Shown in pieces: positions 1-64,000 of a stretch of DNA of 64,000 bases; positions within the stretch are counted from its first letter, which is position 1, and each line of letters begins with the position of its first letter. The notes below the pieces were generated by a model. It saw only the letters and a program-made list of their open reading frames with translations, ran no database searches and was not told where the DNA came from. Both the position numbers and the translations under genes were made by a program. Where the stretch lies: NCBI GenBank assembly GCA_021819205.1, contig JAKARV010000002.1:1-64000 (forward strand), given 5' to 3'. This DNA is from Actinomycetes bacterium (GTDB lineage: Bacteria; Actinomycetota; Acidimicrobiia; Acidimicrobiales; Acidimicrobiaceae).

Positions 1-399
1 CCATTCCTGCCAGCATCTCCAGAAATACTTACATGCCTACACATCATGACTCAAGGAGTGCCAATCTCCATGCCAGGGGCACGAAGGGGATCACGGGACA
101 GGGATTTGGGGGTAACTTCTGGCTAGCGCCACGAGACGACGGATGAGGGCCAAATCTGGCAAAGTGATCACTCATCGAGTCTGGTCGGGCGACCTCGTTT
201 TCAAGCATCGGAATGGCCCTGTTTTCGAACGTTGTTGACACTTTCTTTGAGCCAAGGTTGGATTCCTGCTAACGGAGCACCGGATGGGGATCGGCGAGCA
301 GGTGGAGGAGTGTTCGCGCAAGTGCCAACGCGGCTATTACCGGAAGCTTGCAAAATTCGGCAACCTGCCGCGGGCCAACGAAGAAGATATCGGTGTGGT
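1..399. other. left-edge stretch without a recognisable gene
   Basis: This stretch lies downstream of the minus-strand propeller gene, whose TGA is at 400-402. Several short open frames exist on both strands, but they are rich in Arg, Pro and Ser and I recognise no domain in any. I see no clear GC-rich hairpin followed by a T run. It may hold the 3' untranslated end of the neighbouring gene or the edge of a gene outside the window. Confidence 0.4.
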
Positions 400-2604
400 T
401 CAATTTGGAGAAATTTGTAGCCATTTCGCACTTGATGGACCAAAATTTAAATATCGCAGGGAATCAGGTATAGCAACGAGTAGACCGCTAGAGATCACGC
501 TGTCGCGCGTGCGGGGAGCCAACGTTCGACTTGGTGTAACGATCAAAGTGTGGACAGAAAGATTTGGAGTGTCGCCGGCGTTGGTTGTTTCTGTATTGCT
601 TGTGAGCGTGAGCAGGCAATACCGTAAGCTGCAGGCATCCGAAGCACTGTAGGGTGTAGCGAATTTACTTTGGCGGGTGAGGTGGAGTTCTTGTACGTGC
701 CAATTGGTAGATAGGAGATCGCCCTTAAGCAGCAAGATGCGTTGAGTCGTGGCTACAATAGCCGCACAACCAGCACCGTTGCTGCACGCTATGGAGTTGA
801 TCGCTGGATCGGGGAGACCCGATGGCACCGGTCCCGTGAGATTCACTAGCTGCCAACTGGCTCCGTGATCGGTCGAACGGGCAATGAACGGGCGGAGGGT
901 GCCATAACCAAGAGCGAAATCGTGCTGCCCGATCGAGACGCAGACGCCGTTGGTGTCACATGTGACAGAACTGGCCGATAGATCGTTGATCGCGTTGTCG
1001 GCGCGTGCGTGTCGCCAGGTATTGCCGCCGTTCGTGGTCCAAAAAGCAGGAAAGCCGTGGTGGTTGCTGACGCCGCCGACCAGCATTACGCAGGCCGACA
1101 TCGAAGTGCATGCGAGGGATTCAGGGGTGACGCCCGTAGGAAGTTTTCGGACCGCCGTTGTTCGCGTAACCGGGTCGATCGACATCAGCTGATAAGGGCC
1201 ACTACCGACTTGAACTACCAGTTCGCAGGTGGTAGCGCTTGGGCAAGCCATCGCTATTGGGGTCAATAGGCTTACTCCCGCGTCCGGACTGCGCAACACA
1301 AACGAGTTGGCGATGCGATTGCGGGGAGCTTGAAGCGTCAATAGCTGTAGTCTTCCATTTGACTCTACTATCGCGTAGCACGCGCCGGAAAAACAAGTCG
1401 CCAGTTGACTGCCGTACGGTACGAAATTAGCGCCTTGCCGCAATGAAGGCGACAAAGGCGAACCAAGCCGGAAGGAGCTTGGTTGTAGTGTGCTGATGTA
1501 GCTGGTTGTGGGGCCAACTCCCGGATAACTCAACACCAGCAAGCATTCTGGAGAGGAGCCCTTGCACTTTAATGACGGCTCGTCGAGACTGAGTCCTTGT
1601 GGGACGGTTACGGGTGAGAGCGTCAAGCCGATTGACAAAAAATCCGTTTCAACCTTTGCCGTCGTGGTTGTAATGTAACACTGGTTTGTGCTACAGGCAA
1701 GTTGGCGCGCAAAGGTGTCGGTAGTTCTTTCGAGTGTGGTTGTTGATCCGCTGTTGCTAACACCAGTTACCATGATTTCGTGGCCGGCGTTCGGTCCAGA
1801 ACTTTGAACGAGGTAACAAACATAAGTATCACAAGCCGCTTCGTCCCCGGGCGCAACTTGCATGGGACTAAGTACCCGAGTGAACCCGTTGCCAAGGCCT
1901 CCACCAACAACCTCTTCGTCTTCGATCATCGCGCCTGGCAACACAATGACGTCGACGCAGTTTGATGCCGCCGCACAAGCCACTTGGTTCGTTGATCCTT
2001 TGGGCTCGCTTGGCAGCTTCACCGGAGTCCAACTCGTCGATTGCCCAGACTCCAGTACTTCCGGCTGTCCATTGAACGTTCCGGTTATCCAACAAGCGCC
2101 AAGCGAGGTACACCCCACCGAAGCCGGGATCATCTGATTCTCAAGCGGAACGGCGCTCCACGATACGCCGGCATTGCTCGTGACAAAAAGCTTCCCATTG
2201 GTTCCGGAAGGGCCAGATCCGGCGATGACCAGGCACGACTCAGAACTTTGACAAGCGACTCCGATCACTAGTTGTCGCGGTCCAGCGAGGGGAGGAAGCT
2301 GGGCAAAGTTTGCTTCCGGTGCCCTTCGTATCCATAGCTGCGATGTGTTTCCCGAATTGGTTGAGGTGGCGAGGAGGCACGTCGTGGAGGCACACGCAAA
2401 GTGCTCGGGTGCTTCGAGCTTGTTTGCTGGCACCAGCGAAGCGTGAATAGCACCGACGCGGAGCGTAGGAGATTGGATTAACGATCCGCCCGGCGGAGGA
2501 TTTTGGTGCTGCTGGTTGCCGGCTATGGCAGCAATGCTGGTGCCGGCAACGGCAAAGAGGACCACCAGCGCGACTCCGGCACCTGTACTCCGTCTCGAAA
2601 TCAT
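400..2604 (-). CDS. secreted multi-repeat beta-propeller-like protein with paired cysteines
   Basis: The 734-residue product starts with a signal peptide (Arg-rich n-region, hydrophobic core to about residue 28). The rest is a series of about 13 short motifs in which two cysteines are 3-5 residues apart, such as ACASTTCLLA, ACQSSESCLVI, ACSTNQCYIT and ACPSATTCELV, spaced roughly 40-60 residues. Asp-box-like motifs of BNR/sialidase-type propellers appear between them (SNAGVSW, TNGGNTW, STDHGASW). This fits one or two beta-propellers with one disulfide per blade, exported and probably acting on or near the cell surface. No catalytic residues are identifiable, so enzymatic activity is unknown. 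It lies 70 bases downstream of the rpf-like gene on the same strand and may be co-transcribed. Export is well supported; function is not. Confidence 0.75.
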   Translation of the reverse strand: MISRRSTGAGVALVVLFAVAGTSIAAIAGNQQHQNPPPGGSLIQSPTLRVGAIHASLVPANKLEAPEHFACASTTCLLATSTNSGNTSQLWIRRAPEANFAQLPPLAGPRQLVIGVACQSSESCLVIAGSGPSGTNGKLFVTSNAGVSWSAVPLENQMIPASVGCTSLGACWITGTFNGQPEVLESGQSTSWTPVKLPSEPKGSTNQVACAAASNCVDVIVLPGAMIEDEEVVGGGLGNGFTRVLSPMQVAPGDEAACDTYVCYLVQSSGPNAGHEIMVTGVSNSGSTTTLERTTDTFARQLACSTNQCYITTTTAKVETDFLSIGLTLSPVTVPQGLSLDEPSLKCKGSSPECLLVLSYPGVGPTTSYISTLQPSSFRLGSPLSPSLRQGANFVPYGSQLATCFSGACYAIVESNGRLQLLTLQAPRNRIANSFVLRSPDAGVSLLTPIAMACPSATTCELVVQVGSGPYQLMSIDPVTRTTAVRKLPTGVTPESLACTSMSACVMLVGGVSNHHGFPAFWTTNGGNTWRHARADNAINDLSASSVTCDTNGVCVSIGQHDFALGYGTLRPFIARSTDHGASWQLVNLTGPVPSGLPDPAINSIACSNGAGCAAIVATTQRILLLKGDLLSTNWHVQELHLTRQSKFATPYSASDACSLRYCLLTLTSNTETTNAGDTPNLSVHTLIVTPSRTLAPRTRDSVISSGLLVAIPDSLRYLNFGPSSAKWLQISPN

Positions 2605-2674
2605 TCGGCCTCCGGATCCGATCGCATTGCCAACTATAGGTCAATGCCACAGGCTGGCAAAAGGTCAAGGGTCG

Positions 2675-3688
2675 TTAAAAACCTAGCATTGCCGAGCAAG
2701 CTGGCCACTGCCCCCACCCGGAACGGGCGAGCAAAGTTTCAGCCGCTTGATCCTGAGTTGCGGGAGGCGCCTGGTTCGGGTAGCCGCCGAACCCCAAGTT
2801 GAGCCAGGTCGACTCGGAAAATTGGTAGGCGCCGTAGTATCCGTTGCCGGTGTTCTCCTGGTAGTTGTTCCCGGACTCGCAGTAGCGCAGCGCTTGCAGC
2901 TGCGAAGGGGAGGCCGGTCCGGAGACGCTGCCAGACGGAGAATGGCTCACAATGTTGAGTGCTGCACCGATCCCGCCGCCCTGGGGCAGTCCCTGGGGTT
3001 GGCTGTTTTTGGCGGCTAGCGCTTGCTGCACCAACTGGGCGATCTGCCCTTTTATCTGGCTGAGGGTACTTTCTTCGTTAATAACCTGGGCGTTGATCGA
3101 GGTCTGTGCCTGATCGAGCTGGGCTAGGGTAGCCTTTGCGGCATCCTCTTTGGCCAAGAGGGCCTCCTGCGCCTGAAGCAGCTGTTCTCTGGCCTTGCGA
3201 AATGCGGTGATCTCACTCTGGATGCTCATCGAAGCAAACGATTGGTAGTCTTCGCGCAGGGCGTCGGTCGCAAGCGGAGAGTCCAGATAGTCGAGGACGG
3301 AAGAGTAGGAGGACCTCTGGATGAAGACCGCGACTGCTGACTGCGCAAGGCGGTTGCGGTCACCAGTGTATGCAGCTTCGGCTGTGGCGACACGCGACTG
3401 GTACGTTTGCACCTGTGCTTGGGCTTGGTCGTAGCTGGCCTGCGCTTCTCCAATCTGGACCGCGAGCGTATGAAGCTGGGCGCTTTGCGACATTATCTGC
3501 GCGGCCATCGAGTTCGCCTCGGCCTGCAGGCTTGCCTGCGATACCGGAGACGAAGGCGGCGTTGCGGTTGCCGCGCCTGATGCGACTAAGACTGCTGGTA
3601 TTGCGAACCGGGTTAGAACTCTAACGGTAGATGCAATGTTCGCGCGCTTGATGCATCTGGGTTGAATAATCTCTCCTTCTTTCGACAC
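2675..3688 (-). CDS. secreted coiled-coil protein with C-terminal Rpf-like transglycosylase domain
   Basis: The N-terminus carries a basic stretch and hydrophobic core ending near ATATP, a likely Sec signal. Residues about 45-220 are a Gln/Ala-rich coiled coil, as in the N-terminal regions of RipA and CwlO-type hydrolases. A Gly/Pro/Ser linker follows. Residues about 267-337 match the resuscitation-promoting-factor fold (transglycosylase-like, PF06737): LRYCESGNNY with the candidate catalytic Glu near 271, GAYQFSESTW, and a closing Cys near 331 that could pair with Cys270. The expected role is cleavage of peptidoglycan glycan strands during growth or division. The listed start is a GTG with no close Shine-Dalgarno site; an AAGGAGAG lies inside codons 3-6 (see findings). 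The upstream gene is aconitase, 359 bases away. Confidence 0.85.
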   Translation of the reverse strand: MSKEGEIIQPRCIKRANIASTVRVLTRFAIPAVLVASGAATATPPSSPVSQASLQAEANSMAAQIMSQSAQLHTLAVQIGEAQASYDQAQAQVQTYQSRVATAEAAYTGDRNRLAQSAVAVFIQRSSYSSVLDYLDSPLATDALREDYQSFASMSIQSEITAFRKAREQLLQAQEALLAKEDAAKATLAQLDQAQTSINAQVINEESTLSQIKGQIAQLVQQALAAKNSQPQGLPQGGGIGAALNIVSHSPSGSVSGPASPSQLQALRYCESGNNYQENTGNGYYGAYQFSESTWLNLGFGGYPNQAPPATQDQAAETLLARSGWGQWPACSAMLGF

Positions 3689-4047
3689 CGGCTAGGGCGC
3701 ACCCTCCGATTTTCTAATCGTGGATGTATTTCGCCTATTTCATGCCAACACGGTAACGTAGCTGTCGCAACCAGGTTGGCGTAGTTAGCCGGTGTTTTGT
3801 GGGAGTCCGAACCGCCCGGTGCGCCGCATATTGCCTCGATCTACGGAGGCTTGTGCAGCACTACTATACCAGGCCACTACCGAGGCAGATACACTGCTCC
3901 CGGCCAACGTGCTACAAAATGCAGTCGCGCTGGGTCCAGAACCCACGCCAATAACGCCTGTCAAACTGCTTAGCAGTGCCCCCTTTTCGAGCTCCTAAAC
4001 GCTCTTACCAATATACCAGGCCAAAGAGGAATGAGAGACCGGTAAGG
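3689..4047 (-). other. long leader/intergenic region between acn and the rpf-like gene
   Basis: This 359-base gap separates aconitase from the rpf-like gene on the minus strand. It must hold the rpf promoter and leader. Rpf genes in other actinobacteria often have c-di-AMP (ydaO-type) riboswitches. I see an isolated GCGACAGCTA here but not the GGGGAA and GGGTGAA blocks of that element. A hairpin near the aconitase end is listed separately. No open frame looks like a gene. Confidence 0.45.
3927..3948 (-). terminator. candidate terminator hairpin after aconitase
   Basis: On the minus strand GCGTGGGT pairs with ACCCAGCGC (8 pairs, one bulged G) around a five-base TCTGG loop. It is about 100 bases past the aconitase stop. 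The T run behind it is short (ATTTTG), so efficient Rho-independent termination is uncertain. Confidence 0.3.
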
Positions 4048-6309
4048 CTAGCGGAGCTGCGCTCGGATCAGGTTAAGGGCACTGCCCGCCTTGAACCACT
4101 GGATGTGAAGCTCCGAAAGGGTATGCCGCAGCTCGAACTCCTCGATGGAACCGTCCGCGTGGTGGAGGCGGCCGGTGACCTCCCGGTTGGGTGCAAGGTT
4201 GGCTAGGCCGACGAGGTCGATAGTGTCGTTCCGTTGAATCTTGTCATAGACCCCGCGGTCGGCAAAGGTAAGCGGGAGCATTCCCTGCTTTTTGAGGTTT
4301 GCCTCTGCGATTCGAGCGAACGAGCGGGCAATGATAGCGCGTCCACCTAGGTAACGCGGCTCCATAGCGGCGTGCTCGCGCGATGACCCTTCGCCATAGT
4401 TCTCGTCTCCGATCGCGATCCATGCCAACCCGGCTGCCTTGTAGTGGCGTGCTACTTCGGAAAGCTGCTCTACTGCCTTGTGGATCTGGCACCAACCTTT
4501 CCCGGTCTCGTCGGCAAAGGCGTTGTTGACACCGAGGAAGAGGTTGTTGGAGATGTTCTCCAAATGCCCGCGGTAGCGGAGCCATGGTCCCGCAGCGGAG
4601 ATATGGTCGGTGGTGCACTTTCCCACGGCTTTCATGAGAACCGGGAGACCAATCAGATCCTTGCCGTCCCACGCAGGGAAGGGCATGAGCAGCTGGAGCC
4701 GTTCTGAAGCCGGGTCGACGGCGACCGTGCGATCTGCGGGAGTGATCTCGGGACCAAAAAACCCCTTCTCATTCGGCGCGAATCCGGTCAAGGGAAGTTC
4801 TTGGCCGCTAGGGGCGGGAACTATGTTGCCCTCGAGCTTGTCGGTAAGTGGGTTGAACGCGAGCGTGCCGGCAAGGGCGTAGGCCACTACCACTTCAGGG
4901 GAGGCGATAAAGGCCTGAGTAGCCGGGTTTCCATCGTTGCGCTTGGGGAAGTTGCGGTTATAAGAGGTAAGGATGGAGTTGAGCGCGCCAGGTTCGGTGT
5001 CGGATCGGCTCCACTGGCCGATGCAAGGTCCACAGGCGTTGGCAAGCACCGTTGCTCCAATGGCAGTAAGGTCCTCCAGGAGTCCATCGCGCTCAATGGT
5101 CGCTCGGGTCCGCTCCGATCCGGGCGTCACCAGCAGAGGGCTTTGAACTCGCAGCCCACGGCTCTTTGCCCAGCGGGCTATCGAGGCAGCGCGAGAGATA
5201 TCCTCGTAGGACGAGTTGGTACAGGATCCGACGAGGCAGTAAGAGAGAGTGGTCGGCCAGCCGTTTGCCTTTGCCTCTGCCCCTATTGCACCGGTTCCTC
5301 GACCAAGGTCCGGGGTGGCAGGACCGACTATCTGCGGTTCAAGCTCGCTCAGATCGATCTCGATTACTTGGTCAAAGTAGCTGGCTGGATCCGCTTCGAC
5401 CTCGGTGTCGATGCTGAGAAGGGGCAGATTTTCGGCAACCAGCGCGGCCACCTCGGCCCTGCCGGTTGAGTTCAAATAGGCGATGGTGTGGTCATCGGCG
5501 GAGAAGAGGGAGCAGGTGGCGCCGATCTCGGCGCCCATATTACAAATGGTCGCCTTTCCGGTGGCCGAAAGTGCACGCGCGCCATCGCCGAAGTACTCGA
5601 TGACCGCCCCAGTGCCTCCCTTGACGGTCAAAATCTGGGCAACTTTCAGTATTACATCCTTGGGCGCGGTCCAGCCACTGGGCGACCCCTTGAGATGTAC
5701 CCCGATGATCTTGGGAAAACGGACGTTGAATGGCTGGCCAACCATGACGTCGACGGCATCGGCGCCACCTACGCCGATAGCGATCATTCCAAGCCCTCCG
5801 GCGTTCGGGGTGTGGGAGTCGGTGCCGATCATCATCCCGCCGGGAAAGGCGTACTGTTCCAGAACCACTTGGTGGATGATTCCGGATCCCGGTGCCCAAA
5901 ATCCAATCCCGTGTTTTGCCGATACTTGCTTGAGAAAGTCGTAAACCTCGCGGTTGGTGTCCTCGGCCGCGTGAAGATCTTCGCTTGCCCCCGATCGCGC
6001 TTGAATCAGGTGATCGCAGTGGACAGTGGTGGGTACGGCTACCTCGGGAAGGCCCGCGGTGAGGAACTGGAGAAGTGCCATCTGAGCGGTGGCGTCCTGC
6101 ATCGCCACCCGGTCGGGAAGGAGATCCACGTAGCTCGCTCCGCGCTCAACATCGGAGTGCGACGGCTCTGCAAGGTGGGCAAAAAAGATCTTCTCTGCCA
6201 AAGTGAGTGGGCGTCCAAGCCGTTCTCTTGCTACAGCAACGCGCTGGTCCAATTGGGCGTATATCTGCTTTATCGAGCTAGTCGGCGTGGTAACGGCGGC
6301 GGTCGGCAT
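4048..6309 (-). CDS. acn: aconitate hydratase, mitochondrial-type (about 753 aa)
   Basis: Aconitase converts citrate to isocitrate in the TCA cycle using a [4Fe-4S] cluster. The cluster cysteines are visible in [10 protein letters not shown] and in ACGPCIGQW. Other family blocks are [26 protein letters not shown] and, in the swivelling C-terminal domain, [18 protein letters not shown] followed by ARSFARI. At about 753 residues it resembles the roughly 780-residue mitochondrial enzyme rather than bacterial AcnA or AcnB. I chose the ATG at 6309 because AAAGGGGG sits six bases upstream; an in-frame ATG at 6357 would add 16 poorly conserved residues inside the divergent promoter. The gntR gene starts 66 bases away in the opposite direction, which suggests local control. 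Confidence 0.95.
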
Positions 6310-6375
6310 GTCGATCCCCCTTTCGCGGTCATCGGCTATGATACAAGTATAAGACATGTTCGGGTACCAAGATAC
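6310..6375. promoter_or_regulatory. divergent acn/gntR promoter-operator region
   Basis: Only 66 bases separate the two divergent starts, so both promoters must lie here or overlap the coding ends. AT-rich hexamers resembling -10 boxes occur on the minus strand (TATACT, TATCAT). The dyad ATAC-AA-GTAT at 6341-6350 is the clearest symmetric element and could be the operator for the GntR protein. No good -35/-10 pair at 16-18 base spacing was found. Confidence 0.4.
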
Positions 6376-7107
6376 GTGAGCGTGGCTGATCAGCTGAGAA
6401 TGGATCTCACCTCAGCCACACTTTACCGAGGAGATCTGCTTCCATCCGAGGCAGAGTTGAGCGCGCGCTTTGCGGTGTCGAGGATAACGGTGAGGCGCGC
6501 CTTGGAGGTCTTGCGCACCGAGGGCTTGGTGGAGTCGAGACAAGGGCTCGGCTGGCTGGTGGTGCAGGAGCCGTTTAAGCAGGTGCTTGGCCGATTTACC
6601 ACGATCGAGGAGCAGCTCGAGGAGCTTGGAGTCGCAACTCGGAGGTGCATTGTTGGCTCCAGGACGGTCAGGGCTAATGGGCGTCTCGAAGAGGTTCTCG
6701 GGGGAGGAGAGCTCCTGGAGGTCACCCGGGTAAACCTAGCCGATGGCCAGCCCTTTGCCCGGGTAACGGTTTGGGTCCAGTCCTATTTGGCGCGCTCCTT
6801 TACCCTCGACGAGGTGGAGGAGCACAGCTTTTACGCGCTTCTGTCGCGATCGGGAACATTGAAGCTTCCGCTGGCCCGGGCGGTGCAGAACATCGCGGCA
6901 ACCGCGATCTCCGAGGAGGATGCGGAACTCCTCAAGGTCAGTGCGGGTTCGCCTGGGCTGCTTTGCGAGCGGATCACCTTCGACCGGGGCGATCATCCGA
7001 TTTTGTTTTCGCGGTACGTCTTCCCGGGGTCGCGGGCGATCTTCGAAGTCGAGCTGAGCTCGGAGGTCAGTTCGATCGCTCCAACCGGACTGCGGCTGCT
7101 CGAATAA
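6376..7107 (+). CDS. GntR-family (HutC/UTRA subfamily) transcriptional regulator
   Basis: The first 70 residues form a GntR winged helix: [28 protein letters not shown] and [18 protein letters not shown]. The rest is a UTRA effector domain of the HutC/YvoA type, ending in [22 protein letters not shown] domains bind small metabolites such as sugar phosphates or histidine-pathway intermediates; the ligand here is unknown. The frame is open far upstream only because it is antisense to aconitase. The first plausible start is GTG 6376, just after the conserved Pro-Arg-Tyr; GTG 6382 is an alternative. The protein is about 243 residues, normal for the subfamily. Its divergent position suggests it controls acn and itself, by inference. 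Confidence 0.85.
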
Positions 7108-7142
7108 CCGTACGGAGGCTCCTTGAAGGGGCCCTCGTATGG
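7108..7142. terminator. strong hairpin between convergent gntR and glycosyltransferase gene
   Basis: Starting directly after the gntR stop, the 35 bases fold into a near-perfect hairpin of about 15 pairs (three G-T wobbles, one A-C mismatch) with a three-base TGA loop. It fills most of the 50-base gap between convergent genes, so it probably works as a bidirectional terminator, although neither side has a long T run. Confidence 0.55.
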
Positions 7143-7157
7143 CTGGTATGGTTCTGG

Positions 7158-8717
7158 TTACCTGACGGCGTAGGAGAGGCATTGGGCCGCGCAGATTGCG
7201 GGGCCGGGGACGACCTTGCGGATGGTTACCCGGAAGTAGCCGGAGCCGAATCGGGCGATAGGCTTGGAGTGCTCAAAAGCTATAAAGACTGGCTTTACTG
7301 TTGAGTCCTTAATACTTTTTATGTCGGCTCTGTTGTAAGTTTGCGATGGGAGTTGGAGAGTACTGCGAAGATCAGCTGTCGAAACGATGTAGCCGATGTC
7401 TTTTACCGGATTCGGGTAGCGGTGGTTAACCTCTGGATCGGGACCGTACTTCCAGACCCAGACCACGTGCGTCGGGGCGAACCCCTCGTCGACCAGATCC
7501 AGCCACAGGTAGTCGTCGGTGATGAGCACCGATCTCCGCGGGACGTGTGCGTTGATCCACCTTTCGGCTTGAAGGACGAAGCGCCAGTTGTTGCTCGCCG
7601 GAGCGGTACTCATCAGATGGGCGTCCGCTAGTGCGTAGCTGGGGTAGACGAGATAGCTACCGGCTACGAGGTCCGCCGTTGCCAGCAACGCTCCGGCAAC
7701 TTGTCTTGTGCGCTGGGAGCGCTTGGCGATGTCGTCCATGCTCAGCACCCGCTTCGGCCGCTTGGAGGTGGAGATCTCCGGTTCCGCGCCGGTCAGGTCG
7801 ATCACCAGGTTGCGTTGATTCCAACGCCGCATCAGCGACACCAGCGAGGTGAGCGGTGCGGTCAGCGCATCGATGACGATCCTAGCTCCAAGCCCGATTG
7901 CAAGCGCGCCGGTGCCCAGGTAGGCGATGACGAACATCGCCGGTACGTACCCTCCGGGCCTCACCAGCATCGCGGCTCCAAGCAGGTTCATTACTCCGAT
8001 GAAGGAGGTAGAGCGGCGACCGAGGCAGATAACGCTCGATGCGAGGGTTGCAATTAGGAAGTAGGGATCGAGGCCCCACCAGGTGGAGAAGAATTTGGAC
8101 GCCATCGTTCCGGAGGTAAATATACTTCCGCCTGAATATCGCTGGAAAAGCTGCCATTCGATCGCCCCGATCAAGCTGGTGTGGTGGGGACCGGCCGGGA
8201 ACTCGCCGCGAAGGATGGCAAAGAACGGGTAAAATGCGACAACGATACCCGAGGTGCCAAGAAAAACGGCAATTGAGAATTTGCGTAAAGCAGCCTTGGT
8301 GTTGATCGCAATGTACAAAATTGCTGACGGCAAGAAGAGCGCCAGCGTCTCCTTGAAAACCACTGCGATTCCAAGGGGCATGCCTCCGATGGCTGCTCGC
8401 CAGGGCCAGCTGCGCGAAGACGCCAACGCGGCGATACTCAGCGGCATCCACGTCAGCCCGATGTTGACGAGGAGTACCTGCCGGAGGTAGTGGATCGAGA
8501 GCGGGGAGAGGCAAAAGATTGCGAGTGCTCCCAGGCAGATCAGAACCCTGACCTTGAGGCGCCGGAGGATGTAGTGGAGTGCGAAGGCGTAGACGGTGGA
8601 GCAGATCGGTATGAACTTTTGCGCCGCCAGCGTGGTCATGATCTGGCCGCGGCCGGAGGGATGGGTGAGCTAGCTCGAAATAGCGATCTGGATCCATCCC
8701 ATTGGCAGGATCGACCA
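7158..8717 (-). pseudogene. 5'-truncated GT39-type membrane glycosyltransferase with in-frame stop
   Basis: The intact ORF (ATG at 8639, 493 residues) has many hydrophobic segments, a conserved FKETLALFLPSAI region and a soluble C-terminal part, as in GT-C/GT39 (ArnT/PMT-like) polyprenol-phosphate-sugar transferases. It lacks the usual N-terminus: the first luminal loop with its acidic motif and first helices. In the same frame directly upstream is PMGWIQIAISS, a TAG at 8670-8672, then LTHPSGRGQI and the ATG. This matches the family pattern of a Pro-Pro-x-Gly-Trp-Ile-Gln block running into x-LTHP. The TAG may replace a Trp codon. Upstream of about 8717 no frame continues convincingly. The gene therefore looks inactivated, unless a short form starting at 8639 is functional. 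Confidence 0.6.
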
Positions 8718-8949
8718 CTCAGCGGGTCTTCGCAACTGAGGCGAATGCTTCTCACGGGTGCCACAACGTTGGTCCGGACGACTGGCTTGTTGACAAGTTG
8801 AGCTGATAAACCAGGTCGGCCGTTGCAAAATGGAGGCCTTAAGGGCGGTAGCAGTTGCCACTGCGCCCAAGTTTAAAGCGGTTCGAGGTACGGTGCATTA
8901 GGATGCACGGCTTCGATCGATATCGTCCTCTAGGCGGGAGAGGTATGGT
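8718..8949. other. degenerate region upstream of the broken glycosyltransferase
   Basis: This is the divergent space between the glycosyltransferase remnant and the lipoate-ligase-like gene. It should encode the missing N-terminus of the former, but all three minus frames are interrupted and no family motif is recognisable. The promoter of the plus-strand gene at 8950 presumably lies near its right end. Confidence 0.4.
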
Positions 8950-9642
8950 TTGGTGATCTCTGGTTCGGTTTCCAATGGCCCTGCCTGCCGTTGGCGAGTT
9001 GATCGGGTTGTGACGTCGGCGGAGGAGGCGCACTGCTTTTGGCCGGCCACCGGCGATTTGCTGCCGTTGGCCAGGTTGGTAGACACCGTCGATTCGGCGG
9101 TTGTCTTTGGTTCTTCGACCCCTGCGGAGGAGTACTCTCTTGCCGCTATCACATCCGCGGGGTACGAGGTCGTCCGGAGGCGTAGCGGCGGCGGGGCGGT
9201 GATCGTGACGCCGCAAGATCAACTTTGGTTGATGCTTTACCTTGACTCGCATGATCCGCTTATCTCGTCAGATCTTGGCCGCTCGTTTATCTGGCTCGGG
9301 GAGCTTTTCCAGCGGGTGATCATGGATATAGCTGGTCTCGAGCTGGAACTGGTGACGGAGCGGCAACCGCCAACAGATGGCTCCCGCATCGCCTGCTTCG
9401 CAGGTCTCGGCTTCGGAGAGCTTCACGTCTCTGGCAGAAAAGTTCTTGGTCTTTCGCAGCGGCGGAGCCAGGGTGTCGTGAGTTTCCAAGCTTCGCTGCT
9501 CTTTGTGGATCGACAAGCAGAGCTGATTAACTTTTTACGCCCCAGTATGCCTGCCCCGGAGTCGGCAGGTTTGGCAGAGCTGTGCGATTTTGATCGGAAG
9601 CTGCTCGTCGAGGCGGTTATCTCCGCAATCACCAGCCGCTAA
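8950..9642 (+). CDS. lipoate-protein ligase A / octanoyltransferase family protein
   Basis: The 230-residue protein has the BPL/LPL catalytic fold: YEVVRRRSGGGAVIV is the RRxGGG lipoate-binding loop, and FGELHVSGRKVLGLSQRRS contains the Lys of the KxxG-x-AQ-R motif expected to attack or position the acyl group. The family transfers lipoyl or octanoyl groups to E2 and GcvH proteins. It is shorter than E. coli LplA and lacks the accessory C-terminal domain, so it could be a LipM-like transferase or a two-part ligase. The start is TTG 8950, with GGGAGAGG about seven bases upstream; GTG 8953 is also possible. The lipoylated E2 encoded at 60792-62027 is a natural substrate candidate. Confidence 0.75.
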   Translation: MVISGSVSNGPACRWRVDRVVTSAEEAHCFWPATGDLLPLARLVDTVDSAVVFGSSTPAEEYSLAAITSAGYEVVRRRSGGGAVIVTPQDQLWLMLYLDSHDPLISSDLGRSFIWLGELFQRVIMDIAGLELELVTERQPPTDGSRIACFAGLGFGELHVSGRKVLGLSQRRSQGVVSFQASLLFVDRQAELINFLRPSMPAPESAGLAELCDFDRKLLVEAVISAITSR

Positions 9643-9715
9643 CCCGGCATTCGAACCAAAAACCGATCGAAATTCGGTCAAGTTTTGTCAACGCTTGCCG
9701 AAAAATCTCATTGAA

Positions 9716-9760
9716 GTGGGGCAAAGTGGGCTAAAGTGGGCCATTATGGTGATTTGTGGG
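9716..9760 (+). promoter_or_regulatory. MraZ-binding repeats (GTGGG boxes) before mraZ
   Basis: GTGGG occurs at 9716, 9726 and 9736, exactly ten bases apart, and again at 9756 in the same phase, with only the 9746 position not matching. Directly repeated TGGGN boxes at ten-base spacing are the established operator of MraZ, which represses its own dcw operon. Their position just before mraZ implies autoregulation of the whole cluster. The transcription start was not determined. Confidence 0.8.
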
Positions 9761-9773
9761 CGGTGTAGAGGCC

Positions 9774-10202
9774 GTGTGGCCGGCTGTTAGTGGGAGAGCC
9801 AAGTTTTTTGGCTCTTACACGCACACCCTCGACCAGAAGGGGCGCCTTACCCTGCCCGCAAAGTTTCGTACCGAGTTTGGCGAGCGTCTCTTTGTGACCC
9901 CCTCGCAGTTCCAAGATCCTTGCCTCGTACTCTGGACGGTCGACGACTTCACCAGCTTTTCCAACAACGTCTCTCCGGAGCAGTGGCAAAACCCTGGCGA
10001 GCGGCGCCGACTGCGGACCTGGGCTGGAAGCGCTTTCGAAGTTGAGATCGACCGGCTGGGGCGTGTTGGGTTGCCCTATCCGCTTCGCCAAGGCGCTGCT
10101 CTTGAGCGCGAGGTGTTGGTCCACGGAAATTTTGGGACCATCGAACTGTGGAGCCCGGATGGCTGGGTGGCCTATCAAGAGCAGGGGCTTGAGGATGAGT
10201 AG
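9774..10202 (+). CDS. mraZ: MraZ, transcriptional regulator of the dcw cluster
   Basis: The protein has the two SpoVT/AbrB-like repeats typical of MraZ: FFGSYTHTLDQKGRLTLPAK at the N-terminus and a second DRLGRVGLPYPLR block. MraZ forms a ring that binds TGGGN repeats, seen just upstream. With GTG 9774 the product is about 142 residues, the usual length; GTG 9756 would overlap the last repeat box. Most homologues begin at the residue before FFGSY, but no start codon is in frame there. The gene overlaps rsmH by eight bases, so the two are probably translationally coupled. Confidence 0.9.
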   Translation: MWPAVSGRAKFFGSYTHTLDQKGRLTLPAKFRTEFGERLFVTPSQFQDPCLVLWTVDDFTSFSNNVSPEQWQNPGERRRLRTWAGSAFEVEIDRLGRVGLPYPLRQGAALEREVLVHGNFGTIELWSPDGWVAYQEQGLEDE

Positions 10203-11166
10203 TCATACGCCGGTCATGGCTAGCGAAGTCGTAGCGGCGATGGCGGAGTTCTCCTCGGGGACCTACGTCGACGCCACCTTGGGGGCTGGTGGCCACTCGT
10301 TGCAAATCCTCGAGGCGTATCCAGGGCTAAACCTTCTCGGGTGCGACCGTGATGGACAAGCGTTGAAGCTTGCCGAAGCGGCGCTGGCACCTTACCGGGA
10401 CCGCGTGGAGCTGGCCCAAGCGCGCTTTTCCGAGCTGGGTTCACTTCTTGGTGGCCGTAAGGATCCTCCGATAGCGATTCTTGCCGACCTTGGCGTATCG
10501 TCGATGCAGTTTGATATCGGCAGTCGCGGCTTTGCGTTCCGTCTAGAGGGGTCGCTCGATATGAGGATGGATCCCGAGCGGGGGGGCGAGAGCGCCAACG
10601 ATCTTATCGCTAGGGCGGATGAGCAACTGCTGGCGTTGCTTTTTGCGCGAAATGGAGCTGGGGCACAGTCCCGGCGTTATGCGTCCGCCGTGATCGCTAA
10701 CCGGCCGTTCGCGAGCACTTCCGACCTCGCAGCTACGATTTGGGAAGCAACTCCGGCCCGGCTCCGGGGAGGGAGGATTCACCCGGCAACCAAGGTCTTC
10801 CAGGCGTTGCGGATCGCGGTCAACCACGAGGAGGAGGAACTCCACTCGTTGCTCGTGGATGGGTTTCGTGCCCTGGCTACTCCTGGTCTGCTCATGGTGA
10901 TCTCCTACCACTCCGGCGAAGACCGGGAAGTGAAGCGGTTTATGGTCACCATGGAGAGCGGAGGTTGCACGTGCCCGCCGCGTCTTCCGTGTGTTTGTGG
11001 AGCGGCCCCGCTCGGGTACCGCCCAAGGCGATCGGCCGTAAAGCCTGGGCGTGATGAGGAGGAGCGCAATCCGAGATCGCGGAGCGCTCGAATGCGGATG
11101 TTGGTGAAGGAACGCGACGGCGAGGATGCCATCAAACGGTTCGAGAGTGGGTGCGCGCGTGGCTAA
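10195..11166 (+). CDS. rsmH: 16S rRNA m4C1402 methyltransferase RsmH (MraW)
   Basis: RsmH methylates N4 of C1402 in 16S rRNA. Visible family blocks are HTPVMASEVVAAM at the start, YVDATLGAGGHS (SAM-binding loop), ADLGVSSMQFD, HPATKVFQALRIAVN and ISYHSGEDREVKRFM. The ATG at 10195 lies inside the mraZ end, giving 323 residues, the normal size. The C-terminal zinc-like CTCPPRLPCVC stretch is also typical. It follows mraZ and precedes ftsL, the standard dcw order. Confidence 0.95.
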   Translation: MSSHTPVMASEVVAAMAEFSSGTYVDATLGAGGHSLQILEAYPGLNLLGCDRDGQALKLAEAALAPYRDRVELAQARFSELGSLLGGRKDPPIAILADLGVSSMQFDIGSRGFAFRLEGSLDMRMDPERGGESANDLIARADEQLLALLFARNGAGAQSRRYASAVIANRPFASTSDLAATIWEATPARLRGGRIHPATKVFQALRIAVNHEEEELHSLLVDGFRALATPGLLMVISYHSGEDREVKRFMVTMESGGCTCPPRLPCVCGAAPLGYRPRRSAVKPGRDEEERNPRSRSARMRMLVKERDGEDAIKRFESGCARG

Positions 11167-11602
11167 GCAAGCAGCGACGGCGCCTCTTCACGCGCGGCCA
11201 AGATCCGCCGAAGACCGGCTGTATCTTCGGTCCGTAGGTCCGGCAGTATCCACCAAGCGGCGCATTGCTCGCTCCCGGGCTTTGGTGATTTACCTGCTTA
11301 CCGCGGCTTCCGTCGCACTCGCACTCGGGGGCAGGATTGCGGTGGAGTCTCTTGCGATGCAGCAGTCGAGGCTCTCGCAGCAGATTTACTCGGCATCGAC
11401 CACCCAGGCTGAACTTGAGTTGAGTGTCGGCAAGCTCTCTTCGCCGCAGCGGATCGTAGAGTACGCGAGCACCCGGCTTGGTCTTGCCTTTCCTGCCTAC
11501 CTGGAAGTGGTTCCAAAGACGCTAAACAATCCCGTTCCACTGCCGCAGTCGCCGCCGACGTCGGTTTCGGTGCCGCTTCCAGCAGGGGCAAATGTTCGAT
11601 AG
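11159..11602 (+). CDS. ftsL: FtsL-like cell division protein
   Basis: This is a small bitopic membrane protein: a basic cytoplasmic stretch of about 45 residues, one transmembrane segment (ALVIYLLTAASVALALGG), then an extracytoplasmic coiled-coil-like region with SSPQRIVEYASTRLGL, the usual FtsL/DivIC C-terminal pattern. FtsL bridges FtsQ and FtsW/FtsI in the divisome. Sequence conservation is low, so position between rsmH and ftsI is a main argument. GTG 11159 is preferred because it overlaps the rsmH stop by eight bases and has AGAGTGGG upstream; ATG 11126 and GTG 11147 are alternatives. Confidence 0.75.
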   Translation: MAKQAATAPLHARPRSAEDRLYLRSVGPAVSTKRRIARSRALVIYLLTAASVALALGGRIAVESLAMQQSRLSQQIYSASTTQAELELSVGKLSSPQRIVEYASTRLGLAFPAYLEVVPKTLNNPVPLPQSPPTSVSVPLPAGANVR

Positions 11603-13412
11603 TACCCTTCATCGACGGAGGATTCGCCTGGCGGGCGCCGTTTCGGTGGTGGCAATTGGGCTTCTTCTTGCCCAGCTGGTCAGGGTGACATCCTTTGCGG
11701 GTTCGAACTATCAAACGCTAGGAAGCAGCGAGTCGCAGGTTGCCACCATTCTTCCCGGACTGCGGGGGTCGATCTACGCGCGCAATGGCCAGTTGATGGC
11801 GACATCGGTTCTGCGGGACGAGATCATTGCCGACCCAATGTTGATTAGCGATAAGCCAAAGGTGGCCGGAGTGCTGTCGAAGCTGTTGGGGATTGCTGAA
11901 GCCGAGGTGCTCGCGAAGCTCTCGGTTGCTGGCGGATACTCGGTCGTGGATCCGCAAGTGAAGGTAACAGTGGGCAAGCGGGTAGCTGCGCTAGCTGGCC
12001 AGAATGTGCTCCCCGGTATAAACGTAGAGCCGGTGGAGGCGCGTAAGTACCCGATGGGGCAGACCGCAGAGCCGGTCATCGGGAGGATAGGAAGCCAGGG
12101 CCAGGGTGTTTTCGGTATTGAGTACCAGTATCAGAACGTTCTTGAAGGGAAGGACGGAAAGGAGGTAAGGAGCGTTGCCGCCAATGGCCTTCCGATTCCG
12201 GGTGCTCCAATCTCTTATGTAGCGCCTAAACCTGGGAGCAGCATTACCCTCACCATCGATCCAGCGTTGCAGTACTACGCCGAGCAGGCGCTTGCCGGAG
12301 AAATCCAATCCACCAGAGCTTTGGGGGGAACGGCTGTGGTCATGGACGTTGCAACCGGCCAAATTCTGGCAATGGCTTCGCTGATGGCGCCGGCGCCGAC
12401 CGGCGCGAAGTATGCTTCGCTCCCAAACCAGCCGGTATACGCGCAGCGTAGCCTTCCTACCGAGAGTTGGATCAACCAGGCTGTTGGCTACGCCTACGAG
12501 CCCGGGTCGGTGGCAAAGATCGCCACCTTCACCGCTGCACTCCAGGATGGGATAATCACTCCCACATCCACCGAGGTGGTTCCGGATCACCTCACGATAG
12601 ATGGATCCAATTTCCACGATGCCGAAGTCCATCCGACCCAGACGATGACCATGCAACAGATCCTTGCTCAAAGCTCAAACGTCGGCACCATCATGATCGC
12701 GAGAAAACTTGGTGCGCAACGCCTCGCTCAGTCGTTCAAGCGCTTTGGCTGGACCGAACCGACCGGCTTGCTTTTTCCGGGAGAGACCTACGGCTATATG
12801 AAGCCAACCTACTTGTGGTCGCCGACTGCTATCGGTTCGATGCCGATTGGCCAAGATCAGTTGGTAACGCCGCTTCAGATCCTTGATTCTTACAATGCCA
12901 TCGCCAACGGAGGGATCATGACTGCGCCAAAGCTTCTCCTTGGGACCACCAGCCCGTCAGGGCGGTTTTCAGCAGCGTCGTACCCGGGCAGCCGGAGAAT
13001 TGTTCCTGCAAACGTAGATGCCGAAATGATCAATCTGCTCTCCGGTGTCACCGGCCAGAATGCCACGGCCCCCGCAGCAGCTATTCCTGGCTATGTGGTG
13101 GCGGGGAAGACGGGCACATCGCAGAAGGCGTATCACAATGCCAGCGGGTACCAGCCGGGCGCATTTTGGGGCACGTTCGTGGGGATGGTGCCCGCTGTCC
13201 ACCCGGTGTTGTCGGCGATAGTGATGCTTGATCAGCCAACACCGATCTATGGCGGGCTGGTGGCTGCGCCGGTGTTCTCCCAGATCATGCGTTACGCGCT
13301 CCAACGCTACTCGATCACGCCTACGGGGCGCGTGCTTGGAAATTTGCTCCCAAGCGTACCGGCCGGAGGGGGCAAGGCTGGCGGAAGAGTTCACAGAGGG
13401 GCCGTGGGTTGA
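11592..13412 (+). CDS. ftsI: FtsI / PBP3-type division transpeptidase
   Basis: This 606-residue class B penicillin-binding protein has one N-terminal transmembrane helix (about residues 9-30), a pedestal region with RGSIYARNGQLMATS, and a transpeptidase domain. The three active-site motifs are YEPGSVAKIATF (SxxK, nucleophile Ser), AQSSNVG (SxN) and VAGKTGTSQ (KTG). It crosslinks septal peptidoglycan together with FtsW. No PASTA domain follows; the C-terminus is a short Gly/Arg-rich tail. It overlaps ftsL by 11 bases. Downstream there is an unusual gap of about 230 bases before murE. Confidence 0.95.
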   Translation: MFDSTLHRRRIRLAGAVSVVAIGLLLAQLVRVTSFAGSNYQTLGSSESQVATILPGLRGSIYARNGQLMATSVLRDEIIADPMLISDKPKVAGVLSKLLGIAEAEVLAKLSVAGGYSVVDPQVKVTVGKRVAALAGQNVLPGINVEPVEARKYPMGQTAEPVIGRIGSQGQGVFGIEYQYQNVLEGKDGKEVRSVAANGLPIPGAPISYVAPKPGSSITLTIDPALQYYAEQALAGEIQSTRALGGTAVVMDVATGQILAMASLMAPAPTGAKYASLPNQPVYAQRSLPTESWINQAVGYAYEPGSVAKIATFTAALQDGIITPTSTEVVPDHLTIDGSNFHDAEVHPTQTMTMQQILAQSSNVGTIMIARKLGAQRLAQSFKRFGWTEPTGLLFPGETYGYMKPTYLWSPTAIGSMPIGQDQLVTPLQILDSYNAIANGGIMTAPKLLLGTTSPSGRFSAASYPGSRRIVPANVDAEMINLLSGVTGQNATAPAAAIPGYVVAGKTGTSQKAYHNASGYQPGAFWGTFVGMVPAVHPVLSAIVMLDQPTPIYGGLVAAPVFSQIMRYALQRYSITPTGRVLGNLLPSVPAGGGKAGGRVHRGAVG

Positions 13413-13642
13413 CGTCGCTGGCGTTGCAGCAAACCCCCTCCGGGAAAGGCTCGCCGGCTGATGTCGCACAGCCTTGCCGCACAGGCCTGAGAGGACGTCC
13501 GGGACGGCGACAACCAGGGTCTGGCGGGCATCGGCACCCAGAGCCGGAGGCAGGCCGCTTGTGCCCAGTCGCCGCGTCTATGGGAAGCGGTGACGGTTTT
13601 GTCAAGTACCATGAGTATGGTTGGGCATCTGGTAGGGGTGGG
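13413..13642 (+). other. non-coding-looking gap inside the dcw cluster (ftsI-murE)
   Basis: Nearly every other junction in this part of the cluster overlaps, but here 230 bases separate the ftsI stop from the likely murE start. One frame is open across it from a TTG that overlaps the ftsI stop, but the encoded 78 residues are Gly/Pro/Arg-rich with atypical codons and match nothing in MurE. It could hold an internal promoter or a decayed gene. Confidence 0.5.
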
Positions 13643-15085
13643 TTGTTGACATCAAACGGGCGGTCGGGCATCGAGCTTGCAGCGCTTGCTGCGCTGGTGC
13701 AGGGATCCCGCGTGGTTGGCGATCCGCACGTCCTGGTCACCGGTATTGCGATGGATCACCGTTTGATCGAGAAGGGCGATCTATTTGCGATAGTACCCGG
13801 AGCCCACTTCGACCCGAGGAGCGTCGTTGACCAGGCAGTTGAAGCTGGCGCGTCCGGGCTAGTGGCGCCGGGGCGCGAGGCGGACTCCCCCGCAAGCCAG
13901 CTGGTTATTCCGGAGAACGTAATCCGTACCGGGGTCGCCCGCTTGGCTCAACAGATCTACGGGGACCCATCGTCAAAGATGGAGCTGGTCGGGGTTACCG
14001 GAACCAATGGGAAGACCACGTGCGTCTACCTGATCTCGGAGATGCTGGAGAGGCTGGGCGCAAGCTCGGGACGAATCGGCACTCTTTGGGGACGCCTTAC
14101 AACTCCAGAAGCCCCTGAACTGGCCAAGCGGCTGGCGCGCTACGTGGCCGACGGTTACCGGTACACGGCGATGGAGATCTCTTCTATCGCTCTTTCCATG
14201 CACCGGGTGGAGTCGCTGCGGGTTAAGGTAGCGGTCTTCACCAACCTCTCTCAAGACCACTTAGACTTCCACGGTTCCATGGAGCAGTACTTCGAGGCTA
14301 AGGCGTCTCTATTTGACCCCGTCTACACCGAAACCGGCGTTGTCAATGTTGATGATGAGTTTGGGAAGAGGCTCGCTCTAGCCTCTCGCGTGCCCGTTCG
14401 GCGCGTTGGGCTTTTCGACGTAGAGCTCGTGGAGATGGGGAGTCAAGGTGTCCGGCTCCGATTTCGCGGCAGGGAGATTTTCACTCCCCTGGTTGGGAGG
14501 CACAACGTTTACAACCTTCGTTTTGCGCTTGAGGTCATGGATCTGCTTGGCTTCAGCCTCGATGACGTGGTGGAGGTGATTCCAACAATTTCGGCTCCGC
14601 GGGGAAGGCTCCAGCGAGTTTCGAGCCCCTTGGGAACCATCTACGTTGACTACGCCCACTCTCCGGCGGCGCTCAGGGAAGCGCTGAGCGCGGCTCGGCT
14701 GGCGGTTGGCCGTAACGGCCGGCTGATAGCGGTCTTTGGCGCGGGAGGCGAGCGGGATCATGGCAAGAGGCCGATCATGGGGGCAATCGCCGAAGCCAAT
14801 GCGGACTCAATCATCATAACCAGCGACAATCCGCGAGGCGAGGATCCCAGCAGTATCGCCAGCGAGATCCTCCTGGGATGTTCCAATCCGGGTGCGGTGA
14901 AGTTGATCCTTGACCGTCACGACGCTATCTATAGTGCGATCGCCGCTCTCGGACCCGAAGATGTTCTTCTAATAGCCGGGAAGGGGCATGAACAGACGCA
15001 ATCGCTCGGCCGGCAGGTTGTCGCCTTTGACGATGCCAAGGTGGCTGCGTCCGCGGTAGAAGCGGTCTTCGGGGAAGTCCGTTGA
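13643..15085 (+). CDS. murE: UDP-MurNAc-tripeptide synthetase MurE, probably meso-DAP-adding
   Basis: MurE adds the third stem-peptide residue to UDP-MurNAc-L-Ala-D-Glu. The N-terminal substrate domain (VVGDPHVLVTGIAMDHRLIE) is followed by the ATP loop VTGTNGKTT, the SQDHLDFHGS block and, in the C-terminal domain, DNPRGEDP. The DNPR motif is characteristic of enzymes that use meso-diaminopimelate. TTG 13643 (or 13646) gives 480 residues with GGTAGGGG just upstream, matching family length; the longer 558-residue reading from TTG 13409 has an unconserved extension. The stop overlaps the mraY start; the murF gene expected next is absent. Confidence 0.93.
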   Translation: MLTSNGRSGIELAALAALVQGSRVVGDPHVLVTGIAMDHRLIEKGDLFAIVPGAHFDPRSVVDQAVEAGASGLVAPGREADSPASQLVIPENVIRTGVARLAQQIYGDPSSKMELVGVTGTNGKTTCVYLISEMLERLGASSGRIGTLWGRLTTPEAPELAKRLARYVADGYRYTAMEISSIALSMHRVESLRVKVAVFTNLSQDHLDFHGSMEQYFEAKASLFDPVYTETGVVNVDDEFGKRLALASRVPVRRVGLFDVELVEMGSQGVRLRFRGREIFTPLVGRHNVYNLRFALEVMDLLGFSLDDVVEVIPTISAPRGRLQRVSSPLGTIYVDYAHSPAALREALSAARLAVGRNGRLIAVFGAGGERDHGKRPIMGAIAEANADSIIITSDNPRGEDPSSIASEILLGCSNPGAVKLILDRHDAIYSAIAALGPEDVLLIAGKGHEQTQSLGRQVVAFDDAKVAASAVEAVFGEVR

Positions 15086-16119
15086 TCGCCATCCTCGCTT
15101 CGGCGGGCCTTGCGCTGCTTTTCTCGATCTTTTTGATTCCGTGGCTGATCGATCGGCAGACCGCGATTGGCATCGGGCAACAGATTCGCGAGGACGGCCC
15201 CAGCCGACATCTCGTCAAGGCAGGAACGCCGACAATGGGTGGCGTGGGGATAATTGTTGCCCTCGTCATTAGCTACTTCGCTGTTCATCTTGGACTCGGG
15301 GTCGATCTCTCCCGCGGAGGTCTGCTCGTTGTGGGGGTAACCGTCTTTTCCGGAGTGGTGGGGTTGGTTGACGACCTGATAAAAGTCGGAAACCGGCGTA
15401 GCCTTGGGTTGACCAAATCGGCCAAGTTTTTGAGCCAGCTCGTTGTCGCCACTGTTTTTGCGGTGCTTGCGCACTACTGGGCAAGAGTGCCGTCGCAGAT
15501 TACCTTTGTCCGCTTCGGAAGCCTCGATATCCACGTCGGAACGGTTGGCTGGCTGATCTTTGCCGTGGTGGTGATCGTCGGCAGTTCCAACGCGGTCAAC
15601 CTCACCGATGGTCTTGACGGCTTGGCCGGAGGTGCCTCGGTGTTTGCTTTCGCCGCGCTGACGCTGATCTCCTACTGGATCTTCCGGCACGCCGCCCTCT
15701 ATCGCGTAAACGACGGACTGGATCTTGCGGTGCTTTCGATTACGTTTGTCGGTGCGATTACTGGCTTTCTGTGGTGGAATGCTCCGCCGGCAAAGATCTT
15801 CATGGGGGACGTCGGCTCGCTCTCGATCGGAGCTGGCCTCGGCGCGCTCGCCTTGCTTCTCCACCTCGACCTCCTCCTTCTGCTCCTCGGGGGGCTTTTC
15901 GTCCTGGAGACGCTAAGCGTCATCCTTCAGGTCTTCTCCTTTAGGGTGTTTCATCGTCGAGTTCTCAAGATGGCGCCGGTACACCACCATTTCGAGCTCA
16001 AGGGCTGGCCGGAGACCACGGTGTTGATTCGCCTCTGGATCGTTGCCGGAGTTGTGACCGCTATCGCCATCGGCGCATTTTACGCCGATTTTCTAGCCGC
16101 GGGTGTGGCCGGGCGATGA
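15082..16119 (+). CDS. mraY: MraY, phospho-MurNAc-pentapeptide transferase
   Basis: MraY transfers phospho-MurNAc-pentapeptide from UDP to undecaprenyl phosphate, forming lipid I at the inner face of the membrane. The 345-residue protein has about ten hydrophobic segments and the family motifs TPTMGGVGI, VVGLVDDLIKV, NAVNLTDGLDGLAGG (catalytic acidic residues), FMGDVGSLSIG and the basic APVHHHFELKGW loop. It starts with TTG, overlapping the murE TGA by four bases. Confidence 0.95.
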   Translation: MIAILASAGLALLFSIFLIPWLIDRQTAIGIGQQIREDGPSRHLVKAGTPTMGGVGIIVALVISYFAVHLGLGVDLSRGGLLVVGVTVFSGVVGLVDDLIKVGNRRSLGLTKSAKFLSQLVVATVFAVLAHYWARVPSQITFVRFGSLDIHVGTVGWLIFAVVVIVGSSNAVNLTDGLDGLAGGASVFAFAALTLISYWIFRHAALYRVNDGLDLAVLSITFVGAITGFLWWNAPPAKIFMGDVGSLSIGAGLGALALLLHLDLLLLLLGGLFVLETLSVILQVFSFRVFHRRVLKMAPVHHHFELKGWPETTVLIRLWIVAGVVTAIAIGAFYADFLAAGVAGR

Positions 16120-17402
16120 CCGCCTTTGGCCGGGTACTCGTGGTCGGCGCCGGCGTAAGTGGTCGCGGAGCCATTGGCGCCTTGGCGGAGAAGTCGGAGT
16201 TTATCGACGTAGCCGAGGACGATCAGGCCAGGGCTGACTTTGCGCGGAGTGTCGCTGGCGTGCGGCGGGTAGCGAGCTTGAGCAGTTTCGATCTATCCGG
16301 CTATGACTTGGTTGTCGTATCTCCGGGTGTTCGCCCAAGCTCGCGTCTTTCGGCTGCACGGTGTGAGGTAATCGGCGAACTCGAACTTGGCGCGCGGCTT
16401 GCCCAATCACCGATGATCGCGGTGACCGGTACCAACGGCAAGACCACAGTAGCGACGCTAGCTGCGGCAATGCTGGGTGATCGGGGAGTCTTGTGTGGGA
16501 ATGCTGGTACTCCGCTCAGCGCGGTGTCAGCACTCGAGGAGAAAGTCCTGGTGGTGGAGGTCAGCTCTTTCCAGGCTTACTGGGCGCGCACGTTCTCTCC
16601 CCGGGCAGCTTGTTTGCTCAACTTCACCCCCGATCACCTCGATTGGCATGGGTCGCCAGAGGAGTATTGGCGAGCAAAATCGTCCTTTTTTACGCGCCTC
16701 GAGTTGACTGCGACTGCGGTCCTCAACCGGGACGATGAGAGTTCTAGGCGGGTTACGACCAAGGCAAAGCGGCGTTACTTTTCGATCGTGCAGCAGGCAG
16801 AGTACCGTCTTGAAGGTGGCTGGCTCACTGGGCCCGCCGGCCGGTTGTGCCACGCCGACGAGCTGACCCGTTCGGCTGCGCACGACATCTCCAACATCCT
16901 TGCGGCTTGGGGACTGGCGGATTCAATGGGCGCGGACCTAGACCAGATCCGGTCAGCGGCTACCAGCTTCGCCGGTCTTAGGCACCGGATCGAGGTGGTC
17001 GGCGAAGTTGGAGGGGTGACGTACATCGACGACTCGAAGGCGACGACACCGGCATCGGTGGTCGCGGCCCTTCGCGCCTACGACAGGGTGATCCTGATCG
17101 CGGGGGGCAAAGGGAAGGGACTGTCGTACGAGCCGCTTGCCGCCGTTGCCGATCGGATTCGCGCCTTGGTCGCGATCGGGGAGGCTGGCCGCGATGCTGC
17201 CGGGGTCCTTGCGAAGTACGCCATTCCGATCGTGGAGTCGGATTCGATGGCGGATGCGGTCGCGCAGGCGACGCGGCTCGCGGATGGAACGGGAGTAGTC
17301 CTGCTCTCTCCGGGGGCTACGTCGTACGACTGGTATGCAAACTATGAAGAGCGTGGTGACGACTTCCGGCAGCTTGTGACCGGGTTGAAGGGGGTTGGAT
17401 GA
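16116..17402 (+). CDS. murD: UDP-MurNAc-L-alanine--D-glutamate ligase MurD
   Basis: MurD adds D-Glu to UDP-MurNAc-L-Ala in the cytoplasm. The short N-terminal Rossmann domain (VLVVGAGVSGRGAI), the ATP loop VTGTNGKTTVATL, FTPDHLDWHGS with its metal/ATP ligands, and the C-terminal DDSKATTPASVVAAL and LLSPGATSYD blocks are all present. At 428 residues it is of normal length. It overlaps mraY and ftsW by four bases each, so translation is probably coupled. Confidence 0.95.
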   Translation: MTAFGRVLVVGAGVSGRGAIGALAEKSEFIDVAEDDQARADFARSVAGVRRVASLSSFDLSGYDLVVVSPGVRPSSRLSAARCEVIGELELGARLAQSPMIAVTGTNGKTTVATLAAAMLGDRGVLCGNAGTPLSAVSALEEKVLVVEVSSFQAYWARTFSPRAACLLNFTPDHLDWHGSPEEYWRAKSSFFTRLELTATAVLNRDDESSRRVTTKAKRRYFSIVQQAEYRLEGGWLTGPAGRLCHADELTRSAAHDISNILAAWGLADSMGADLDQIRSAATSFAGLRHRIEVVGEVGGVTYIDDSKATTPASVVAALRAYDRVILIAGGKGKGLSYEPLAAVADRIRALVAIGEAGRDAAGVLAKYAIPIVESDSMADAVAQATRLADGTGVVLLSPGATSYDWYANYEERGDDFRQLVTGLKGVG

Positions 17403-18505
17403 TGCAGGTACAGCGGCTTCAAAGGGTCAACTGGGTCCGGGTAGGCAACTGGCTGATCATCTCGTTATTGACCGTTGGAATCATCATGGACCTAGCGGCA
17501 AGCTACATCGGACAGCTTGGGACCGGGAACTCCGTTGCTGGTTTGGTCAGCCATGAACTGCTTTGGGTAGTTGTTGGGGGGTTGGTCTTCTTTTTCTTTC
17601 GGGCGATTGATTTCAAAAGGGTCATCCAGCTTTCACCGCTGTTGCTGCTGGGCGCTATGGGACTGCTGGTCTTGGTCCTGATTCCTGGCGTAGGGGTGAG
17701 TGTTGGCGGGGCGAGCCGGTGGTTCCAGGCCGGGTTTATCCAGGTTCAGCCCTCTGAAGTGATCAAGCTTGCGCTGGTTTTGTTTTTTGCACGCCTGGTT
17801 ACGAAGCGCACCCAAACGACGGTTATCGCACCGGTACTGCTGCTCACCATTATCTGCGCGGGCCTGGTTCTTATCGAGCCGGACATGGGCACAGCGATCA
17901 TCGTCTTCACCATCGGGATGGCATCGCTATTCGTGGCTCAAGTTCCGCTGCGAAAGCTGGCGCTCCTGGGCGTGTTGGGGATCGGTCTAGGGGTTGGTGC
18001 GGCGTTTTCCAGTGCCTATCGGAGGCTTAGGCTGCTCTCCTTCCTGAACCCGTGGCGCTATCGGCTCGACTTCGCCTACCAAGAGGTTCAGGCGCTCAAT
18101 GCCTTCGCGTCGGGGAAGGTGGTCGGCACTGGACTTGGGAACGGCTTGGCCAACTGGGGATACCTTCCTAATGCTCAGACAGACTTTATCTTGGCGGTAA
18201 TCGGTCAGGATCTCGGGCTCGTTGGAGCGCTCATGGTGGTGCTTGCTTTGGCCTCGCTTATCTGGCTGATCTTTCGGCTGTCGATGGAGGTTAACGGGGA
18301 AGGCGAAAAAATTTTTCTGTTTCTCTTCGGTACTTGGATCCTGGTACAGACCTTTCTTAATGTCGGTGCGGTGATCGGGCTCTTGCCAGTTACCGGTGTA
18401 CCGCTGCCGCTGGTGTCGGCGGGCGGTTCGTCCACGGTCGCTACGCTGGCGGGTTTCGGAGTGGTGAGCGGCATCGCGCGAAAGGCAGGCATAGGTCGAG
18501 GATGA
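17399..18505 (+). CDS. ftsW: FtsW, SEDS-family septal glycan polymerase
   Basis: SEDS proteins polymerise lipid II into glycan strands; FtsW acts with FtsI at the septum. This 368-residue protein has about ten transmembrane segments, the pattern GGASRWFQAGFIQVQPSE, the extracellular-loop block LPNAQTDFILAVIGQDLG and the C-terminal SAGGSSTVATLAGFGVV. Its location between murD and murG supports FtsW rather than RodA. It overlaps both neighbours by four bases. Confidence 0.93.
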   Translation: MMQVQRLQRVNWVRVGNWLIISLLTVGIIMDLAASYIGQLGTGNSVAGLVSHELLWVVVGGLVFFFFRAIDFKRVIQLSPLLLLGAMGLLVLVLIPGVGVSVGGASRWFQAGFIQVQPSEVIKLALVLFFARLVTKRTQTTVIAPVLLLTIICAGLVLIEPDMGTAIIVFTIGMASLFVAQVPLRKLALLGVLGIGLGVGAAFSSAYRRLRLLSFLNPWRYRLDFAYQEVQALNAFASGKVVGTGLGNGLANWGYLPNAQTDFILAVIGQDLGLVGALMVVLALASLIWLIFRLSMEVNGEGEKIFLFLFGTWILVQTFLNVGAVIGLLPVTGVPLPLVSAGGSSTVATLAGFGVVSGIARKAGIGRG

Positions 18506-19614
18506 CGAGTTCACTGTGGAAAACCCGCGGACAGGACAACGGGGCCATCTGGCTGGCTGCCGGCGGTACCGCCGGACACTTGAACGCAGCGATTGCGGTT
18601 CTTCATGAGCTTGGCGACGCGGCATCCCCCGTGCTGATTACCACCGACCGCGCCATCGACTTGATGCTGGGGGCCGATGTGGGCGTGCCAACCGTCCGGC
18701 TTTCCGGAGTTGGCCTTGGACGCGGTCCCGTTGCCCTTGCCAAGGCAGTCATAATCGACACGCGCTGCCTGGGCAAGAACCTGGCGGAGCTGGTGCGCTT
18801 GCCACGGCCGTCGGCGGTGATCGCCTTTGGCGGGTTCCACACTCCCCTTGCGGTACTGGTCGCGCGAGCGAGAGGGGCAAAGGTCTTTGTTCTCGAACAA
18901 AATGCCGTTCTTGGTAGGGCCAACTTGCTGGTAGCGATGCTTGCCACTCGCATCCTTCTCGCTTTTCCCGCCATCCTCCCGCGGCGTTGGTACCAGCGGG
19001 CAGTACTGGTGGGAAACCCAATTCGAAGCCGTGGTGCGTTTGAGAGGCGGGGAGCTCGGAAGCGCCTGGGGATGGACGAAGATGGCTTTGTCGTCGTAGC
19101 AACCTCGGGTTCGCTTGGATCGGCGAGGGTGAATCAGGTTATTTCCAGCCTTTCAGCTCGAATTGGGGACCTGCCCGGTGTGGAGCTGTGGCATTTTGTC
19201 GGCCAGCGGAATTCAGGGGATGGGCCCGCCTCCGCCGGTGCTTACCACAGGGTTGGTTTCAGCGATGAGTTGCTCAACTACATGGGGGCGGCTGACCTGG
19301 TTATCTCTCGTGCGGGTGCCAGCACCTTGAGCGAACTTGCGGCGGTTGGGACTGCATCGGTTCTGATTCCCCTTCCTGGATCACCTAGGGATCACCAGCG
19401 CCGAAACGCCGAGGTATTTGCCCGCGCGGGTGCTGCGTGGGTAGTTGACGAGAGTGACCTTGGAGTGGACGGGCTTCTCGAGAGGATCGGTTGGGCGATG
19501 GAAAACCGGCACGAACTCGACAGTATGGGCTCGGCGGCGCAGTCGCTGGCGAAACCGGAGGCGGCAAGAGCCGTCGTCGAGGAGGTGATCTCGTGCCTTC
19601 ACCCACGCGGCTAG
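18502..19614 (+). CDS. murG: MurG, lipid II-forming GlcNAc transferase
   Basis: MurG adds GlcNAc from UDP-GlcNAc to lipid I to make lipid II at the cytoplasmic membrane face. Family motifs seen: the N-terminal GGTAGHLNAAIAVL donor/acceptor loop, LEQNAVLGRANLL, and the C-terminal UDP-GlcNAc-binding SRAGASTLSELAAVG with PLPGSPRDHQRRNAEVF. This GT28 enzyme has 370 residues, the usual size. The 3' end overlaps the proposed murC start by 22 bases. Confidence 0.94.
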   Translation: MTSSLWKTRGQDNGAIWLAAGGTAGHLNAAIAVLHELGDAASPVLITTDRAIDLMLGADVGVPTVRLSGVGLGRGPVALAKAVIIDTRCLGKNLAELVRLPRPSAVIAFGGFHTPLAVLVARARGAKVFVLEQNAVLGRANLLVAMLATRILLAFPAILPRRWYQRAVLVGNPIRSRGAFERRGARKRLGMDEDGFVVVATSGSLGSARVNQVISSLSARIGDLPGVELWHFVGQRNSGDGPASAGAYHRVGFSDELLNYMGAADLVISRAGASTLSELAAVGTASVLIPLPGSPRDHQRRNAEVFARAGAAWVVDESDLGVDGLLERIGWAMENRHELDSMGSAAQSLAKPEAARAVVEEVISCLHPRG

Positions 19615-20966
19615 CCGGTTTTGAACGGATACACATCGTCGGCATCGGTGGTGCTGGAATGAGCGCCTTGGCGTCACTGCTGATCGGGAGTGGCAAGCGG
19701 GTCAGCGGGTCGGACTTGAAGTCATCATCGGTTCTCGAGCGGCTTAAGCTGCTTGGGGCGACTATTGCGGTAGGACACGCGGCGGAGAACGTCGAAGATG
19801 CCGATGCGGTCGTCTATTCGAGTGCCATTCCATACGCCAATGTAGAGCTGCAGGCGGCGAGGGCGCAGGGCATACCCACGCTTGCGCGGTCGGAACTGCT
19901 TGCGGCGGTTGCCGAGGATCGCCGGGTGGTGGCGATCTCTGGCACCCACGGCAAGACCACCACCACTTCGATGATTGCACTCTCCCTGGTCAACGCCGGT
20001 CTCGCGCCCAGCTACCTGATTGGTGCGGAGCTGAATGACTCTGGCGCTTCGGGGCAGGCGGGAACGTCCGATCTTTTGGTGGTGGAGGCGGATGAGAGCG
20101 ACGGCACATTTTTGCGGTTAGACCCGGAAGTATCGGTGGTCACCAACGTCGAGGCTGATCATCTGGACTATTACGGCACCTTCGATGAGTTGAAGCGTGC
20201 GTTTCGGAGCTTTGTCAACGGTTCGCGGCTGCTCCCGGTAGTCTGCGTCGACGATCCGGTGATTGCAAGCTTTAACCTCGTGCGGGAAAGTTGCTATGGC
20301 TACGGCTTTTCCGATGCTGCGAGGCTCCAGATAAAGAATTTGGTGGTTGCCCCGCACTCGAGTGCGTTCGAGCTGTTTCTCGATCGCAGCCGCCTTGGCG
20401 ATCTGGAACTGTCGGTTCTTGGCGTCCACAACGTTCTCAACGCTACCGCCGCGGTCGGCGCTGCGCTCCAAGTTGGAGCGTCATTCGGGGATGTAAAAGA
20501 GGCGCTTGCGAAGTATGTCGGGGTGAGCCGCCGCTTCCAGCACCGTCGGGTGGCTGCGGGTATCCGGATAATCGACGACTATGCACACTTGCCGAGCGAG
20601 ATCCGGGCAACCATAGCGGCCGCTCGTCAGCTTGGTTCGCGGAGAATCGTTGCGGTCTTCCAGCCGCACCGTTACTCCCGGACACGTGATCTTTGGCGCG
20701 AACTTGGCCAGGCGCTATCCGGTGCTGACGTCGTGGTGGTGGCCGATATATACCCCGCCGGGGAGGAACCGATCCCCGGCATTACCGGAGAACTGGTGTA
20801 CCAGGCCGCCAGCGATTTCCGGTCGGGCGAGACCTACTACTGCCCGCGGCGTGGGGAGCTGGCTAGAGAGGTTGCCGCCCATCTTCGCGTGGATGACGTC
20901 TGCTTGTCCATGGGGGCAGGGGACATTACGACCCTGGAGTCGGAGCTTGCCGAGGTTCTTGGATGA
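19593..20966 (+). CDS. murC: UDP-MurNAc--L-alanine ligase MurC
   Basis: MurC attaches L-Ala to UDP-MurNAc, the first stem-peptide step. It begins with the nucleotide-binding IHIVGIGGAGMSALA, followed by the ATP loop ISGTHGKTTTTSM, EADESDGTFL, NVEADHLDYYG and, in the C-terminal domain, DDYAHLPSEIRATI with FQPHRYSRT. GTG 19593 has GGAGG eight bases upstream and gives the expected 457 residues; the same frame is open 102 bases further up but only antisensibly within murG. Confidence 0.94.
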   Translation: MPSPTRLAGFERIHIVGIGGAGMSALASLLIGSGKRVSGSDLKSSSVLERLKLLGATIAVGHAAENVEDADAVVYSSAIPYANVELQAARAQGIPTLARSELLAAVAEDRRVVAISGTHGKTTTTSMIALSLVNAGLAPSYLIGAELNDSGASGQAGTSDLLVVEADESDGTFLRLDPEVSVVTNVEADHLDYYGTFDELKRAFRSFVNGSRLLPVVCVDDPVIASFNLVRESCYGYGFSDAARLQIKNLVVAPHSSAFELFLDRSRLGDLELSVLGVHNVLNATAAVGAALQVGASFGDVKEALAKYVGVSRRFQHRRVAAGIRIIDDYAHLPSEIRATIAAARQLGSRRIVAVFQPHRYSRTRDLWRELGQALSGADVVVVADIYPAGEEPIPGITGELVYQAASDFRSGETYYCPRRGELAREVAAHLRVDDVCLSMGAGDITTLESELAEVLG

Positions 20967-21898
20967 GCTGGGTGTCTCTCATGCGGCGACGGGGGATCGA
21001 GCCGGTCGAGGAGGCGGAGCTAGGTGCAAAGACAACTTACCGGGTTGGTGGCCGGGCTCGCGCAGCGATCGAAGTGAGGAGCAAAGAGGAGTTTTCGCGG
21101 ATCGCTGCGGCTCTTGGTGAGCTTGATGAGCCGGTACCGGTCTTGGTGCTTGGCAACGGGTCCAATATGCTCGTATCTGACCGGGGGTTCGAAGGACTGG
21201 TGGTCACCCTCAACCGCCGTAGCTTCGGGGGCATCGAAATTGATGAGGGCAACGCGGCTACTGTAGGCTCGGCGGTCGCCCTGCCGGTGGCGGCGCGAAG
21301 GGTTAGCTCGCTGGGGCTGGCTGGACTTGCCTGGGGAGTGGGGATCCCGGGGTCGGTTGGGGGAGCGGTAAGAATGAACGCCGGCGGGCACGGATCGTCG
21401 ATTGGCGAAGTGCTGAAGGAGGCCTTTGTGGCCGACCTTGCAGCTGGAGGCGAGGTGATGGTGCGGCCGGCAGGCCGGCTGCATCTTGGGTATCGGCACT
21501 CGGGGATATCCGCGACCGAGGTGGTGGTCGAGGCTACATTTGCGCTCACCCCTGGGGACCCCGCCGAACTCGGCCGCCTTATCGACGAGATAGTTTCGTG
21601 GCGCAGAGAGCACCAGCCGGGGGGGCAAAACGCCGGGTCGGTTTTCCAAAATCCTCCAGACACGGCCGCCGCAGCTCTGATCGAGGAGGCGGGACTCAAG
21701 GGACTCCGGTACGGAAGTGCCCAGGTCTCCCCTAGGCACGCCAACTTTATCCAGGCAGATTCGGGCGGACAGGCAGAAGACGTGTACGCGTTGATCCAAG
21801 TGGTTCAGGCGGAGGTGGCGAAGCGTTTCGGCATCGAGCTAGGGCTCGAGGTCGAACTGGTCGGTTTCTCGGGTACGCGAAGTGGGGAGGCCAGGTAG
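20963..21898 (+). CDS. murB: UDP-N-acetylenolpyruvoylglucosamine reductase MurB
   Basis: MurB is the FAD-dependent reductase that turns enolpyruvyl-UDP-GlcNAc into UDP-MurNAc. The FAD-binding blocks VLVLGNGSNMLVSDRGFEG and GIPGSVGGAVRMNAGGHGSS are clear, and HQPGGQNAGSVFQNP carries the Ser proton donor. The C-terminal GLKGLRYGSAQVSPRHANF is also conserved. At 311 residues it is a normal-length enzyme. It overlaps murC by four bases and touches ftsQ through TAGTG. Confidence 0.94.
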   Translation: MSWVSLMRRRGIEPVEEAELGAKTTYRVGGRARAAIEVRSKEEFSRIAAALGELDEPVPVLVLGNGSNMLVSDRGFEGLVVTLNRRSFGGIEIDEGNAATVGSAVALPVAARRVSSLGLAGLAWGVGIPGSVGGAVRMNAGGHGSSIGEVLKEAFVADLAAGGEVMVRPAGRLHLGYRHSGISATEVVVEATFALTPGDPAELGRLIDEIVSWRREHQPGGQNAGSVFQNPPDTAAAALIEEAGLKGLRYGSAQVSPRHANFIQADSGGQAEDVYALIQVVQAEVAKRFGIELGLEVELVGFSGTRSGEAR

Positions 21899-22635
21899 TG
21901 GAGCACCGGATACGTAGCCGGCGGCGGGAGGTAAGGTGGCGGCGTTTTCGTTATCTCGCGCTCCTTGGGGTTGCATCCGTCGCGGCTGGGGCCGGGGGGT
22001 ATGGCTACTTCGGGCCAACCTTTCGGGTTCAGGCGGTGACGGTTGAGGGCGTTGGGAACCCGCTGGCCAAGGAGTTGAGCGTTGCGCTTGCGTCCGGATT
22101 GGCGAAGGACCACGTCTGGTCGATTTCGCTGCGGCTTGCGGCTGGAAGCATTGCGCGATCGATTCTTGGCGATGAGGTGGCTTTGACTCGGATCTCGCCG
22201 TCGTTGCCTTCGGGGTTGGTTGTTCAAGCGCAACCAATAGCGCCGGTGGCGAAGGTCGGTGTCGGTATCGGCGTTGTCCCCGCGGGGGTGGTGATCCCCC
22301 TTGCTACTAGGGAAGGAAAGCTTCCCCTCATATCGATCTGCCCAAGGCCGGTTGCGAGCGTAGCCTCCCACTGTATCGGGCGCCTTGCAGTCGGAGAGAG
22401 GGTCCCCGGAGCTTTGTTGGGGACGGCGCTGGCCGCTACCAAGTTGGCACCAGGCGCAACCCTTGTTGATGTGCAGGGAGAGGGGGTTGCCGCGATCTTG
22501 GAGGCGGGCGGTGTCTGCTTGCTTGGTTCTTCTCGTGACGCGGCCGCAAAACTGGGCCTGTGCGCCCAGCTTGCGCGGAAGAATGCGACCGTAGATTTAC
22601 GAGGTGTAGATTCTCCGGCGCTTGTCGTTGGGTAG
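21898..22635 (+). CDS. ftsQ: FtsQ/DivIB-like division protein
   Basis: This 245-residue protein has a basic cytoplasmic N-terminus, one transmembrane helix (about residues 18-38) and a POTRA-like start (FRVQAVTVEGVGNPLAKEL). The rest is poorly conserved but ends in a small domain with Gly-Val-rich strands. FtsQ recruits FtsL and FtsW/FtsI. The assignment rests on topology, the POTRA start and the position directly before ftsZ. It begins with GTG overlapping the murB stop. As in other actinobacteria, ftsA is absent from the ftsQ-ftsZ junction. Confidence 0.8.
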   Translation: MEHRIRSRRREVRWRRFRYLALLGVASVAAGAGGYGYFGPTFRVQAVTVEGVGNPLAKELSVALASGLAKDHVWSISLRLAAGSIARSILGDEVALTRISPSLPSGLVVQAQPIAPVAKVGVGIGVVPAGVVIPLATREGKLPLISICPRPVASVASHCIGRLAVGERVPGALLGTALAATKLAPGATLVDVQGEGVAAILEAGGVCLLGSSRDAAAKLGLCAQLARKNATVDLRGVDSPALVVG

Positions 22636-22761
22636 CGTGTAGGCTATGCGGGATCCCACCTACCCGGAGCGGCGCGGGGGCTTTATAGTCGCCGATATTG
22701 CGGGTTAGGCGAGGGTTGTAGATTCCCCGCGAGGGGCCGGTGGTCAGGCGGAGGTGAGCGA
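22636..22761 (+). promoter_or_regulatory. ftsQ-ftsZ intergenic region, probable ftsZ promoter
   Basis: This 126-base gap breaks the chain of overlapping genes and is the natural place for a dedicated ftsZ promoter. It contains a GGGATCCC palindrome, a small CCCC-GCGA-GGGG hairpin and the GGAGGTGA ribosome-binding site at 22750-22757. No clear -35/-10 pair could be assigned. Confidence 0.4.
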
Positions 22762-23847
22762 GTGGTTGGCGATGCCCATAACTATATCGCTGTGATCAAG
22801 GTGGTCGGAGTTGGCGGCGGGGGAGGTAACGCCGTCAACCGCATGGTCGAGGCGAGACTTCACGGAGTTGAGTTCATTGCGATCAATACGGACGCCCAGG
22901 CTCTGCTGATGAGCGATGCGGATATCCGCCTTGACATCGGCCGGGAGCTGACCCGTGGCTTGGGCGCCGGGTCGGTTCCAGCGATCGGCCGTAACGCGGC
23001 TGAGGAGCATCGGGACGAGATCGAGGAGGCGATCAAGGGCGCAGACATGGTCTTCATCACCGCCGGAGAGGGTGGCGGCACTGGTACCGGTGGGGCGCCG
23101 GTGGTAGCGGAGATCGCCAAGAGCCTGGGTGCCCTCACGATTGGGGTCGTGACGAGACCATTCTCTTTCGAGGGGAAGCGCCGCTCCAACCAGGCTGACG
23201 AGGGGATCGAGACTCTTCGGGAACGGGTAGACACGTTGATAGTGATCCCAAACGACCGGCTCCTCTCGATCGCCAACGAGAAGACATCGATGATGTCCGC
23301 CTTCAAGATGGCCGACGACATTTTGCTCTCCGGGGTCAAGGGGATCACCGATCTGATTACCACGCCGGGGGTGATCAATACCGATTTTGCCGATGTGCGG
23401 ACGATCATGACTGCTGCTGGCACCGCCATCATGGGCATTGGTGTCGCTTCGGGAGACAATCGGGCGGCGGCGGCTGCGCGCAACGCGATTACCTCGCCTC
23501 TCCTCGAGAACTCTATCGACGGCGCCCAGGGGATTTTGCTCAACATTGCCGGAGGAGAAGACCTCGGCCTGTTCGAGGTGAACGAAGCGGCAAGCATCAT
23601 CCAAGGTGCTGCATCTCCGGATGCGAACATCATTTTTGGTTCGGTAATCGACCCATCGATGCAAGAAGAGGTTCAAGTGACCGTGATTGCAGCTGGTTTT
23701 GACTCCTGGTCTGGGGTTACACCGGCGATCAAGGTGGCGCCGGCGCCTGTCGCACAGCCGCGGCCAGTAGCGATGGCTGAGCCGGAGGAGATTTCTCGCG
23801 TTGCCGACGAAGCCGACGACGGGGATGTTCCTTTCTTTTTGCGGTAG
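22762..23847 (+). CDS. ftsZ: cell division GTPase FtsZ
   Basis: FtsZ is the tubulin homologue that polymerises into the Z ring. Key blocks: [27 protein letters not shown], the tubulin signature [14 protein letters not shown], and the T7-loop region with [12 protein letters not shown] short acidic linker leads to the conserved C-terminal peptide DVPFFLR, the docking site for partners such as SepF, encoded just downstream. At 361 residues the linker is short. It starts at GTG 22762 behind GGAGGTGA. Confidence 0.97.
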
Positions 23848-24491
23848 TGATTCGCTTCTCTTTCCCCGATGGCCGTGCCGAGGTCCTGGTGACCGAGAAG
23901 GAGGATGGAGACCTTAGGGGAGCTTCCAAGCGCGAACTGCAGTCGCTGGTAGAAAGGTCTCTTGGTGCCTCAGACCTACTGTTGCTGGATCAAATTCACT
24001 CAGCTATTGTCGTGAGCGCGGCTGATGCAGGGACACAGCTTCAGCAGGGCGACGCGCTGGTTGGTGCGGGGTGTTTTGCCCTTGGGGTGATGACGGCCGA
24101 CTGCGTTCCGATTGTGCTTGTTGACGCGGTCGGCACCGTGGCCACGGTGCACGCGGGCTGGCGGGGCTTGATCGGCGGAGTCATAGAGGCGGCGGCTCGG
24201 CACCTTGGAGGCGGCGTGCAGGCCTATGTCGGTCCGCACATCCGTTCTTGTTGCTACGAGTTCAAAGGGCTGGAGCGGGCACGGATTGAGCAGAGGTTTT
24301 CGGGTTGCTTCGAAGGCGACAACTTGTCTCTCGACGCGGCGCTCATCCAGACTTTTGCTCCAATCGGCGTTACCATTGCCGGGGGCAGTGAGGAGTGTAC
24401 GCGCTGCTCGGGCCGGTTCTTCTCCTATCGCGGGGGAAATCTGAGGGAGAGGTTCCTGACCGCGGCGAGAAGCGGTGATCGGTGGCGTTAA
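23847..24491 (+). CDS. pgeF: PgeF/YfiH family multicopper-oxidase-like protein (DUF152)
   Basis: The family's metal/active-site motifs are present: MTADCVPIVL (Cys), TVHAGWRGL (His) and VGPHIRSCCYE (His, Cys). Family members act as purine-nucleoside phosphorylase/laccase-domain enzymes, and E. coli PgeF removes misincorporated L-Ser from peptidoglycan precursors. The gene commonly follows ftsZ in actinobacteria, as here. The GTG start overlaps the ftsZ stop by one base (TAGTG). At 214 residues it is a little shorter than E. coli YfiH. Confidence 0.9.
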   Translation: MIRFSFPDGRAEVLVTEKEDGDLRGASKRELQSLVERSLGASDLLLLDQIHSAIVVSAADAGTQLQQGDALVGAGCFALGVMTADCVPIVLVDAVGTVATVHAGWRGLIGGVIEAAARHLGGGVQAYVGPHIRSCCYEFKGLERARIEQRFSGCFEGDNLSLDAALIQTFAPIGVTIAGGSEECTRCSGRFFSYRGGNLRERFLTAARSGDRWR

Positions 24492-25132
24492 GGGCTGATG
24501 AGTTCAAGGAGCGCTTGGCTGGCGTTGTAGGCGCTCTCGACCGCATCTCCGCCAACGTCAGAATCGTCTGCGTCACCAAGACGCATCCGTTGGACGATCT
24601 CCGGGTGGTGCTAGAGGCGGGAAAGTTGGATCTTGGCGAGAACTATCTGGCGGAGCTGGCAAGGAAGGCGGAGGTCCTGGATGTCGAGTACCGGCCGAGG
24701 TGGCATTTTCTTGGACACCTCCAGAGGAACAAGATCGCGGGCATAGCGGCTCTCGCAACGGAGATCCATTCGGTCTCCCGAAGGGAAGAGGTGATCTCGC
24801 TGGCTCGCCACGGCTTTGCCGGGAAGGTCTACATTCAGGTGGCGGCTGCCGGGGGTGGCGGGGAGAGGTCGGGGGCTGATGTTGGGGAGATTCCGGCGCT
24901 CCTGGATCTTTCTCGGAGCCTATCTCTTGATGTCGTTGGGCTTATGGGGATGCCGCTTCCGGGAAGCGACGTTGAAGTCGCCCGGTACTTCCGGAGCGTG
25001 GCCAACCTTGCCGATCAACTTGGGCTGGCGGAAAAGTCAATGGGGATGTCCGGTGATTTTCTCATCGCCGCTGCGGAGGGTGCTACCGTCGTACGATTGG
25101 GTACCGTTTTAATGGGTCAACGCTCGTTATAG
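24482..25132 (+). CDS. YggS/PLPBP family PLP homeostasis protein
   Basis: This is a one-domain type III-fold PLP-binding protein. VRIVCVTKTHPL carries the PLP Lys; DLGENYLAEL, WHFLGHLQRNKI and GMSGDFLIAAAEGATVVRLG are the other family blocks, the last binding the phosphate. It buffers PLP rather than catalysing a known reaction. It overlaps pgeF by ten bases. At 216 residues it is slightly short but complete. The pgeF-yggS-sepF-yggT-divIVA order is standard for Gram-positive division regions. Confidence 0.92.
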   Translation: MALRADEFKERLAGVVGALDRISANVRIVCVTKTHPLDDLRVVLEAGKLDLGENYLAELARKAEVLDVEYRPRWHFLGHLQRNKIAGIAALATEIHSVSRREEVISLARHGFAGKVYIQVAAAGGGGERSGADVGEIPALLDLSRSLSLDVVGLMGMPLPGSDVEVARYFRSVANLADQLGLAEKSMGMSGDFLIAAAEGATVVRLGTVLMGQRSL

Positions 25133-25175
25133 TGTGTTAGGATAGTCCCCAATTTTGGGGAACGGAGGAGGAGAG

Positions 25176-25700
25176 ATGCCGGCGTTGCGTCGTGCTTTGG
25201 TTTGGCTGGGGATAACGGACGACGATGAGGAGTACGAGCCCGCCGGTGTCAGGCATCCTCAGGGGGTTGACGAAGCACCGGCTGAGCGTCCCGCTGAGCG
25301 CGGGAGGGTTCAGGTTGTCTCGCCAGGCAGCCCGCGGAAGTCTGACGACGACTCGTTCGAGGAGAGGCGGTCGGCGGTAGTGCGCCCGTTCAACCCGATC
25401 CCCGATCGCCCAAAGATCCACTTGGTTCTTCCCACGAAGTACACCGATGTTCAGGAGATTGGTGATCGCATGAAGTCTGACCAGCCGGTTATCATCAATC
25501 TGGAAGGGGTTGATAAGGACCTTCGTCGGCGGATAATCGACTTTTCCTCAGGCCTCACCTATGCGCTAGGGGGTAAGGTGAAAGAGGTGAGCACAAGTGT
25601 ATATCTGCTTTCCCCTGCTCGGGTCGAGGTCGCCGATGAGGAGATGTTTCGGCTGAGACAGAGGACGGTGGCCAAGGGAGTAGGAGGGAATGGGAATTAG
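25176..25700 (+). CDS. sepF: SepF, FtsZ membrane anchor
   Basis: SepF has an N-terminal amphipathic membrane-binding helix (MPALRRALVWLG), an acidic flexible linker, and a C-terminal DUF552 domain (about residues 80-165) that binds the FtsZ tail: LVLPTKYTDVQEIGDRMK, PVIINLEGVDKDLRRRIIDF and SGLTYALGG. In bacteria lacking FtsA it is the main Z-ring anchor, consistent with no ftsA here. ATG 25176 with GGAGGAG upstream restores the amphipathic helix at the very N-terminus; an earlier frame-open start would bury it. Confidence 0.93.
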   Translation: MPALRRALVWLGITDDDEEYEPAGVRHPQGVDEAPAERPAERGRVQVVSPGSPRKSDDDSFEERRSAVVRPFNPIPDRPKIHLVLPTKYTDVQEIGDRMKSDQPVIINLEGVDKDLRRRIIDFSSGLTYALGGKVKEVSTSVYLLSPARVEVADEEMFRLRQRTVAKGVGGNGN

Positions 25701-25956
25701 GTCTCTCCTTATTGACCTTCTCCTGATCTATGAGGCCGTAGTAATCCTGCACGTGGTGATGAGCTGGTTTCCGGTTACCAATCCCGGCGGACCGATGGAT
25801 CGTTTCCGGTTCATCCTTTACCGGTTAACGGAGCCGGTGCTTGGCCCAATTAGGCGGGTTATTCCGTCTGTCGGCGGGGGGATGCGGTTCGATTTTTCTC
25901 CGCTGATCGTGATTCTCTTAATCCAACTCATTTTGATTCCGATACTATCTCGGTAG
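25690..25956 (+). CDS. YggT family small membrane protein
   Basis: This 88-residue protein has two hydrophobic segments flanking the conserved loop SWFPVTNPGGPMDRFRFILYRLTEPVLGPIRR (read in pieces: SWFP, LTEP, PIRR). YggT proteins are found near divIVA in many bacteria and have been linked to osmotic or division functions, but no firm biochemical role is known. It overlaps the sepF end by 11 bases. Confidence 0.9.
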   Translation: MGIRSLLIDLLLIYEAVVILHVVMSWFPVTNPGGPMDRFRFILYRLTEPVLGPIRRVIPSVGGGMRFDFSPLIVILLIQLILIPILSR

Positions 25957-25982
25957 TATTCCTCGGTGTTGGGAGGGCGTCC

Positions 25983-26777
25983 ATGGACAGCCAGGGTATT
26001 GATGCGCGCCACATTAGAGAGGTAGCTTTTCGCGACAAGATCAGGGGCTACAACCAGGAAGATGTGGACGAGTTTCTCGAGAAGGTCGCCATGGGGGTAG
26101 AGTTTCTCGAGAATGAGCTTGCCAAGGCGCAATCGGAGGTTGTTTCTCTGCGGGCTCAGCTGGCGGGGTCTGAGGGCCCGGCAAACGCGGTTGCGGTAGC
26201 CGATGGCGACGTGATCCAGCGCACGCTGATCGTGGCGCAGCGCGCCGCCGACCAGCTTCGCTCTGAGGCAGAGCAGGAGGCGGCCGAAACTCGCGAGGAG
26301 GCTCAACGCCAGGCCGACCGGATTATGGAGGACGCCCGCAACGCTGCTGACCAGCTTCAATCGGCGCGTCGTGATCAGCTTGCTGCTGAATCTTCGCGTT
26401 TGGAGGAGGAGGTTGGCGCGTTGGAGAGGCGGCTTGCCGACATCTCTTCTCGATACTCGTTGACAATCGACAGGATTCGTGGAGAAGTGGCTGGTTTACT
26501 TGCCCAAATTGGCGATGGGGATGGTTTTGCCGATAGCGCTGGTCGGATTGATGCGTTAACAGCCGAGGCTTTAGAGCCGGTCGAGCCGCCTGCTGAGCCT
26601 GGGGAGTTGGCCGTTGACGAGGCTGGAGAGGAGCAACTCGGCTGGATGATTGCCGACGACGCTCCGGAAGACTTAGCCGGAGACGAGGAGGAGGACGAGG
26701 TGCCAAACTTCGTTTTTGGGAACCGGACACCTTCCTCAAGCGAGTCGATATTCCTCTGGGAGCAGGGAGATAAGTAG
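25983..26777 (+). CDS. divIVA: DivIVA/Wag31 polar scaffold protein
   Basis: The N-terminal lipid-binding domain is recognisable in REVAFRDKIRGYNQEDVDEF and LEKVAMGVEFLENEL. It is followed by a long Ala/Glu-rich coiled coil (about residues 80-190) and an acidic tail. DivIVA proteins bind curved membrane at poles and septa and organise growth and division. It is 264 residues, close to mycobacterial Wag31. It ends 18 bases before the convergent ileS end. Confidence 0.93.
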   Translation: MDSQGIDARHIREVAFRDKIRGYNQEDVDEFLEKVAMGVEFLENELAKAQSEVVSLRAQLAGSEGPANAVAVADGDVIQRTLIVAQRAADQLRSEAEQEAAETREEAQRQADRIMEDARNAADQLQSARRDQLAAESSRLEEEVGALERRLADISSRYSLTIDRIRGEVAGLLAQIGDGDGFADSAGRIDALTAEALEPVEPPAEPGELAVDEAGEEQLGWMIADDAPEDLAGDEEEDEVPNFVFGNRTPSSSESIFLWEQGDK

Positions 26778-26795
26778 GCTGGCAGGAGCGTCTTG

Positions 26796-29700
26796 CTATT
26801 CCATCGTGGATGGATGCCGTCTCGAAGTTATGGTGATTTGCTCTAAATCGGCGTCGAAGGTATCTTGAAAGCCCTCCAGCTTGGCTTCCCCGTGGTCGAT
26901 CACCAGGTCGACCGCGAGTGCCTGGTCGGCGATGTCCTGGTGATGCCGGGAGAGCGCCATGGCCACTCGGCCATTTTGGGAGACTCGGGATAGCTCCAAA
27001 GTGATCCGGTCGGTGACGTCGTAGCCCGCGAGCTTTCGATGCTTCTGGACGTGGCGGAGAAGGTCGCGGGCCATCCCTTCGAGAAGGAGATCTTCGTCGA
27101 GCGCGACGTCGAGCGCGACTACCGCGGTCTGCGACTCCAGCACTCGCATGGTTTCGGGATCGGTGGGTTCAAGGGCCATCGAGTACTCTCCGGAGAGGAG
27201 CGGAACTCCTGCAGCCTCGACTCCGTGCTCCGTCACGCGGTACTCCCCCTCCTTGACGGCCTTGATGACGCGTTGAACGTCGCCACCTAGCCGCGGTCCG
27301 ATCAGCCGGGGTACGATGGTGATCCGCTGATGGGCGTAGCGCGCAAAGGCGGTGGTGAAGACTACCTCCTTGACGTTGGTCTCGGCTTTGATCAGATCTT
27401 CGTAACCGGCGAGGTTTAAGCTGGTAGACGAGGCTATCGTCACCCGTCGCAAGGGAAGCCGAGAGCGGAGCCCGGCTTGCTTGCGGATCGAGTGGATTTG
27501 GGAGCAGATCTCGCGCACCGTCTCGATCTCCGCAACCAACTTGTCATCTCGGGTAATCTTGTTGCCTGTTGGCCAGTCGGTCAAGTGGACGCTACGCTCG
27601 CCGGTAAGCGCCTTGAAGATCATCTCGGAGATCATCGGCAAAAGTGGAGCGCAGAGTTGGGTTAGCGTCACGAGCGTCGTGTGAAGGGTGTTGTAAGCCT
27701 GCTGCTTGTCGGTATCGGTGAGGTTGTCTTGACCGCGTCTCGACCAGAAGCGGTCCCGGCTCCGGCGGATGTACCAGTTGTTGAGGGCATCGAGAAACGC
27801 CTCGATCTCCTGGGTAGCCTTTGAAAGGTCGTAGGAGTCGAAGGCGGCGGTGGTCCTGTCGATCAGCTGCCCCAGCTTCGCCAGCAGATAGCGGTCGATT
27901 AGGTTGGTGGATGTGGTGTCCGGGTGGCCGATCGACGAGTCTGCCTGCGCGTAAAGGGTGAGAAAGCTGAAGGCGTTCCAGATTGGGTTGATCACCCGCT
28001 TTACGGTGTCGAACATCGCTTTGCGCTCCAGCACCATCTCTTGCCCGCGGAGCACGGAGGAGGAGAGCAGGAACCAGCGCATCGCGTCGGCTCCGATCTC
28101 TTCAAAGACCTCCCACGGATCGGGGTAGTTCTTGAGCCGCTTGGAGAGCTTTCGGCCGTCGTCGCCGAGAAGGATGCCGTGGGCCATGCAGTGTTTGAAG
28201 GGCGGTTCGTCAAAAAGGCCAACCGAAAGCACGTGGAGCGTGTAAAACCACCCTCGCGTCTGTCCGATGAACTCGACGATGAAGTCCGCAGGAAAGGTGT
28301 TCTCGAACTTCTCTTTGTTGTCGAAGGGGTAGTGGAGCTGGGCGAAGGGCATCGATCCAGATTCGAACCAGCAGTCCAGGACGTCAGTCACCCGGCGCAT
28401 CGTCGACTTCCCCGTCGGATCGTCGGGGTTGGGCCGAACCAACTCGTCTATGTAAGGACGGTGGAGATCGGTAGGCTCGACCCCAAAATCAGTGGTTAGC
28501 TCGGCTATCGAACCGTAGACATCGACGCGCGGATACTCGGGGTTGTCACTCTTCCAGACCGGTATCGGTGCCCCCCAGTAGCGGTTCCGAGTTATCGACC
28601 AGTCGCGCGCCCCCTCTAGCCACTTGCCGAAGGCGCCGTTCTTGATGTGCTCAGGAACCCAATTAATCTCTTGGTTCTTGGCAAGAAGTTTGTCCTTGAT
28701 CGCGGTAACGTCCACAAACCATGAGCTCACCGCCTTGTAGATCAGCGGGGTGTCGGTACGCCAACAGTGGGGGTAGCTGTGCTCGTAGTTGGAGACCTCG
28801 ATCAAGGCGCCGTTCTCGCGGAGATGCTTGACTATCGCCGAGTTGGCATCAAAAACCTGCTGCCCCTCGTACCACGGGACTTCGCTGGTGTACCTCCCAC
28901 GATCGTCTACCGGGCAGACAACCGAGATTCCGTTGGCTTCGCATACCAGCTGGTCGTCTTCACCAAAACCCGGGGCCATCTGGACGATGCCGGTCCCTTC
29001 GTCCATGGCCACAAAGCTTGCGGCGATAACCTTGAACGCGTTTGGCTTGCCGGCAAAAAAGGGAAACAGCGGCTCGAAGGAGCGTCCGACCAGGTCGAAG
29101 CCTCGAACTTCGGCTACGATCGAGGCATCGCCAAGGTACTCGGCGTACGCTGCCAACCGCTCCTTGGCGATGACGTAGCGCCGGTCGGCTTCGACGATTG
29201 CGTAGACCATCTCGGGATTGACGGCGAGCGCGAGATTCGAGGGTAACGTCCAGGGAGTCGTGGTCCAAGCGAGCAGGTAGAGATCGGTGTCCGACGGCGA
29301 CGTTCCCTCGACCGCGGGGAGGCGGAAGGCGACGGTTACTGCCGGATCGGTGCGTAGCCGGTAGGAGTCATCCTGCCGGGTCTCGAAGTTGGAGAGCGGC
29401 GTCTCGCACTCCCAGCAGTAGGGGAGGACGCGGTAGTGCTCGTAGACGAAGCCACGTTCGTGTAGGCGTTTGAATGCCCAGATCACCGACTCCATGAACG
29501 AAGTGTCCATGGTCTTGTACGAGTCGACAAAGTCGACCCAGCGGGCTTGCCTGGTTACGTAGCGGAACCACTCGTCGGTGGTTCTTAGCACCAGGCTGCG
29601 GCAGTGATCGTTGAATCGGTCGATGCCGAGGTTCTCGATCTCTTCACGACCGGAGAGGCCAAGTTCCTTCTCGGAGGCCATCTCGGCGGGGAGGCCGTGG

Positions 29701-29990
29701 CAGTCCCAGCCGAAGCGGCGTTCCACGACCCTTCCGGCCATGGTCTGGTATCTGGGGATAGCGTCCTTGACGAACCCAGTCAGGAGGTGTCCGTAGTGGG
29801 GCGAGCCGTTGGCAAACGGGGGTCCGTCGTAGAAGACGAAGGCTGGCTTTCCCTGCCGCCGGCGATTTTCGATGGATTCGGCAAAAGTCCCGTCCTTCTC
29901 CCAAAAGTCCAGTATCTGGTGCTCGATCGCCGGCAGGTCGAGTTTCGATGGCTGGGGTGGGTAGGTAGTGTCTTGGCCGGATCTTTCCAT
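26796..29990 (-). CDS. ileS: isoleucyl-tRNA synthetase, type 2-like
   Basis: Class I aminoacyl-tRNA synthetase charging tRNA-Ile. The HIGH motif reads PPFANGSPHYGH and the KMSKS motif reads GRKLSKRLKNYPDP. The CP1 editing domain and a long C-terminal region with an anticodon-binding domain are present. At 1064 residues, with HYGH and no C-terminal cysteine zinc finger, it resembles the eukaryote-like type 2 enzymes (IleS2), many of which are poorly inhibited by mupirocin. The start is ATG 29990 with no obvious Shine-Dalgarno. It is divergent from the traR/dksA gene and convergent with divIVA. Confidence 0.95.
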   Translation of the reverse strand: MERSGQDTTYPPQPSKLDLPAIEHQILDFWEKDGTFAESIENRRRQGKPAFVFYDGPPFANGSPHYGHLLTGFVKDAIPRYQTMAGRVVERRFGWDCHGLPAEMASEKELGLSGREEIENLGIDRFNDHCRSLVLRTTDEWFRYVTRQARWVDFVDSYKTMDTSFMESVIWAFKRLHERGFVYEHYRVLPYCWECETPLSNFETRQDDSYRLRTDPAVTVAFRLPAVEGTSPSDTDLYLLAWTTTPWTLPSNLALAVNPEMVYAIVEADRRYVIAKERLAAYAEYLGDASIVAEVRGFDLVGRSFEPLFPFFAGKPNAFKVIAASFVAMDEGTGIVQMAPGFGEDDQLVCEANGISVVCPVDDRGRYTSEVPWYEGQQVFDANSAIVKHLRENGALIEVSNYEHSYPHCWRTDTPLIYKAVSSWFVDVTAIKDKLLAKNQEINWVPEHIKNGAFGKWLEGARDWSITRNRYWGAPIPVWKSDNPEYPRVDVYGSIAELTTDFGVEPTDLHRPYIDELVRPNPDDPTGKSTMRRVTDVLDCWFESGSMPFAQLHYPFDNKEKFENTFPADFIVEFIGQTRGWFYTLHVLSVGLFDEPPFKHCMAHGILLGDDGRKLSKRLKNYPDPWEVFEEIGADAMRWFLLSSSVLRGQEMVLERKAMFDTVKRVINPIWNAFSFLTLYAQADSSIGHPDTTSTNLIDRYLLAKLGQLIDRTTAAFDSYDLSKATQEIEAFLDALNNWYIRRSRDRFWSRRGQDNLTDTDKQQAYNTLHTTLVTLTQLCAPLLPMISEMIFKALTGERSVHLTDWPTGNKITRDDKLVAEIETVREICSQIHSIRKQAGLRSRLPLRRVTIASSTSLNLAGYEDLIKAETNVKEVVFTTAFARYAHQRITIVPRLIGPRLGGDVQRVIKAVKEGEYRVTEHGVEAAGVPLLSGEYSMALEPTDPETMRVLESQTAVVALDVALDEDLLLEGMARDLLRHVQKHRKLAGYDVTDRITLELSRVSQNGRVAMALSRHHQDIADQALAVDLVIDHGEAKLEGFQDTFDADLEQITITSRRHPSTME

Positions 29991-30109
29991 AATTAAACGT
30001 TAGTCGCCACCCTGCCGTTGTGGGATGGTGGTAAATGGTGGATTCGAGCCGCTAGAGTGTAGCGATTCAAAGGGTGGCTAGCTGCAGAAGTGCCGGCCAT
30101 CGTGAATGG
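29991..30109. promoter_or_regulatory. divergent ileS/traR-dksA promoter region
   Basis: This 119-base space must hold both promoters. On the ileS strand AGGGTGGCGACTAACG resembles the first part of a T-box consensus (AGGGTGG), but the rest of a T-box leader would not fit and the specifier stem is not recognisable, so I do not call one. Confidence 0.4.
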
Positions 30110-30568
30110 ATGGAGATGACTGAAATAACCGAGTCCGAAAAGGAAGCCGTCGAGTCCTACCTCGCGCTGGAGGACGACGCGCTGGAGTCGCTGTCCGAGC
30201 CGGAGTTTTTGGCACGGCAACGCGAGCTACTCGCAGTAGAGCGGGAGCACTACATTGCGCAGGCCTCCCAGTTAAAGGCGGAGGCGGACAGCCTTTCGCA
30301 GAGCAACGAGCCGGTTGAGGTGCAGTTCGACGAGGAGTCCGGGGAGGGAAACACCCTGACCGTCGAGCGGGAGCGGGACTTGGCGCTGGCGGCATCGGCC
30401 TACGCCGCCGTCGATGAGGTAGAGGCTGCGATTGACAAGATCGATCATGGCACCTATGGCGTCTGCGAGTCGTGCAGGGAGCTGATCCCGCGAGCGCGAT
30501 TGCGGGCGCTCCCGTACGCACGGCTCTGCGTGAAGTGCAAAGAAGGGGGCCTTCCGCGGCGGAGGTAG
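30110..30568 (+). CDS. TraR/DksA-family zinc-finger protein
   Basis: A 152-residue protein with a Glu-rich coiled-coil N-terminus and a C-terminal C4 zinc finger CESCRELIPRARLRALPYA followed by CVKC. Family members bind RNA polymerase and tune transcription, some together with ppGpp. The coiled-coil tip acidic residues of DksA cannot be judged from sequence alone. ATG 30110 and ATG 30116 are both possible. The gene precedes lspA and overlaps its likely start, a common actinobacterial arrangement. Confidence 0.88.
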   Translation: MEMTEITESEKEAVESYLALEDDALESLSEPEFLARQRELLAVEREHYIAQASQLKAEADSLSQSNEPVEVQFDEESGEGNTLTVERERDLALAASAYAAVDEVEAAIDKIDHGTYGVCESCRELIPRARLRALPYARLCVKCKEGGLPRRR

Positions 30569-31017
30569 CAAGGCGGCCGTCCGCGCTTTTAGCGGTGACG
30601 GTAGCCGGGGCGGTGATTCTTGTCGATCAGGTCACAAAGAGCTGGGCGCAGGGTGCGCTCAGGTCGGGGCCAATCACCATCATCGGGCCGTTGCGGCTGG
30701 ATCTGATCTATAACAGCGGTTTTGCATTTTCGCTGGGGGCGGGGCATCCGCTTGCCGTAGGCATCGTTTCGATCGTGATCGCCGTTGGCCTTGGGATTTT
30801 TGCTCTCCGAGCCCGGGCCTTGTTGACCCAAGTGGCAGCGTCGCTTGTGGTCGGTGGGGCACTCTCCAACCTTTGCGATCGCGTCTTTCGGGATAACCAC
30901 GGGGCGGTTATCGACTTTATCTCTCTACCTTTTTGGCCGGTCTTCAACTTAGCCGACGCCTCGATCACCGTGGGGGCTCTGCTTCTTGCGGTGGCTGGCC
31001 TTCGCGAAAGCCGGTGA
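30535..31017 (+). CDS. lspA: lipoprotein signal peptidase LspA
   Basis: LspA is the membrane aspartyl protease that removes signal peptides from prolipoproteins. The two catalytic Asp motifs are NLCDRVFRDNHGAVIDF and FNLADASITVG; the N-terminal DQVTKSW and NSGFAFSL blocks are also present, with four hydrophobic segments. GTG 30535, inside the dksA end, gives 160 residues and a complete first helix. GTG 30595 would start just within the helix, and neither has a strong ribosome-binding site, so translational coupling to the upstream gene is likely. Confidence 0.92.
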   Translation: MQRRGPSAAEVARRPSALLAVTVAGAVILVDQVTKSWAQGALRSGPITIIGPLRLDLIYNSGFAFSLGAGHPLAVGIVSIVIAVGLGIFALRARALLTQVAASLVVGGALSNLCDRVFRDNHGAVIDFISLPFWPVFNLADASITVGALLLAVAGLRESR

Positions 31018-31038
31018 CTGGTGTCGGAGGGCCGGCAG

Positions 31039-31962
31039 ATGGAGGTCATAGTAGGGGGGTCTCTTGCTGGGGAACGCATCGATAGAGCGGTTGCCTTGGT
31101 AGCGGAGGTATCGCGATCAGCCGCTATTGCGCTTATCGAGTCGGGTGACGTAACCGTTGACGGTTCGGCGCGGGTCAAGAGCCATCGGCTTGCGCCCGGG
31201 CAGGTGCTTCGGATCTGGCTTCGCGCTCGAGAGGAGGCTTTTGCGCCCAACGATCTCCCAAACATCCGCTACAGCGATGACGATCTTCTTGTGGTGGAGA
31301 AGCCGGCCAACTTGGTAGTCCACGCGGCACGGCCGCAGGATCGGCGGCCAACTCTGATCGGTTCCGTGCTGCTCGCCCACCCGGAGATTGCCGAGGTCGG
31401 CGAGGACCCCCTTCGTCCCGGAATAGTCCACCGCTTAGACCGGGGAACCTCGGGCTTGATGCTGGTGGCCAGGTCGCAACGGGGCTTCGAAGCTCTGAAG
31501 CTGCAACTCGCCCGGCATGCGGTGGAGCGGAAGTATTTGGCCCTTGTCCGGGGTGTGCCGGCGAGCGGTTCTGGCGTGGTGGACGCCCCTCTGGGGCGCG
31601 ATCTCCGGGATCCGCGGAAGGTTGCGGTTGTGTGGGGTGGAAAGCGAGCGGTAACGCGCTTCTCGCTGGCTGTCGGCACTCCCGACTACTCGCTGCTCGA
31701 GGTGCAGTTGGAGACGGGGAGGACGCACCAGATCAGGGTCCACTTGGCTTCGATCGGCCTTCCCTTGGTCGGCGACGAGCTCTACGGTGTGGCCTCGGCT
31801 GTGCTGGAGCGCCCGTTCCTCCACTCGCGCTTCATCGCGTTCCTCCACCCGTTTACCGGGCGACGGATTGAGATCTCAAGCCCGCTGCCCAGGGATCTTC
31901 TATTGGCGCTGGAGCATCATGGGATCAGCCCTGCCCAGGGCATAGCTGACGGTGGAGGCTAG
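31039..31962 (+). CDS. RluA/RluD-family 23S rRNA pseudouridine synthase
   Basis: An N-terminal S4 RNA-binding domain (about residues 1-65, with [16 protein letters not shown]) precedes the pseudouridine synthase core. The catalytic motif is [15 protein letters not shown] with the nucleophile Asp; [17 protein letters not shown] and FLHPFTG are further family blocks. RluD modifies helix 69 of 23S rRNA; which RluA-family position this enzyme uses is not certain. ATG 31039 has GGAGGG eight bases upstream, so I prefer it to GTG 31021. It ends on a CTAG shared with the convergent sigma gene. Confidence 0.9.
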
Positions 31963-32870
31963 GCCGCGGAGGTCTTGAGCGCCGGGTGTTCGGCGAGCCG
32001 ACTGAGGGCAGATGCCTCCAGCCTTCTCGCTCGCCTAGGGCCGATGCCGAGGATTCGCGCAGTTGCCTCAAGCGAAGCGGGCCGATCTCCACTGAGGCCG
32101 AAGCGAAGCGTCACCACCGCCCGTTCGAGGGCATCCAGGCCCTCCACCGCTTTGCGCAGCATATCGCGGGAGATCGAGTCGTCGATATCCTCTTCGAAGG
32201 AGGTGTCCGGCCCGACGACGAGGTCTCCAAGGCTGGTCTCCCCCTCTGGACCGACCGCCTGATCCAGGCTCGCGACCACCCTGGCCGCGTGACGGACGTC
32301 GGAGAGCTGCGATTGGGAGAGGTTGGATGCAATTGCAATCTCTTCCTCGGTCGGCGCCCTCCCCAGATCTGCCGCAAGCTCGCGGCTGACGTTGTCAACC
32401 CGCCGTGAACGCTCGGCCGCCTCCATTGGCAGCCTGATGGCCTGACCGTGGTTGTGCACCGCGCGCTGGAGCGACTGCCGCACCCACCAAGTGGCGTAGG
32501 TCGAAAACTTGAAACCGCGCCTCCAGTCGAACTTCTCGACCGCGCGAATGAGGCCAAAGGTGCCCTCCTGGATCAGGTCGGACAGTTCGACGCCACGATC
32601 CTGGTACCGGCGCGCCCAGTGGACGACGAGACGGAGGTTGGCCGCCACCATCTCGGCCTTAGCCTCTTCGTCACCATCACGCACTCGCTTTGCCAGTTCT
32701 ACCTGCTCCGCAGCCGAAGGCAGGGGGTGCTTTGCCAGATCGTCAAGGAAGAGCCTGATGGAGTCGGCCCCAAGGCCGGCTGCAGCCAGGGCGTTGTCAA
32801 CTTCAGCCTGCATGGAGCGCTTCCGCCCCCGGGGCTCGGTGGTCTTTGCAGAATTACTTCGTACTACCAT
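31959..32870 (-). CDS. sigma-70 family group 2-type sigma factor
   Basis: Region 2 is canonical: [38 protein letters not shown] and [19 protein letters not shown]. Region 3 (about 145-220) and region 4 follow, with an acidic [14 protein letters not shown] stretch. It lacks the long N-terminal region 1.1 of primary SigA, so it is probably an alternative sigma of the SigB/HrdB type. Region 4.2 is unusual: the recognition-helix part reads [16 protein letters not shown] where primary sigmas have TRERIRQIEAKALRKL. Start ATG 32870 has AAAGGA nine bases upstream; ATG 32876 is possible. The promoter target set is unknown. Confidence 0.88.
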
Positions 32871-32876
32871 CGTCAT

Positions 32877-33199
32877 TAATCCTTTATCGTCGGATGCACC
32901 TGCTGGGTTACCTTTTTGCCCTGCTGCTCTGCAACATCCAGACTCCGGCCGCCAACCCAATCGCCCTGGCTGCAAGCCCGGCCTGATCGCAACGGCACTT
33001 CCGAAATAACTGGATGTCCTTTCATCGGCTTATTTAGAGCTGTTAGTTGATGCCTTACTTATCTTTTGTGTCGCACCAGTATAACACAGCCGGGACAGAT
33101 TCTGTTTCCAAGTTTCAGGGATGCCCATTAATTAGAATTGACCTGGCCGCGACCTCCTCAAGAGTTTCTTGGTTGTACTAGAAGTAAGGGGAGGAAGGC
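32877..33199. other. divergent intergenic region between sigma factor and LolA-like gene
   Basis: This 323-base gap contains both promoters. On the minus strand TATACT (33078-33083) is a -10-like box, preceded by GGAAAC in the region where a -35 could lie. An ACAGA-T-TCTGT inverted repeat (33094-33106 area) is nearby. The strong AAGGGGAGG ribosome-binding site of the plus gene begins near 33187. No gene is seen in either strand. Confidence 0.4.
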
Positions 33200-34270
33200 A
33201 TGGCGTTTTTTTGCGAGCAGGAGGGGCATATGTTGCGAAGGCGGGTTTTGCGACTGGGATTACCCGGAGTTGCCGGGGTTTTTGCGCTGGTCGCCGCGGC
33301 TGTTACCCCATCTTTGACTAGCGCGCAGACACCGCTGCTCGAACAGATGTCACCAAATCAGCTGATTGGGGCGGTAATGGGTGCGGCTCCGGTCCAGTAC
33401 TCGGGGACGTTGGCGACCACCTCCAATCTATTGGGGCCGGCATCATCGCTGCTCTCGTCTTTGGGGAAGTCGAGTACGCTTCCGCAAGGGACATCGACCG
33501 AGGAAGTCTACCGGGGGCCAGGTCACGACTTCCGGGTACAGGTGCTGGACGCGCAGTCGGAACGGGATTTGTACGTGAATTCTCGGGCGGCCTGGCTCTG
33601 GAGTTCATCGGGTTCGCTGGCGGAGGAGATTGTGGGCTCGTCTCCAGCTCACACCGGAAGCACGCTGAATCCGACCGAGATGGCCGACAGGATCGTTGCA
33701 GCCCTCTCGCCGACGTCGACGCTTAGCGTCGGGGCGAACACCTACGTTGGCGGGCAAGCCGCCTACGACCTGACCGTCACGCCAAACCAGTCGGGCTCTA
33801 TGGTCAAGCGGGTGAATATCTACGTTGACGCGACTAACTACCAGGTACTCGGGTTTCAAATAATGGCGGTGGGATCGTCAACGCCGGCGCTATCGGTCGA
33901 GTACTCGCAGATCAGCTTCGCAGCGCAGCCAGCCAGCCTATTCGACTTTGCTCCCCCGAAGGGCTCCACCGTGAAAACGGTCAAGCTTCCGCTTGTCATG
34001 GGTGGAAGCAGCTTTAGCTCAAAGATCCTCGGAACCTCTTGGGATTCGGTGGCCGAGATGCCGGAGAAGGCGCTTACACAGATGCTGGGAGTGCCGGCTG
34101 CGAGTAGCCTGGGCGAGCTCGAGACCCCGGTGAAAGTTGGTGGAGTTGCCGCAGAGCTTTTGCGGACGACGCTGGTGAACGCGTTGATCCTTCCGAACCA
34201 AAAGGTCTTTGCCGGAGCCGTCAGGCCGTCGGTGTTGGAGGCGGATGCGCTAGCTGGAATGGGAGGCTAA
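33200..34270 (+). CDS. secreted LolA/RseB-like fold protein next to an ABC transporter
   Basis: The protein starts with a signal peptide (MLRRRVLRLGLPG, hydrophobic core to SLTSAQT). The mature part has short beta-strands such as YSGTLATTSNLLG, VEVYRGPGHDFRVQVLD-like segments, TYVGGQAAYDLTV and VNIYVDATNYQVLGFQI. This pattern resembles LolA/RseB-type beta-half-barrel proteins, which bind lipids or lipoproteins. The resemblance is by eye and not certain. ATG 33200 (GGGGAGG upstream) and ATG 33230 (GGAGGGG upstream) are equally good starts; 33230 gives a cleaner signal peptide. It abuts an ABC ATPase by TAATG, so the three genes to 35971 are probably one operon. Confidence 0.6.
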   Translation: MAFFCEQEGHMLRRRVLRLGLPGVAGVFALVAAAVTPSLTSAQTPLLEQMSPNQLIGAVMGAAPVQYSGTLATTSNLLGPASSLLSSLGKSSTLPQGTSTEEVYRGPGHDFRVQVLDAQSERDLYVNSRAAWLWSSSGSLAEEIVGSSPAHTGSTLNPTEMADRIVAALSPTSTLSVGANTYVGGQAAYDLTVTPNQSGSMVKRVNIYVDATNYQVLGFQIMAVGSSTPALSVEYSQISFAAQPASLFDFAPPKGSTVKTVKLPLVMGGSSFSSKILGTSWDSVAEMPEKALTQMLGVPAASSLGELETPVKVGGVAAELLRTTLVNALILPNQKVFAGAVRPSVLEADALAGMGG

Positions 34271-35181
34271 TGGCTGCTGCCATAGCGGTAGCCGAACTGA
34301 CAAAGCGGCTTGGAGGTTCCACCGTAGTTGACAGTGTCTCCTTGGAGGTTCCCGAGGGGTCGGTATTTGGGTTTCTCGGTCCAAATGGTGCGGGCAAGAC
34401 CACCACAATCAGGATGCTTCTTGGCTTGGTCCACCCCGACGCGGGCAGCGTTGAACTCCTGGGTGCAAAGGGTCCGGCAATCCGGAGCATACTGCATCGA
34501 GTGGGCGCGATGATCGAGGGTCCGGGGTACGTACCTTACTTGAGCGCGAGGGATAACCTATCGCGCTTGCTTGCCGCCGAGGGTGTGAGGCGCCGCGACC
34601 GCGCAGCGGCCATCGAGTCGGCGATTGAACGTGTTGGGTTGACGAACGCCGCCAACAAACCGCTTAGCCGTTACTCCATGGGGATGAGGCAGCGGTTTGC
34701 GATCGCCGGTGCGTTGTTGAGGGATCGCGATCTGTACATTCTTGACGAGCCGACCAACGGGCTTGATCCCAGTGGCATGCGCGAGGTGCGGAGGCTGATC
34801 CAGGATCTCGCCGCCAGCGGCAAGACGGTCTTTGTCTCGACCCATCTCCTCTCGGAGGCGGAGCAGATCTGTTCCCATGTAGCGTTCATGTCGCAGGGGA
34901 GGCTGGTGGCTGCCGGCTCGCGGGAGGAGTTGCAGAGGGAGTTCCCGACCGAAGTGGTGCTGCGGATATCATGGGCTGGGCAAGTGGTGTCGCACCTTCC
35001 GGTGAGGGTGTTAGAGGTCAACGGGGAGCAGGCGCGGGTCGCGGTCCTCGAGGACCGCCTCCCGGACGCGCTAGCGGAGTTGGTGGCCGCCGGCATTTCG
35101 GTTTTGGGCTTTGAGAACGGGCATCGGAGCCTGGAGGAGATCTTCATCGCCGAGGTCGGGGAGGGATTTGATGTTCGCTGA
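34270..35181 (+). CDS. ABC transporter ATP-binding protein (BcrA/CcmA type)
   Basis: Walker A GPNGAGKTTTIRMLL, signature-like RYSMGMRQRFAIAGALL (YSMGM rather than LSGGQ) and Walker B DLYILDEPTNGLDP are all present. The C-terminal extension after the core is typical of bacitracin/lipid-type ABC-2 exporters. At 303 residues it is a single nucleotide-binding domain. It overlaps the preceding secreted-protein gene by one base and the permease by 11 bases. Substrate unknown. Confidence 0.92.
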   Translation: MAAAIAVAELTKRLGGSTVVDSVSLEVPEGSVFGFLGPNGAGKTTTIRMLLGLVHPDAGSVELLGAKGPAIRSILHRVGAMIEGPGYVPYLSARDNLSRLLAAEGVRRRDRAAAIESAIERVGLTNAANKPLSRYSMGMRQRFAIAGALLRDRDLYILDEPTNGLDPSGMREVRRLIQDLAASGKTVFVSTHLLSEAEQICSHVAFMSQGRLVAAGSREELQREFPTEVVLRISWAGQVVSHLPVRVLEVNGEQARVAVLEDRLPDALAELVAAGISVLGFENGHRSLEEIFIAEVGEGFDVR

Positions 35182-35971
35182 CGAGCTTCGGCGCGTTTAC
35201 CGGAGGCCGAGAAACTTGGTTATTTTGCTGCTGGTGGCGGTGGTCCCGGTCCTTCTCGGGGTAGTGGTCAAAGTTGGCGGCGGACCCAGGCACGGCGGGG
35301 GGCCGCCATTTTTTGCCGAGATCACCCAGAACGCTGTCTTCTTGCCGGTGGCCGCGCTCGCTTCGATGGAGGCCCTGATCATTCCGCTGACCGTGGCTAT
35401 CGTTAGCGGTGACGCTCTGGCTGGGGATGCCGCCAACGGATCGCTGAGATACCTTCTAGTCAGGAAGCTGGGCAGGGTTAGAATACTGAATGCAAAGGCG
35501 ATCTCGGCGCTGGTCTTCACTCTAACCATTGCAGCTGTCATCGCTGGCGTCGGTCTTGTCCTTGGCTTTGTCTTGTTTCCCGGTGGGCAACTCGTCACCC
35601 TCTCGGGCCAGGCGGTATCTGTTGGTGGCGGCATTCTCGATGTGGTGCTGGCGATGCTTCTGGTCGGCGTCTCGATGTTTTCGGTGGCGATGGTCGGGAT
35701 CGCCGTCTCGAGCTTCACCTCCTCCTCCCTTGCCGCCGCATCGATTGCGTTAACCGTTGCGGTGGCGAGCGAGGTGATTTCGGCAATTCCGCAGTTGAGC
35801 GGGATCAGGCCAGCGCTGCTTTCCAACTATTGGGGCAGCTATGTCGACCTCTTCAGGTCACCGATGGTGTTGGGCGGTGTCTTTAAGGATCTTTTGGAGC
35901 AGGCGGGATGGTCGATCGTGTTTTATGCGATCGCAGTACTGAACTTTGGCCAGCGGGACATCCTCACCTAG
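35171..35971 (+). CDS. ABC-2-type permease subunit
   Basis: This 266-residue membrane protein has about six hydrophobic segments, starting with NLVILLLVAVVPVLLGVVV, and the ABC-2 pattern of DALAGDAANGSLRYLLV after helix 2. It should be the membrane partner of the ATPase encoded immediately upstream. ATG 35171 has GGGGAGGG just before it and overlaps the ATPase stop; the open frame further upstream is within the ATPase gene. Together with the LolA-like protein it may move a lipid or hydrophobic compound, by inference from the family. Confidence 0.88.
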   Translation: MFADELRRVYRRPRNLVILLLVAVVPVLLGVVVKVGGGPRHGGGPPFFAEITQNAVFLPVAALASMEALIIPLTVAIVSGDALAGDAANGSLRYLLVRKLGRVRILNAKAISALVFTLTIAAVIAGVGLVLGFVLFPGGQLVTLSGQAVSVGGGILDVVLAMLLVGVSMFSVAMVGIAVSSFTSSSLAAASIALTVAVASEVISAIPQLSGIRPALLSNYWGSYVDLFRSPMVLGGVFKDLLEQAGWSIVFYAIAVLNFGQRDILT

Positions 35972-36018
35972 CGGTTTCGCCACTGGGGGTCCGGAGCACG
36001 CGTGGTGGCCTACTGGCG

Positions 36019-36201
36019 TCAACCGCTGTTTCGAACCTTGCGAAAACGCTTTGCCATCAGCATCGCCACCCCGACAAGCAGGGCAAGTACGAAGATTGTG
36101 GTTGCCACCGTCGACAAGAAGTTCAATACCCATCCGAGTATGATGAGCGCGATTATCACGCCGGCGGCGCTCGCCAGAATTTTCAGACCGACAGTTTTCA
36201 T
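36019..36201 (-). CDS. small hydrophobic membrane protein
   Basis: This 60-residue ORF encodes two closely spaced hydrophobic stretches (ILASAAGVIIALIILGWVL and TIFVLALLVGVAMLM) followed by a basic tail KRFRKVR. ATG 36201 has GGAG seven bases upstream; an earlier in-frame ATG at 36222 lacks one. Topology looks like a helical hairpin with a positively charged cytoplasmic end. No family is recognised. It is convergent with the ABC permease gene, 48 bases away. Confidence 0.6.
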   Translation of the reverse strand: MKTVGLKILASAAGVIIALIILGWVLNFLSTVATTIFVLALLVGVAMLMAKRFRKVRNSG

Positions 36202-36435
36202 GGCTTGCTCCAATCGCTGCACCTAAGTTCATGCTAGCTAAGTCGAATCATCCAGTCCAGCTCTTCGCCTCAACGCGGCCTTATGAAAGCACGGCGACGG
36301 TGCCGGAACCAAGAGTCTGGCGGCAAGTCGACGGAATCGGAGCAGTATTTTCTTTTTGGCTGCGGATTTGGTTGCGAGAGCGGGGTGTTTGAAGTCCTAG
36401 AGTTACCTTGGCTATGCTTCGCGTTGGGAGGATCG
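36202..36435 (+). other. intergenic region upstream of the aldehyde dehydrogenase gene
   Basis: The 234 bases between the small membrane protein start and the SSADH start hold both divergent promoters. An AT-rich patch (AGTATTTTCTTTTTGG, about 36345-36360) is the most promoter-like element, but no good -35/-10 pair could be assigned. The GGGAGG ribosome-binding site of the dehydrogenase sits at its right end. Confidence 0.4.
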
Positions 36436-37899
36436 ATGAACAGCAATGCGGTATCTCTGGTGGCGGCGGTTCCCAAGGGGCTTTTGATTGGAGGAGAGTG
36501 GTCGGCGGCGGCAAACGGTGCGGAGTTCCCGGTGGAGAATCCCGCCAACTCCGAAGTGGTGGCGATGGTTGCGGACGCCGGGAGAGAGGAGGCGCTGGCA
36601 GCGCTTGAGGCTGCCAGCTACGCTCAGGCGTCGTGGACGAAGACTTCGCCACGGAGCCGCGGTGAAATCTTGCGCGCTGCTTTTGAGGAGATCATGCGCA
36701 GACAGGAGGAGCTGAGCCTTCTCATGACCCTGGAGATGGGGAAGCCGCTAGCGGAGTCGCGGGGGGAGGTAGCATACGCCGCTGAGTTTCTTCGCTGGTT
36801 CTCGGAAGAGGCGGTACGCATCTCCGGAGACTTTTACACCTCGCCAGATGGAACTACTCGCATTCTTACCAGCAGGGTACCGGTCGGGCCGTCTTACTTG
36901 ATCACGCCGTGGAATTTTCCACTTGCGATGGGTGCCAGGAAGATGGGACCCGCACTGGCCGCCGGGTGCACGGTCATTCTCAAGCCGGCGGAGCAGACGC
37001 CACTGTGCTCGCTGGCGCTTGCGGATATCCTGGTCGGTGCGGGGGTTCCGGCAGGTGTTGTCAATGTGATCACCACTTCGAATCCCGTGGCTGTTACCGA
37101 CGCCCTGGTCGGCGATCCGCGCTTGCGGAAGCTCTCCTTCACCGGTTCGACGGAGGTCGGGCGCGAACTAATGGCAAAGTCTTCTCGGCACCTGCTCCGC
37201 CTGTCCATGGAACTTGGTGGCAACGCTCCGCTTATCGTCTTCGAGGATGCCGATCTCGACAAGGCGGTCAGCGGGGCGATGCTGGCAAAGATGCGCAACA
37301 TGGGGGAGGCGTGCACGGCGGCGAACCGAATCATGGCGCATCGGTCGATTGCTGGGGAGTTTTCCCGACGCCTCGGGGAGCGGATGGCGGCCCTTAGATT
37401 GGGCGATGGAACCGATCCTGCCGTGGACGTAGGACCGCTCATCGATCAGGCGGCCGTCAGCAAGGTCACTGAGCTTATGGCGGATGCTTTGGGCCACGGA
37501 GCAGAAGTGGTCGTGGGCGGGTCGCGGGTCGGCGACAGCGGCTACTTCTTTGCACCGACCGTCATAAAGGGCGTACCGCGCCACTCCCGGATGTTTTCGG
37601 AGGAGATATTTGGGCCGATCGCACCGGTGTACGAGTTCGATAGCGACGACGAGGCCTACGAGATGGCGAACAGCACTAGCTACGGGCTGGTTGCATACAT
37701 TTTCACCGAGTCGTTTTCGCGAGCTCACCGTAGTATCGAGGCGCTCGATACCGGAATGGTCGGGGTAAATCAGGGGTTTGTCTCCAACGCGGCAGCGCCC
37801 TTTGGCGGTGTGAAACACTCCGGGTTTGGCCGGGAGGGTGGTTTCGAAGGAATCCACGAGTATCTCACGGTGAAGTACGCGGCGCTGAACCTGGGCTGA
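36436..37899 (+). CDS. gabD: succinate-semialdehyde dehydrogenase (GabD-type ALDH)
   Basis: An NAD(P)-dependent aldehyde dehydrogenase of 487 residues. Conserved blocks: TPWNFPLAMGARKMGPALA, FTGSTEVGRELM, MELGGNAPLIVFEDAD (general-base Glu), the catalytic Cys in MGEACTAANR, and EEIFGPIAPV near the C-terminus. Order and motifs best match the GabD/succinate-semialdehyde branch, but other medium-chain ALDHs are possible. ATG 36436 follows GGGAGG. The methyltransferase gene begins one base after its stop. SSADH can feed succinate into the TCA cycle. Confidence 0.88.
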   Translation: MNSNAVSLVAAVPKGLLIGGEWSAAANGAEFPVENPANSEVVAMVADAGREEALAALEAASYAQASWTKTSPRSRGEILRAAFEEIMRRQEELSLLMTLEMGKPLAESRGEVAYAAEFLRWFSEEAVRISGDFYTSPDGTTRILTSRVPVGPSYLITPWNFPLAMGARKMGPALAAGCTVILKPAEQTPLCSLALADILVGAGVPAGVVNVITTSNPVAVTDALVGDPRLRKLSFTGSTEVGRELMAKSSRHLLRLSMELGGNAPLIVFEDADLDKAVSGAMLAKMRNMGEACTAANRIMAHRSIAGEFSRRLGERMAALRLGDGTDPAVDVGPLIDQAAVSKVTELMADALGHGAEVVVGGSRVGDSGYFFAPTVIKGVPRHSRMFSEEIFGPIAPVYEFDSDDEAYEMANSTSYGLVAYIFTESFSRAHRSIEALDTGMVGVNQGFVSNAAAPFGGVKHSGFGREGGFEGIHEYLTVKYAALNLG

Positions 37900-37900
37900 A

Positions 37901-38563
37901 ATGAGGTCGAGTTCGAAGTGGTCGGGCGCGGTGGCTTTCAACCGTTTCGTCGAGCGCTTTGACGCCTGGTATGAGAGCAGCCAGGGTGCACGGGCCTATC
38001 ATCTCGAATTGGAGTGCCTTCGCCCTCTGTGGCCGGTAGGCGGCGTGCCACGCCTGGAAGTGGGCGTGGGGACCGGGCGTTTCGCTTCGGTGCTCGGCGC
38101 GGAAGTGGGAATCGACCCAGCAAAGGAGGCGCTTCGCAGGGCGGCGGCGCGTGGTGTTATTGCGGTTCAGGCTGCTGGCGAGCGCACTCCATTTGGTAGC
38201 CGTGCCTTTATCGGGGTCTTGATGGTCGGGGTTCTTTGCTTTGCAGACCGGCCCCTGCTCCTACTGGAGGAGGCGAAGAGGGTTCTTGATCCTTCGGGAG
38301 TGCTTCTGGTGGGGGCGGTTCCGCTGGATAGCGAGTGGGGAGCTTTGTATCTAGGGAAGGGGAGATCTGGCGACCCGTTCTACCGGAGCGGCCGACCGAT
38401 AACGTCGGACGGGCTTGTGGAGATGGTGACCTCGGCTGGTTTCAGGATCGAAGCTGCCAGGAGCACGCTCCTGGCTCCACCTGGTGCAGCTGAAGCCGGA
38501 GGCGTCGAAGATGGCCTGGTGGCCGGCGCCGGGTTTGTGGCCCTTCTCGCCGCACCGGCTTAG
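37901..38563 (+). CDS. class I SAM-dependent methyltransferase
   Basis: This 220-residue protein has the Rossmann SAM-binding motif PRLEVGVGTGRFA, then VGIDPAKEALRRAA, GVLMVGVLCF and LLEEAKRVLDPSGVLLVG, the standard Methyltransf_11 order. The acceptor is unknown. ATG 37901 lies one base after the SSADH stop, so the two are co-transcribed. The convergent gene starts at 38579. Confidence 0.82.
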   Translation: MRSSSKWSGAVAFNRFVERFDAWYESSQGARAYHLELECLRPLWPVGGVPRLEVGVGTGRFASVLGAEVGIDPAKEALRRAAARGVIAVQAAGERTPFGSRAFIGVLMVGVLCFADRPLLLLEEAKRVLDPSGVLLVGAVPLDSEWGALYLGKGRSGDPFYRSGRPITSDGLVEMVTSAGFRIEAARSTLLAPPGAAEAGGVEDGLVAGAGFVALLAAPA

Positions 38564-38578
38564 GGGATGACCGCCGGC

Positions 38579-41170
38579 TCAACCTGATGGAGCACCCGGA
38601 TCTCGCAAGCTTCTGGTGAGCATGTATGGAGACGGCCCGGCGCCCCTGATGATCATCCGGGCTTGTTTTACGTAGATGCCGGCGGTAGTGAGGGAGATCG
38701 GATCGAGCTTCATCGCCTTCATTTCGAAGAGGTCTACGCCAACCGACACCAGCTTCAGAAGCAGTCCCGTCAAGGAGTCGGAAGAGATCGGCGGTACCCG
38801 GCCGTAGCCGTTAAGGATCGAAATTCCCGGGATGGAGGCGATGAAGCGCGCCAGATCGAGATCGGTCTGGGGAAGGGCGCGGATCGTGGTCGCCCCGAGG
38901 AGGTCGTTGGCGACCCCGGAGAGGCTTCCCTTCAAGTAGGGACCGAACCGGCGGTCATGGATGAGTTCGATGGCAATCTCGACGGCCCGGTGATCAAGCT
39001 CCTCGCGGCGCGCGCCAGGTGGTGGAAGCGTTGGGATTTCGAGGATTTTCAGTACTTGGTCAGTGGCCGCGGCGTCGAGTTCCCAGGCTGGTTGCGGGAG
39101 GGGGGATCCCATCGCGCTGAGAACCCTTTCCCGCTCGAGCTTTGGCCGTACAAGTGGTGTTCCGGTCGGCTTTTCCAGCCATTGCGCGTACTCGTACATC
39201 CTCCCGAGAACGAGGGCCGCGCTCTCTGGGAAGGCGTACGACGGGATCTGCCGTTTGGTGCTGCTCAGAGCGGCGGGAACGCCCGGGAGCGCTAGGAAGT
39301 TGGCTAGCACGGGCTTTGGCTTGCCGATACCCTCTTGCTGCGCTGCCGCGGCTACCTCGCCGGCAACGTCTGCGGCAAGGTCGGCGGCTGCGTTGGGGAC
39401 TCCGCGGAGTTCACCACCAGCGATCGGCGGAGCAATCAGCCTGGGGTCGTCGTAAGTTCCGACTACTGTCGGGACGAAGCTAACGACGGCAGCATCGATC
39501 TCTGGGCAGGAAAGCACCTGTTTGAGCAGCCACCCCCACTCCTCCGGCGTGGCGGCGGGATCCAATTCGAATGGGTTGTTGCCTTGCAACCGCGTCCCAA
39601 GGCGGCCTCGAACTGTGGCAGCGGTATCCTCGGAGAGGCAGCCGAGCGTGAGGCCCCCGGTGGCCAGGGTGTCTGCGACCAGGGGCCCGGGTCCTCCCTT
39701 GTTGGCAAGGACCGCTACTCGGTTTCCGGCAGGAAGGGGCTGCGCTGACATCGCCCTCGCCAGCTGGACCAGCTGCTCCAGGGTGTCTACCCGCAGGACG
39801 CCGGTCTGGCGCATCAGCGCCTGGACCGCCTCGTCCTGGCGGAGCTCTCCAAAGGCCATGGTGGACGTTGGTCCAGATCGGTTCGACTTCACCGCGATCA
39901 CCGGCTTCTTCCTCGACAGCCGACGGGCGATGCGGGCGAAGGTCCGCGGGTTTCCGAAGTCCTCGATGTAGAGGAGGACGAGCTGGGTGTTGGGATCATC
40001 TTCCCACCATGCCATCAAGTCATTTCCGGAGATGTCCGCCTTGTTTCCCGAGGAGACGAAGCTCGCAATCCCCAAACCAACCCGTTGGAGTTCGGCGATG
40101 ATGGCGAGCGATAGCGGTCCTGACTGGGCATGCACGCTGGCGTTTCCCGGGTTCACCCGAAGCGGGGATACCGTGGCTTGGAGACCGAAGGCGGGGTTCG
40201 CGACACCCATCGAATTTGGCCCGACTACCCGCATGCCGTAGCTTCGGGCCATGCCCACGAGCGTCTTCTCCAACTCAACGCCCTCCGGAGAGCTATCGGA
40301 GAAACCGGCCGAGAGGATGAGCAAGCTCTTGGCCCCAGCAGCTGCGGCGTCATCGAGGACATCGCGGACCGCGCTCGCCCTGACCATGATTATCGCTAGA
40401 TCCACCGGTTCGCCGATTGCAGCCATCGTCGGGTAGGCGGTGACCCCCCGCACCGACTCTGCATTTGGATTGACCGGGAAGATACGCCCGGAGAAGTTGC
40501 CTGCGAGCAGGTGCGCGAGCACGATGTTCCCAAGGCTGCCCTCGACCCGGCTTGCTCCGACCACGGCTATGGTCGCGGGCTCCACAATAGCCTGGACCGA
40601 GCGCACAGTGGAGCGGTGCTCCCGCTCTGCGACCATGCGCTGGGACTCCGGGGTAACATCGATGTCGAACCCGACTTCGATGACGCCGTCCTCGACTGAG
40701 CGCTTTACTTTGTACCCTGCGTCCAAGAAAACCTTCAGCATCTTGACGTTGTCGGGGAGGGTCTCGGCGTAGAAGTGGTTGATTCCCTGGAGCTTTGCGT
40801 AAGCGGAGAGTTGTTCGAGCATGATCGAGCCGAGTCCGCGCCCCTGGTGTGCGTCGTCGACCAAGAAGGCTACCTCCGCTGACGCCTTCCCCGGCAGCCG
40901 GTCGTAGCGGGAGACGGCGACGATGGTATCGCCGACCAGCGCCACGAACGCCATCCGATCCTGGTAATCGACGTTGACAAAACGGAAAAGCATTGCGTCT
41001 GAAAGCTTGGGAAGTGGCGTAAAAAAGCGGTAGTAGATCGTGGCGGGGGAGAGCCGGCCGTGAAGTTCGGCAATTTTGACATCGTCGTCGGGCCGGATTG
41101 GGCGAAGGTGAAGGGTCCGGCCGTCCGATAGAACAACGTCTGACTGCCAGGCTTCTGGAAAGCCACTCAT
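38579..41170 (-). CDS. GNAT acetyltransferase fused to an acyl-CoA synthetase (NDP-forming)-like domain
   Basis: Residues about 1-170 are a GNAT domain: LHLRPIRPDDDVKIAELHG, VAFLVDDAHQGRGLGSIML (acetyl-CoA pyrophosphate loop) and a C-terminal TLPDNVKMLKVFLDAGYK. Residues about 190-690 match the CoA-binding and ligase-like subunits of ADP-forming acetyl-CoA synthetase (VVGASRVEGSLGN, VVGPNSMGVANP, SSGNKADISGNDLM). The C-terminal ATP-grasp region is short: the lysine/HK-containing N-terminal half of the usual domain is missing, leaving only ELIHDRRFGPYLKGSLSGVAND-like and GYGRVPPISSDSLTGLLLK-like segments (quoted in pieces). This domain order is that of Pat-type protein acetyltransferases with GNAT at the N-terminus. 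It may acetylate proteins, with the ligase part sensing CoA or acyl-CoA. It sits three bases from the Rrf2 gene. Confidence 0.8.
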   Translation of the reverse strand: MSGFPEAWQSDVVLSDGRTLHLRPIRPDDDVKIAELHGRLSPATIYYRFFTPLPKLSDAMLFRFVNVDYQDRMAFVALVGDTIVAVSRYDRLPGKASAEVAFLVDDAHQGRGLGSIMLEQLSAYAKLQGINHFYAETLPDNVKMLKVFLDAGYKVKRSVEDGVIEVGFDIDVTPESQRMVAEREHRSTVRSVQAIVEPATIAVVGASRVEGSLGNIVLAHLLAGNFSGRIFPVNPNAESVRGVTAYPTMAAIGEPVDLAIIMVRASAVRDVLDDAAAAGAKSLLILSAGFSDSSPEGVELEKTLVGMARSYGMRVVGPNSMGVANPAFGLQATVSPLRVNPGNASVHAQSGPLSLAIIAELQRVGLGIASFVSSGNKADISGNDLMAWWEDDPNTQLVLLYIEDFGNPRTFARIARRLSRKKPVIAVKSNRSGPTSTMAFGELRQDEAVQALMRQTGVLRVDTLEQLVQLARAMSAQPLPAGNRVAVLANKGGPGPLVADTLATGGLTLGCLSEDTAATVRGRLGTRLQGNNPFELDPAATPEEWGWLLKQVLSCPEIDAAVVSFVPTVVGTYDDPRLIAPPIAGGELRGVPNAAADLAADVAGEVAAAAQQEGIGKPKPVLANFLALPGVPAALSSTKRQIPSYAFPESAALVLGRMYEYAQWLEKPTGTPLVRPKLERERVLSAMGSPLPQPAWELDAAATDQVLKILEIPTLPPPGARREELDHRAVEIAIELIHDRRFGPYLKGSLSGVANDLLGATTIRALPQTDLDLARFIASIPGISILNGYGRVPPISSDSLTGLLLKLVSVGVDLFEMKAMKLDPISLTTAGIYVKQARMIIRGAGPSPYMLTRSLRDPGAPSG

Positions 41171-41173
41171 ATT

Positions 41174-41644
41174 TCAACCCCTTCGTGGCCCGGCGATCTC
41201 CTCCAAGGGGGTCTCGGAGAAGGCTTTCAGGCCTCTAGCTCGGTCGACCATATCGGCGAGGGTGTAGCTGCGGAGGTGCTCGCGCATGTGGGCACCGAGT
41301 TCAGCCCAGACCTCGAGCAGGGCGCACTGCCCCTCGTGGTTGCAGGCGTCACCGTGGTGGGGCTCGACAAAGTCTCCAGCCACGATGGGGCCGTCGACCG
41401 CGGAGACGATCTGGGCGAGATCGATCTCTCCAGCAGCTCTGGAGAGGACGTAACCGCCACCGGCGCCGCGTTTCGACCGCACCAGCCCGGCTCCCTTGAG
41501 AGCAAGGAGGATCTGTTCCAGGTACGGCTGGGGCAGAGCAGTCCTGCGCGCAAGCTCTGCCACCGACGTCGGTTCGCCCGCATCGTGCAACGCCAGCGAG
41601 AGGAGTGCTCGCGAGGCGTAATCTCCCCTCGTAGATACCTTCAC
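41174..41644 (-). CDS. Rrf2-family transcriptional regulator
   Basis: The winged helix is clear: STRGDYASRALLSLALHD, PTSVAELARRTALPQPYLEQ and GAGLVRSKRGAGGGYVLSRA. The sensor loop contains HHGDACNHEGQCALLEVW, two Cys five residues apart where IscR and NsrR have three. The protein could bind an iron-sulfur cluster with His or other ligands, or be a thiol sensor. GTG 41644 gives 156 residues; TTG 41653 is an alternative. It probably controls the adjacent GNAT/acyl-CoA-ligase-like gene, which begins three bases downstream, or itself. Confidence 0.88.
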   Translation of the reverse strand: MKVSTRGDYASRALLSLALHDAGEPTSVAELARRTALPQPYLEQILLALKGAGLVRSKRGAGGGYVLSRAAGEIDLAQIVSAVDGPIVAGDFVEPHHGDACNHEGQCALLEVWAELGAHMREHLRSYTLADMVDRARGLKAFSETPLEEIAGPRRG

Positions 41645-41716
41645 GAAGCCCAAGCGTAGCCGATTTCTCAGATCGATGGCTAGGCTCGATTCAAAAGCGG
41701 CACGGGAACCGGAGTG

Positions 41717-42880
41717 ATGGGCAAAGAAGGGGATCAGGGCGCCGGGGTCGCATTGGTCTCCGGCGACGAGAGGTTTGTGCTCCCGGATTACAGTGGGCCG
41801 GGCCTTTGCCAGCTGCTCGGTCCGGTGATGAGCCGGGGCAGTGGCCTTCCGTCTGAGCGTGCTTTGTGGGTTGAGTCGCGGATTGCCGGGGCGGGACAAG
41901 CGGTTCTGCTGGTTCTCGATGGGCTGGGCTATTTTCAGCTTGCCGAACGGCTGTCGTTCCTTCCCAACTTTGCCGGTATGGAGCTTTCGCGGGCGTCGTC
42001 CGTAGCGCCAACCACCACCGCCACCGCCCTTACCTCGCTCACCACCGGTTGCACCCCTGCGGAGCATGGGGTGGTGGGGTATCGGGTCAGGGTAGGAAAG
42101 GGAAGCGTGCTGAATACGTTGCGTTGGGGTGCCGGGTCGAACGAAGCTCCTATTCTTCCACCATCTCCATACGACTTCCAGCCGATCGCCCCGTTTTTTG
42201 GTGGCAGTCCGCCAATCGTTACCAAGCAGATATTTGCGAAAACTGGTTTTAGCCAGGTGCATCTCCGGGGAGGGCGCTTCGCGCTCTGGTCGACGGCAAG
42301 CGGTTTGGTGTCGCGGATACTTGAGTGCGTGAACCGCGGAGAGCCCTTTGTCTACGCGTACTACGAGGGGATCGATTCCACCGCTCACCAGTTTGGCTTG
42401 GGCGAACAGTACGATCTTGAGTTGCGGCTGGTCGACTTTCTTATCGGGGTGCTCGTGGAGTCGTTGCCATCGGGGTGCGCCTTGGTCATTACGTCTGATC
42501 ACGGCCAGGTAGAGGTGAAGGAGCAGCCGATCCACATCGATCACGATGTCCTTGCCAACGTGAGGTTTCAGTCGGGTGAGGGCCGTTTTCGCTGGCTCCA
42601 CATGGCGCAAGGAACGGCGGAGCCAGCCCGCGACTTGCTTGTGGAGCGGTACGGCGACCGGGCGCGGATCTTGCTCCGCGATGAGGCCGTGCAGCTCGGC
42701 CTCTTTGGCGGGGTGCCAACCCCGGAGGTTGCGGCGCGGTTCGGGGATATTGCCCTTATCGCGCAGGACGCCTGCAGCTTCTACGATCCGATGGATTCTG
42801 GTGCGTTCAAGTTGGTGAGCAGGCACGGGGCCCTTACGGCCGCGGAGCTGGTGGTACCGCTTTTGACTAGCGTTAGCTAG
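41717..42880 (+). CDS. type I phosphodiesterase/nucleotide pyrophosphatase family protein
   Basis: A 387-residue alkaline-phosphatase-superfamily hydrolase of the PF01663 type. Metal and nucleophile motifs: LLVLDGLG (Asp), APTTTATALTSLTTG (Thr nucleophile), YYEGIDSTAHQFG (Asp, His), ITSDHGQVEV (Asp, His) and SRHGALT (His). It lacks a signal peptide. It probably hydrolyses phosphodiesters or pyrophosphates, with the substrate unknown. It is divergent from the Rrf2 gene. Confidence 0.85.
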   Translation: MGKEGDQGAGVALVSGDERFVLPDYSGPGLCQLLGPVMSRGSGLPSERALWVESRIAGAGQAVLLVLDGLGYFQLAERLSFLPNFAGMELSRASSVAPTTTATALTSLTTGCTPAEHGVVGYRVRVGKGSVLNTLRWGAGSNEAPILPPSPYDFQPIAPFFGGSPPIVTKQIFAKTGFSQVHLRGGRFALWSTASGLVSRILECVNRGEPFVYAYYEGIDSTAHQFGLGEQYDLELRLVDFLIGVLVESLPSGCALVITSDHGQVEVKEQPIHIDHDVLANVRFQSGEGRFRWLHMAQGTAEPARDLLVERYGDRARILLRDEAVQLGLFGGVPTPEVAARFGDIALIAQDACSFYDPMDSGAFKLVSRHGALTAAELVVPLLTSVS

Positions 42881-42990
42881 GTTGGCATGCATCGGGGCGA
42901 GGTCGGAGTTTTCCGGCTTTGGCCGGCTGCAGGATGCAATTAGTATGGAGTCGTTGCGTTGGCTACGCGACCGATGGGAGGTGAATCTGG

Positions 42991-43446
42991 ATGCAGGCGT
43001 CCAACGAAGAGCCGGAGCAGCTGGTTCCTGGAGAGCCAGGGCGTGAAGGAGAGGCGGACGAGGTCTCCTCTCCGGCAAAGGTTCTCCGGATTGGGTCGAT
43101 GATCAAGGCGCTGCTAGACGAGGTAAAGGCAGCTTCGCTTGACGAGAGGTCGCGTTCCCGGCTTGCCGAGATCTACGAGACCTCGGTGAGGGAGCTATCG
43201 GAGGTGATGTCTGCCGATCTTGCCAACGAGTTGAAGGGATTTTCGTTGCCATTCAACGACGGGGAGATACCGACTGAGGCAGAGCTGAGAATCGCTCAGG
43301 CCCAGCTAGTTGGCTGGCTCGAGGGTTTGTTCCATGGGATCCAGGCGACCCTCTTCGCACAACAGATGGCTGCCCGTTCGCAGCTGGAGGAGATGCATCA
43401 GCGCAGCCTGCCCCAACCCCCGCAGCAAACCGGAAACTACCTGTGA
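42991..43446 (+). CDS. bpa: bacterial proteasome activator Bpa/PafE
   Basis: The core is very close to the Bpa/PafE family (DUF2587): IKALLDEVKAASLDE, ELKGFSLPFNDGEIPTEAEL and RIAQAQLVGWLEGLFHGIQ with LFAQQMAARSQLEEM. Bpa forms a dodecameric ring that docks on the 20S proteasome through a C-terminal GQYL motif and enables ATP-independent degradation. Here the last four residues are GNYL. The gene implies that this organism has a 20S proteasome, although prcB/prcA are not in the window. ATG 42991 has GGAGGTG eight bases upstream. It overlaps the rpiB gene by four bases. Confidence 0.9.
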   Translation: MQASNEEPEQLVPGEPGREGEADEVSSPAKVLRIGSMIKALLDEVKAASLDERSRSRLAEIYETSVRELSEVMSADLANELKGFSLPFNDGEIPTEAELRIAQAQLVGWLEGLFHGIQATLFAQQMAARSQLEEMHQRSLPQPPQQTGNYL

Positions 43447-43925
43447 CGCTTGACGGGGTGGTGATCGCCCTCGGGAGCGATCATGCTGGCTATCCGCTGA
43501 AGGAGCTAGTCGCAGCAAAGCTAGACGAGGAGGGTGCGGTACTGTTGGACTTCGGGACGTTTTCCGACGAGTCCACAGATTATCCGTTGTACTGTCAGCC
43601 GGCAGCCGAGGCTGTCGCTACCGGCGCGGCTGCTTTTGCGGTGGTTTTTGGAGGTTCAGGGCAAGGAGAGCAGATCGTGGCGAACAAGGTCAAGGGGGTT
43701 CGCGCCGCGCTCTGTTACAACGAACTTTCTGCACGATTGGCGCGCCAGCACAACGATGCCAATGTGCTTGCGCTGGGCGCACGCCTGCTCGGCACTGACT
43801 TGGCGCTCTCCATCGTGAACGCCTTTTTTGGCGCCGAGTTTGAGGGCGGTCGCCACCAGCGCAGGATCGAGCAGATCCGGCAGGTGGAAGAGGGTGCCTC
43901 GTTTGCGGCCGGGCAGGAAGCCTGA
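43443..43925 (+). CDS. rpiB: ribose-5-phosphate isomerase B (RpiB/LacAB family)
   Basis: This enzyme interconverts ribose-5-phosphate and ribulose-5-phosphate in the non-oxidative pentose phosphate pathway. Family blocks: VIALGSDHAGYPLKE, VFGGSGQGEQIVANKVKG, which matches the mycobacterial type with no active-site Cys but a Ser/Glu pair, and RQHNDANVLALGARLLG. At 160 residues it is of normal length. It starts with GTG overlapping the bpa stop. Confidence 0.88.
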   Translation: MTLDGVVIALGSDHAGYPLKELVAAKLDEEGAVLLDFGTFSDESTDYPLYCQPAAEAVATGAAAFAVVFGGSGQGEQIVANKVKGVRAALCYNELSARLARQHNDANVLALGARLLGTDLALSIVNAFFGAEFEGGRHQRRIEQIRQVEEGASFAAGQEA

Positions 43926-43971
43926 CGGTATCCGGCAGGGGGGTGTTGCGGCCCATCCGGGTCGGGGCAAG

Positions 43972-45072
43972 GTGAGATCTTCAAGGCGCTATCGCGCAAG
44001 ACGGAGGTTTGCGGTTCTCGGTTTGGTGGCCGGGATGGTGATTGCCGCGACTCTCGTGGTTGAGTTCAGGGCTCCGAACATCGCTGCTCACCGGTCCCGT
44101 TCGGCGCAGAAGCCGAAGAGGGTGACCCGGCAACCGAAGCCGGTAAGGCCCGCTTCTTCGCAAGTACTGCCCCAGATTCAAGGTGTCGGCGAACTCTCCG
44201 TTCAAGTGAGTGAACCGGGAAGGTTGATGTGTCCACCGTCGACGGGCACGTGCTTGCCGCGAAGCTTTCTGCTCCACGTCTACTACCCGAGCACATTTTC
44301 GACTGGTGGAACTCCGCTCGTTGGGGCACCGGTTGCGACCGCTCGCGACCCATACCCAGCCATTGTTTTTGCTACCGGCTTCAATATGGACCCCAGTGGA
44401 TACCTTCAACTTATCGATGGTTGGGTGCAGGCTGGTTACGTGGTGGCTGCCCCTCGCTTCCCGCTGGATTCGGCTTGGGCGTTGAACCATTACGGTGTCA
44501 ACCTCTCCAACGTGAGGCTTGCCGACGCTTTCGAGTCCGACATGCTCAACGAACCTGGCGATATGGAGGCTGCCGCGAACGAGCTCTCGGCGCTCAACTC
44601 CCAACCAAGTTCGGCTTTGCATGGGAAGGTGAATACCGCAGAGGTGGCCGCCGCGGGTCAGAGCGATGGCGGTGACGCTGCCTTGGCTCTGGTCGACAAC
44701 ACCTGTTGCAGGGATACGGCGATCAAGGCGGCAATGATCTTGTCGGGGGCCGAGTTCTCCCCATACGGCGGAGCTTACTTCGGCACATCGATTCCACTGC
44801 TGATCGTCCAGGGAACGGCGGATCCGATTAACCCCCCCGGGCTTTCAGCGGCGATCTACCAGGGGGCCCAGCCGCCAAAATACCTGATTTGGCTGCAAGG
44901 GGCGGATCATCTCGTCGGTTACACCTCTTTCAACCCATATGAGCAGGTGGTGATGAATGCTTCACTAGCGTTTCTCGCCACCTACTTGCGTGGAGAGCCG
45001 CTCTCGGTGTCTAAGTTGGCAGTGGTGGGAGACGTGAACCAAGTGGCGAGCGAGCAGTACGATGCGGGCTAA
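43972..45072 (+). CDS. membrane-anchored or secreted alpha/beta hydrolase
   Basis: The N-terminus is very basic, then has a hydrophobic segment (FAVLGLVAGMVIAATLVV), so it is a signal anchor or signal peptide. The C-terminal part is an alpha/beta-hydrolase: nucleophile elbow AAGQSDGGDAAL, Asp in GTADPINPP and His in GADHLVGY, with a possible oxyanion region FATGFNMDPSG. The fold resembles dienelactone hydrolase/PET-hydrolase-like esterases. Substrate unknown. GTG 43972 gives 366 residues; starts further upstream are possible. It overlaps the downstream amidase gene by 11 bases. Confidence 0.75.
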   Translation: MRSSRRYRARRRFAVLGLVAGMVIAATLVVEFRAPNIAAHRSRSAQKPKRVTRQPKPVRPASSQVLPQIQGVGELSVQVSEPGRLMCPPSTGTCLPRSFLLHVYYPSTFSTGGTPLVGAPVATARDPYPAIVFATGFNMDPSGYLQLIDGWVQAGYVVAAPRFPLDSAWALNHYGVNLSNVRLADAFESDMLNEPGDMEAAANELSALNSQPSSALHGKVNTAEVAAAGQSDGGDAALALVDNTCCRDTAIKAAMILSGAEFSPYGGAYFGTSIPLLIVQGTADPINPPGLSAAIYQGAQPPKYLIWLQGADHLVGYTSFNPYEQVVMNASLAFLATYLRGEPLSVSKLAVVGDVNQVASEQYDAG

Positions 45073-46195
45073 CCCGTGGATGATCGGGCCTGTTGTCGAT
45101 GTCGGCGGTGCCGGGCCCTCGGTTGTGGTGAAGGATCTAATCGATATTGCTGGCACCAGGACCACCGCGGGATCGCCCTCGCTCGCCGCGATTGCGCCGG
45201 TCGCTCTAGAGGACGCGCCGGTCGTTCGTAGGATTAAGGCCGCGGGAGGCCGGATAGTTGCAAAATCGAACCTCGTAGAACTGGCCTATGGGTCGCAAGG
45301 GATCAACCCGGGATTCGGTACCCCGCAAAACCCTCGGTCTCCGGAACTGATTCCCGGCGGTTCTTCCTCGGGATCGGCGGTGGCGGTTGGCATTGGCGCG
45401 GTCGATGTTGGGATCGGTACCGATACCGGTGGTTCGATTCGGATCCCCGCAGCGTGTTGCGGAGTATACGGTTTAAAAACCACTCATGGATCGATGCCTA
45501 TGGATGGATGCTGGCCGCTTGCGCCCAGTCTTGACACCATCGGGCCGCTCGCAGCCACCTTGAAAATGCTCGCGGAAGGGTACCGTTTGTTGGGAGGGGA
45601 TCCCTGGACTGGGGTAGCGCCGGAAGCAATTCGGGTTTTGTCCAGCGGTGATGGGCGTTTTGACGCGGCAGTTGAACGGATAGCAGCGTCACTCGGGCGG
45701 CCGGTGGAGAAGATAGAACTCGATCTTGGCGAGCTGTGGCGCCTGGGCGACACGGTCATGGGGTTCGAGGCAGTTCGTTCCGCGGCTCGGCTCGACTGGA
45801 GCCGTCTCGACCCCAAGGTCGGCAGCCGACTCCTCCAGTCGCAGAAGATATCACCGTCGGAGTATCTCGACGCCCTTGGGTCGAGGCGTGGCTTTCAAGA
45901 GAGTTTCAGCCGGTTGCTGGATGACGGACGGGCGGTCCTGCTTCTCCCCACCATACCGTTTGCGATTCCTGCACTTGCCGAAGCCTACGACCGCTGGCTC
46001 AATGTGCTTACCCTTCCCTTCAATTACCTCGGAGTACCGGCGCTCTCGTTTCCGGTCACCGACCCTGGCGGTCTGGCCAACGGCGAGGGTGAGGAGGGCC
46101 TGGTCCCACTCTCGGTGCAGCTGGTGGGCGTAGCCGGAGGCGAAGCGTCGCTGATCTCGCTGGCTAGCGAGATCGAGGCAGTCGGCAACGCTTGA
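45062..46195 (+). CDS. amidase signature family hydrolase
   Basis: The Ser-cisSer-Lys amidase motif is visible: VVKDLIDIAG (Lys), GGSSSGSAVAVGIG (cis-Ser) and GIGTDTGGSIRIPAACCGV (nucleophile Ser) followed by GLKTTHGS. Amidase-signature enzymes hydrolyse amides, including indole acetamide, malonamide and aryl amides; the substrate is unknown here. At 377 residues it is a bit shorter than the usual 450-500, ending with a normal C-terminal PLSVQLVGVAGGEASLISLA. It overlaps the hydrolase gene. Confidence 0.85.
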   Translation: MRANPWMIGPVVDVGGAGPSVVVKDLIDIAGTRTTAGSPSLAAIAPVALEDAPVVRRIKAAGGRIVAKSNLVELAYGSQGINPGFGTPQNPRSPELIPGGSSSGSAVAVGIGAVDVGIGTDTGGSIRIPAACCGVYGLKTTHGSMPMDGCWPLAPSLDTIGPLAATLKMLAEGYRLLGGDPWTGVAPEAIRVLSSGDGRFDAAVERIAASLGRPVEKIELDLGELWRLGDTVMGFEAVRSAARLDWSRLDPKVGSRLLQSQKISPSEYLDALGSRRGFQESFSRLLDDGRAVLLLPTIPFAIPALAEAYDRWLNVLTLPFNYLGVPALSFPVTDPGGLANGEGEEGLVPLSVQLVGVAGGEASLISLASEIEAVGNA

Positions 46196-46220
46196 ACGGT
46201 CCGTTAGCTGCTTAACTAGC

Positions 46221-46248
46221 TTGCTTTAATCCGTTCCTGGTGTTAAAC
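46221..46248 (+). promoter_or_regulatory. candidate promoter before the small MftB-like gene
   Basis: TTGCTT (46221-46226), a 16-base spacer and TTAAAC (46243-46248) resemble a sigma-70 promoter. It lies about 80 bases before the small ORF and 25 bases after the amidase stop. Unverified. Confidence 0.3.
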
Positions 46249-46327
46249 TGCTCTGCCTAGACTGCGGGGGTTCCTGCCGAGATGGCGATGTTGGCGCAAG
46301 TCCACCGTGGCAGTCGGGAGCATGGTG

Positions 46328-46600
46328 ATGGCTGTTGCTGCAGAAAACGCGTCTGAAGGCCCTGGAGAGCACTTGGTGCGCTACCGCTGGCGGGAGACGG
46401 TTGACCTTCAACCCAGTCGGTTTGGGTTTAACTTGTACGACCGGGAGGGTCGGAGAATCGTCTCGGTTCAGGGTCGGAACGCGGATCTGGTGCGTTCCTT
46501 GGCCACGAAAGATGTGGTGGTGTCCAGCAGAGACCCCGGCTTGTTCGAGCTTTTCGACTTTCTGATCGACTTCGGCCTGGTCGAGCCGGTCGACTGGTAG
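46328..46600 (+). CDS. 90-residue protein resembling mycofactocin MftB (PqqD/RRE-like)
   Basis: The central stretch, ETVDLQPSRFGFNLYDREGR followed by R-I-V-S-V, shows the pattern V-x-L-x-P-x-x-F-G-x-x-x-Y-x(4)-R-R that I associate with the N-terminal part of MftB, the RiPP-recognition-element (RRE/PqqD-like) partner in mycofactocin synthesis. It ends with LFELFDFLIDFGLVEP, like the last helix of a winged-helix RRE. The resemblance is from memory and needs a profile search. It is preceded by GGGAG seven bases upstream (ATG 46328; ATG 46322 is close). It is not next to any mftA or radical SAM gene in the window. MftE-like and aminotransferase genes lie within 4.5 kb. Confidence 0.5.
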   Translation: MAVAAENASEGPGEHLVRYRWRETVDLQPSRFGFNLYDREGRRIVSVQGRNADLVRSLATKDVVVSSRDPGLFELFDFLIDFGLVEPVDW

Positions 46601-46795
46601 CCAAGTGCGGCCGGTGATCGTTCCGAGCGCCACCTTTGCGCTGTTGGCGGGGGGTGCTTCTTAACGGCGCTTTGAGAGCGCTGAGCGCGGCGACTCCGGT
46701 CTGGTGCGGCGAAGTTCGTTGAGCCATCGAGCAAGTTGCGCCGGGCAAATGTTAAAGATTGCGATGCTGGCAGTCGAGGGCGTCTATGGAGCGCG

Positions 46796-48460
46796 ATGGA
46801 AGATAAGTGTCAACATGCCGACTATACAGTGGAAGGAGCCCTAGGGGCGATCTTGGGCGCTGTTCGAAGCTTTGCCTCCGAGACGAAACAGGATGAGTTG
46901 CTCGATCGGGTTTGCGACACCACCTGCGACGCTCTCGACTTTGGCGCGGTGTCGATAGCGCTTCTTGATGAGGACGAGTGCTTCCGGATCAAGGCGCGGA
47001 CGGATCGCAGGAAGGGCGTTGACTGGACGCCGGAGAGCGAGTTCCGGCTTCCGCTCGCTGACCTCAATATTTTGTTCAAGATTGGCACCAAGATTGGGGA
47101 CGCCATTTGGGTCGATGGACGCAATGAGATGGTCACTCGGCTGGCGAAGCGGGGTTCGGTGCTGGAGAAGCCCGTATCGATACAGCCCTCCGCATGGCTC
47201 TCGACTTCGATGCTGATCGTTCCATTCAACCGCTCTCCTGAAGGACTTTTTGGACTCCTTCTCCCCGAGGACCCATACGACGGGAGAGCGCCGTCGTCAC
47301 TTCTCGCCCTGCTGCTTTCGACTTTGGCGAGCTTTGCCTCCATTTCGATCCAGCTTCTCGAGAAGCGGAGCTACGGAGATGCCCAGCAGCGCATCCTCTA
47401 CGCTCAGCGCCTGCGAATTGCTCGGGTATACCGAGCCTCCGGGGCGGTTCAGCGAGCCGGACAGCTGCAGGAGATGCTCCAAGCTACCGCGGATGCGGTG
47501 ACCGGGGCCGGAGGTTTCCGGAAGGCGGTTATTTACTTGCGGGAAGGGGAGCTTCTCGAACTCAGGGCGACTTCGGGCGTCACCGCCGCCGAGGCGGGCG
47601 ATCTCGACTCGGGTTCTCCGGTTTCGCTTGCCCACTTTGCGGGCGTTATGCAACCGCAGATGCGGATTTCCCGGTCCTACCTCTTTGACAAGCACCGCTA
47701 CTCAATCCCCAGGGGATTGGAGCCCTTCATCGTTGCTCTGGGGAGGATGGCGGGGACCGGGGAACCTTTTGGCGTGGATGAAATTTTGACCGTCCCAATC
47801 ACGGACCAGCAGAAACTGCTGGGAGTGATCTCGGTGGCTGGACCGGATGATGGGGAGTCACCGAATCTCGAGCAGATTCAAGCGCTGGAGTTCTTTGCCG
47901 ATCAGGCGGGCACTGCGGTATCGCAGATGGTGTACTTTGACGAACTTAAGTCGCTGGCCGAGCGCGATCCGCTCACCGGGTTGTTCAACCGGAGGAGTTT
48001 CTGGAACATTGTCGACCAGGTCGTCTCGTCGGCGAGAGGCGCCGGACTGTCAGTCGCGGCGTTGTTTGTCGATATCGATCACTTCAAGGCTGTCAACGAC
48101 GAGCTGGGCCACGCGGTTGGCGACTCGGTGATCAAAGAGGTCGCGAAGGCTCTCTCCGGGCGCCTCCGCTCCCAAGACGTAATCGCCCGTTTTGGCGGTG
48201 AGGAGTTCGTGGTATTGGTGATGGGCGTCGACGTCTCCCAAGCCACGTCTCTTGCCGAGTCGCTAAGGATGGTCGTCTCCGCGGTGGAGGTCGCCGACCT
48301 GACCGGTGCGTTGACGATCTCGGTTGGGGTTGCCGTGGCCGAGTCGAAGAGCGCCGTCTTCTCGGCGCACACCCTAGTCGAGGAGCTGATACGGAAAGCC
48401 GACGCCGCGCTCTACCGAGCCAAGGTATTCGGCCGCAACCGGGTAGAGGTGTACCGCTAG
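46796..48460 (+). CDS. GAF-GAF-GGDEF diguanylate cyclase
   Basis: Two GAF-like sensory domains fill residues about 10-200 and 215-375. The C-terminal GGDEF domain contains DPLTGLFNRRSFW, FVDIDHFKAVNDELGHAVGD and the active-site GGEEF (within RFGGEEFVVL). An RSQD five residues upstream of GGEEF forms a product-inhibition I-site. It should make c-di-GMP. The partner phosphodiesterase is not in the window. ATG 46796 with a GGAG is preferred; a TTG at 46736 is possible. It is cytoplasmic: no transmembrane segment is seen. Confidence 0.85.
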   Translation: MEDKCQHADYTVEGALGAILGAVRSFASETKQDELLDRVCDTTCDALDFGAVSIALLDEDECFRIKARTDRRKGVDWTPESEFRLPLADLNILFKIGTKIGDAIWVDGRNEMVTRLAKRGSVLEKPVSIQPSAWLSTSMLIVPFNRSPEGLFGLLLPEDPYDGRAPSSLLALLLSTLASFASISIQLLEKRSYGDAQQRILYAQRLRIARVYRASGAVQRAGQLQEMLQATADAVTGAGGFRKAVIYLREGELLELRATSGVTAAEAGDLDSGSPVSLAHFAGVMQPQMRISRSYLFDKHRYSIPRGLEPFIVALGRMAGTGEPFGVDEILTVPITDQQKLLGVISVAGPDDGESPNLEQIQALEFFADQAGTAVSQMVYFDELKSLAERDPLTGLFNRRSFWNIVDQVVSSARGAGLSVAALFVDIDHFKAVNDELGHAVGDSVIKEVAKALSGRLRSQDVIARFGGEEFVVLVMGVDVSQATSLAESLRMVVSAVEVADLTGALTISVGVAVAESKSAVFSAHTLVEELIRKADAALYRAKVFGRNRVEVYR

Positions 48461-48647
48461 CCGGCTTCGGCAACTTGGCATCTCGGTGTCTTGCGGTATC
48501 GATGCTTTTCCCGCCCGAGGCCGTTGGTCAGGCCGGGAACGGTTCGCGGCTCGAGCGCCGTCGCGGCTTTTACCGGCAAAGACCGGTGGGTTCGCCAGGT
48601 TTGAGGTGCAGTGGCGGTAGGGTGATTCGAGAGTGGAAGGATCGAAG

Positions 48648-49904
48648 ATGAGTCACTTCTGGCACCCCTTTGGCCAGCTTTATCAGTCGGCAACGAGCCC
48701 AATAATCTTCGAACGTGGCGAAGGAATCTACGTCTTCGACTCGGACGGTAAGCGCTACATCGATGCAACCGCCGCGTTGTGGTATGCGAATGTTGGCCAT
48801 GGGAGGCAGGAGATCGCCGAGGCGATCTTTGCCCAGGCACGCTCTTTGGCCGGGTACTCCGCTTTCGGCAACTTCTCCAACCAGCCCGCCGAAGAGCTTG
48901 CCGAGTTCCTTTCGGCGCGGTCGCCAATGCCGGACACTGAGATCTTTTTCGTTCTTGGTGGTGGTGATGCGGTGGAGACCGCCGCCAAGCTGGCCAGGCG
49001 ATACTTCTACGAAATCGGGGAGCAAAATCGCACAATTTTGATCTCTCGGACTAACGGGTACCACGGCACTTGGGGTTTTGGCACATCGGTTAGCGGCATT
49101 CCCGTCAATCGGGCGGGCTTTGGCGAGTTGGTTCCGGACACCATTCAAGTTCAGTGGGACGACTCAGAGGCTGTCGAAGAGGCTATAGTCCGTTCTGGCC
49201 CGGAGCGCATCGCCGCGCTTATCGTCGAGCCGGTCGTTGGAGCAGGGGGGGTTTACCCACCGCCAAGCGGTTATCTGGAGGCAGTCTCGGGGATATGCGC
49301 GCGCCATGGGGTGCTCCTCGTCGTAGACTCGGTGATCTGCGGGTTTGGACGTTTGGGGAGTTGGTACGGGATAGAGCGTTTCGGCGTGGTTCCCGATATG
49401 GTAACTTTTGCAAAAGGAGTCACCAGCGGTTACCTTCCCCTTGGAGGGGTGGCGGTCTCGGGGCGAGTGGCGGAGCCATTCAAGACGCCGGGCAGCCCGG
49501 TATTCCGCCACGGTCCAACCTACGGCGGTCACCCCACTTGTGCGGCGGCCGGAGTCGCCAACTGCAAGATCTTGGAGGAGGAACACATTCTGGAGCGGGG
49601 GTCATTGCTGGAGGGCGAGCTTCTGGAGTCCCTGTTACCCGCCCAGGAGTCTCCGCTGGTAGCGGGTGTCCGGGGTGGAACCGGGCTGTTGGCGGCGGTT
49701 GAGCTTGGCCAGGCTACCTTGGACGATCATCCTGGCGTTCTCGACCGGCTTGCCGGTTTTGCCCGGGAGCGTGGGATAATAACCAGGGTGCTTGGAAGAG
49801 GAGTCGCGGTATCTCCGCCGCTGATAATCGAGCCGGAGGAGATCCAGATGATTGGCGGAGGCCTCATAGAGGCGCTAAACGACCTTGAGAAATCGCTGAA
49901 ATAG
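48648..49904 (+). CDS. class III (omega-type) aminotransferase
   Basis: A PLP fold type I enzyme. The PLP Lys is in VTFAKGVTSGYLPLGG; a GGGDAVETAAKLARRYF phosphate block and NGYHGTWG are present. The motif that binds the pyridine nitrogen reads VVDSVICGFGRLG, where most class III enzymes have DEV; the Asp is kept. The start ATG 48648 has GGAAGG seven bases upstream. Donor and acceptor are unknown. It sits between the diguanylate cyclase and the convergent creatininase-family gene. Confidence 0.85.
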   Translation: MSHFWHPFGQLYQSATSPIIFERGEGIYVFDSDGKRYIDATAALWYANVGHGRQEIAEAIFAQARSLAGYSAFGNFSNQPAEELAEFLSARSPMPDTEIFFVLGGGDAVETAAKLARRYFYEIGEQNRTILISRTNGYHGTWGFGTSVSGIPVNRAGFGELVPDTIQVQWDDSEAVEEAIVRSGPERIAALIVEPVVGAGGVYPPPSGYLEAVSGICARHGVLLVVDSVICGFGRLGSWYGIERFGVVPDMVTFAKGVTSGYLPLGGVAVSGRVAEPFKTPGSPVFRHGPTYGGHPTCAAAGVANCKILEEEHILERGSLLEGELLESLLPAQESPLVAGVRGGTGLLAAVELGQATLDDHPGVLDRLAGFARERGIITRVLGRGVAVSPPLIIEPEEIQMIGGGLIEALNDLEKSLK

Positions 49905-49920
49905 ACGGGTCTTCGGCCAG

Positions 49921-50655
49921 CTACCGGTTGCGAAAGAACTCGTCAAAGGAGCAGACAAGGTCGTCTGTGAAGGCTGCCATTATCGCTAAGCCCTCCTCTT
50001 GATTGGCGCCCAGGGGAAACTCGTTCTGTTCCAATGCGAGATCGGTACTTGCGGCTTCGTTGAGAAGTATGGTTGGCGACCTTGTGTTGCCGTTGTGCGA
50101 GGAGGAATCCGGGGCGTTTACGGCCTCGGGAGCAATTGCGAGTAGCATCGACGTCTCCGTCCGGCCGGCGTGGAAGTCTGGCGACCACATTCCCACCGCC
50201 GTCTCCGGCAGCTCCCATCGGTTGGCGGCATCCATCAGAACGTGCATGCGCGGTATCCAAAACGGGATGCGGGCTTCGATCAGGGCGTTCAGGTTCTCTC
50301 CATGGGCGCTCACGGCTATGGCGTTCATCCCCTGGGGGAGGCACTTCGTCAAGGATCTCAGAGTATTGGCCATGAGCTCCTCGGTGATTGCAAAGGTGCC
50401 CGCAACGTTGCGGGCTTCCAGCGATACCGAGTAGGGGATAGTGGGTCCAACCACCACCGAGTCGGGACGCTGCCTCGCAAGCTCCTCGACCAATGCGTTG
50501 GTTATTATCGTGTCCGTGGTGACCGGAAGGTGCACGCCGTGGTTCTCTACCGACCCCACCGGGATCACAAAGACTTTCGGCGCTTCCAGGTGCTCCACAA
50601 AGATGTGGTTGGTCCGATCGAGATTCAAATCTGCTTCCCTTGGCCAAGTTATCAA
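49921..50655 (-). CDS. creatininase-family amidohydrolase, MftE-like
   Basis: The metal ligands of the family are preserved: VGSVENHGVHLPVTTDT (Glu, His, Asp), AHGENLNAL (His) and HAGRTETSMLLAI (Glu). This 244-residue enzyme resembles MftE, the creatininase-like peptidase that cleaves the MftC-processed precursor in mycofactocin synthesis, in the HAGxTETS-x-LL segment and length. However it also deviates: GHGGN is AHGEN and the GSxEQHGPH loop reads GSVENHGVH. It could instead be a generic creatinine amidohydrolase-family enzyme. TTG 50655 is the start used. Convergent with the aminotransferase gene. Confidence 0.7.
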   Translation of the reverse strand: MITWPREADLNLDRTNHIFVEHLEAPKVFVIPVGSVENHGVHLPVTTDTIITNALVEELARQRPDSVVVGPTIPYSVSLEARNVAGTFAITEELMANTLRSLTKCLPQGMNAIAVSAHGENLNALIEARIPFWIPRMHVLMDAANRWELPETAVGMWSPDFHAGRTETSMLLAIAPEAVNAPDSSSHNGNTRSPTILLNEAASTDLALEQNEFPLGANQEEGLAIMAAFTDDLVCSFDEFFRNR

Positions 50656-51065
50656 CCTGCCGCCACGGATACGCTAAGGCGGTTGCCCTGCCGAAGCTGC
50701 GGCACGGTAAAAGTGTAGTTCAGCTTTTTGGCGCTCTTCCAGCCTAATCAAGGTTTTGCACTAAGCAACCTTGGGCTTGGTTGCGGGATGCAGCTGGCAA
50801 AACCCCGTAAGAGTACTCGCGCGGCGGTTGGGCTGGCGCCAGGCGGGGCGGCTTTTCCAGCTGATTGTAGTTGAGTTGTTCTGGCAAAGCGGCGAGGTTG
50901 GGGTGCCGCTTTGCATGGCAGCTGTCTCAAGAGACGTGGTGGTGCCGTCGGCTACCGTTGCGCTAAGCTAAGAAGTCATCCGTTTGGGGGACTGTGATTC
51001 AGTTCCGCTGGAGTTTCGCGAAGCTGGGCGTCTTTTGGCGGTGCTTGCCACCGGATAGCGAGGTT
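50656..51065. other. intergenic region with two hairpins
   Basis: About 410 bases without a convincing gene. A hairpin at 50694-50726 (AAGCTG paired with CAGCTT, inner CAC/GTG) is followed by a T run and looks like a plus-strand terminator, although no plus-strand gene precedes it nearby. A second hairpin at 50765-50784 (GCAACC/GGTTGC, eight-base loop) has no T run. The divergent promoters for the creatininase-like and histidine-phosphatase genes should be here. Confidence 0.4.
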
Positions 51066-51575
51066 GTGTTGGAGATTATCTTGGTTCGGCACGCTCACAC
51101 CGGCAGCCCTCTTCCTGGCAGTGCCGACCTCGGGAGGCATCTCAGTGATGTCGGCCAGGAGGCGGGGGACCGGCTTGCGGCTGAGCTGCTTGCGCACTTG
51201 CCTGCGAGAATCATCTCCTCGCCCTACCTCCGCTGCATCGAGACGATCCAGCCTTTAGCGAGCAAGCTGGACCGGATTGTCGAGGTCGACGAGCGCCTTG
51301 GCCAGGAGGCATCCGACCGGGAGGTTCAGGATTTTGCCAACCTACTGCTCTCCCAGTCGGACTCGGTCGTAGTGGCGAGCCACGGTCCAACAATTCGCCG
51401 GCTGGCGCTCGCCATCCTCGATCCTCAGGGAATTGTCTTAGACGGCGAGGCGATCTCCCTGGTAAAGGCTTCAGCGTTGATTTTTGAGATCGACGGCGAG
51501 ACCTACCCCAGAATGGTCTCATCGGCGTCGAGGATGGGGTACCCAGGGTACGAGAAAACCCGGCTGTTTGGTTGA
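51066..51575 (+). CDS. histidine phosphatase superfamily protein (SixA-like)
   Basis: A 169-residue branch-1 histidine phosphatase. The phosphoacceptor motif is LVRHAHTG (RH at the N-terminus) and the second His is in VVVASHGPTIRRLA. Size and lack of the alpha-helical subdomain resemble SixA-type phosphohistidine phosphatases. Substrate unknown. The open frame begins 72 bases earlier, but GTG 51066 leaves the RHA block close to the N-terminus as in relatives. Upstream of xseA, 49 bases away. Confidence 0.75.
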   Translation: MLEIILVRHAHTGSPLPGSADLGRHLSDVGQEAGDRLAAELLAHLPARIISSPYLRCIETIQPLASKLDRIVEVDERLGQEASDREVQDFANLLLSQSDSVVVASHGPTIRRLALAILDPQGIVLDGEAISLVKASALIFEIDGETYPRMVSSASRMGYPGYEKTRLFG

Positions 51576-51624
51576 CGAGTGCAGCGGATGCCGCTTCGGT
51601 GATCTCCGGGAGTAGGCTGGCGCC

Positions 51625-53001
51625 GTGCATTACGAAGACGGCCGCACCTCTCCGTTAACCATCAAGGATCTTTGGAATGAGGTAAGGCGAAGGCTGGGAA
51701 GCTTCTCTACCGAGGGTGTATGGATACGGGGCACCATCAGGGACTTCAAGTACTCTCAGCACGTCTATATGTCATTGGAGGAGTCATCCGGCTCAGACCC
51801 GAAGCCCAGGGTCTCGGTGCGAATCTGGGGACAGAACGCCCAGCGGATCCTCGCCGAGCTAAAGCTGCGGGGTCTTCCAGCATTGGCGGATGGACTTTCT
51901 TTGGTCGCTCACGGGCGGCTGGATCCCTACCTTCCGCGGGGAACGATATCTTTCGTACTCGATGCTATCGACTACGAGGCCCTCCGGGAGGAGGCGCGAA
52001 AAGAGGTCGATCGGATCCGGCATGCACTCCAGAAGGAGGGGATCTACCACGCCAACCGGCAGCTTTACGTTTCCGCCGTTCCGCTCCGTATCGCCTTGGT
52101 CACTTCCGGCGCCGGTACTGTTCAGTTCGACTTTGGGAAGCTTCTAGCAGAGAGCGGGTACGCGTTTTCTACCACCTTGGTGCCGACGCCAGTCACCGGC
52201 GAGCACGCAGGTGAGTTGGTTGCATCGGCGATACGGTACGCGAGCGGGCTGGATGTGGACCTGGTAGTGGTGGTGAGGGGCGGAGGCGCCCAGTCAGAGC
52301 TGGCGGTCTTTGACTCTGAGCCGGTGGTACGGGCCGTGGCGACCTCGGCCAAGCCAGTATGGTGCGCCATTGGGCACGCCGCGGACGAAGTGCTGATCAA
52401 CGAGGTGGCAAATCGCGCTTTTGACGTTCCCCAGTCGGCGGCGCGTGCTGTGGTTGATCGGGTCGGCGAGTATCTTCGAGCTTTTGGTGAGACGGTAAAG
52501 CGAGCGCGAGCACTGGCATTAAACCGGCTTGACCAGCAACGCGCGGGTTTCGATCGGATCCGGCTTCGAGTTGGGGAAAGGGCGGATCAGGCTTGTCGCG
52601 TTGAAGCGCGCAAGCTCACGGCTTTGGAGGTCGAACTTTCTCACCGGGCTAAGAATCGGATCGACGCCTCTACCGGCGGCGTCCAGATTCAACGGCGAAT
52701 TCTCGCGGTCAAAGCCGCGGCGGCGATTGCGCGCATCGATGCAGCCACTCCTGCCGTGGCGGCGTTGCGAGCCACCGCAGAGCGACGCGCGGAGGGCAGC
52801 AGGCGGGACATTGAAGCGATTGGGATGCTGCTCCAGGCGAAGGATCCGGAGTCTGTTCTGGCGCGTGGCTATGCAATCTTGGCCACAGGAGAAGGAAGTT
52901 GGATCCGGAGCCGCTCGGCGTTGCTTGCGGAGCAGGAGATCGAGGCGGTTATGCATGACGGAAAAGTAAATCTACGGCTGGCCGCAAGGGGAGGAGAGTG
53001 A
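51625..53001 (+). CDS. xseA: exodeoxyribonuclease VII large subunit
   Basis: The N-terminal OB-fold (about residues 8-90, with LGSFSTEGVWIRGTIRDF and VYMSLEE) and the central catalytic domain (VVVVRGGGAQSELAVFDSE, AIGHAADEVLINEVANRAF and DVPQSAARAVVD) are recognisable. Exo VII degrades single-stranded DNA from both ends and needs many XseB subunits. The C-terminal coiled coil binds XseB. At 458 residues it is complete. Starts with GTG 51625. It ends in TGATG shared with xseB. Confidence 0.92.
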   Translation: MHYEDGRTSPLTIKDLWNEVRRRLGSFSTEGVWIRGTIRDFKYSQHVYMSLEESSGSDPKPRVSVRIWGQNAQRILAELKLRGLPALADGLSLVAHGRLDPYLPRGTISFVLDAIDYEALREEARKEVDRIRHALQKEGIYHANRQLYVSAVPLRIALVTSGAGTVQFDFGKLLAESGYAFSTTLVPTPVTGEHAGELVASAIRYASGLDVDLVVVVRGGGAQSELAVFDSEPVVRAVATSAKPVWCAIGHAADEVLINEVANRAFDVPQSAARAVVDRVGEYLRAFGETVKRARALALNRLDQQRAGFDRIRLRVGERADQACRVEARKLTALEVELSHRAKNRIDASTGGVQIQRRILAVKAAAAIARIDAATPAVAALRATAERRAEGSRRDIEAIGMLLQAKDPESVLARGYAILATGEGSWIRSRSALLAEQEIEAVMHDGKVNLRLAARGGE

Positions 53002-53273
53002 TGGGCGTTCCGGGTTGGTTTCTCGAGGATGACGAGGCGTTTTTGGGGCAACTTCGCAAGCGTCGTTTTGAGGAACTGCGAGATACCGCGCAAGCGGCGA
53101 TCGAGTTGCTGGACGAGCAGAGCGTTAGCCTGGACGAGCTTTCGCTGGTGGTTCGGCGGGTGCGGGCCATGCTTTCGGAGTGCGAGACCAGGATCGATCG
53201 GGTGTCTCAGGAGATCAAGGAAGAAGTTGAGTGTAGCCCTGGCGATACTGATTCGAGGCACGACTCGAGGTAG
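53001..53273 (+). CDS. xseB: exodeoxyribonuclease VII small subunit
   Basis: A 90-residue mostly helical protein. The pattern FEELRDTAQAAIELLDEQS followed by LSLVVRRVRAMLSECE matches XseB helices that coat the XseA coiled coil. It follows xseA directly (the ATG shares one base with the xseA stop). A Glu-rich tail closes it. The tRNA gene begins 88 bases downstream. Confidence 0.88.
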   Translation: MGVPGWFLEDDEAFLGQLRKRRFEELRDTAQAAIELLDEQSVSLDELSLVVRRVRAMLSECETRIDRVSQEIKEEVECSPGDTDSRHDSR

Positions 53274-53361
53274 CTGGGTCAAGCATGGCCGGATTGCCCG
53301 TAGACTTGATTGGCGACCGGCTTCGGGAGGGACTTCAACTTCTGCCAGCCCGAACGCAATG

Positions 53362-53433
53362 GCCCCCGTAGCTCAGGGGATAGAGCAGTGGTTTCCTAAA
53401 CCATGTGCGCAGGTTCGAATCCTGCCGGGGGCA
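53362..53433 (+). tRNA. tRNA-Arg (anticodon CCT)
   Basis: The 72 bases fold into a normal cloverleaf: acceptor GCCCCCG/CGGGGGC, D-stem GCTC/GAGC, anticodon stem GTGGT/ACCAT around the loop TTCCTAA (anticodon CCT at 53395-53397, reading AGG), a four-base variable region, and T-arm GCAGG/CCTGC with TTCGAAT. The discriminator is A; CCA is not encoded, as in most actinobacteria. It is immediately downstream of xseB. Confidence 0.95.
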
Positions 53434-53779
53434 CGAGGGTTGCGTGGTTGGCCATTGAAAGAGGTTTGGGCGGCAGTAGCCGGCTGGCAAACGGGGTCCG
53501 TCGGTCTATGCCATCAATCGCTGCAGGGAACGATAGGAGCCGACTTGCAAGAAGTGCCGTGCCCGCATCTGGTAAGCGTTGGCGGTGTCTTTCGCTCCAG
53601 GGGACGAGTCGAGGTGAAGATGCCTATTCGCTGGGGCAGCGTTCTGGGTTAAGTTCGGTTCAGAGGATAGGAGTCGATGGCGCCGAGTTGCCCTGAAGCG
53701 CCAATTGGCTACGGCCATTTCGCCGCGGCCGCCAATGTTCGCAAAAAGTGGAGCCTTGCGATGGTAGACGGTTCTGTTG

Positions 53780-53814
53780 CCAGAATCGTTGAAACCAGAA
53801 TCGTTGAAACCAGA
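53780..53814 (+). repeat. short tandem repeat (15-base unit, 2.3 copies)
   Basis: The unit CCAGAATCGTTGAAA occurs at 53780-53794 and 53795-53809, followed by CCAGA at 53810-53814. All copies are identical. Its spacing is too short for a CRISPR. It may be a slipped-strand duplication. Confidence 0.8.
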
Positions 53815-53917
53815 GGAGCGACTCTAGCGGAGAGTTCAATGGCAGTGGGAAGAGAGGGCTTGAGAATTTCGGCGATTCGCCCTGGGAAACTTTTCCCATC
53901 CGCTTTTGTGCACCCGA

Positions 53918-53946
53918 TTGCGCATATCCAGGTGTCGCCATTATCT
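53918..53946 (+). promoter_or_regulatory. candidate sigma-70 promoter before the acyl-CoA synthetase
   Basis: TTGCGC (53918-53923), a 17-base spacer and TTATCT (53941-53946) fit a sigma-70 promoter about 160 bases before the start of the downstream gene. No transcript data. Confidence 0.35.
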
Positions 53947-54108
53947 GGAATGGTCAAGCGAGTATTGTTTTGGCGGCCAGGGTTCCCGGTGCTATCCTTG
54001 CCGCGGGGCTGTGGCGATGGCCAACAGCGGTGCGATCTGCGAGCGGTCTGAAGGCGGGCCGCTGCCGATTTTGGCCAATGTCGGCGATGGCATGGACGAG
54101 GAGGCAAG

Positions 54109-55812
54109 ATGGCGGAGTCAGCTAATACCGGACTTTTCCGACAGGCGAGGGACTTTTTAATCGCCAATCGGAACGACTACGAAGCGGCGTACCGGGGATT
54201 CAAAGCCCCGCGTTTTGAAAACTTCAACTGGGCCCTCGAGTGGTTTGACGCTATCGCCGAGGGGAACGAGAGCGTAGCTCTGTGGGTGGTAGAGGAGGAT
54301 GGTACTGAGCAAAAGCTCAGCTTTGACGAACTTTTCCGGCGGTCGAACCAAGTGGCCAATTGGCTTCGTTCACTCGGCGTCGAGCGGGGCCACCGCGTTA
54401 TCGTGATGCTCGGGAACCAAGTGGAGCTGTGGGAGACCATTCTTGCGGTGATGAAATTGGGTGGCGTTGTCATCCCTGCCACTACCTTGCTTGGGCCAAC
54501 CGATCTGATCGATCGGATCGAGCGTGGCGATGCAAGACACGTGGTAGTCGGTGCTGGCGATACCGACAAGTTCAGCCTGGTAACTGGAGGCTATACCCGC
54601 ATTAGCGTTGGTGGAGATACTCCGGGATGGGTCAGCTACAGCGACGCATACCTTGCGTCTGACCTCTTTGTGGCGGACGCCGTAACAAAGGCGTCGGACA
54701 CGCTCCTTCTGTACTTCACCTCCGGAACGACCTCGAAGCCGAAGTTGGTCGAGCACACGCAGGTCTCTTATCCAGTGGGGCACCTTTCGACCATGTACTG
54801 GATCGGTCTGCAGCCTCACGATATCCATCTCAACATCTCGTCTCCGGGATGGGCCAAGCACGCCTGGAGTAATCTCTTTGCGCCTTGGAACGCTGAGGCG
54901 ACGGTGATGGTGTACAACTACTCGCGGTTTGACGCGGCGGCCATGCTCAACCAGATCCGCCGGTGTGGCGTGACGACGTTTTGCGCTCCGCCAACGGTCT
55001 GGAGAATGCTGGTCCAAGCCGAGTTGGGCCGCCGTCCAGAGTCGCTCAGGGAGGTGGCTAGCGCTGGCGAGCCGCTTAATCCGCAGATTATCGAGCAGGT
55101 GCGGACGGCGTGGGGAGTAACAGTACGGGACGGCTATGGCCAAACCGAGACGACGGCGCAGATAGGCAACACGCCTGGGCAGCGGTTGGTTCCCGGCTCG
55201 ATGGGAAGGGCCCTTCCCGGGTATGCAATAACTTTGGTTGATCCGATTACGGATGAGCCTGGCGCGGATGGGGAGATCTGCCTGGAGCTGGAGAAGAGCC
55301 CGATAGGGCTAATGGTTGGCTATCGCCTGGCCTCCGAACTCAATCAGCGAGCGATGAAGGGCGGACGTTACCATACGGGAGACGTAGCCTCCATCGACGC
55401 CGACGGCTACATAACCTATGTGGGCAGGACAGACGACGTCTTCAAGGCCTCGGACTATCGGATCTCCCCCTTTGAACTCGAGAGCGTACTGCTGGAGCAC
55501 GATGCGGTTGTCGAGGCGGCTGTGGTGCCTTCGCCGGATCCGATCCGGCTGGCGGTGCCGAAGGCGTACGTCACGCTGGCGAGCGGTTGGGCCGCAGACC
55601 GGGAGACCGCGCTTTCGATCTTTCGATACGCCCGCGAGAACCTTGCCCCCTTCAAGCGCGTCCGGAGGCTGGAGTTCTCCTCTTTGCCAAAGACGATCTC
55701 CGGCAAGATCCGCCGGATCGATCTAAGGTCTAGGGAGGTTGAGATCCACAAGGATGAGGGCGCAGTCGAGGGTGAGTGGCGGGAGGAGGATTTTCCGGAA
55801 TTACGCTCCTGA
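54109..55812 (+). CDS. AMP-forming acyl-CoA synthetase (ANL family)
   Basis: Adenylates a carboxylate and transfers it to CoA. The P-loop is LLLYFTSGTTSKPKLVEH; DGYGQTETTAQIG, YHTGDVASIDADGYITYVGR and KASDYRISPFELES are the family A5, A7 and A8 blocks, and the catalytic Lys is in PKTISGKIRRIDLR. The layout (567 residues, N-terminal LIANRNDYEAAY) resembles the medium-chain ACSM/MACS group rather than acetyl-CoA synthetase; substrate is uncertain. The start is ATG 54109. The 3' end overlaps the convergent 55801-56319 gene by 12 bases. Confidence 0.88.
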   Translation: MAESANTGLFRQARDFLIANRNDYEAAYRGFKAPRFENFNWALEWFDAIAEGNESVALWVVEEDGTEQKLSFDELFRRSNQVANWLRSLGVERGHRVIVMLGNQVELWETILAVMKLGGVVIPATTLLGPTDLIDRIERGDARHVVVGAGDTDKFSLVTGGYTRISVGGDTPGWVSYSDAYLASDLFVADAVTKASDTLLLYFTSGTTSKPKLVEHTQVSYPVGHLSTMYWIGLQPHDIHLNISSPGWAKHAWSNLFAPWNAEATVMVYNYSRFDAAAMLNQIRRCGVTTFCAPPTVWRMLVQAELGRRPESLREVASAGEPLNPQIIEQVRTAWGVTVRDGYGQTETTAQIGNTPGQRLVPGSMGRALPGYAITLVDPITDEPGADGEICLELEKSPIGLMVGYRLASELNQRAMKGGRYHTGDVASIDADGYITYVGRTDDVFKASDYRISPFELESVLLEHDAVVEAAVVPSPDPIRLAVPKAYVTLASGWAADRETALSIFRYARENLAPFKRVRRLEFSSLPKTISGKIRRIDLRSREVEIHKDEGAVEGEWREEDFPELRS

Positions 55813-56319
55813 GCGTGCCGACGGAGTACCCCCGGGCCAGTTCGAGCGGTCCTCGGCTAACGGCGTTGCGGTGCACTCCGCAAACTCTCGAATCGGTTCG
55901 GTCAACGTTCCTACGCGGGCGATCCGTGCCATGCTTGCGAGAGCGATTCCGCCCCATCGGAGCGACGCGTACACCCACTTGGACTGATCGCTCCTTGCGG
56001 AAGAGTTGCACGGCTCGTCGATAGCGCGGCGGAAGCCGCCCACCTTTGTCGTTCTGCCCAAGGCAGTGAGCCCGGCGGCTTCGAGCTGGTAATCGTACTC
56101 CGGGCCGCTGGCTGCCAATAAAATCTCTTCTACCTGGCGAACGGACGCTGCAAGGTCCCGATGGAGGTCGATCAGCAATTCTTTGATCTCCGAGTCTGTG
56201 ACGGTCACGGCAAGATCCATCTCCAACAGCCGACCAACCTCATCCGGCCGGACGTACTGGACCCCGGTCGTAGGGTCGCTACCGAACAGCTCTGCAACCA
56301 AGGCATGAAGCTCCTGCAA
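55801..56319 (-). CDS. uncharacterised ORF, in frame with the upstream exonuclease
   Basis: The 172-residue ORF begins at TTG 56319. Its N-terminal region is helical (LQELHALVAELFG, DSEIKELLIDLHRDLAASV). The same reading frame continues, without stop, upstream of the TTG to the exonuclease TAA at 56464, encoding C-G-I-D-P-P-T-C-A-Q-C and then YNWWRKKITTALADREEL, which looks coding, with no ATG/GTG/TTG. Either a rare start codon is used, or translation reads through the exonuclease stop, or a mutation made the stop. The C-terminus ends inside the convergent acyl-CoA synthetase 3' end. No family recognised. Confidence 0.45.
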   Translation of the reverse strand: MQELHALVAELFGSDPTTGVQYVRPDEVGRLLEMDLAVTVTDSEIKELLIDLHRDLAASVRQVEEILLAASGPEYDYQLEAAGLTALGRTTKVGGFRRAIDEPCNSSARSDQSKWVYASLRWGGIALASMARIARVGTLTEPIREFAECTATPLAEDRSNWPGGTPSARSGA

Positions 56320-56463
56320 TACGGATACCAGCTCCTCCCGGTCGGCAAGGGCCGTCGTTATCTTTTTTCGCCACCAATTGTACGCCCTTTGCCGGCACTG
56401 AGACAGGCACTGGGCGCAAGTCGGAGGGTCGATTCCACACCCGTTCGGGTTCGGAGGCGCGGT

Positions 56464-57051
56464 TTACTGTGCTTTTTCGAGCAGAAGAAGCAGGCAGGCG
56501 GCGGCATAAGCGTCGGATTGGGCATCGTGGTGCCGTAGGGGTATCCCGTGGATCGAACACAACGTGTCCAAGCGGTGATTCGGCGCCATCGGCCAGAGGC
56601 GGCGGCTGAGCTTCAAGGTGCACTGCCACCGGTACTGCGGGTCATGAATACCGTAACGGGCGAGCGAACCGGTGAGAACGCCGGAGTCGAAGGGAGCGTT
56701 GTGGGCTACCAGGGTGGTCCGGCGAGCGATCGGGTCTATCGCCCGCCACACTTCGGGAAACGTCATCGTGCCGGCGACGTCGGCCGGTTGGATCCCGTGA
56801 ATGCCGATGTTTATCGGGGAGAAGTAGTCTTCGGGATCGATGAGCACGCTGGCCGAGTGGATAATCGATCCGTTGGCCACGGCTGCGATGCCAAGGGCGC
56901 ACGCGCTTGCTCTGCGTCCGTTGGCCGTCTCGAAGTCGAGTACCAGGAAGTCGAGCTCACTGCTGGCGATCGGGCCAACGAGCGTCGTGAGCGGCTGATG
57001 GCTGCCGGACGTGCCGCCCGGAGGGATTCCAAAGTCCCGATGCTTAGTCAT
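56464..57051 (-). CDS. DnaQ-like 3'-5' exonuclease domain protein
   Basis: A stand-alone exonuclease of the DEDDh superfamily: ExoI is VLDFETANGRR (Asp, Glu), ExoII NAPFD region VAHNAPFDSGVLT, and ExoIII HHDAQSDAYAA (His, Asp). At 195 residues it resembles the epsilon-like exonucleases of actinobacteria rather than DnaQ itself. Probable role in 3' end removal during repair or RNA turnover. It overlaps the AI-2E permease gene by eight bases. The TAA at its end precedes an in-frame continuation. Confidence 0.85.
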   Translation of the reverse strand: MTKHRDFGIPPGGTSGSHQPLTTLVGPIASSELDFLVLDFETANGRRASACALGIAAVANGSIIHSASVLIDPEDYFSPINIGIHGIQPADVAGTMTFPEVWRAIDPIARRTTLVAHNAPFDSGVLTGSLARYGIHDPQYRWQCTLKLSRRLWPMAPNHRLDTLCSIHGIPLRHHDAQSDAYAAACLLLLLEKAQ

Positions 57052-58123
57052 TACGCTGCCACCGTGGATGGTTGAGCCACTTCACCACCGGTTCGCGAAG
57101 GAGGCTGCGGAAGAGTACCTGGAGGGCGCTTGCAACCGGGATCGCTATCAATGCGCCAGGCAGCTGGGCGATCTGCGCACCGATTAGGACGGCGAGAAGC
57201 ACCCAGAGCGGGTTAAGCCGGACGGTTCTCGAGAGAATCAGTGGGTTGAGCAGGTGGTTCTCCACCTGCTGGTAGACGAGGAAGACGGCTAGAACCACCA
57301 GCGCCTGCGGAAGGCCCGCAAACAAGGCGAGGCCGACCGCGGGGATACCCGCAAGCAGCCCGCCGATCAGCGGAATCAGATCTACCAGTCCCACCCACAC
57401 CGCTACCAGGAGCGCGAACGGGAGGCCAAGTATAGAAAAGACGAGGTATACAACTATTCCGGCAATTATCGAGGTGAGCAAGTTCCCGACCAGGTACCCG
57501 GTGATAGCAAGGCTGGTCTCGTGTAGTACCGCTCTCATCCTCTCCTCTCGTTCGGGAGGCATAACGGCAGCGAGGGCCGAGATGACCCGTGGGCCCTCCA
57601 GCGAAAAGAACAGAATCAACGTGCCGGTAATTGCCACGTTGGTAAGAAATCCGAGCAACCCGGTGGCCGCGCTAACCGCGGGGAGGATCGCCCGCTGTGC
57701 CAGCGAAGAGATCTCCTGGGCGGAGATGTTGACGTAGTGCTGTAGGTTGAGTTTGGCGATGATAACGGCAAGCTGCCCTTTGCGCGAGTGAATTGCCGCT
57801 TCCAACTGCGGCAGGCGGTCGAGAAGCTTGACGCCGGCATCGTAGACCGGAATCGAGAAGGTGAGCAAGAGCAGGGTCGCCGCGGCCAGCAAGACGATGA
57901 TCGCGATCCCTACGGCGAGAGGACGAGGGAGACGGACTCTGACCATTAGCCGAACCACCGGCTCGATAACCACCGCCGCCACCACGGCGATCAGCATCTC
58001 GAGCGCGAGGCCCCGAATGTCCCAGACAAACAGAATAAAGATGACTATCCCCGCGGCACCCAGTTCGGCGAGGAAGATCTGCTTTCCTAGGCCGTGGTAG
58101 CGGCCGGGTGCGTCACCGGGCAT
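57044..58123 (-). CDS. AI-2E/PerM family membrane transporter
   Basis: A 359-residue protein with about eight hydrophobic segments; the family block GYLVGNLLTSIIAGIVVYL and the C-terminal GLVDLIPLIGGLLAGIPAV are present, as in TqsA/PerM-type exporters. Some members export AI-2, others Na+ or unknown substrates; no substrate can be read here. ATG 58123 gives a more normal N-terminus than the ATG at 58156. It overlaps the exonuclease gene and is divergent from the membrane protein at 58238. Confidence 0.85.
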   Translation of the reverse strand: MPGDAPGRYHGLGKQIFLAELGAAGIVIFILFVWDIRGLALEMLIAVVAAVVIEPVVRLMVRVRLPRPLAVGIAIIVLLAAATLLLLTFSIPVYDAGVKLLDRLPQLEAAIHSRKGQLAVIIAKLNLQHYVNISAQEISSLAQRAILPAVSAATGLLGFLTNVAITGTLILFFSLEGPRVISALAAVMPPEREERMRAVLHETSLAITGYLVGNLLTSIIAGIVVYLVFSILGLPFALLVAVWVGLVDLIPLIGGLLAGIPAVGLALFAGLPQALVVLAVFLVYQQVENHLLNPLILSRTVRLNPLWVLLAVLIGAQIAQLPGALIAIPVASALQVLFRSLLREPVVKWLNHPRWQRND

Positions 58124-58237
58124 TCGCCGGCAGACTCGGTTGGGGACGGCGCACAAGCGCTTCTTCCGGGCAGCTCACTCCTACACACTAGATCACCAGG
58201 AGGCCGACCCTCCGGCGATTCTATTAAGGTGGGCGGT

Positions 58238-59383
58238 GTGAGTGGGAGGAGACCCAAGAGCGCAAGCCCTCTCAGGCGGCGGCTAAGCCAACGTGGAGAA
58301 CCCCCGCGAGATGTGTTTGTCGGTACCAAACGGAGCTTTGGAAAGCTGATCCGGCACTTCGCAATCCGGGGAGTGTGGGGATTCTCGGTATTTTTGGTCC
58401 TTGAGTACCTGGTTCTTCCGCAGTTAGCCGGTTTCGGCAAGACGCTCAACTTGCTTGGGAAGGCGAATTACTGGCTAGTACCCGTGGCGGTGCTTGCTGA
58501 AGCTGCTTCGCTCTTCTCGTACGCCAAGCTAACGTCCTCGGTGCTGCCGTCACCACAGCCGTCCTTGAAGTCGCTGACGAAGGTGGATATCTCGGCGCTA
58601 GCGGTGTCGCACGTCCTTCCCGGTGGTACGGCTAGCGGTGCGGGGATGACCGTGCGATTGTTGACTTCGCTTGGAGTAAAGGGGACCGATGCTGGGTTTG
58701 CGCTCGCTGTCCAAGGAATTGGTTCGGCGGTTGTGCTTAATCTAATGCTTTGGATTGCGCTCATCGTATCGCTCCCAATCTACGGGTTCAACGAGATCTA
58801 CTTGATCGTGGCGGTGGTTGGCGTCCTCCTCATCGGGGCCTTTAGCGCTTTGGTGATCGCTTTTACCCGCGGAGAGACCCGGACCCACGTAGTAATGCAG
58901 AAGCTGATCAATCCGATCGCGCCGTTGCGGAGGTACGAGGCGTCGATAACCGGGATAATCTCGCGGATCAGCTCGCGGATCAAGGCGTTGGCGAGCGACC
59001 CGGTGCGGCTCCGGTCCGCGGTGCTGTGGGCCTCGCTGAACTGGCTATTTGATGCGCTATCGCTCTGGATAATGCTGGCGGCCTTTGGTAGGCTTGTCGA
59101 TCCCGATGCGCTCTTGGTGAGTTACGGCATCGCGAACGTGGCGGCGGCGTTGCCGATAACGCCTGGCGGTTTGGGGGTCGTCGAGGGTATTCTTATCACG
59201 CTGATTACCAACTTTGGCACGCCCAAAAGCGTGGTGATCTTGGCTGTCCTCAGCTACCGGCTTTTCAACTTTTGGATACCGATCCCGATCGGGGTGGGCA
59301 CATACGTCTCCCTCAAGTTGAGCAGGGGCGAGGATATTACAATGGAGCTGGAGAATCTTAAGCGGGATCCCCCGAAGCGCTAG
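58238..59383 (+). CDS. LPG synthase TM-domain/UPF0104-like membrane protein
   Basis: The 381-residue protein has about nine hydrophobic segments with the motifs SHVLPGGTASGAGM and PITPGGLGVVEG, characteristic of the flippase-like TM domain of MprF (DUF2156-less form, UPF0104). Such proteins translocate lysyl-phosphatidylglycerol or other lipids, or have unknown functions. GTG 58238 has AAGGTGGG upstream; the open frame further left runs into the divergent gene. Its stop shares the CTAG palindrome with the convergent lpdA stop. Confidence 0.82.
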   Translation: MSGRRPKSASPLRRRLSQRGEPPRDVFVGTKRSFGKLIRHFAIRGVWGFSVFLVLEYLVLPQLAGFGKTLNLLGKANYWLVPVAVLAEAASLFSYAKLTSSVLPSPQPSLKSLTKVDISALAVSHVLPGGTASGAGMTVRLLTSLGVKGTDAGFALAVQGIGSAVVLNLMLWIALIVSLPIYGFNEIYLIVAVVGVLLIGAFSALVIAFTRGETRTHVVMQKLINPIAPLRRYEASITGIISRISSRIKALASDPVRLRSAVLWASLNWLFDALSLWIMLAAFGRLVDPDALLVSYGIANVAAALPITPGGLGVVEGILITLITNFGTPKSVVILAVLSYRLFNFWIPIPIGVGTYVSLKLSRGEDITMELENLKRDPPKR

Positions 59384-60789
59384 CGTTTCACGATGAGGTG
59401 AGTCGGGTGTCCCAGGCCAACCTCAGCGGACTCTGGGTACATCTCGGTAAGCGTTGGGTGTGGGTGGATGGTAAGGGCCACGTCTTCCAGGGTGGCGCCG
59501 AGTTCGATGGCTAACACCGCCTCGCCGATGAGGTTTGAGGCATCGGCTCCCACTATGTGGACGCCAAGGATTCGTCCGGAGCTTTTCTCGGCGACAATCT
59601 TCACCTCTCCGGTGGTCTCGGATATCGCTACCGCTCTGCCGTTAGCACGGTAGGGAAAGCGCGCCTCCACGATCTCGCCGTACATTGCCCCGGCCTCCTC
59701 GGCACCGAGACCGGCGGTTGCCACCTCGGGCGATGAGAATACCACCGCCGGCATGGCTACAGCGTCGTTGGCCGAAGGTTTACCGGAGGCCGCTTCGGCC
59801 GCTATCTTCGCCTCATAGTAGGCTTTGTGCGCAAGCATGGGGCCAGGTGCGATGTCACCGATCGCGTATACATGCGGGTTGGCCGTCCGCATCTGCTGGT
59901 CGACAAAGACCCGGCCGGACGGGTCAAGCTTTATGCCGGCCGCCTGAAAGCTATCGTTGATCTGAGCGATCCGGCCTACCGTCACCGCCGCCACCTCGGC
60001 GACTAGGGGAGTGTCGCCTCCAGCAAGGCTTATCTCGACGTGGTCCTCGGTAATCGCGACGCTCGAGATAATTGCGGAGGTAAATACCTGAACGCCTAAC
60101 GACTTCAGCGAGCGCGCAAGTACGCGCTCGATCTCGGGGTCGACGTTACCCAGGAGCTTGGGCATTGCTTCGACTATGGTGACTTTGGAACCGAGGCGCG
60201 CGTACGCGGTACCGAGTTCGATCCCGATGTATCCACCGCCGATGACCACCAAGGACTCGGGAAGGCGAGATAGGAAGAGAAGGTCGGTGGAGTCGAGGAT
60301 CCTAGCATGGTCGACCTCAGCGCCTGGGAGCGTCCGCGGTACCGATCCGGTGGCGACGATACAGTCTCGAAAGTGGATGTGTCCAGTACCGCCCTCACCC
60401 TGGATCCGTACCTCGTTCTCGCCCGCGAATGTGGCCTCTCCGGAGATCACTTCGACGTCGGCTGCGTGCAGAAGCTGCTTGACACCGCTGGTTAGCCGTT
60501 CGACGGCGGCGGTGACCGAGGCGTTGATCAGCGCAAAATCCAGCGTTACGCCGGCGGTGACTACGCCACGGGTGGCTAGTGATTCGAGTTCGTGATGACG
60601 GGCGGAAAGCTCGATCAGAGCTTTCGAAGGTATACACCCCACGTTGAGGCACACGCCCCCGATAGCGCTCCGCTCCACCAGCGTTACCGTCCGGCCCAGC
60701 TGGGCGGCGCGGAGGGCTGCGGTGTAGCCGCCAGGCCCTCCTCCGATTACCAGTAGGTCAACCTCTGTGCTCAGCTCTCCTACCACCAT
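59380..60789 (-). CDS. lpdA: dihydrolipoamide dehydrogenase E3
   Basis: The 469-residue flavoprotein reoxidises the lipoyl group of E2. FAD-binding VIGGGPGGYTAALRAAQLG, the redox disulfide GGVCLNVGCIPSKALI, the NAD-binding VVIGGGYIGIELGTAYARLG and the C-terminal interface IHPHPTLTEMY with the catalytic His are all present. It is the last gene of the pdhA-pdhB-pdhC-lpdA operon. Confidence 0.96.
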   Translation of the reverse strand: MVVGELSTEVDLLVIGGGPGGYTAALRAAQLGRTVTLVERSAIGGVCLNVGCIPSKALIELSARHHELESLATRGVVTAGVTLDFALINASVTAAVERLTSGVKQLLHAADVEVISGEATFAGENEVRIQGEGGTGHIHFRDCIVATGSVPRTLPGAEVDHARILDSTDLLFLSRLPESLVVIGGGYIGIELGTAYARLGSKVTIVEAMPKLLGNVDPEIERVLARSLKSLGVQVFTSAIISSVAITEDHVEISLAGGDTPLVAEVAAVTVGRIAQINDSFQAAGIKLDPSGRVFVDQQMRTANPHVYAIGDIAPGPMLAHKAYYEAKIAAEAASGKPSANDAVAMPAVVFSSPEVATAGLGAEEAGAMYGEIVEARFPYRANGRAVAISETTGEVKIVAEKSSGRILGVHIVGADASNLIGEAVLAIELGATLEDVALTIHPHPTLTEMYPESAEVGLGHPTHLIVKR

Positions 60790-60791
60790 CG

Positions 60792-62027
60792 CTAAAGCTC
60801 CACCATTAGCAAAAACGGGTTGCTCAAAAGTTCGATCAGGCCGGTTAGGAAGCGGGAGGCGTAACCGCCGTCGATGACGCGGTGGTCGAAGGTTAGCGAC
60901 AGGGTCAGTGTATCGGCGGCGACAATTTGGTCGGCCTCATTGACCACGGCCCGCCGCCGAATGGGGCCGAGGCCAAGGATCCCCACTTCTGGGTAGTTGA
61001 TTATCGGCGTTGCGTAGATACCGCCAATTGTCCCGTAGTTGGTGATCGTGAAGGTGGAGCCGGTGAGTTCGTCGCGGCTCAGAGAGTGGTTGCGCGCCCC
61101 TTCGATAAGCCGTTTCAACTCCCTCGATGTCGCCTTCAACGAGAGTCCGTCGATGTCGTGGAGGACGGGTACGGTCAAGCCCTGCTGATCGTCTACGGCT
61201 ATGCCAATGTTGTGGCGGGGGTAAGTTACTATCTCGCTCGACTCCTCGTCGAGAGTGGAGTTGAGGTCGGGGAAGCGGGAAAGCATCTTCGAAGTTGCCT
61301 TGGCGACGAATGGGAGGTAGCTAAAGCGATCTTCCTCGGTCACCCTGGAGTTCAGCTCCCGCCGGAGCGATACCAGATTGGTGGCGTCCATCTCCTCGAA
61401 AACGGTGACTTGCACAGCATGGGCCCACGACCTCGCCATGTTTTCGGCAATCCGCTTTCTAATGCCAACCAAGGGCCGACGCTGGATGTCACCGGTCGGT
61501 TTGGGGGCCGCCCATGCTGCTTCAGCGGGAAAAGTCGCCGCCGGACTGGGCGCGCTGGCGGCTTGCTCCACGTCGGCGGCCATCACCCTTCCACCCGTTC
61601 CGGTACCGCGGATCTTGGTGATGTCAACTCCGCGCTCCCGAGCGAGCCGCCGCACCGACGGGGTGGCGAGCACCGGTCCCGCGCCGGGACGTCCCGCAGG
61701 GCGAAGCACCGACTCCATCTCCAGGGGCAGGATCGCTTCCTGCTCCCGCATCGGTGCAACCTCCTGCTCCCGGAGTGGTGCGGGCTTTTCGGCCGATCCG
61801 GTAGCGAAGACGACAACCACTTCGCCGACCTTTATGGTGTCTCCCTCGTGAAAGAGGATCTTTTCGATCGGAGCGCCGGTGGGCGCGGGGATAGTCACCA
61901 CCGCCTTGTCGGTCTCGACATCGAGGAGTGGCTCGTCCTGGACGACTTCCTCTCCCTCGGTGTGGTGCCACTTGACGATCTGGGCCTCGTGCAGACCCTC
62001 CCCAACGTCGGGGAACTTCCACTCCAT
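60792..62027 (-). CDS. pdhC: dihydrolipoamide acyltransferase E2
   Basis: The 411-residue protein has one N-terminal lipoyl domain with the lipoylation motif LDVETDKAVV, a linker, a subunit-binding domain (PSVRRLARERGVDITKIRG) and a C-terminal catalytic domain with SLTFDHRVIDGGYA (HRxxDG). Single-lipoyl E2s occur in pyruvate and branched-chain 2-oxoacid dehydrogenases; the substrate cannot be decided from this alone. Confidence 0.93.
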   Translation of the reverse strand: MEWKFPDVGEGLHEAQIVKWHHTEGEEVVQDEPLLDVETDKAVVTIPAPTGAPIEKILFHEGDTIKVGEVVVVFATGSAEKPAPLREQEVAPMREQEAILPLEMESVLRPAGRPGAGPVLATPSVRRLARERGVDITKIRGTGTGGRVMAADVEQAASAPSPAATFPAEAAWAAPKPTGDIQRRPLVGIRKRIAENMARSWAHAVQVTVFEEMDATNLVSLRRELNSRVTEEDRFSYLPFVAKATSKMLSRFPDLNSTLDEESSEIVTYPRHNIGIAVDDQQGLTVPVLHDIDGLSLKATSRELKRLIEGARNHSLSRDELTGSTFTITNYGTIGGIYATPIINYPEVGILGLGPIRRRAVVNEADQIVAADTLTLSLTFDHRVIDGGYASRFLTGLIELLSNPFLLMVEL

Positions 62028-62091
62028 AACACTCCTTAACCTTTTGTGTAGCCAACCCGAAGTGAGCCGTGCACTTCCTGGCTGATTCTGC

Positions 62092-63072
62092 TCAGTACCT
62101 TATGGCGTCCAGGGCGGTCGCAACGATCTGGGTGGTGTCGGGGAGCCATAGATCCTCGAACATTGTGGTTGGGTAGGGGGTGTCGTAACCGGTAACCCTG
62201 AAGATCGGCGCCTCCAGATAAAGGAATGCCTTTTCCTGGAGGACCGCAGCAATCTCGCCTCCAAATCCGGAGGTTCGTACCGCTTCATGGACCACCACAG
62301 CCCTTTGGGTCCGCTTCACAGACTCGACTATGGTCTCTTCGTCAAGGGGCGTCAGCGTCATCAGGTCGATGACCTCAGCGGAGATGTCATGGCGCGCGGT
62401 TAGCTCATCGGCCGCTGCCTTGAGAAGTGGGACAGAAGGGCCCCAACCGATCAGGGTGATGTCGGTGCCTTCACGCACGACGCTCGCTTTCCCAAGCGGT
62501 AGCCGGTAGGGCTCGTCGGGGACCTCGTCGCGAAAAGCCCGGTACAGGCGCATCGGCTCCAGGAACAGCACCGGATCGGGGTCATCAATGGCGGCAAGTA
62601 GGAGGCCTTTGGCGTCGTAGGGGTTTGACGGGGTCACCACCTTTATGCCGGGAGTGTGGGTAAAGAGGGCTTCCAGAGAGTCGGAGTGGATCTCGGGGGC
62701 TTTCACTCCTCCTCCGTATGGCGTCCGAATCACCATCGGCGCGCTGAAGCGGCCAAGGGAGCGGAATCGAACCCTTGCTGCCTGGGATGCAATTTGGTCC
62801 ATGGTTTCGTAGATGAAACCGAGAAACTGGATCTCGGCTACGGGCTTCATCCCGGCGATGGCGAGCCCAACCGACGTTCCGACAATGCCGGACTCGGCGA
62901 GAGGGGTGTCGATCACCCTCTCCTTGCCGAATCGGTCGAGCAGGCCATCGGTAATCCGAAAGACCCCTCCGTCTTTTCCGACATCCTCGCCCAGCACGAT
63001 TACCGTTTCATCGGCCTCTAGCGCCTGCGCCAGAGCTGCGTTCAGGGCTTGGGCAACGTTGAGTTTGGCCAC
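62092..63072 (-). CDS. pdhB: 2-oxoacid dehydrogenase E1 beta subunit
   Basis: The 326-residue subunit starts AQALNAALAQALEADETVIV and contains VIDTPLAESGIVG, FIYETMDQI and GWGPSVPLLKAA, matching the E1-beta transketolase-like fold of the alpha2beta2 pyruvate or branched-chain dehydrogenase E1. It starts with GTG overlapping the pdhA stop by one base. Confidence 0.94.
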   Translation of the reverse strand: MAKLNVAQALNAALAQALEADETVIVLGEDVGKDGGVFRITDGLLDRFGKERVIDTPLAESGIVGTSVGLAIAGMKPVAEIQFLGFIYETMDQIASQAARVRFRSLGRFSAPMVIRTPYGGGVKAPEIHSDSLEALFTHTPGIKVVTPSNPYDAKGLLLAAIDDPDPVLFLEPMRLYRAFRDEVPDEPYRLPLGKASVVREGTDITLIGWGPSVPLLKAAADELTARHDISAEVIDLMTLTPLDEETIVESVKRTQRAVVVHEAVRTSGFGGEIAAVLQEKAFLYLEAPIFRVTGYDTPYPTTMFEDLWLPDTTQIVATALDAIRY

Positions 63073-64000
63073 TATGCCCCCACCTCCTTTACGCGCTTCA
63101 TATACTGGTCGAACTGGTTTGCTAGCGACTGTGGCATCTCCGCGTAGACGCTTTGGAACAGAACACTCGAAGAGATGGAGAGTTCGGCTTTGAAGTCGGC
63201 AAGCACCTCCTCAACCCACGCCTTCGCAGCGACATCTACGGCCTGGATCTGCTCTTCATCGATTAGCGACTCTCGAAGGAGAAACTTTTCGATTCGCGAG
63301 ATTGGGTCGCGGCGGGCCCACCTCTCCTCTTCCGCCTCGACCCGATACTTGCTCGGATCGTCGGCAGTGGTGTGGGCACCCAGACGGTAGGTAACCGCCT
63401 CGACCAGAAACGGTCCTTCCCCGTTGCGGACCCTGCCGGCAAGCTCGGCGATCAGGTTGTAGACCGCCACGTAGTCGTTGCCGTCGACCCGATAGCCCTC
63501 CATGTCGTAGGCGAGCGCGCGCTGTGCTATCGTTTTTGCCCGCATTTGCCGCTCGATCGGAACGCTGATCGCCCACTGGTTGTTTTCGCAGAAAAAGATC
63601 AGCGGCACACTGAAGACCGAGGCGAAGTTCATCGCCTCGTGGAAGTCGCCTTGAGACGTAGATCCGTCGCCAAAGGTAACCACGGTTGCAGTTCTTTCGT
63701 GTTTCAGCTTCGCGGCCCAAGCAACCCCGACGCCATGGAGCGTCTGTGCGCCAATTACAACCTGAGCGGGTAGGACATTAGCCGACTTGGGGACGTCGCC
63801 AACGCGTGGGTGGCCCTTGGAGAAAAAAAGTCCGTGAGTTACCGGTACCCCACGAACATATCCGGCTGCCCAATCTCGGTACGTTGGCACCAGCCAGTCA
63901 GAATCGTCAAGTGGCTTTGTTGCCCCTAGCTGAGCCGCCTCTTGGCCCTTAAACGGAGCGTAAGTACCGATTACTCCTTGCCTCTGGAGGTTCCACGCCC
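63072..64000 (-). CDS. pdhA: 2-oxoacid dehydrogenase E1 alpha subunit (5' end beyond window)
   Basis: The visible part includes the TPP motif VVTFGDGSTSQGDFHEAMNF, ENNQWAISVPIERQ and DDPSKYRVEAEEE (phosphorylation-loop region). The frame continues in sequence past the ATG at 63890 to the right edge (GVIGTYAPFKGQEAAQLG then DWLVPTYRDWAA), so the real start lies outside the window. It is the first visible gene of the pdh operon. Confidence 0.92.
   Translation of the reverse strand, partial: AWNLQRQGVIGTYAPFKGQEAAQLGATKPLDDSDWLVPTYRDWAAGYVRGVPVTHGLFFSKGHPRVGDVPKSANVLPAQVVIGAQTLHGVGVAWAAKLKHERTATVVTFGDGSTSQGDFHEAMNFASVFSVPLIFFCENNQWAISVPIERQMRAKTIAQRALAYDMEGYRVDGNDYVAVYNLIAELAGRVRNGEGPFLVEAVTYRLGAHTTADDPSKYRVEAEEERWARRDPISRIEKFLLRESLIDEEQIQAVDVAAKAWVEEVLADFKAELSISSSVLFQSVYAEMPQSLANQFDQYMKRVKEVGA

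Follow-up and report, generated by a model that had tools for sequence, protein, structure and literature searches.

Does a locus that encodes likely relatives of two mycofactocin proteins, MftB and MftE, while showing neither the precursor MftA nor the maturase MftC, belong to a scattered but working pathway, to the remains of one, or to something new? The question arises in the window, by which we mean the whole 64,000-nucleotide stretch analysed here from an actinomycete of the family Acidimicrobiaceae. In mycofactocin biosynthesis MftB is a chaperone that binds MftA, and MftE releases the cyclised Val-Tyr terminus once MftC has done its work (PMC11778925). MftB has been described as having no detectable homologs beyond mycofactocin neighbourhoods, and as being always accompanied by MftC and MftF or else absent (PMC3023750). 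Our literature search, in which subscription journals were thinly covered, returned no paper on mycofactocin in Acidimicrobiia. We consider it very likely that the window holds a reduced mycofactocin locus in which the cofactor is no longer made and the MftB- and MftE-derived proteins are kept, probably for another role.

The window genome (G000) was compared with its congener G224, the two together forming genus g1 (assembly completeness 92.6% and 85%, both incomplete), with the sister genus g5, and with genus g2, which includes G032 (one contig, 99% complete). The family set comprised 42 genomes in 8 genera, and an order-level set 198 genomes.

Layout of the locus and comparison with the sister genus

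The gene positions given in the first-pass annotation (amidase, 90-residue ORF, GGDEF protein, aminotransferase and convergent creatininase) were all confirmed, and the locus reads as follows:

45062-46195, + strand: amidase (PF01425), collinear in g1, g2 and g5; left border common with the intact locus
46196-46327, 132 bp: junction at the site of ALDH and mftA in g5; remnant of neither
46316-46320, + strand: Shine-Dalgarno-like GGGAG, 7 nt upstream of the ATG at 46328; block conserved in G224
46328-46600, + strand: P0001, 90-aa diverged MftB-like (predicted RRE-type) protein in the mftB slot (profile, hhalign, AlphaFold2, omega)
46601-46735, 135 bp: junction at the site of mftC in g5; no remnant
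46736-48460, + strand: GAF-GGDEF diguanylate cyclase (TIGR00254, E=3e-49)
48633-49904, + strand: class III aminotransferase (PF00202)
49905-49920, 16 bp: junction at the site of the mycofactocin-type SDR in g5; no remnant
49921-50655, - strand: creatininase-family amidohydrolase, apparently MftE-derived (TIGR03964 below cut-off; tree; omega)
50994-51575, + strand: histidine phosphatase (PF00300), right border, followed by xseA and xseB as in the intact locus

In six g5 genomes (loci L038 and L065-L069) the order is bpa-rpiB-hydrolase-amidase-ALDH-mftA-mftB-mftC-GGDEF-aminotransferase-SDR(-)-mftE(-)-phosphatase-xseA-xseB, which L038 shows only from ALDH on, as its contig starts there, and L065 only through mftE; some g5 loci have an additional GGDEF gene next in this order to the right of mftE. 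That these are mycofactocin loci is seen from G148, where MftB scores 45 bits over a curated cut-off of 33, MftC 492 over 265 and MftE 186 over 172, and where MftA ends in IDGICGVY. The SDR of G148 has the mycofactocin-coupled SDR as its best model (221 of 250 bits, just under the cut-off), and its ALDH is of the 3,4-dehydroadipyl-CoA semialdehyde dehydrogenase type.

The window and G224, identical to each other in gene order at the locus, have the g5 order and borders, with the GGDEF and aminotransferase genes inside, minus ALDH, mftA, mftC and the mycofactocin-type SDR, and with P0001 in the mftB slot. Compared with the mycofactocin cluster mftABCDEF (TIGR03962/03964/03965/03966/03967/03969), the MftB-like and MftE-derived proteins hold the same positions here. 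This gene-by-gene collinearity with a complete locus backs the earlier suggestion of a remnant and demonstrates both the descent of the locus and its losses. The sequence of events would have been the removal, in the g1 lineage, of mftA, mftC and two probable users of the cofactor (the mycofactocin-type SDR and ALDH), with no pseudogenes left, while P0001 and the creatininase stayed in place beside the GGDEF protein and the aminotransferase. No pseudogene debris of ALDH, mftC or SDR was found in the window junctions, and non-functional DNA therefore seems to be quickly removed here.

Further reduction is seen in g2, in which G032 retains the amidase, GGDEF and aminotransferase genes while P0001 and MftE are absent. 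In the aminotransferase tree g2 falls outside g1 and g5 (92/92, not a strong split), and the losses in g1 and g2 thus look independent. The GGDEF protein of the window is 50-52% identical to its collinear g5 copies. Its position directly 3' of mftC in intact g5 loci (for example L066:8320-10008) suggests that in g5 the use of mycofactocin is tied to c-di-GMP.

Across the family, a class III aminotransferase lies beside or near mftABC in g3, g4, g5 and g136, so that it is mft-linked in most of the family; a search for the same link outside the family revealed none. As an observation in its own right, in loci of g3, g4, g135 and g136 (L037, L039, L070-L073) the genes after mftABC encode two OYE-type mycofactocin enzymes (TIGR03996/TIGR03997 for those of G174) and ETF alpha-like and FixC-like proteins; beyond these, G174 has a small ferredoxin-like ORF, ETF beta and mftE (L037:5952-17946). 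These ETF and FixC names are putative and our own reading, and the neighbours suggest that mycofactocin-linked enzymes may be connected to quinones; no paper came up in a literature search that combined mycofactocin and electron transfer flavoprotein. A g5 paralog of the lldD/MftD type (L171-L175) seemed to carry a TAG in frame; this was dismissed as a recoding signal, as there was no stop within the aligned region.

Origin of the two retained proteins

The MftB-like pattern that had drawn attention to the 90-residue ORF (VDLQPSRFGFNLYDREGRR) is present letter for letter at 46328-46600 on the + strand. P0001 is a real gene, with a 65% identical ortholog at the same place in G224 and an omega of 0.23 in frame, compared with 1.2-1.7 in shifted frames. 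Standard searches did not identify it: searches of NCBIfam and Pfam gave no match at E-values up to 10, TIGR03967, the published model for MftB, matched neither P0001 nor any other protein of the window genome, and a scan of the genome contigs with P0001 found no relative. Over the order, MftB exceeds the cut-off in 74 of the 198 genomes, and the four matches from the same family are low (37-46 bits). A profile was therefore built from g5 MftBs only and applied to the 2154 six-frame ORFs of five loci, where the G224 ortholog ranked first (E=2.4e-4) and P0001 second (E=1.3e-3), the next ORF having E=0.91. All 2000 shuffles of P0001 scored below P0001 itself, and hhalign of P0001 plus its G224 ortholog against 13 MftBs gave a probability of 93% (E=3e-7). 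Since this closer profile and synteny do detect the protein, the TIGR03967 miss was too insensitive a test, and the resemblance to MftB, which the first-pass annotation had called its weak link, stands above chance. Homology and the slot, which in g5 lies between mftA and mftC, both point to MftB, whereas the TIGR03967 match is lacking; the divergence of P0001 puts it out of reach of the public model, so that its orthology rests on the custom profile and position. In the alignment FG and Y are retained, whereas the conserved R-x-E-x-FG motif has lost its R and E and the winged-helix part is shortened.

Structure prediction is in line with this assignment. An AlphaFold2 model of P0001 built with MftBs (pLDDT 81) had the RREs 6jx3, 8t19 and 5v1v as its top three structural neighbours, with probabilities of 0.94-0.99 and E-values of 0.27-0.5. 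A control model from the two g1 sequences only (pLDDT 74) had the RREs 8t19 and 6jx3 as its top two, with weak scores. The predicted fold is thus RRE-like, with weak scores, as all E-values of the fold matches are at least 0.27. In predicted fold and size P0001 resembles the stand-alone RREs (PqqD-like proteins, the RRE of PbtF, lasso B1), which include its nearest solved structures, and differs from them in that neither a precursor peptide nor an enzyme to modify one is known for it. RREs located away from RiPP clusters have been described before and may be vestigial (PMC7470986). A resemblance of residues 37-80 to Ika8/Ika4, from a sequence search of the PDB, was dropped as an artefact of repeat summation, because no single stretch of the top match reached the E-value alone.

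It could still be argued that P0001 is an orphan protein unrelated to MftB whose motif is a chance resemblance, and the silence of Pfam, NCBIfam and TIGR03967 in this genome fits such a view. We regard it as very improbable, because P0001 and its ortholog are the top two of all ORFs tested, P0001 outscores every shuffle and sits in the right slot of a collinear locus, and RRE-type structural neighbours are found even when no MftB sequences are in the alignment.

For the creatininase, the expected MftE-like segment is present as HAGRTETSMLL, and the best model is MftE (TIGR03964), with 107 bits against a cut-off of 172 and hence below it. A tree of 23 creatininases from the family places both g1 proteins inside the g5 MftE clade (99/96) and puts the second creatininases of G000, G224, G210, G216 and G199 in a separate clade. 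The second creatininase of the window genome (C20:38035-38718, L076) scores 131 bits to the MftE model and belongs to this non-MftE clade. The window protein has the fold family and metal-ligand motifs of PF02633 and groups with MftE, apart from that second copy. The aligned metal-ligand motifs E-x-H, TD, HG and TET are kept, and both g1 creatininases have a shortened GVxGDPxGAN loop. Judged from tree and motifs, the enzyme appears to be MftE-derived. Two results had been named beforehand as telling against a mycofactocin origin, namely a 90-residue protein missed by the standard profiles and a creatininase clustering with non-MftE enzymes; the former was found, the latter clearly was not.

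The missing mycofactocin genes

MftA (TIGR03969) had no match at E<=10 in G000 or G224, and no GVY-ending C-terminal motif occurs in the window. The best MftC scores were 82 bits in G000 and 84 in G224 against a cut-off of 265, and partial matches like that of G000 also occur in relatives that have a true MftC. In the family profile search MftC exceeded the cut-off in 27 of 42 genomes, all within g3, g4, g5, g135 and g136, and in none of g1 (G000, G224), g2 or g137; MftA matches have largely the same distribution. MftD reached 224 bits in G000 against a cut-off of 471 and was under the cut-off in G224 and G032 as well, compared with 543-615 bits, over the cut-off, in 7/7 g5 genomes. MftF gave 64 of 280 bits in G000, although no genome of the family reaches that cut-off. 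Compared with the mycofactocin cluster, then, the window genome is without mftA, mftC, mftD and an over-threshold mftF, the SDR of the locus is lost, and the two remaining proteins are under the curated cut-offs or unmatched. From the genes seen, the cell would be unable to make mycofactocin.

One of the readings first considered had been a scattered but working system, whose MftA and MftC, or proteins replacing them, would lie elsewhere in the genome. The family does show some scattering, as g5 MftD lies away from the mft locus on another contig. Against this reading, MftA and MftC are over the cut-off in neither g1 genome, and the chance that a gene such as mftC is present yet missed in both assemblies is about 1% (0.074 x 0.15, from completeness). 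Moreover, MftD is missing, the locus has lost its mycofactocin-type SDR, and the radical SAM protein that comes closest to a stand-in for MftC, on contig C61, is a TIGR04053 protein (444 bits, over the cut-off of 395). We hold such a system to be hardly credible. Separately, a radical SAM protein of g137 (L074:6356-7471 and L075:7083-8189) reaches 127-140 bits to MftC (cut-off 265) and has an SDR nearby, at loci with no recognisable MftA, MftB or MftE; it is possibly a distinct relative of MftC.

The other early suggestion was a new RRE-dependent pathway, in which P0001 would hand some short peptide to an enzyme, be it the aminotransferase or a different one, and the product would be released by the creatininase. 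The RRE-like predicted fold of P0001 and its retention together with a peptidase-family enzyme are compatible with this, and daptides show that class III aminotransferases are able to act in peptide pathways, although the window protein scores only 244 bits against the cut-off of 450 of the daptide aminotransferase model NF041821. No conserved short peptide was found at 46.1-46.8 or 50.6-51.1 kb, and candidates for a hidden MftA in the intergenic stretches proved to be known genes and frames overlapping them. In addition, g2 keeps the aminotransferase without P0001 and the creatininase, and relatives of the aminotransferase outside the family are not mft-linked. With no precursor or maturase in view and no positive evidence for it, a pathway of this kind seems quite improbable.

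Selection on the retained genes and their possible roles

In the pairwise comparison of G000 with G224 (Nei-Gojobori, dS near 1), omega came to 0.23 in P0001 and 0.22 in the creatininase; the GGDEF protein, XseA and the aminotransferase had 0.19, 0.16 and 0.05, respectively. Both P0001 and the creatininase, like their neighbours, are under purifying selection. Because G000 and G224 have the same losses, their divergence by parsimony postdates the loss, a single common loss in g1 being assumed from two genomes, and the selection measured between them is selection after the losses. An acceleration of P0001 or MftE following the loss was also considered and discarded, as stem lengths are unexceptional compared with XseA or the phosphatase.

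These values bear on the view that P0001 and the creatininase are functionless leftovers on their way out, a process completed in g2, where both genes are gone. The shortened GVxGDPxGAN loop of the creatininase in both g1 genomes and the loss of R and E from the MftB motif of P0001 would agree with decay. On the other hand, the reading frames are intact in two species whose P0001 proteins are 65% identical, omega of about 0.22 is like that of working neighbours, the other lost genes left no debris, and the metal-ligand motifs of the creatininase are retained. Pure relics are therefore unlikely in our judgement.

As both proteins are kept in place and still selected, they probably have another job. 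The known substrates, MftA for MftB and MftC-modified MftA for MftE, are not at hand, as precursor and maturase were not found in G000. The creatininase-fold enzyme may still hydrolyse an amide, a lactam or a short peptide, plausibly as a step beside the amidase and the aminotransferase, and P0001 may be a small peptide- or protein-binding adaptor for the creatininase or the c-di-GMP protein. We put this division of labour, with the creatininase acting on another amide or short peptide and P0001 as a binding adaptor, forward tentatively. A more specific scheme, in which the helpers were rewired after cofactor loss so that the orphan RRE captures another peptide or protein and the MftE-derived amidohydrolase trims it, possibly under c-di-GMP control, is a rather remote prospect.

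Partial sets of mycofactocin genes are not without precedent. In Herbiconiux sp. L3-i23, MftG, mftD and mftF remain, along with a possible mftA, whereas mftB, mftC and mftE have been lost (PMC11778925). As in the window genome, part of the set was kept after the loss of mftC, but the genes retained and lost are roughly the opposite. Here an MftB-like and an MftE-derived protein persist without precursor or maturase, against the earlier description of MftB. A class III aminotransferase is linked to mycofactocin loci of the family, joined in g5 by a diguanylate cyclase. The related genera form a series from a complete locus (g5) through a partial one (g1) to none (g2), and this series provides a natural setting for asking what the helper proteins do alone and how a RiPP cofactor pathway gets dismantled.
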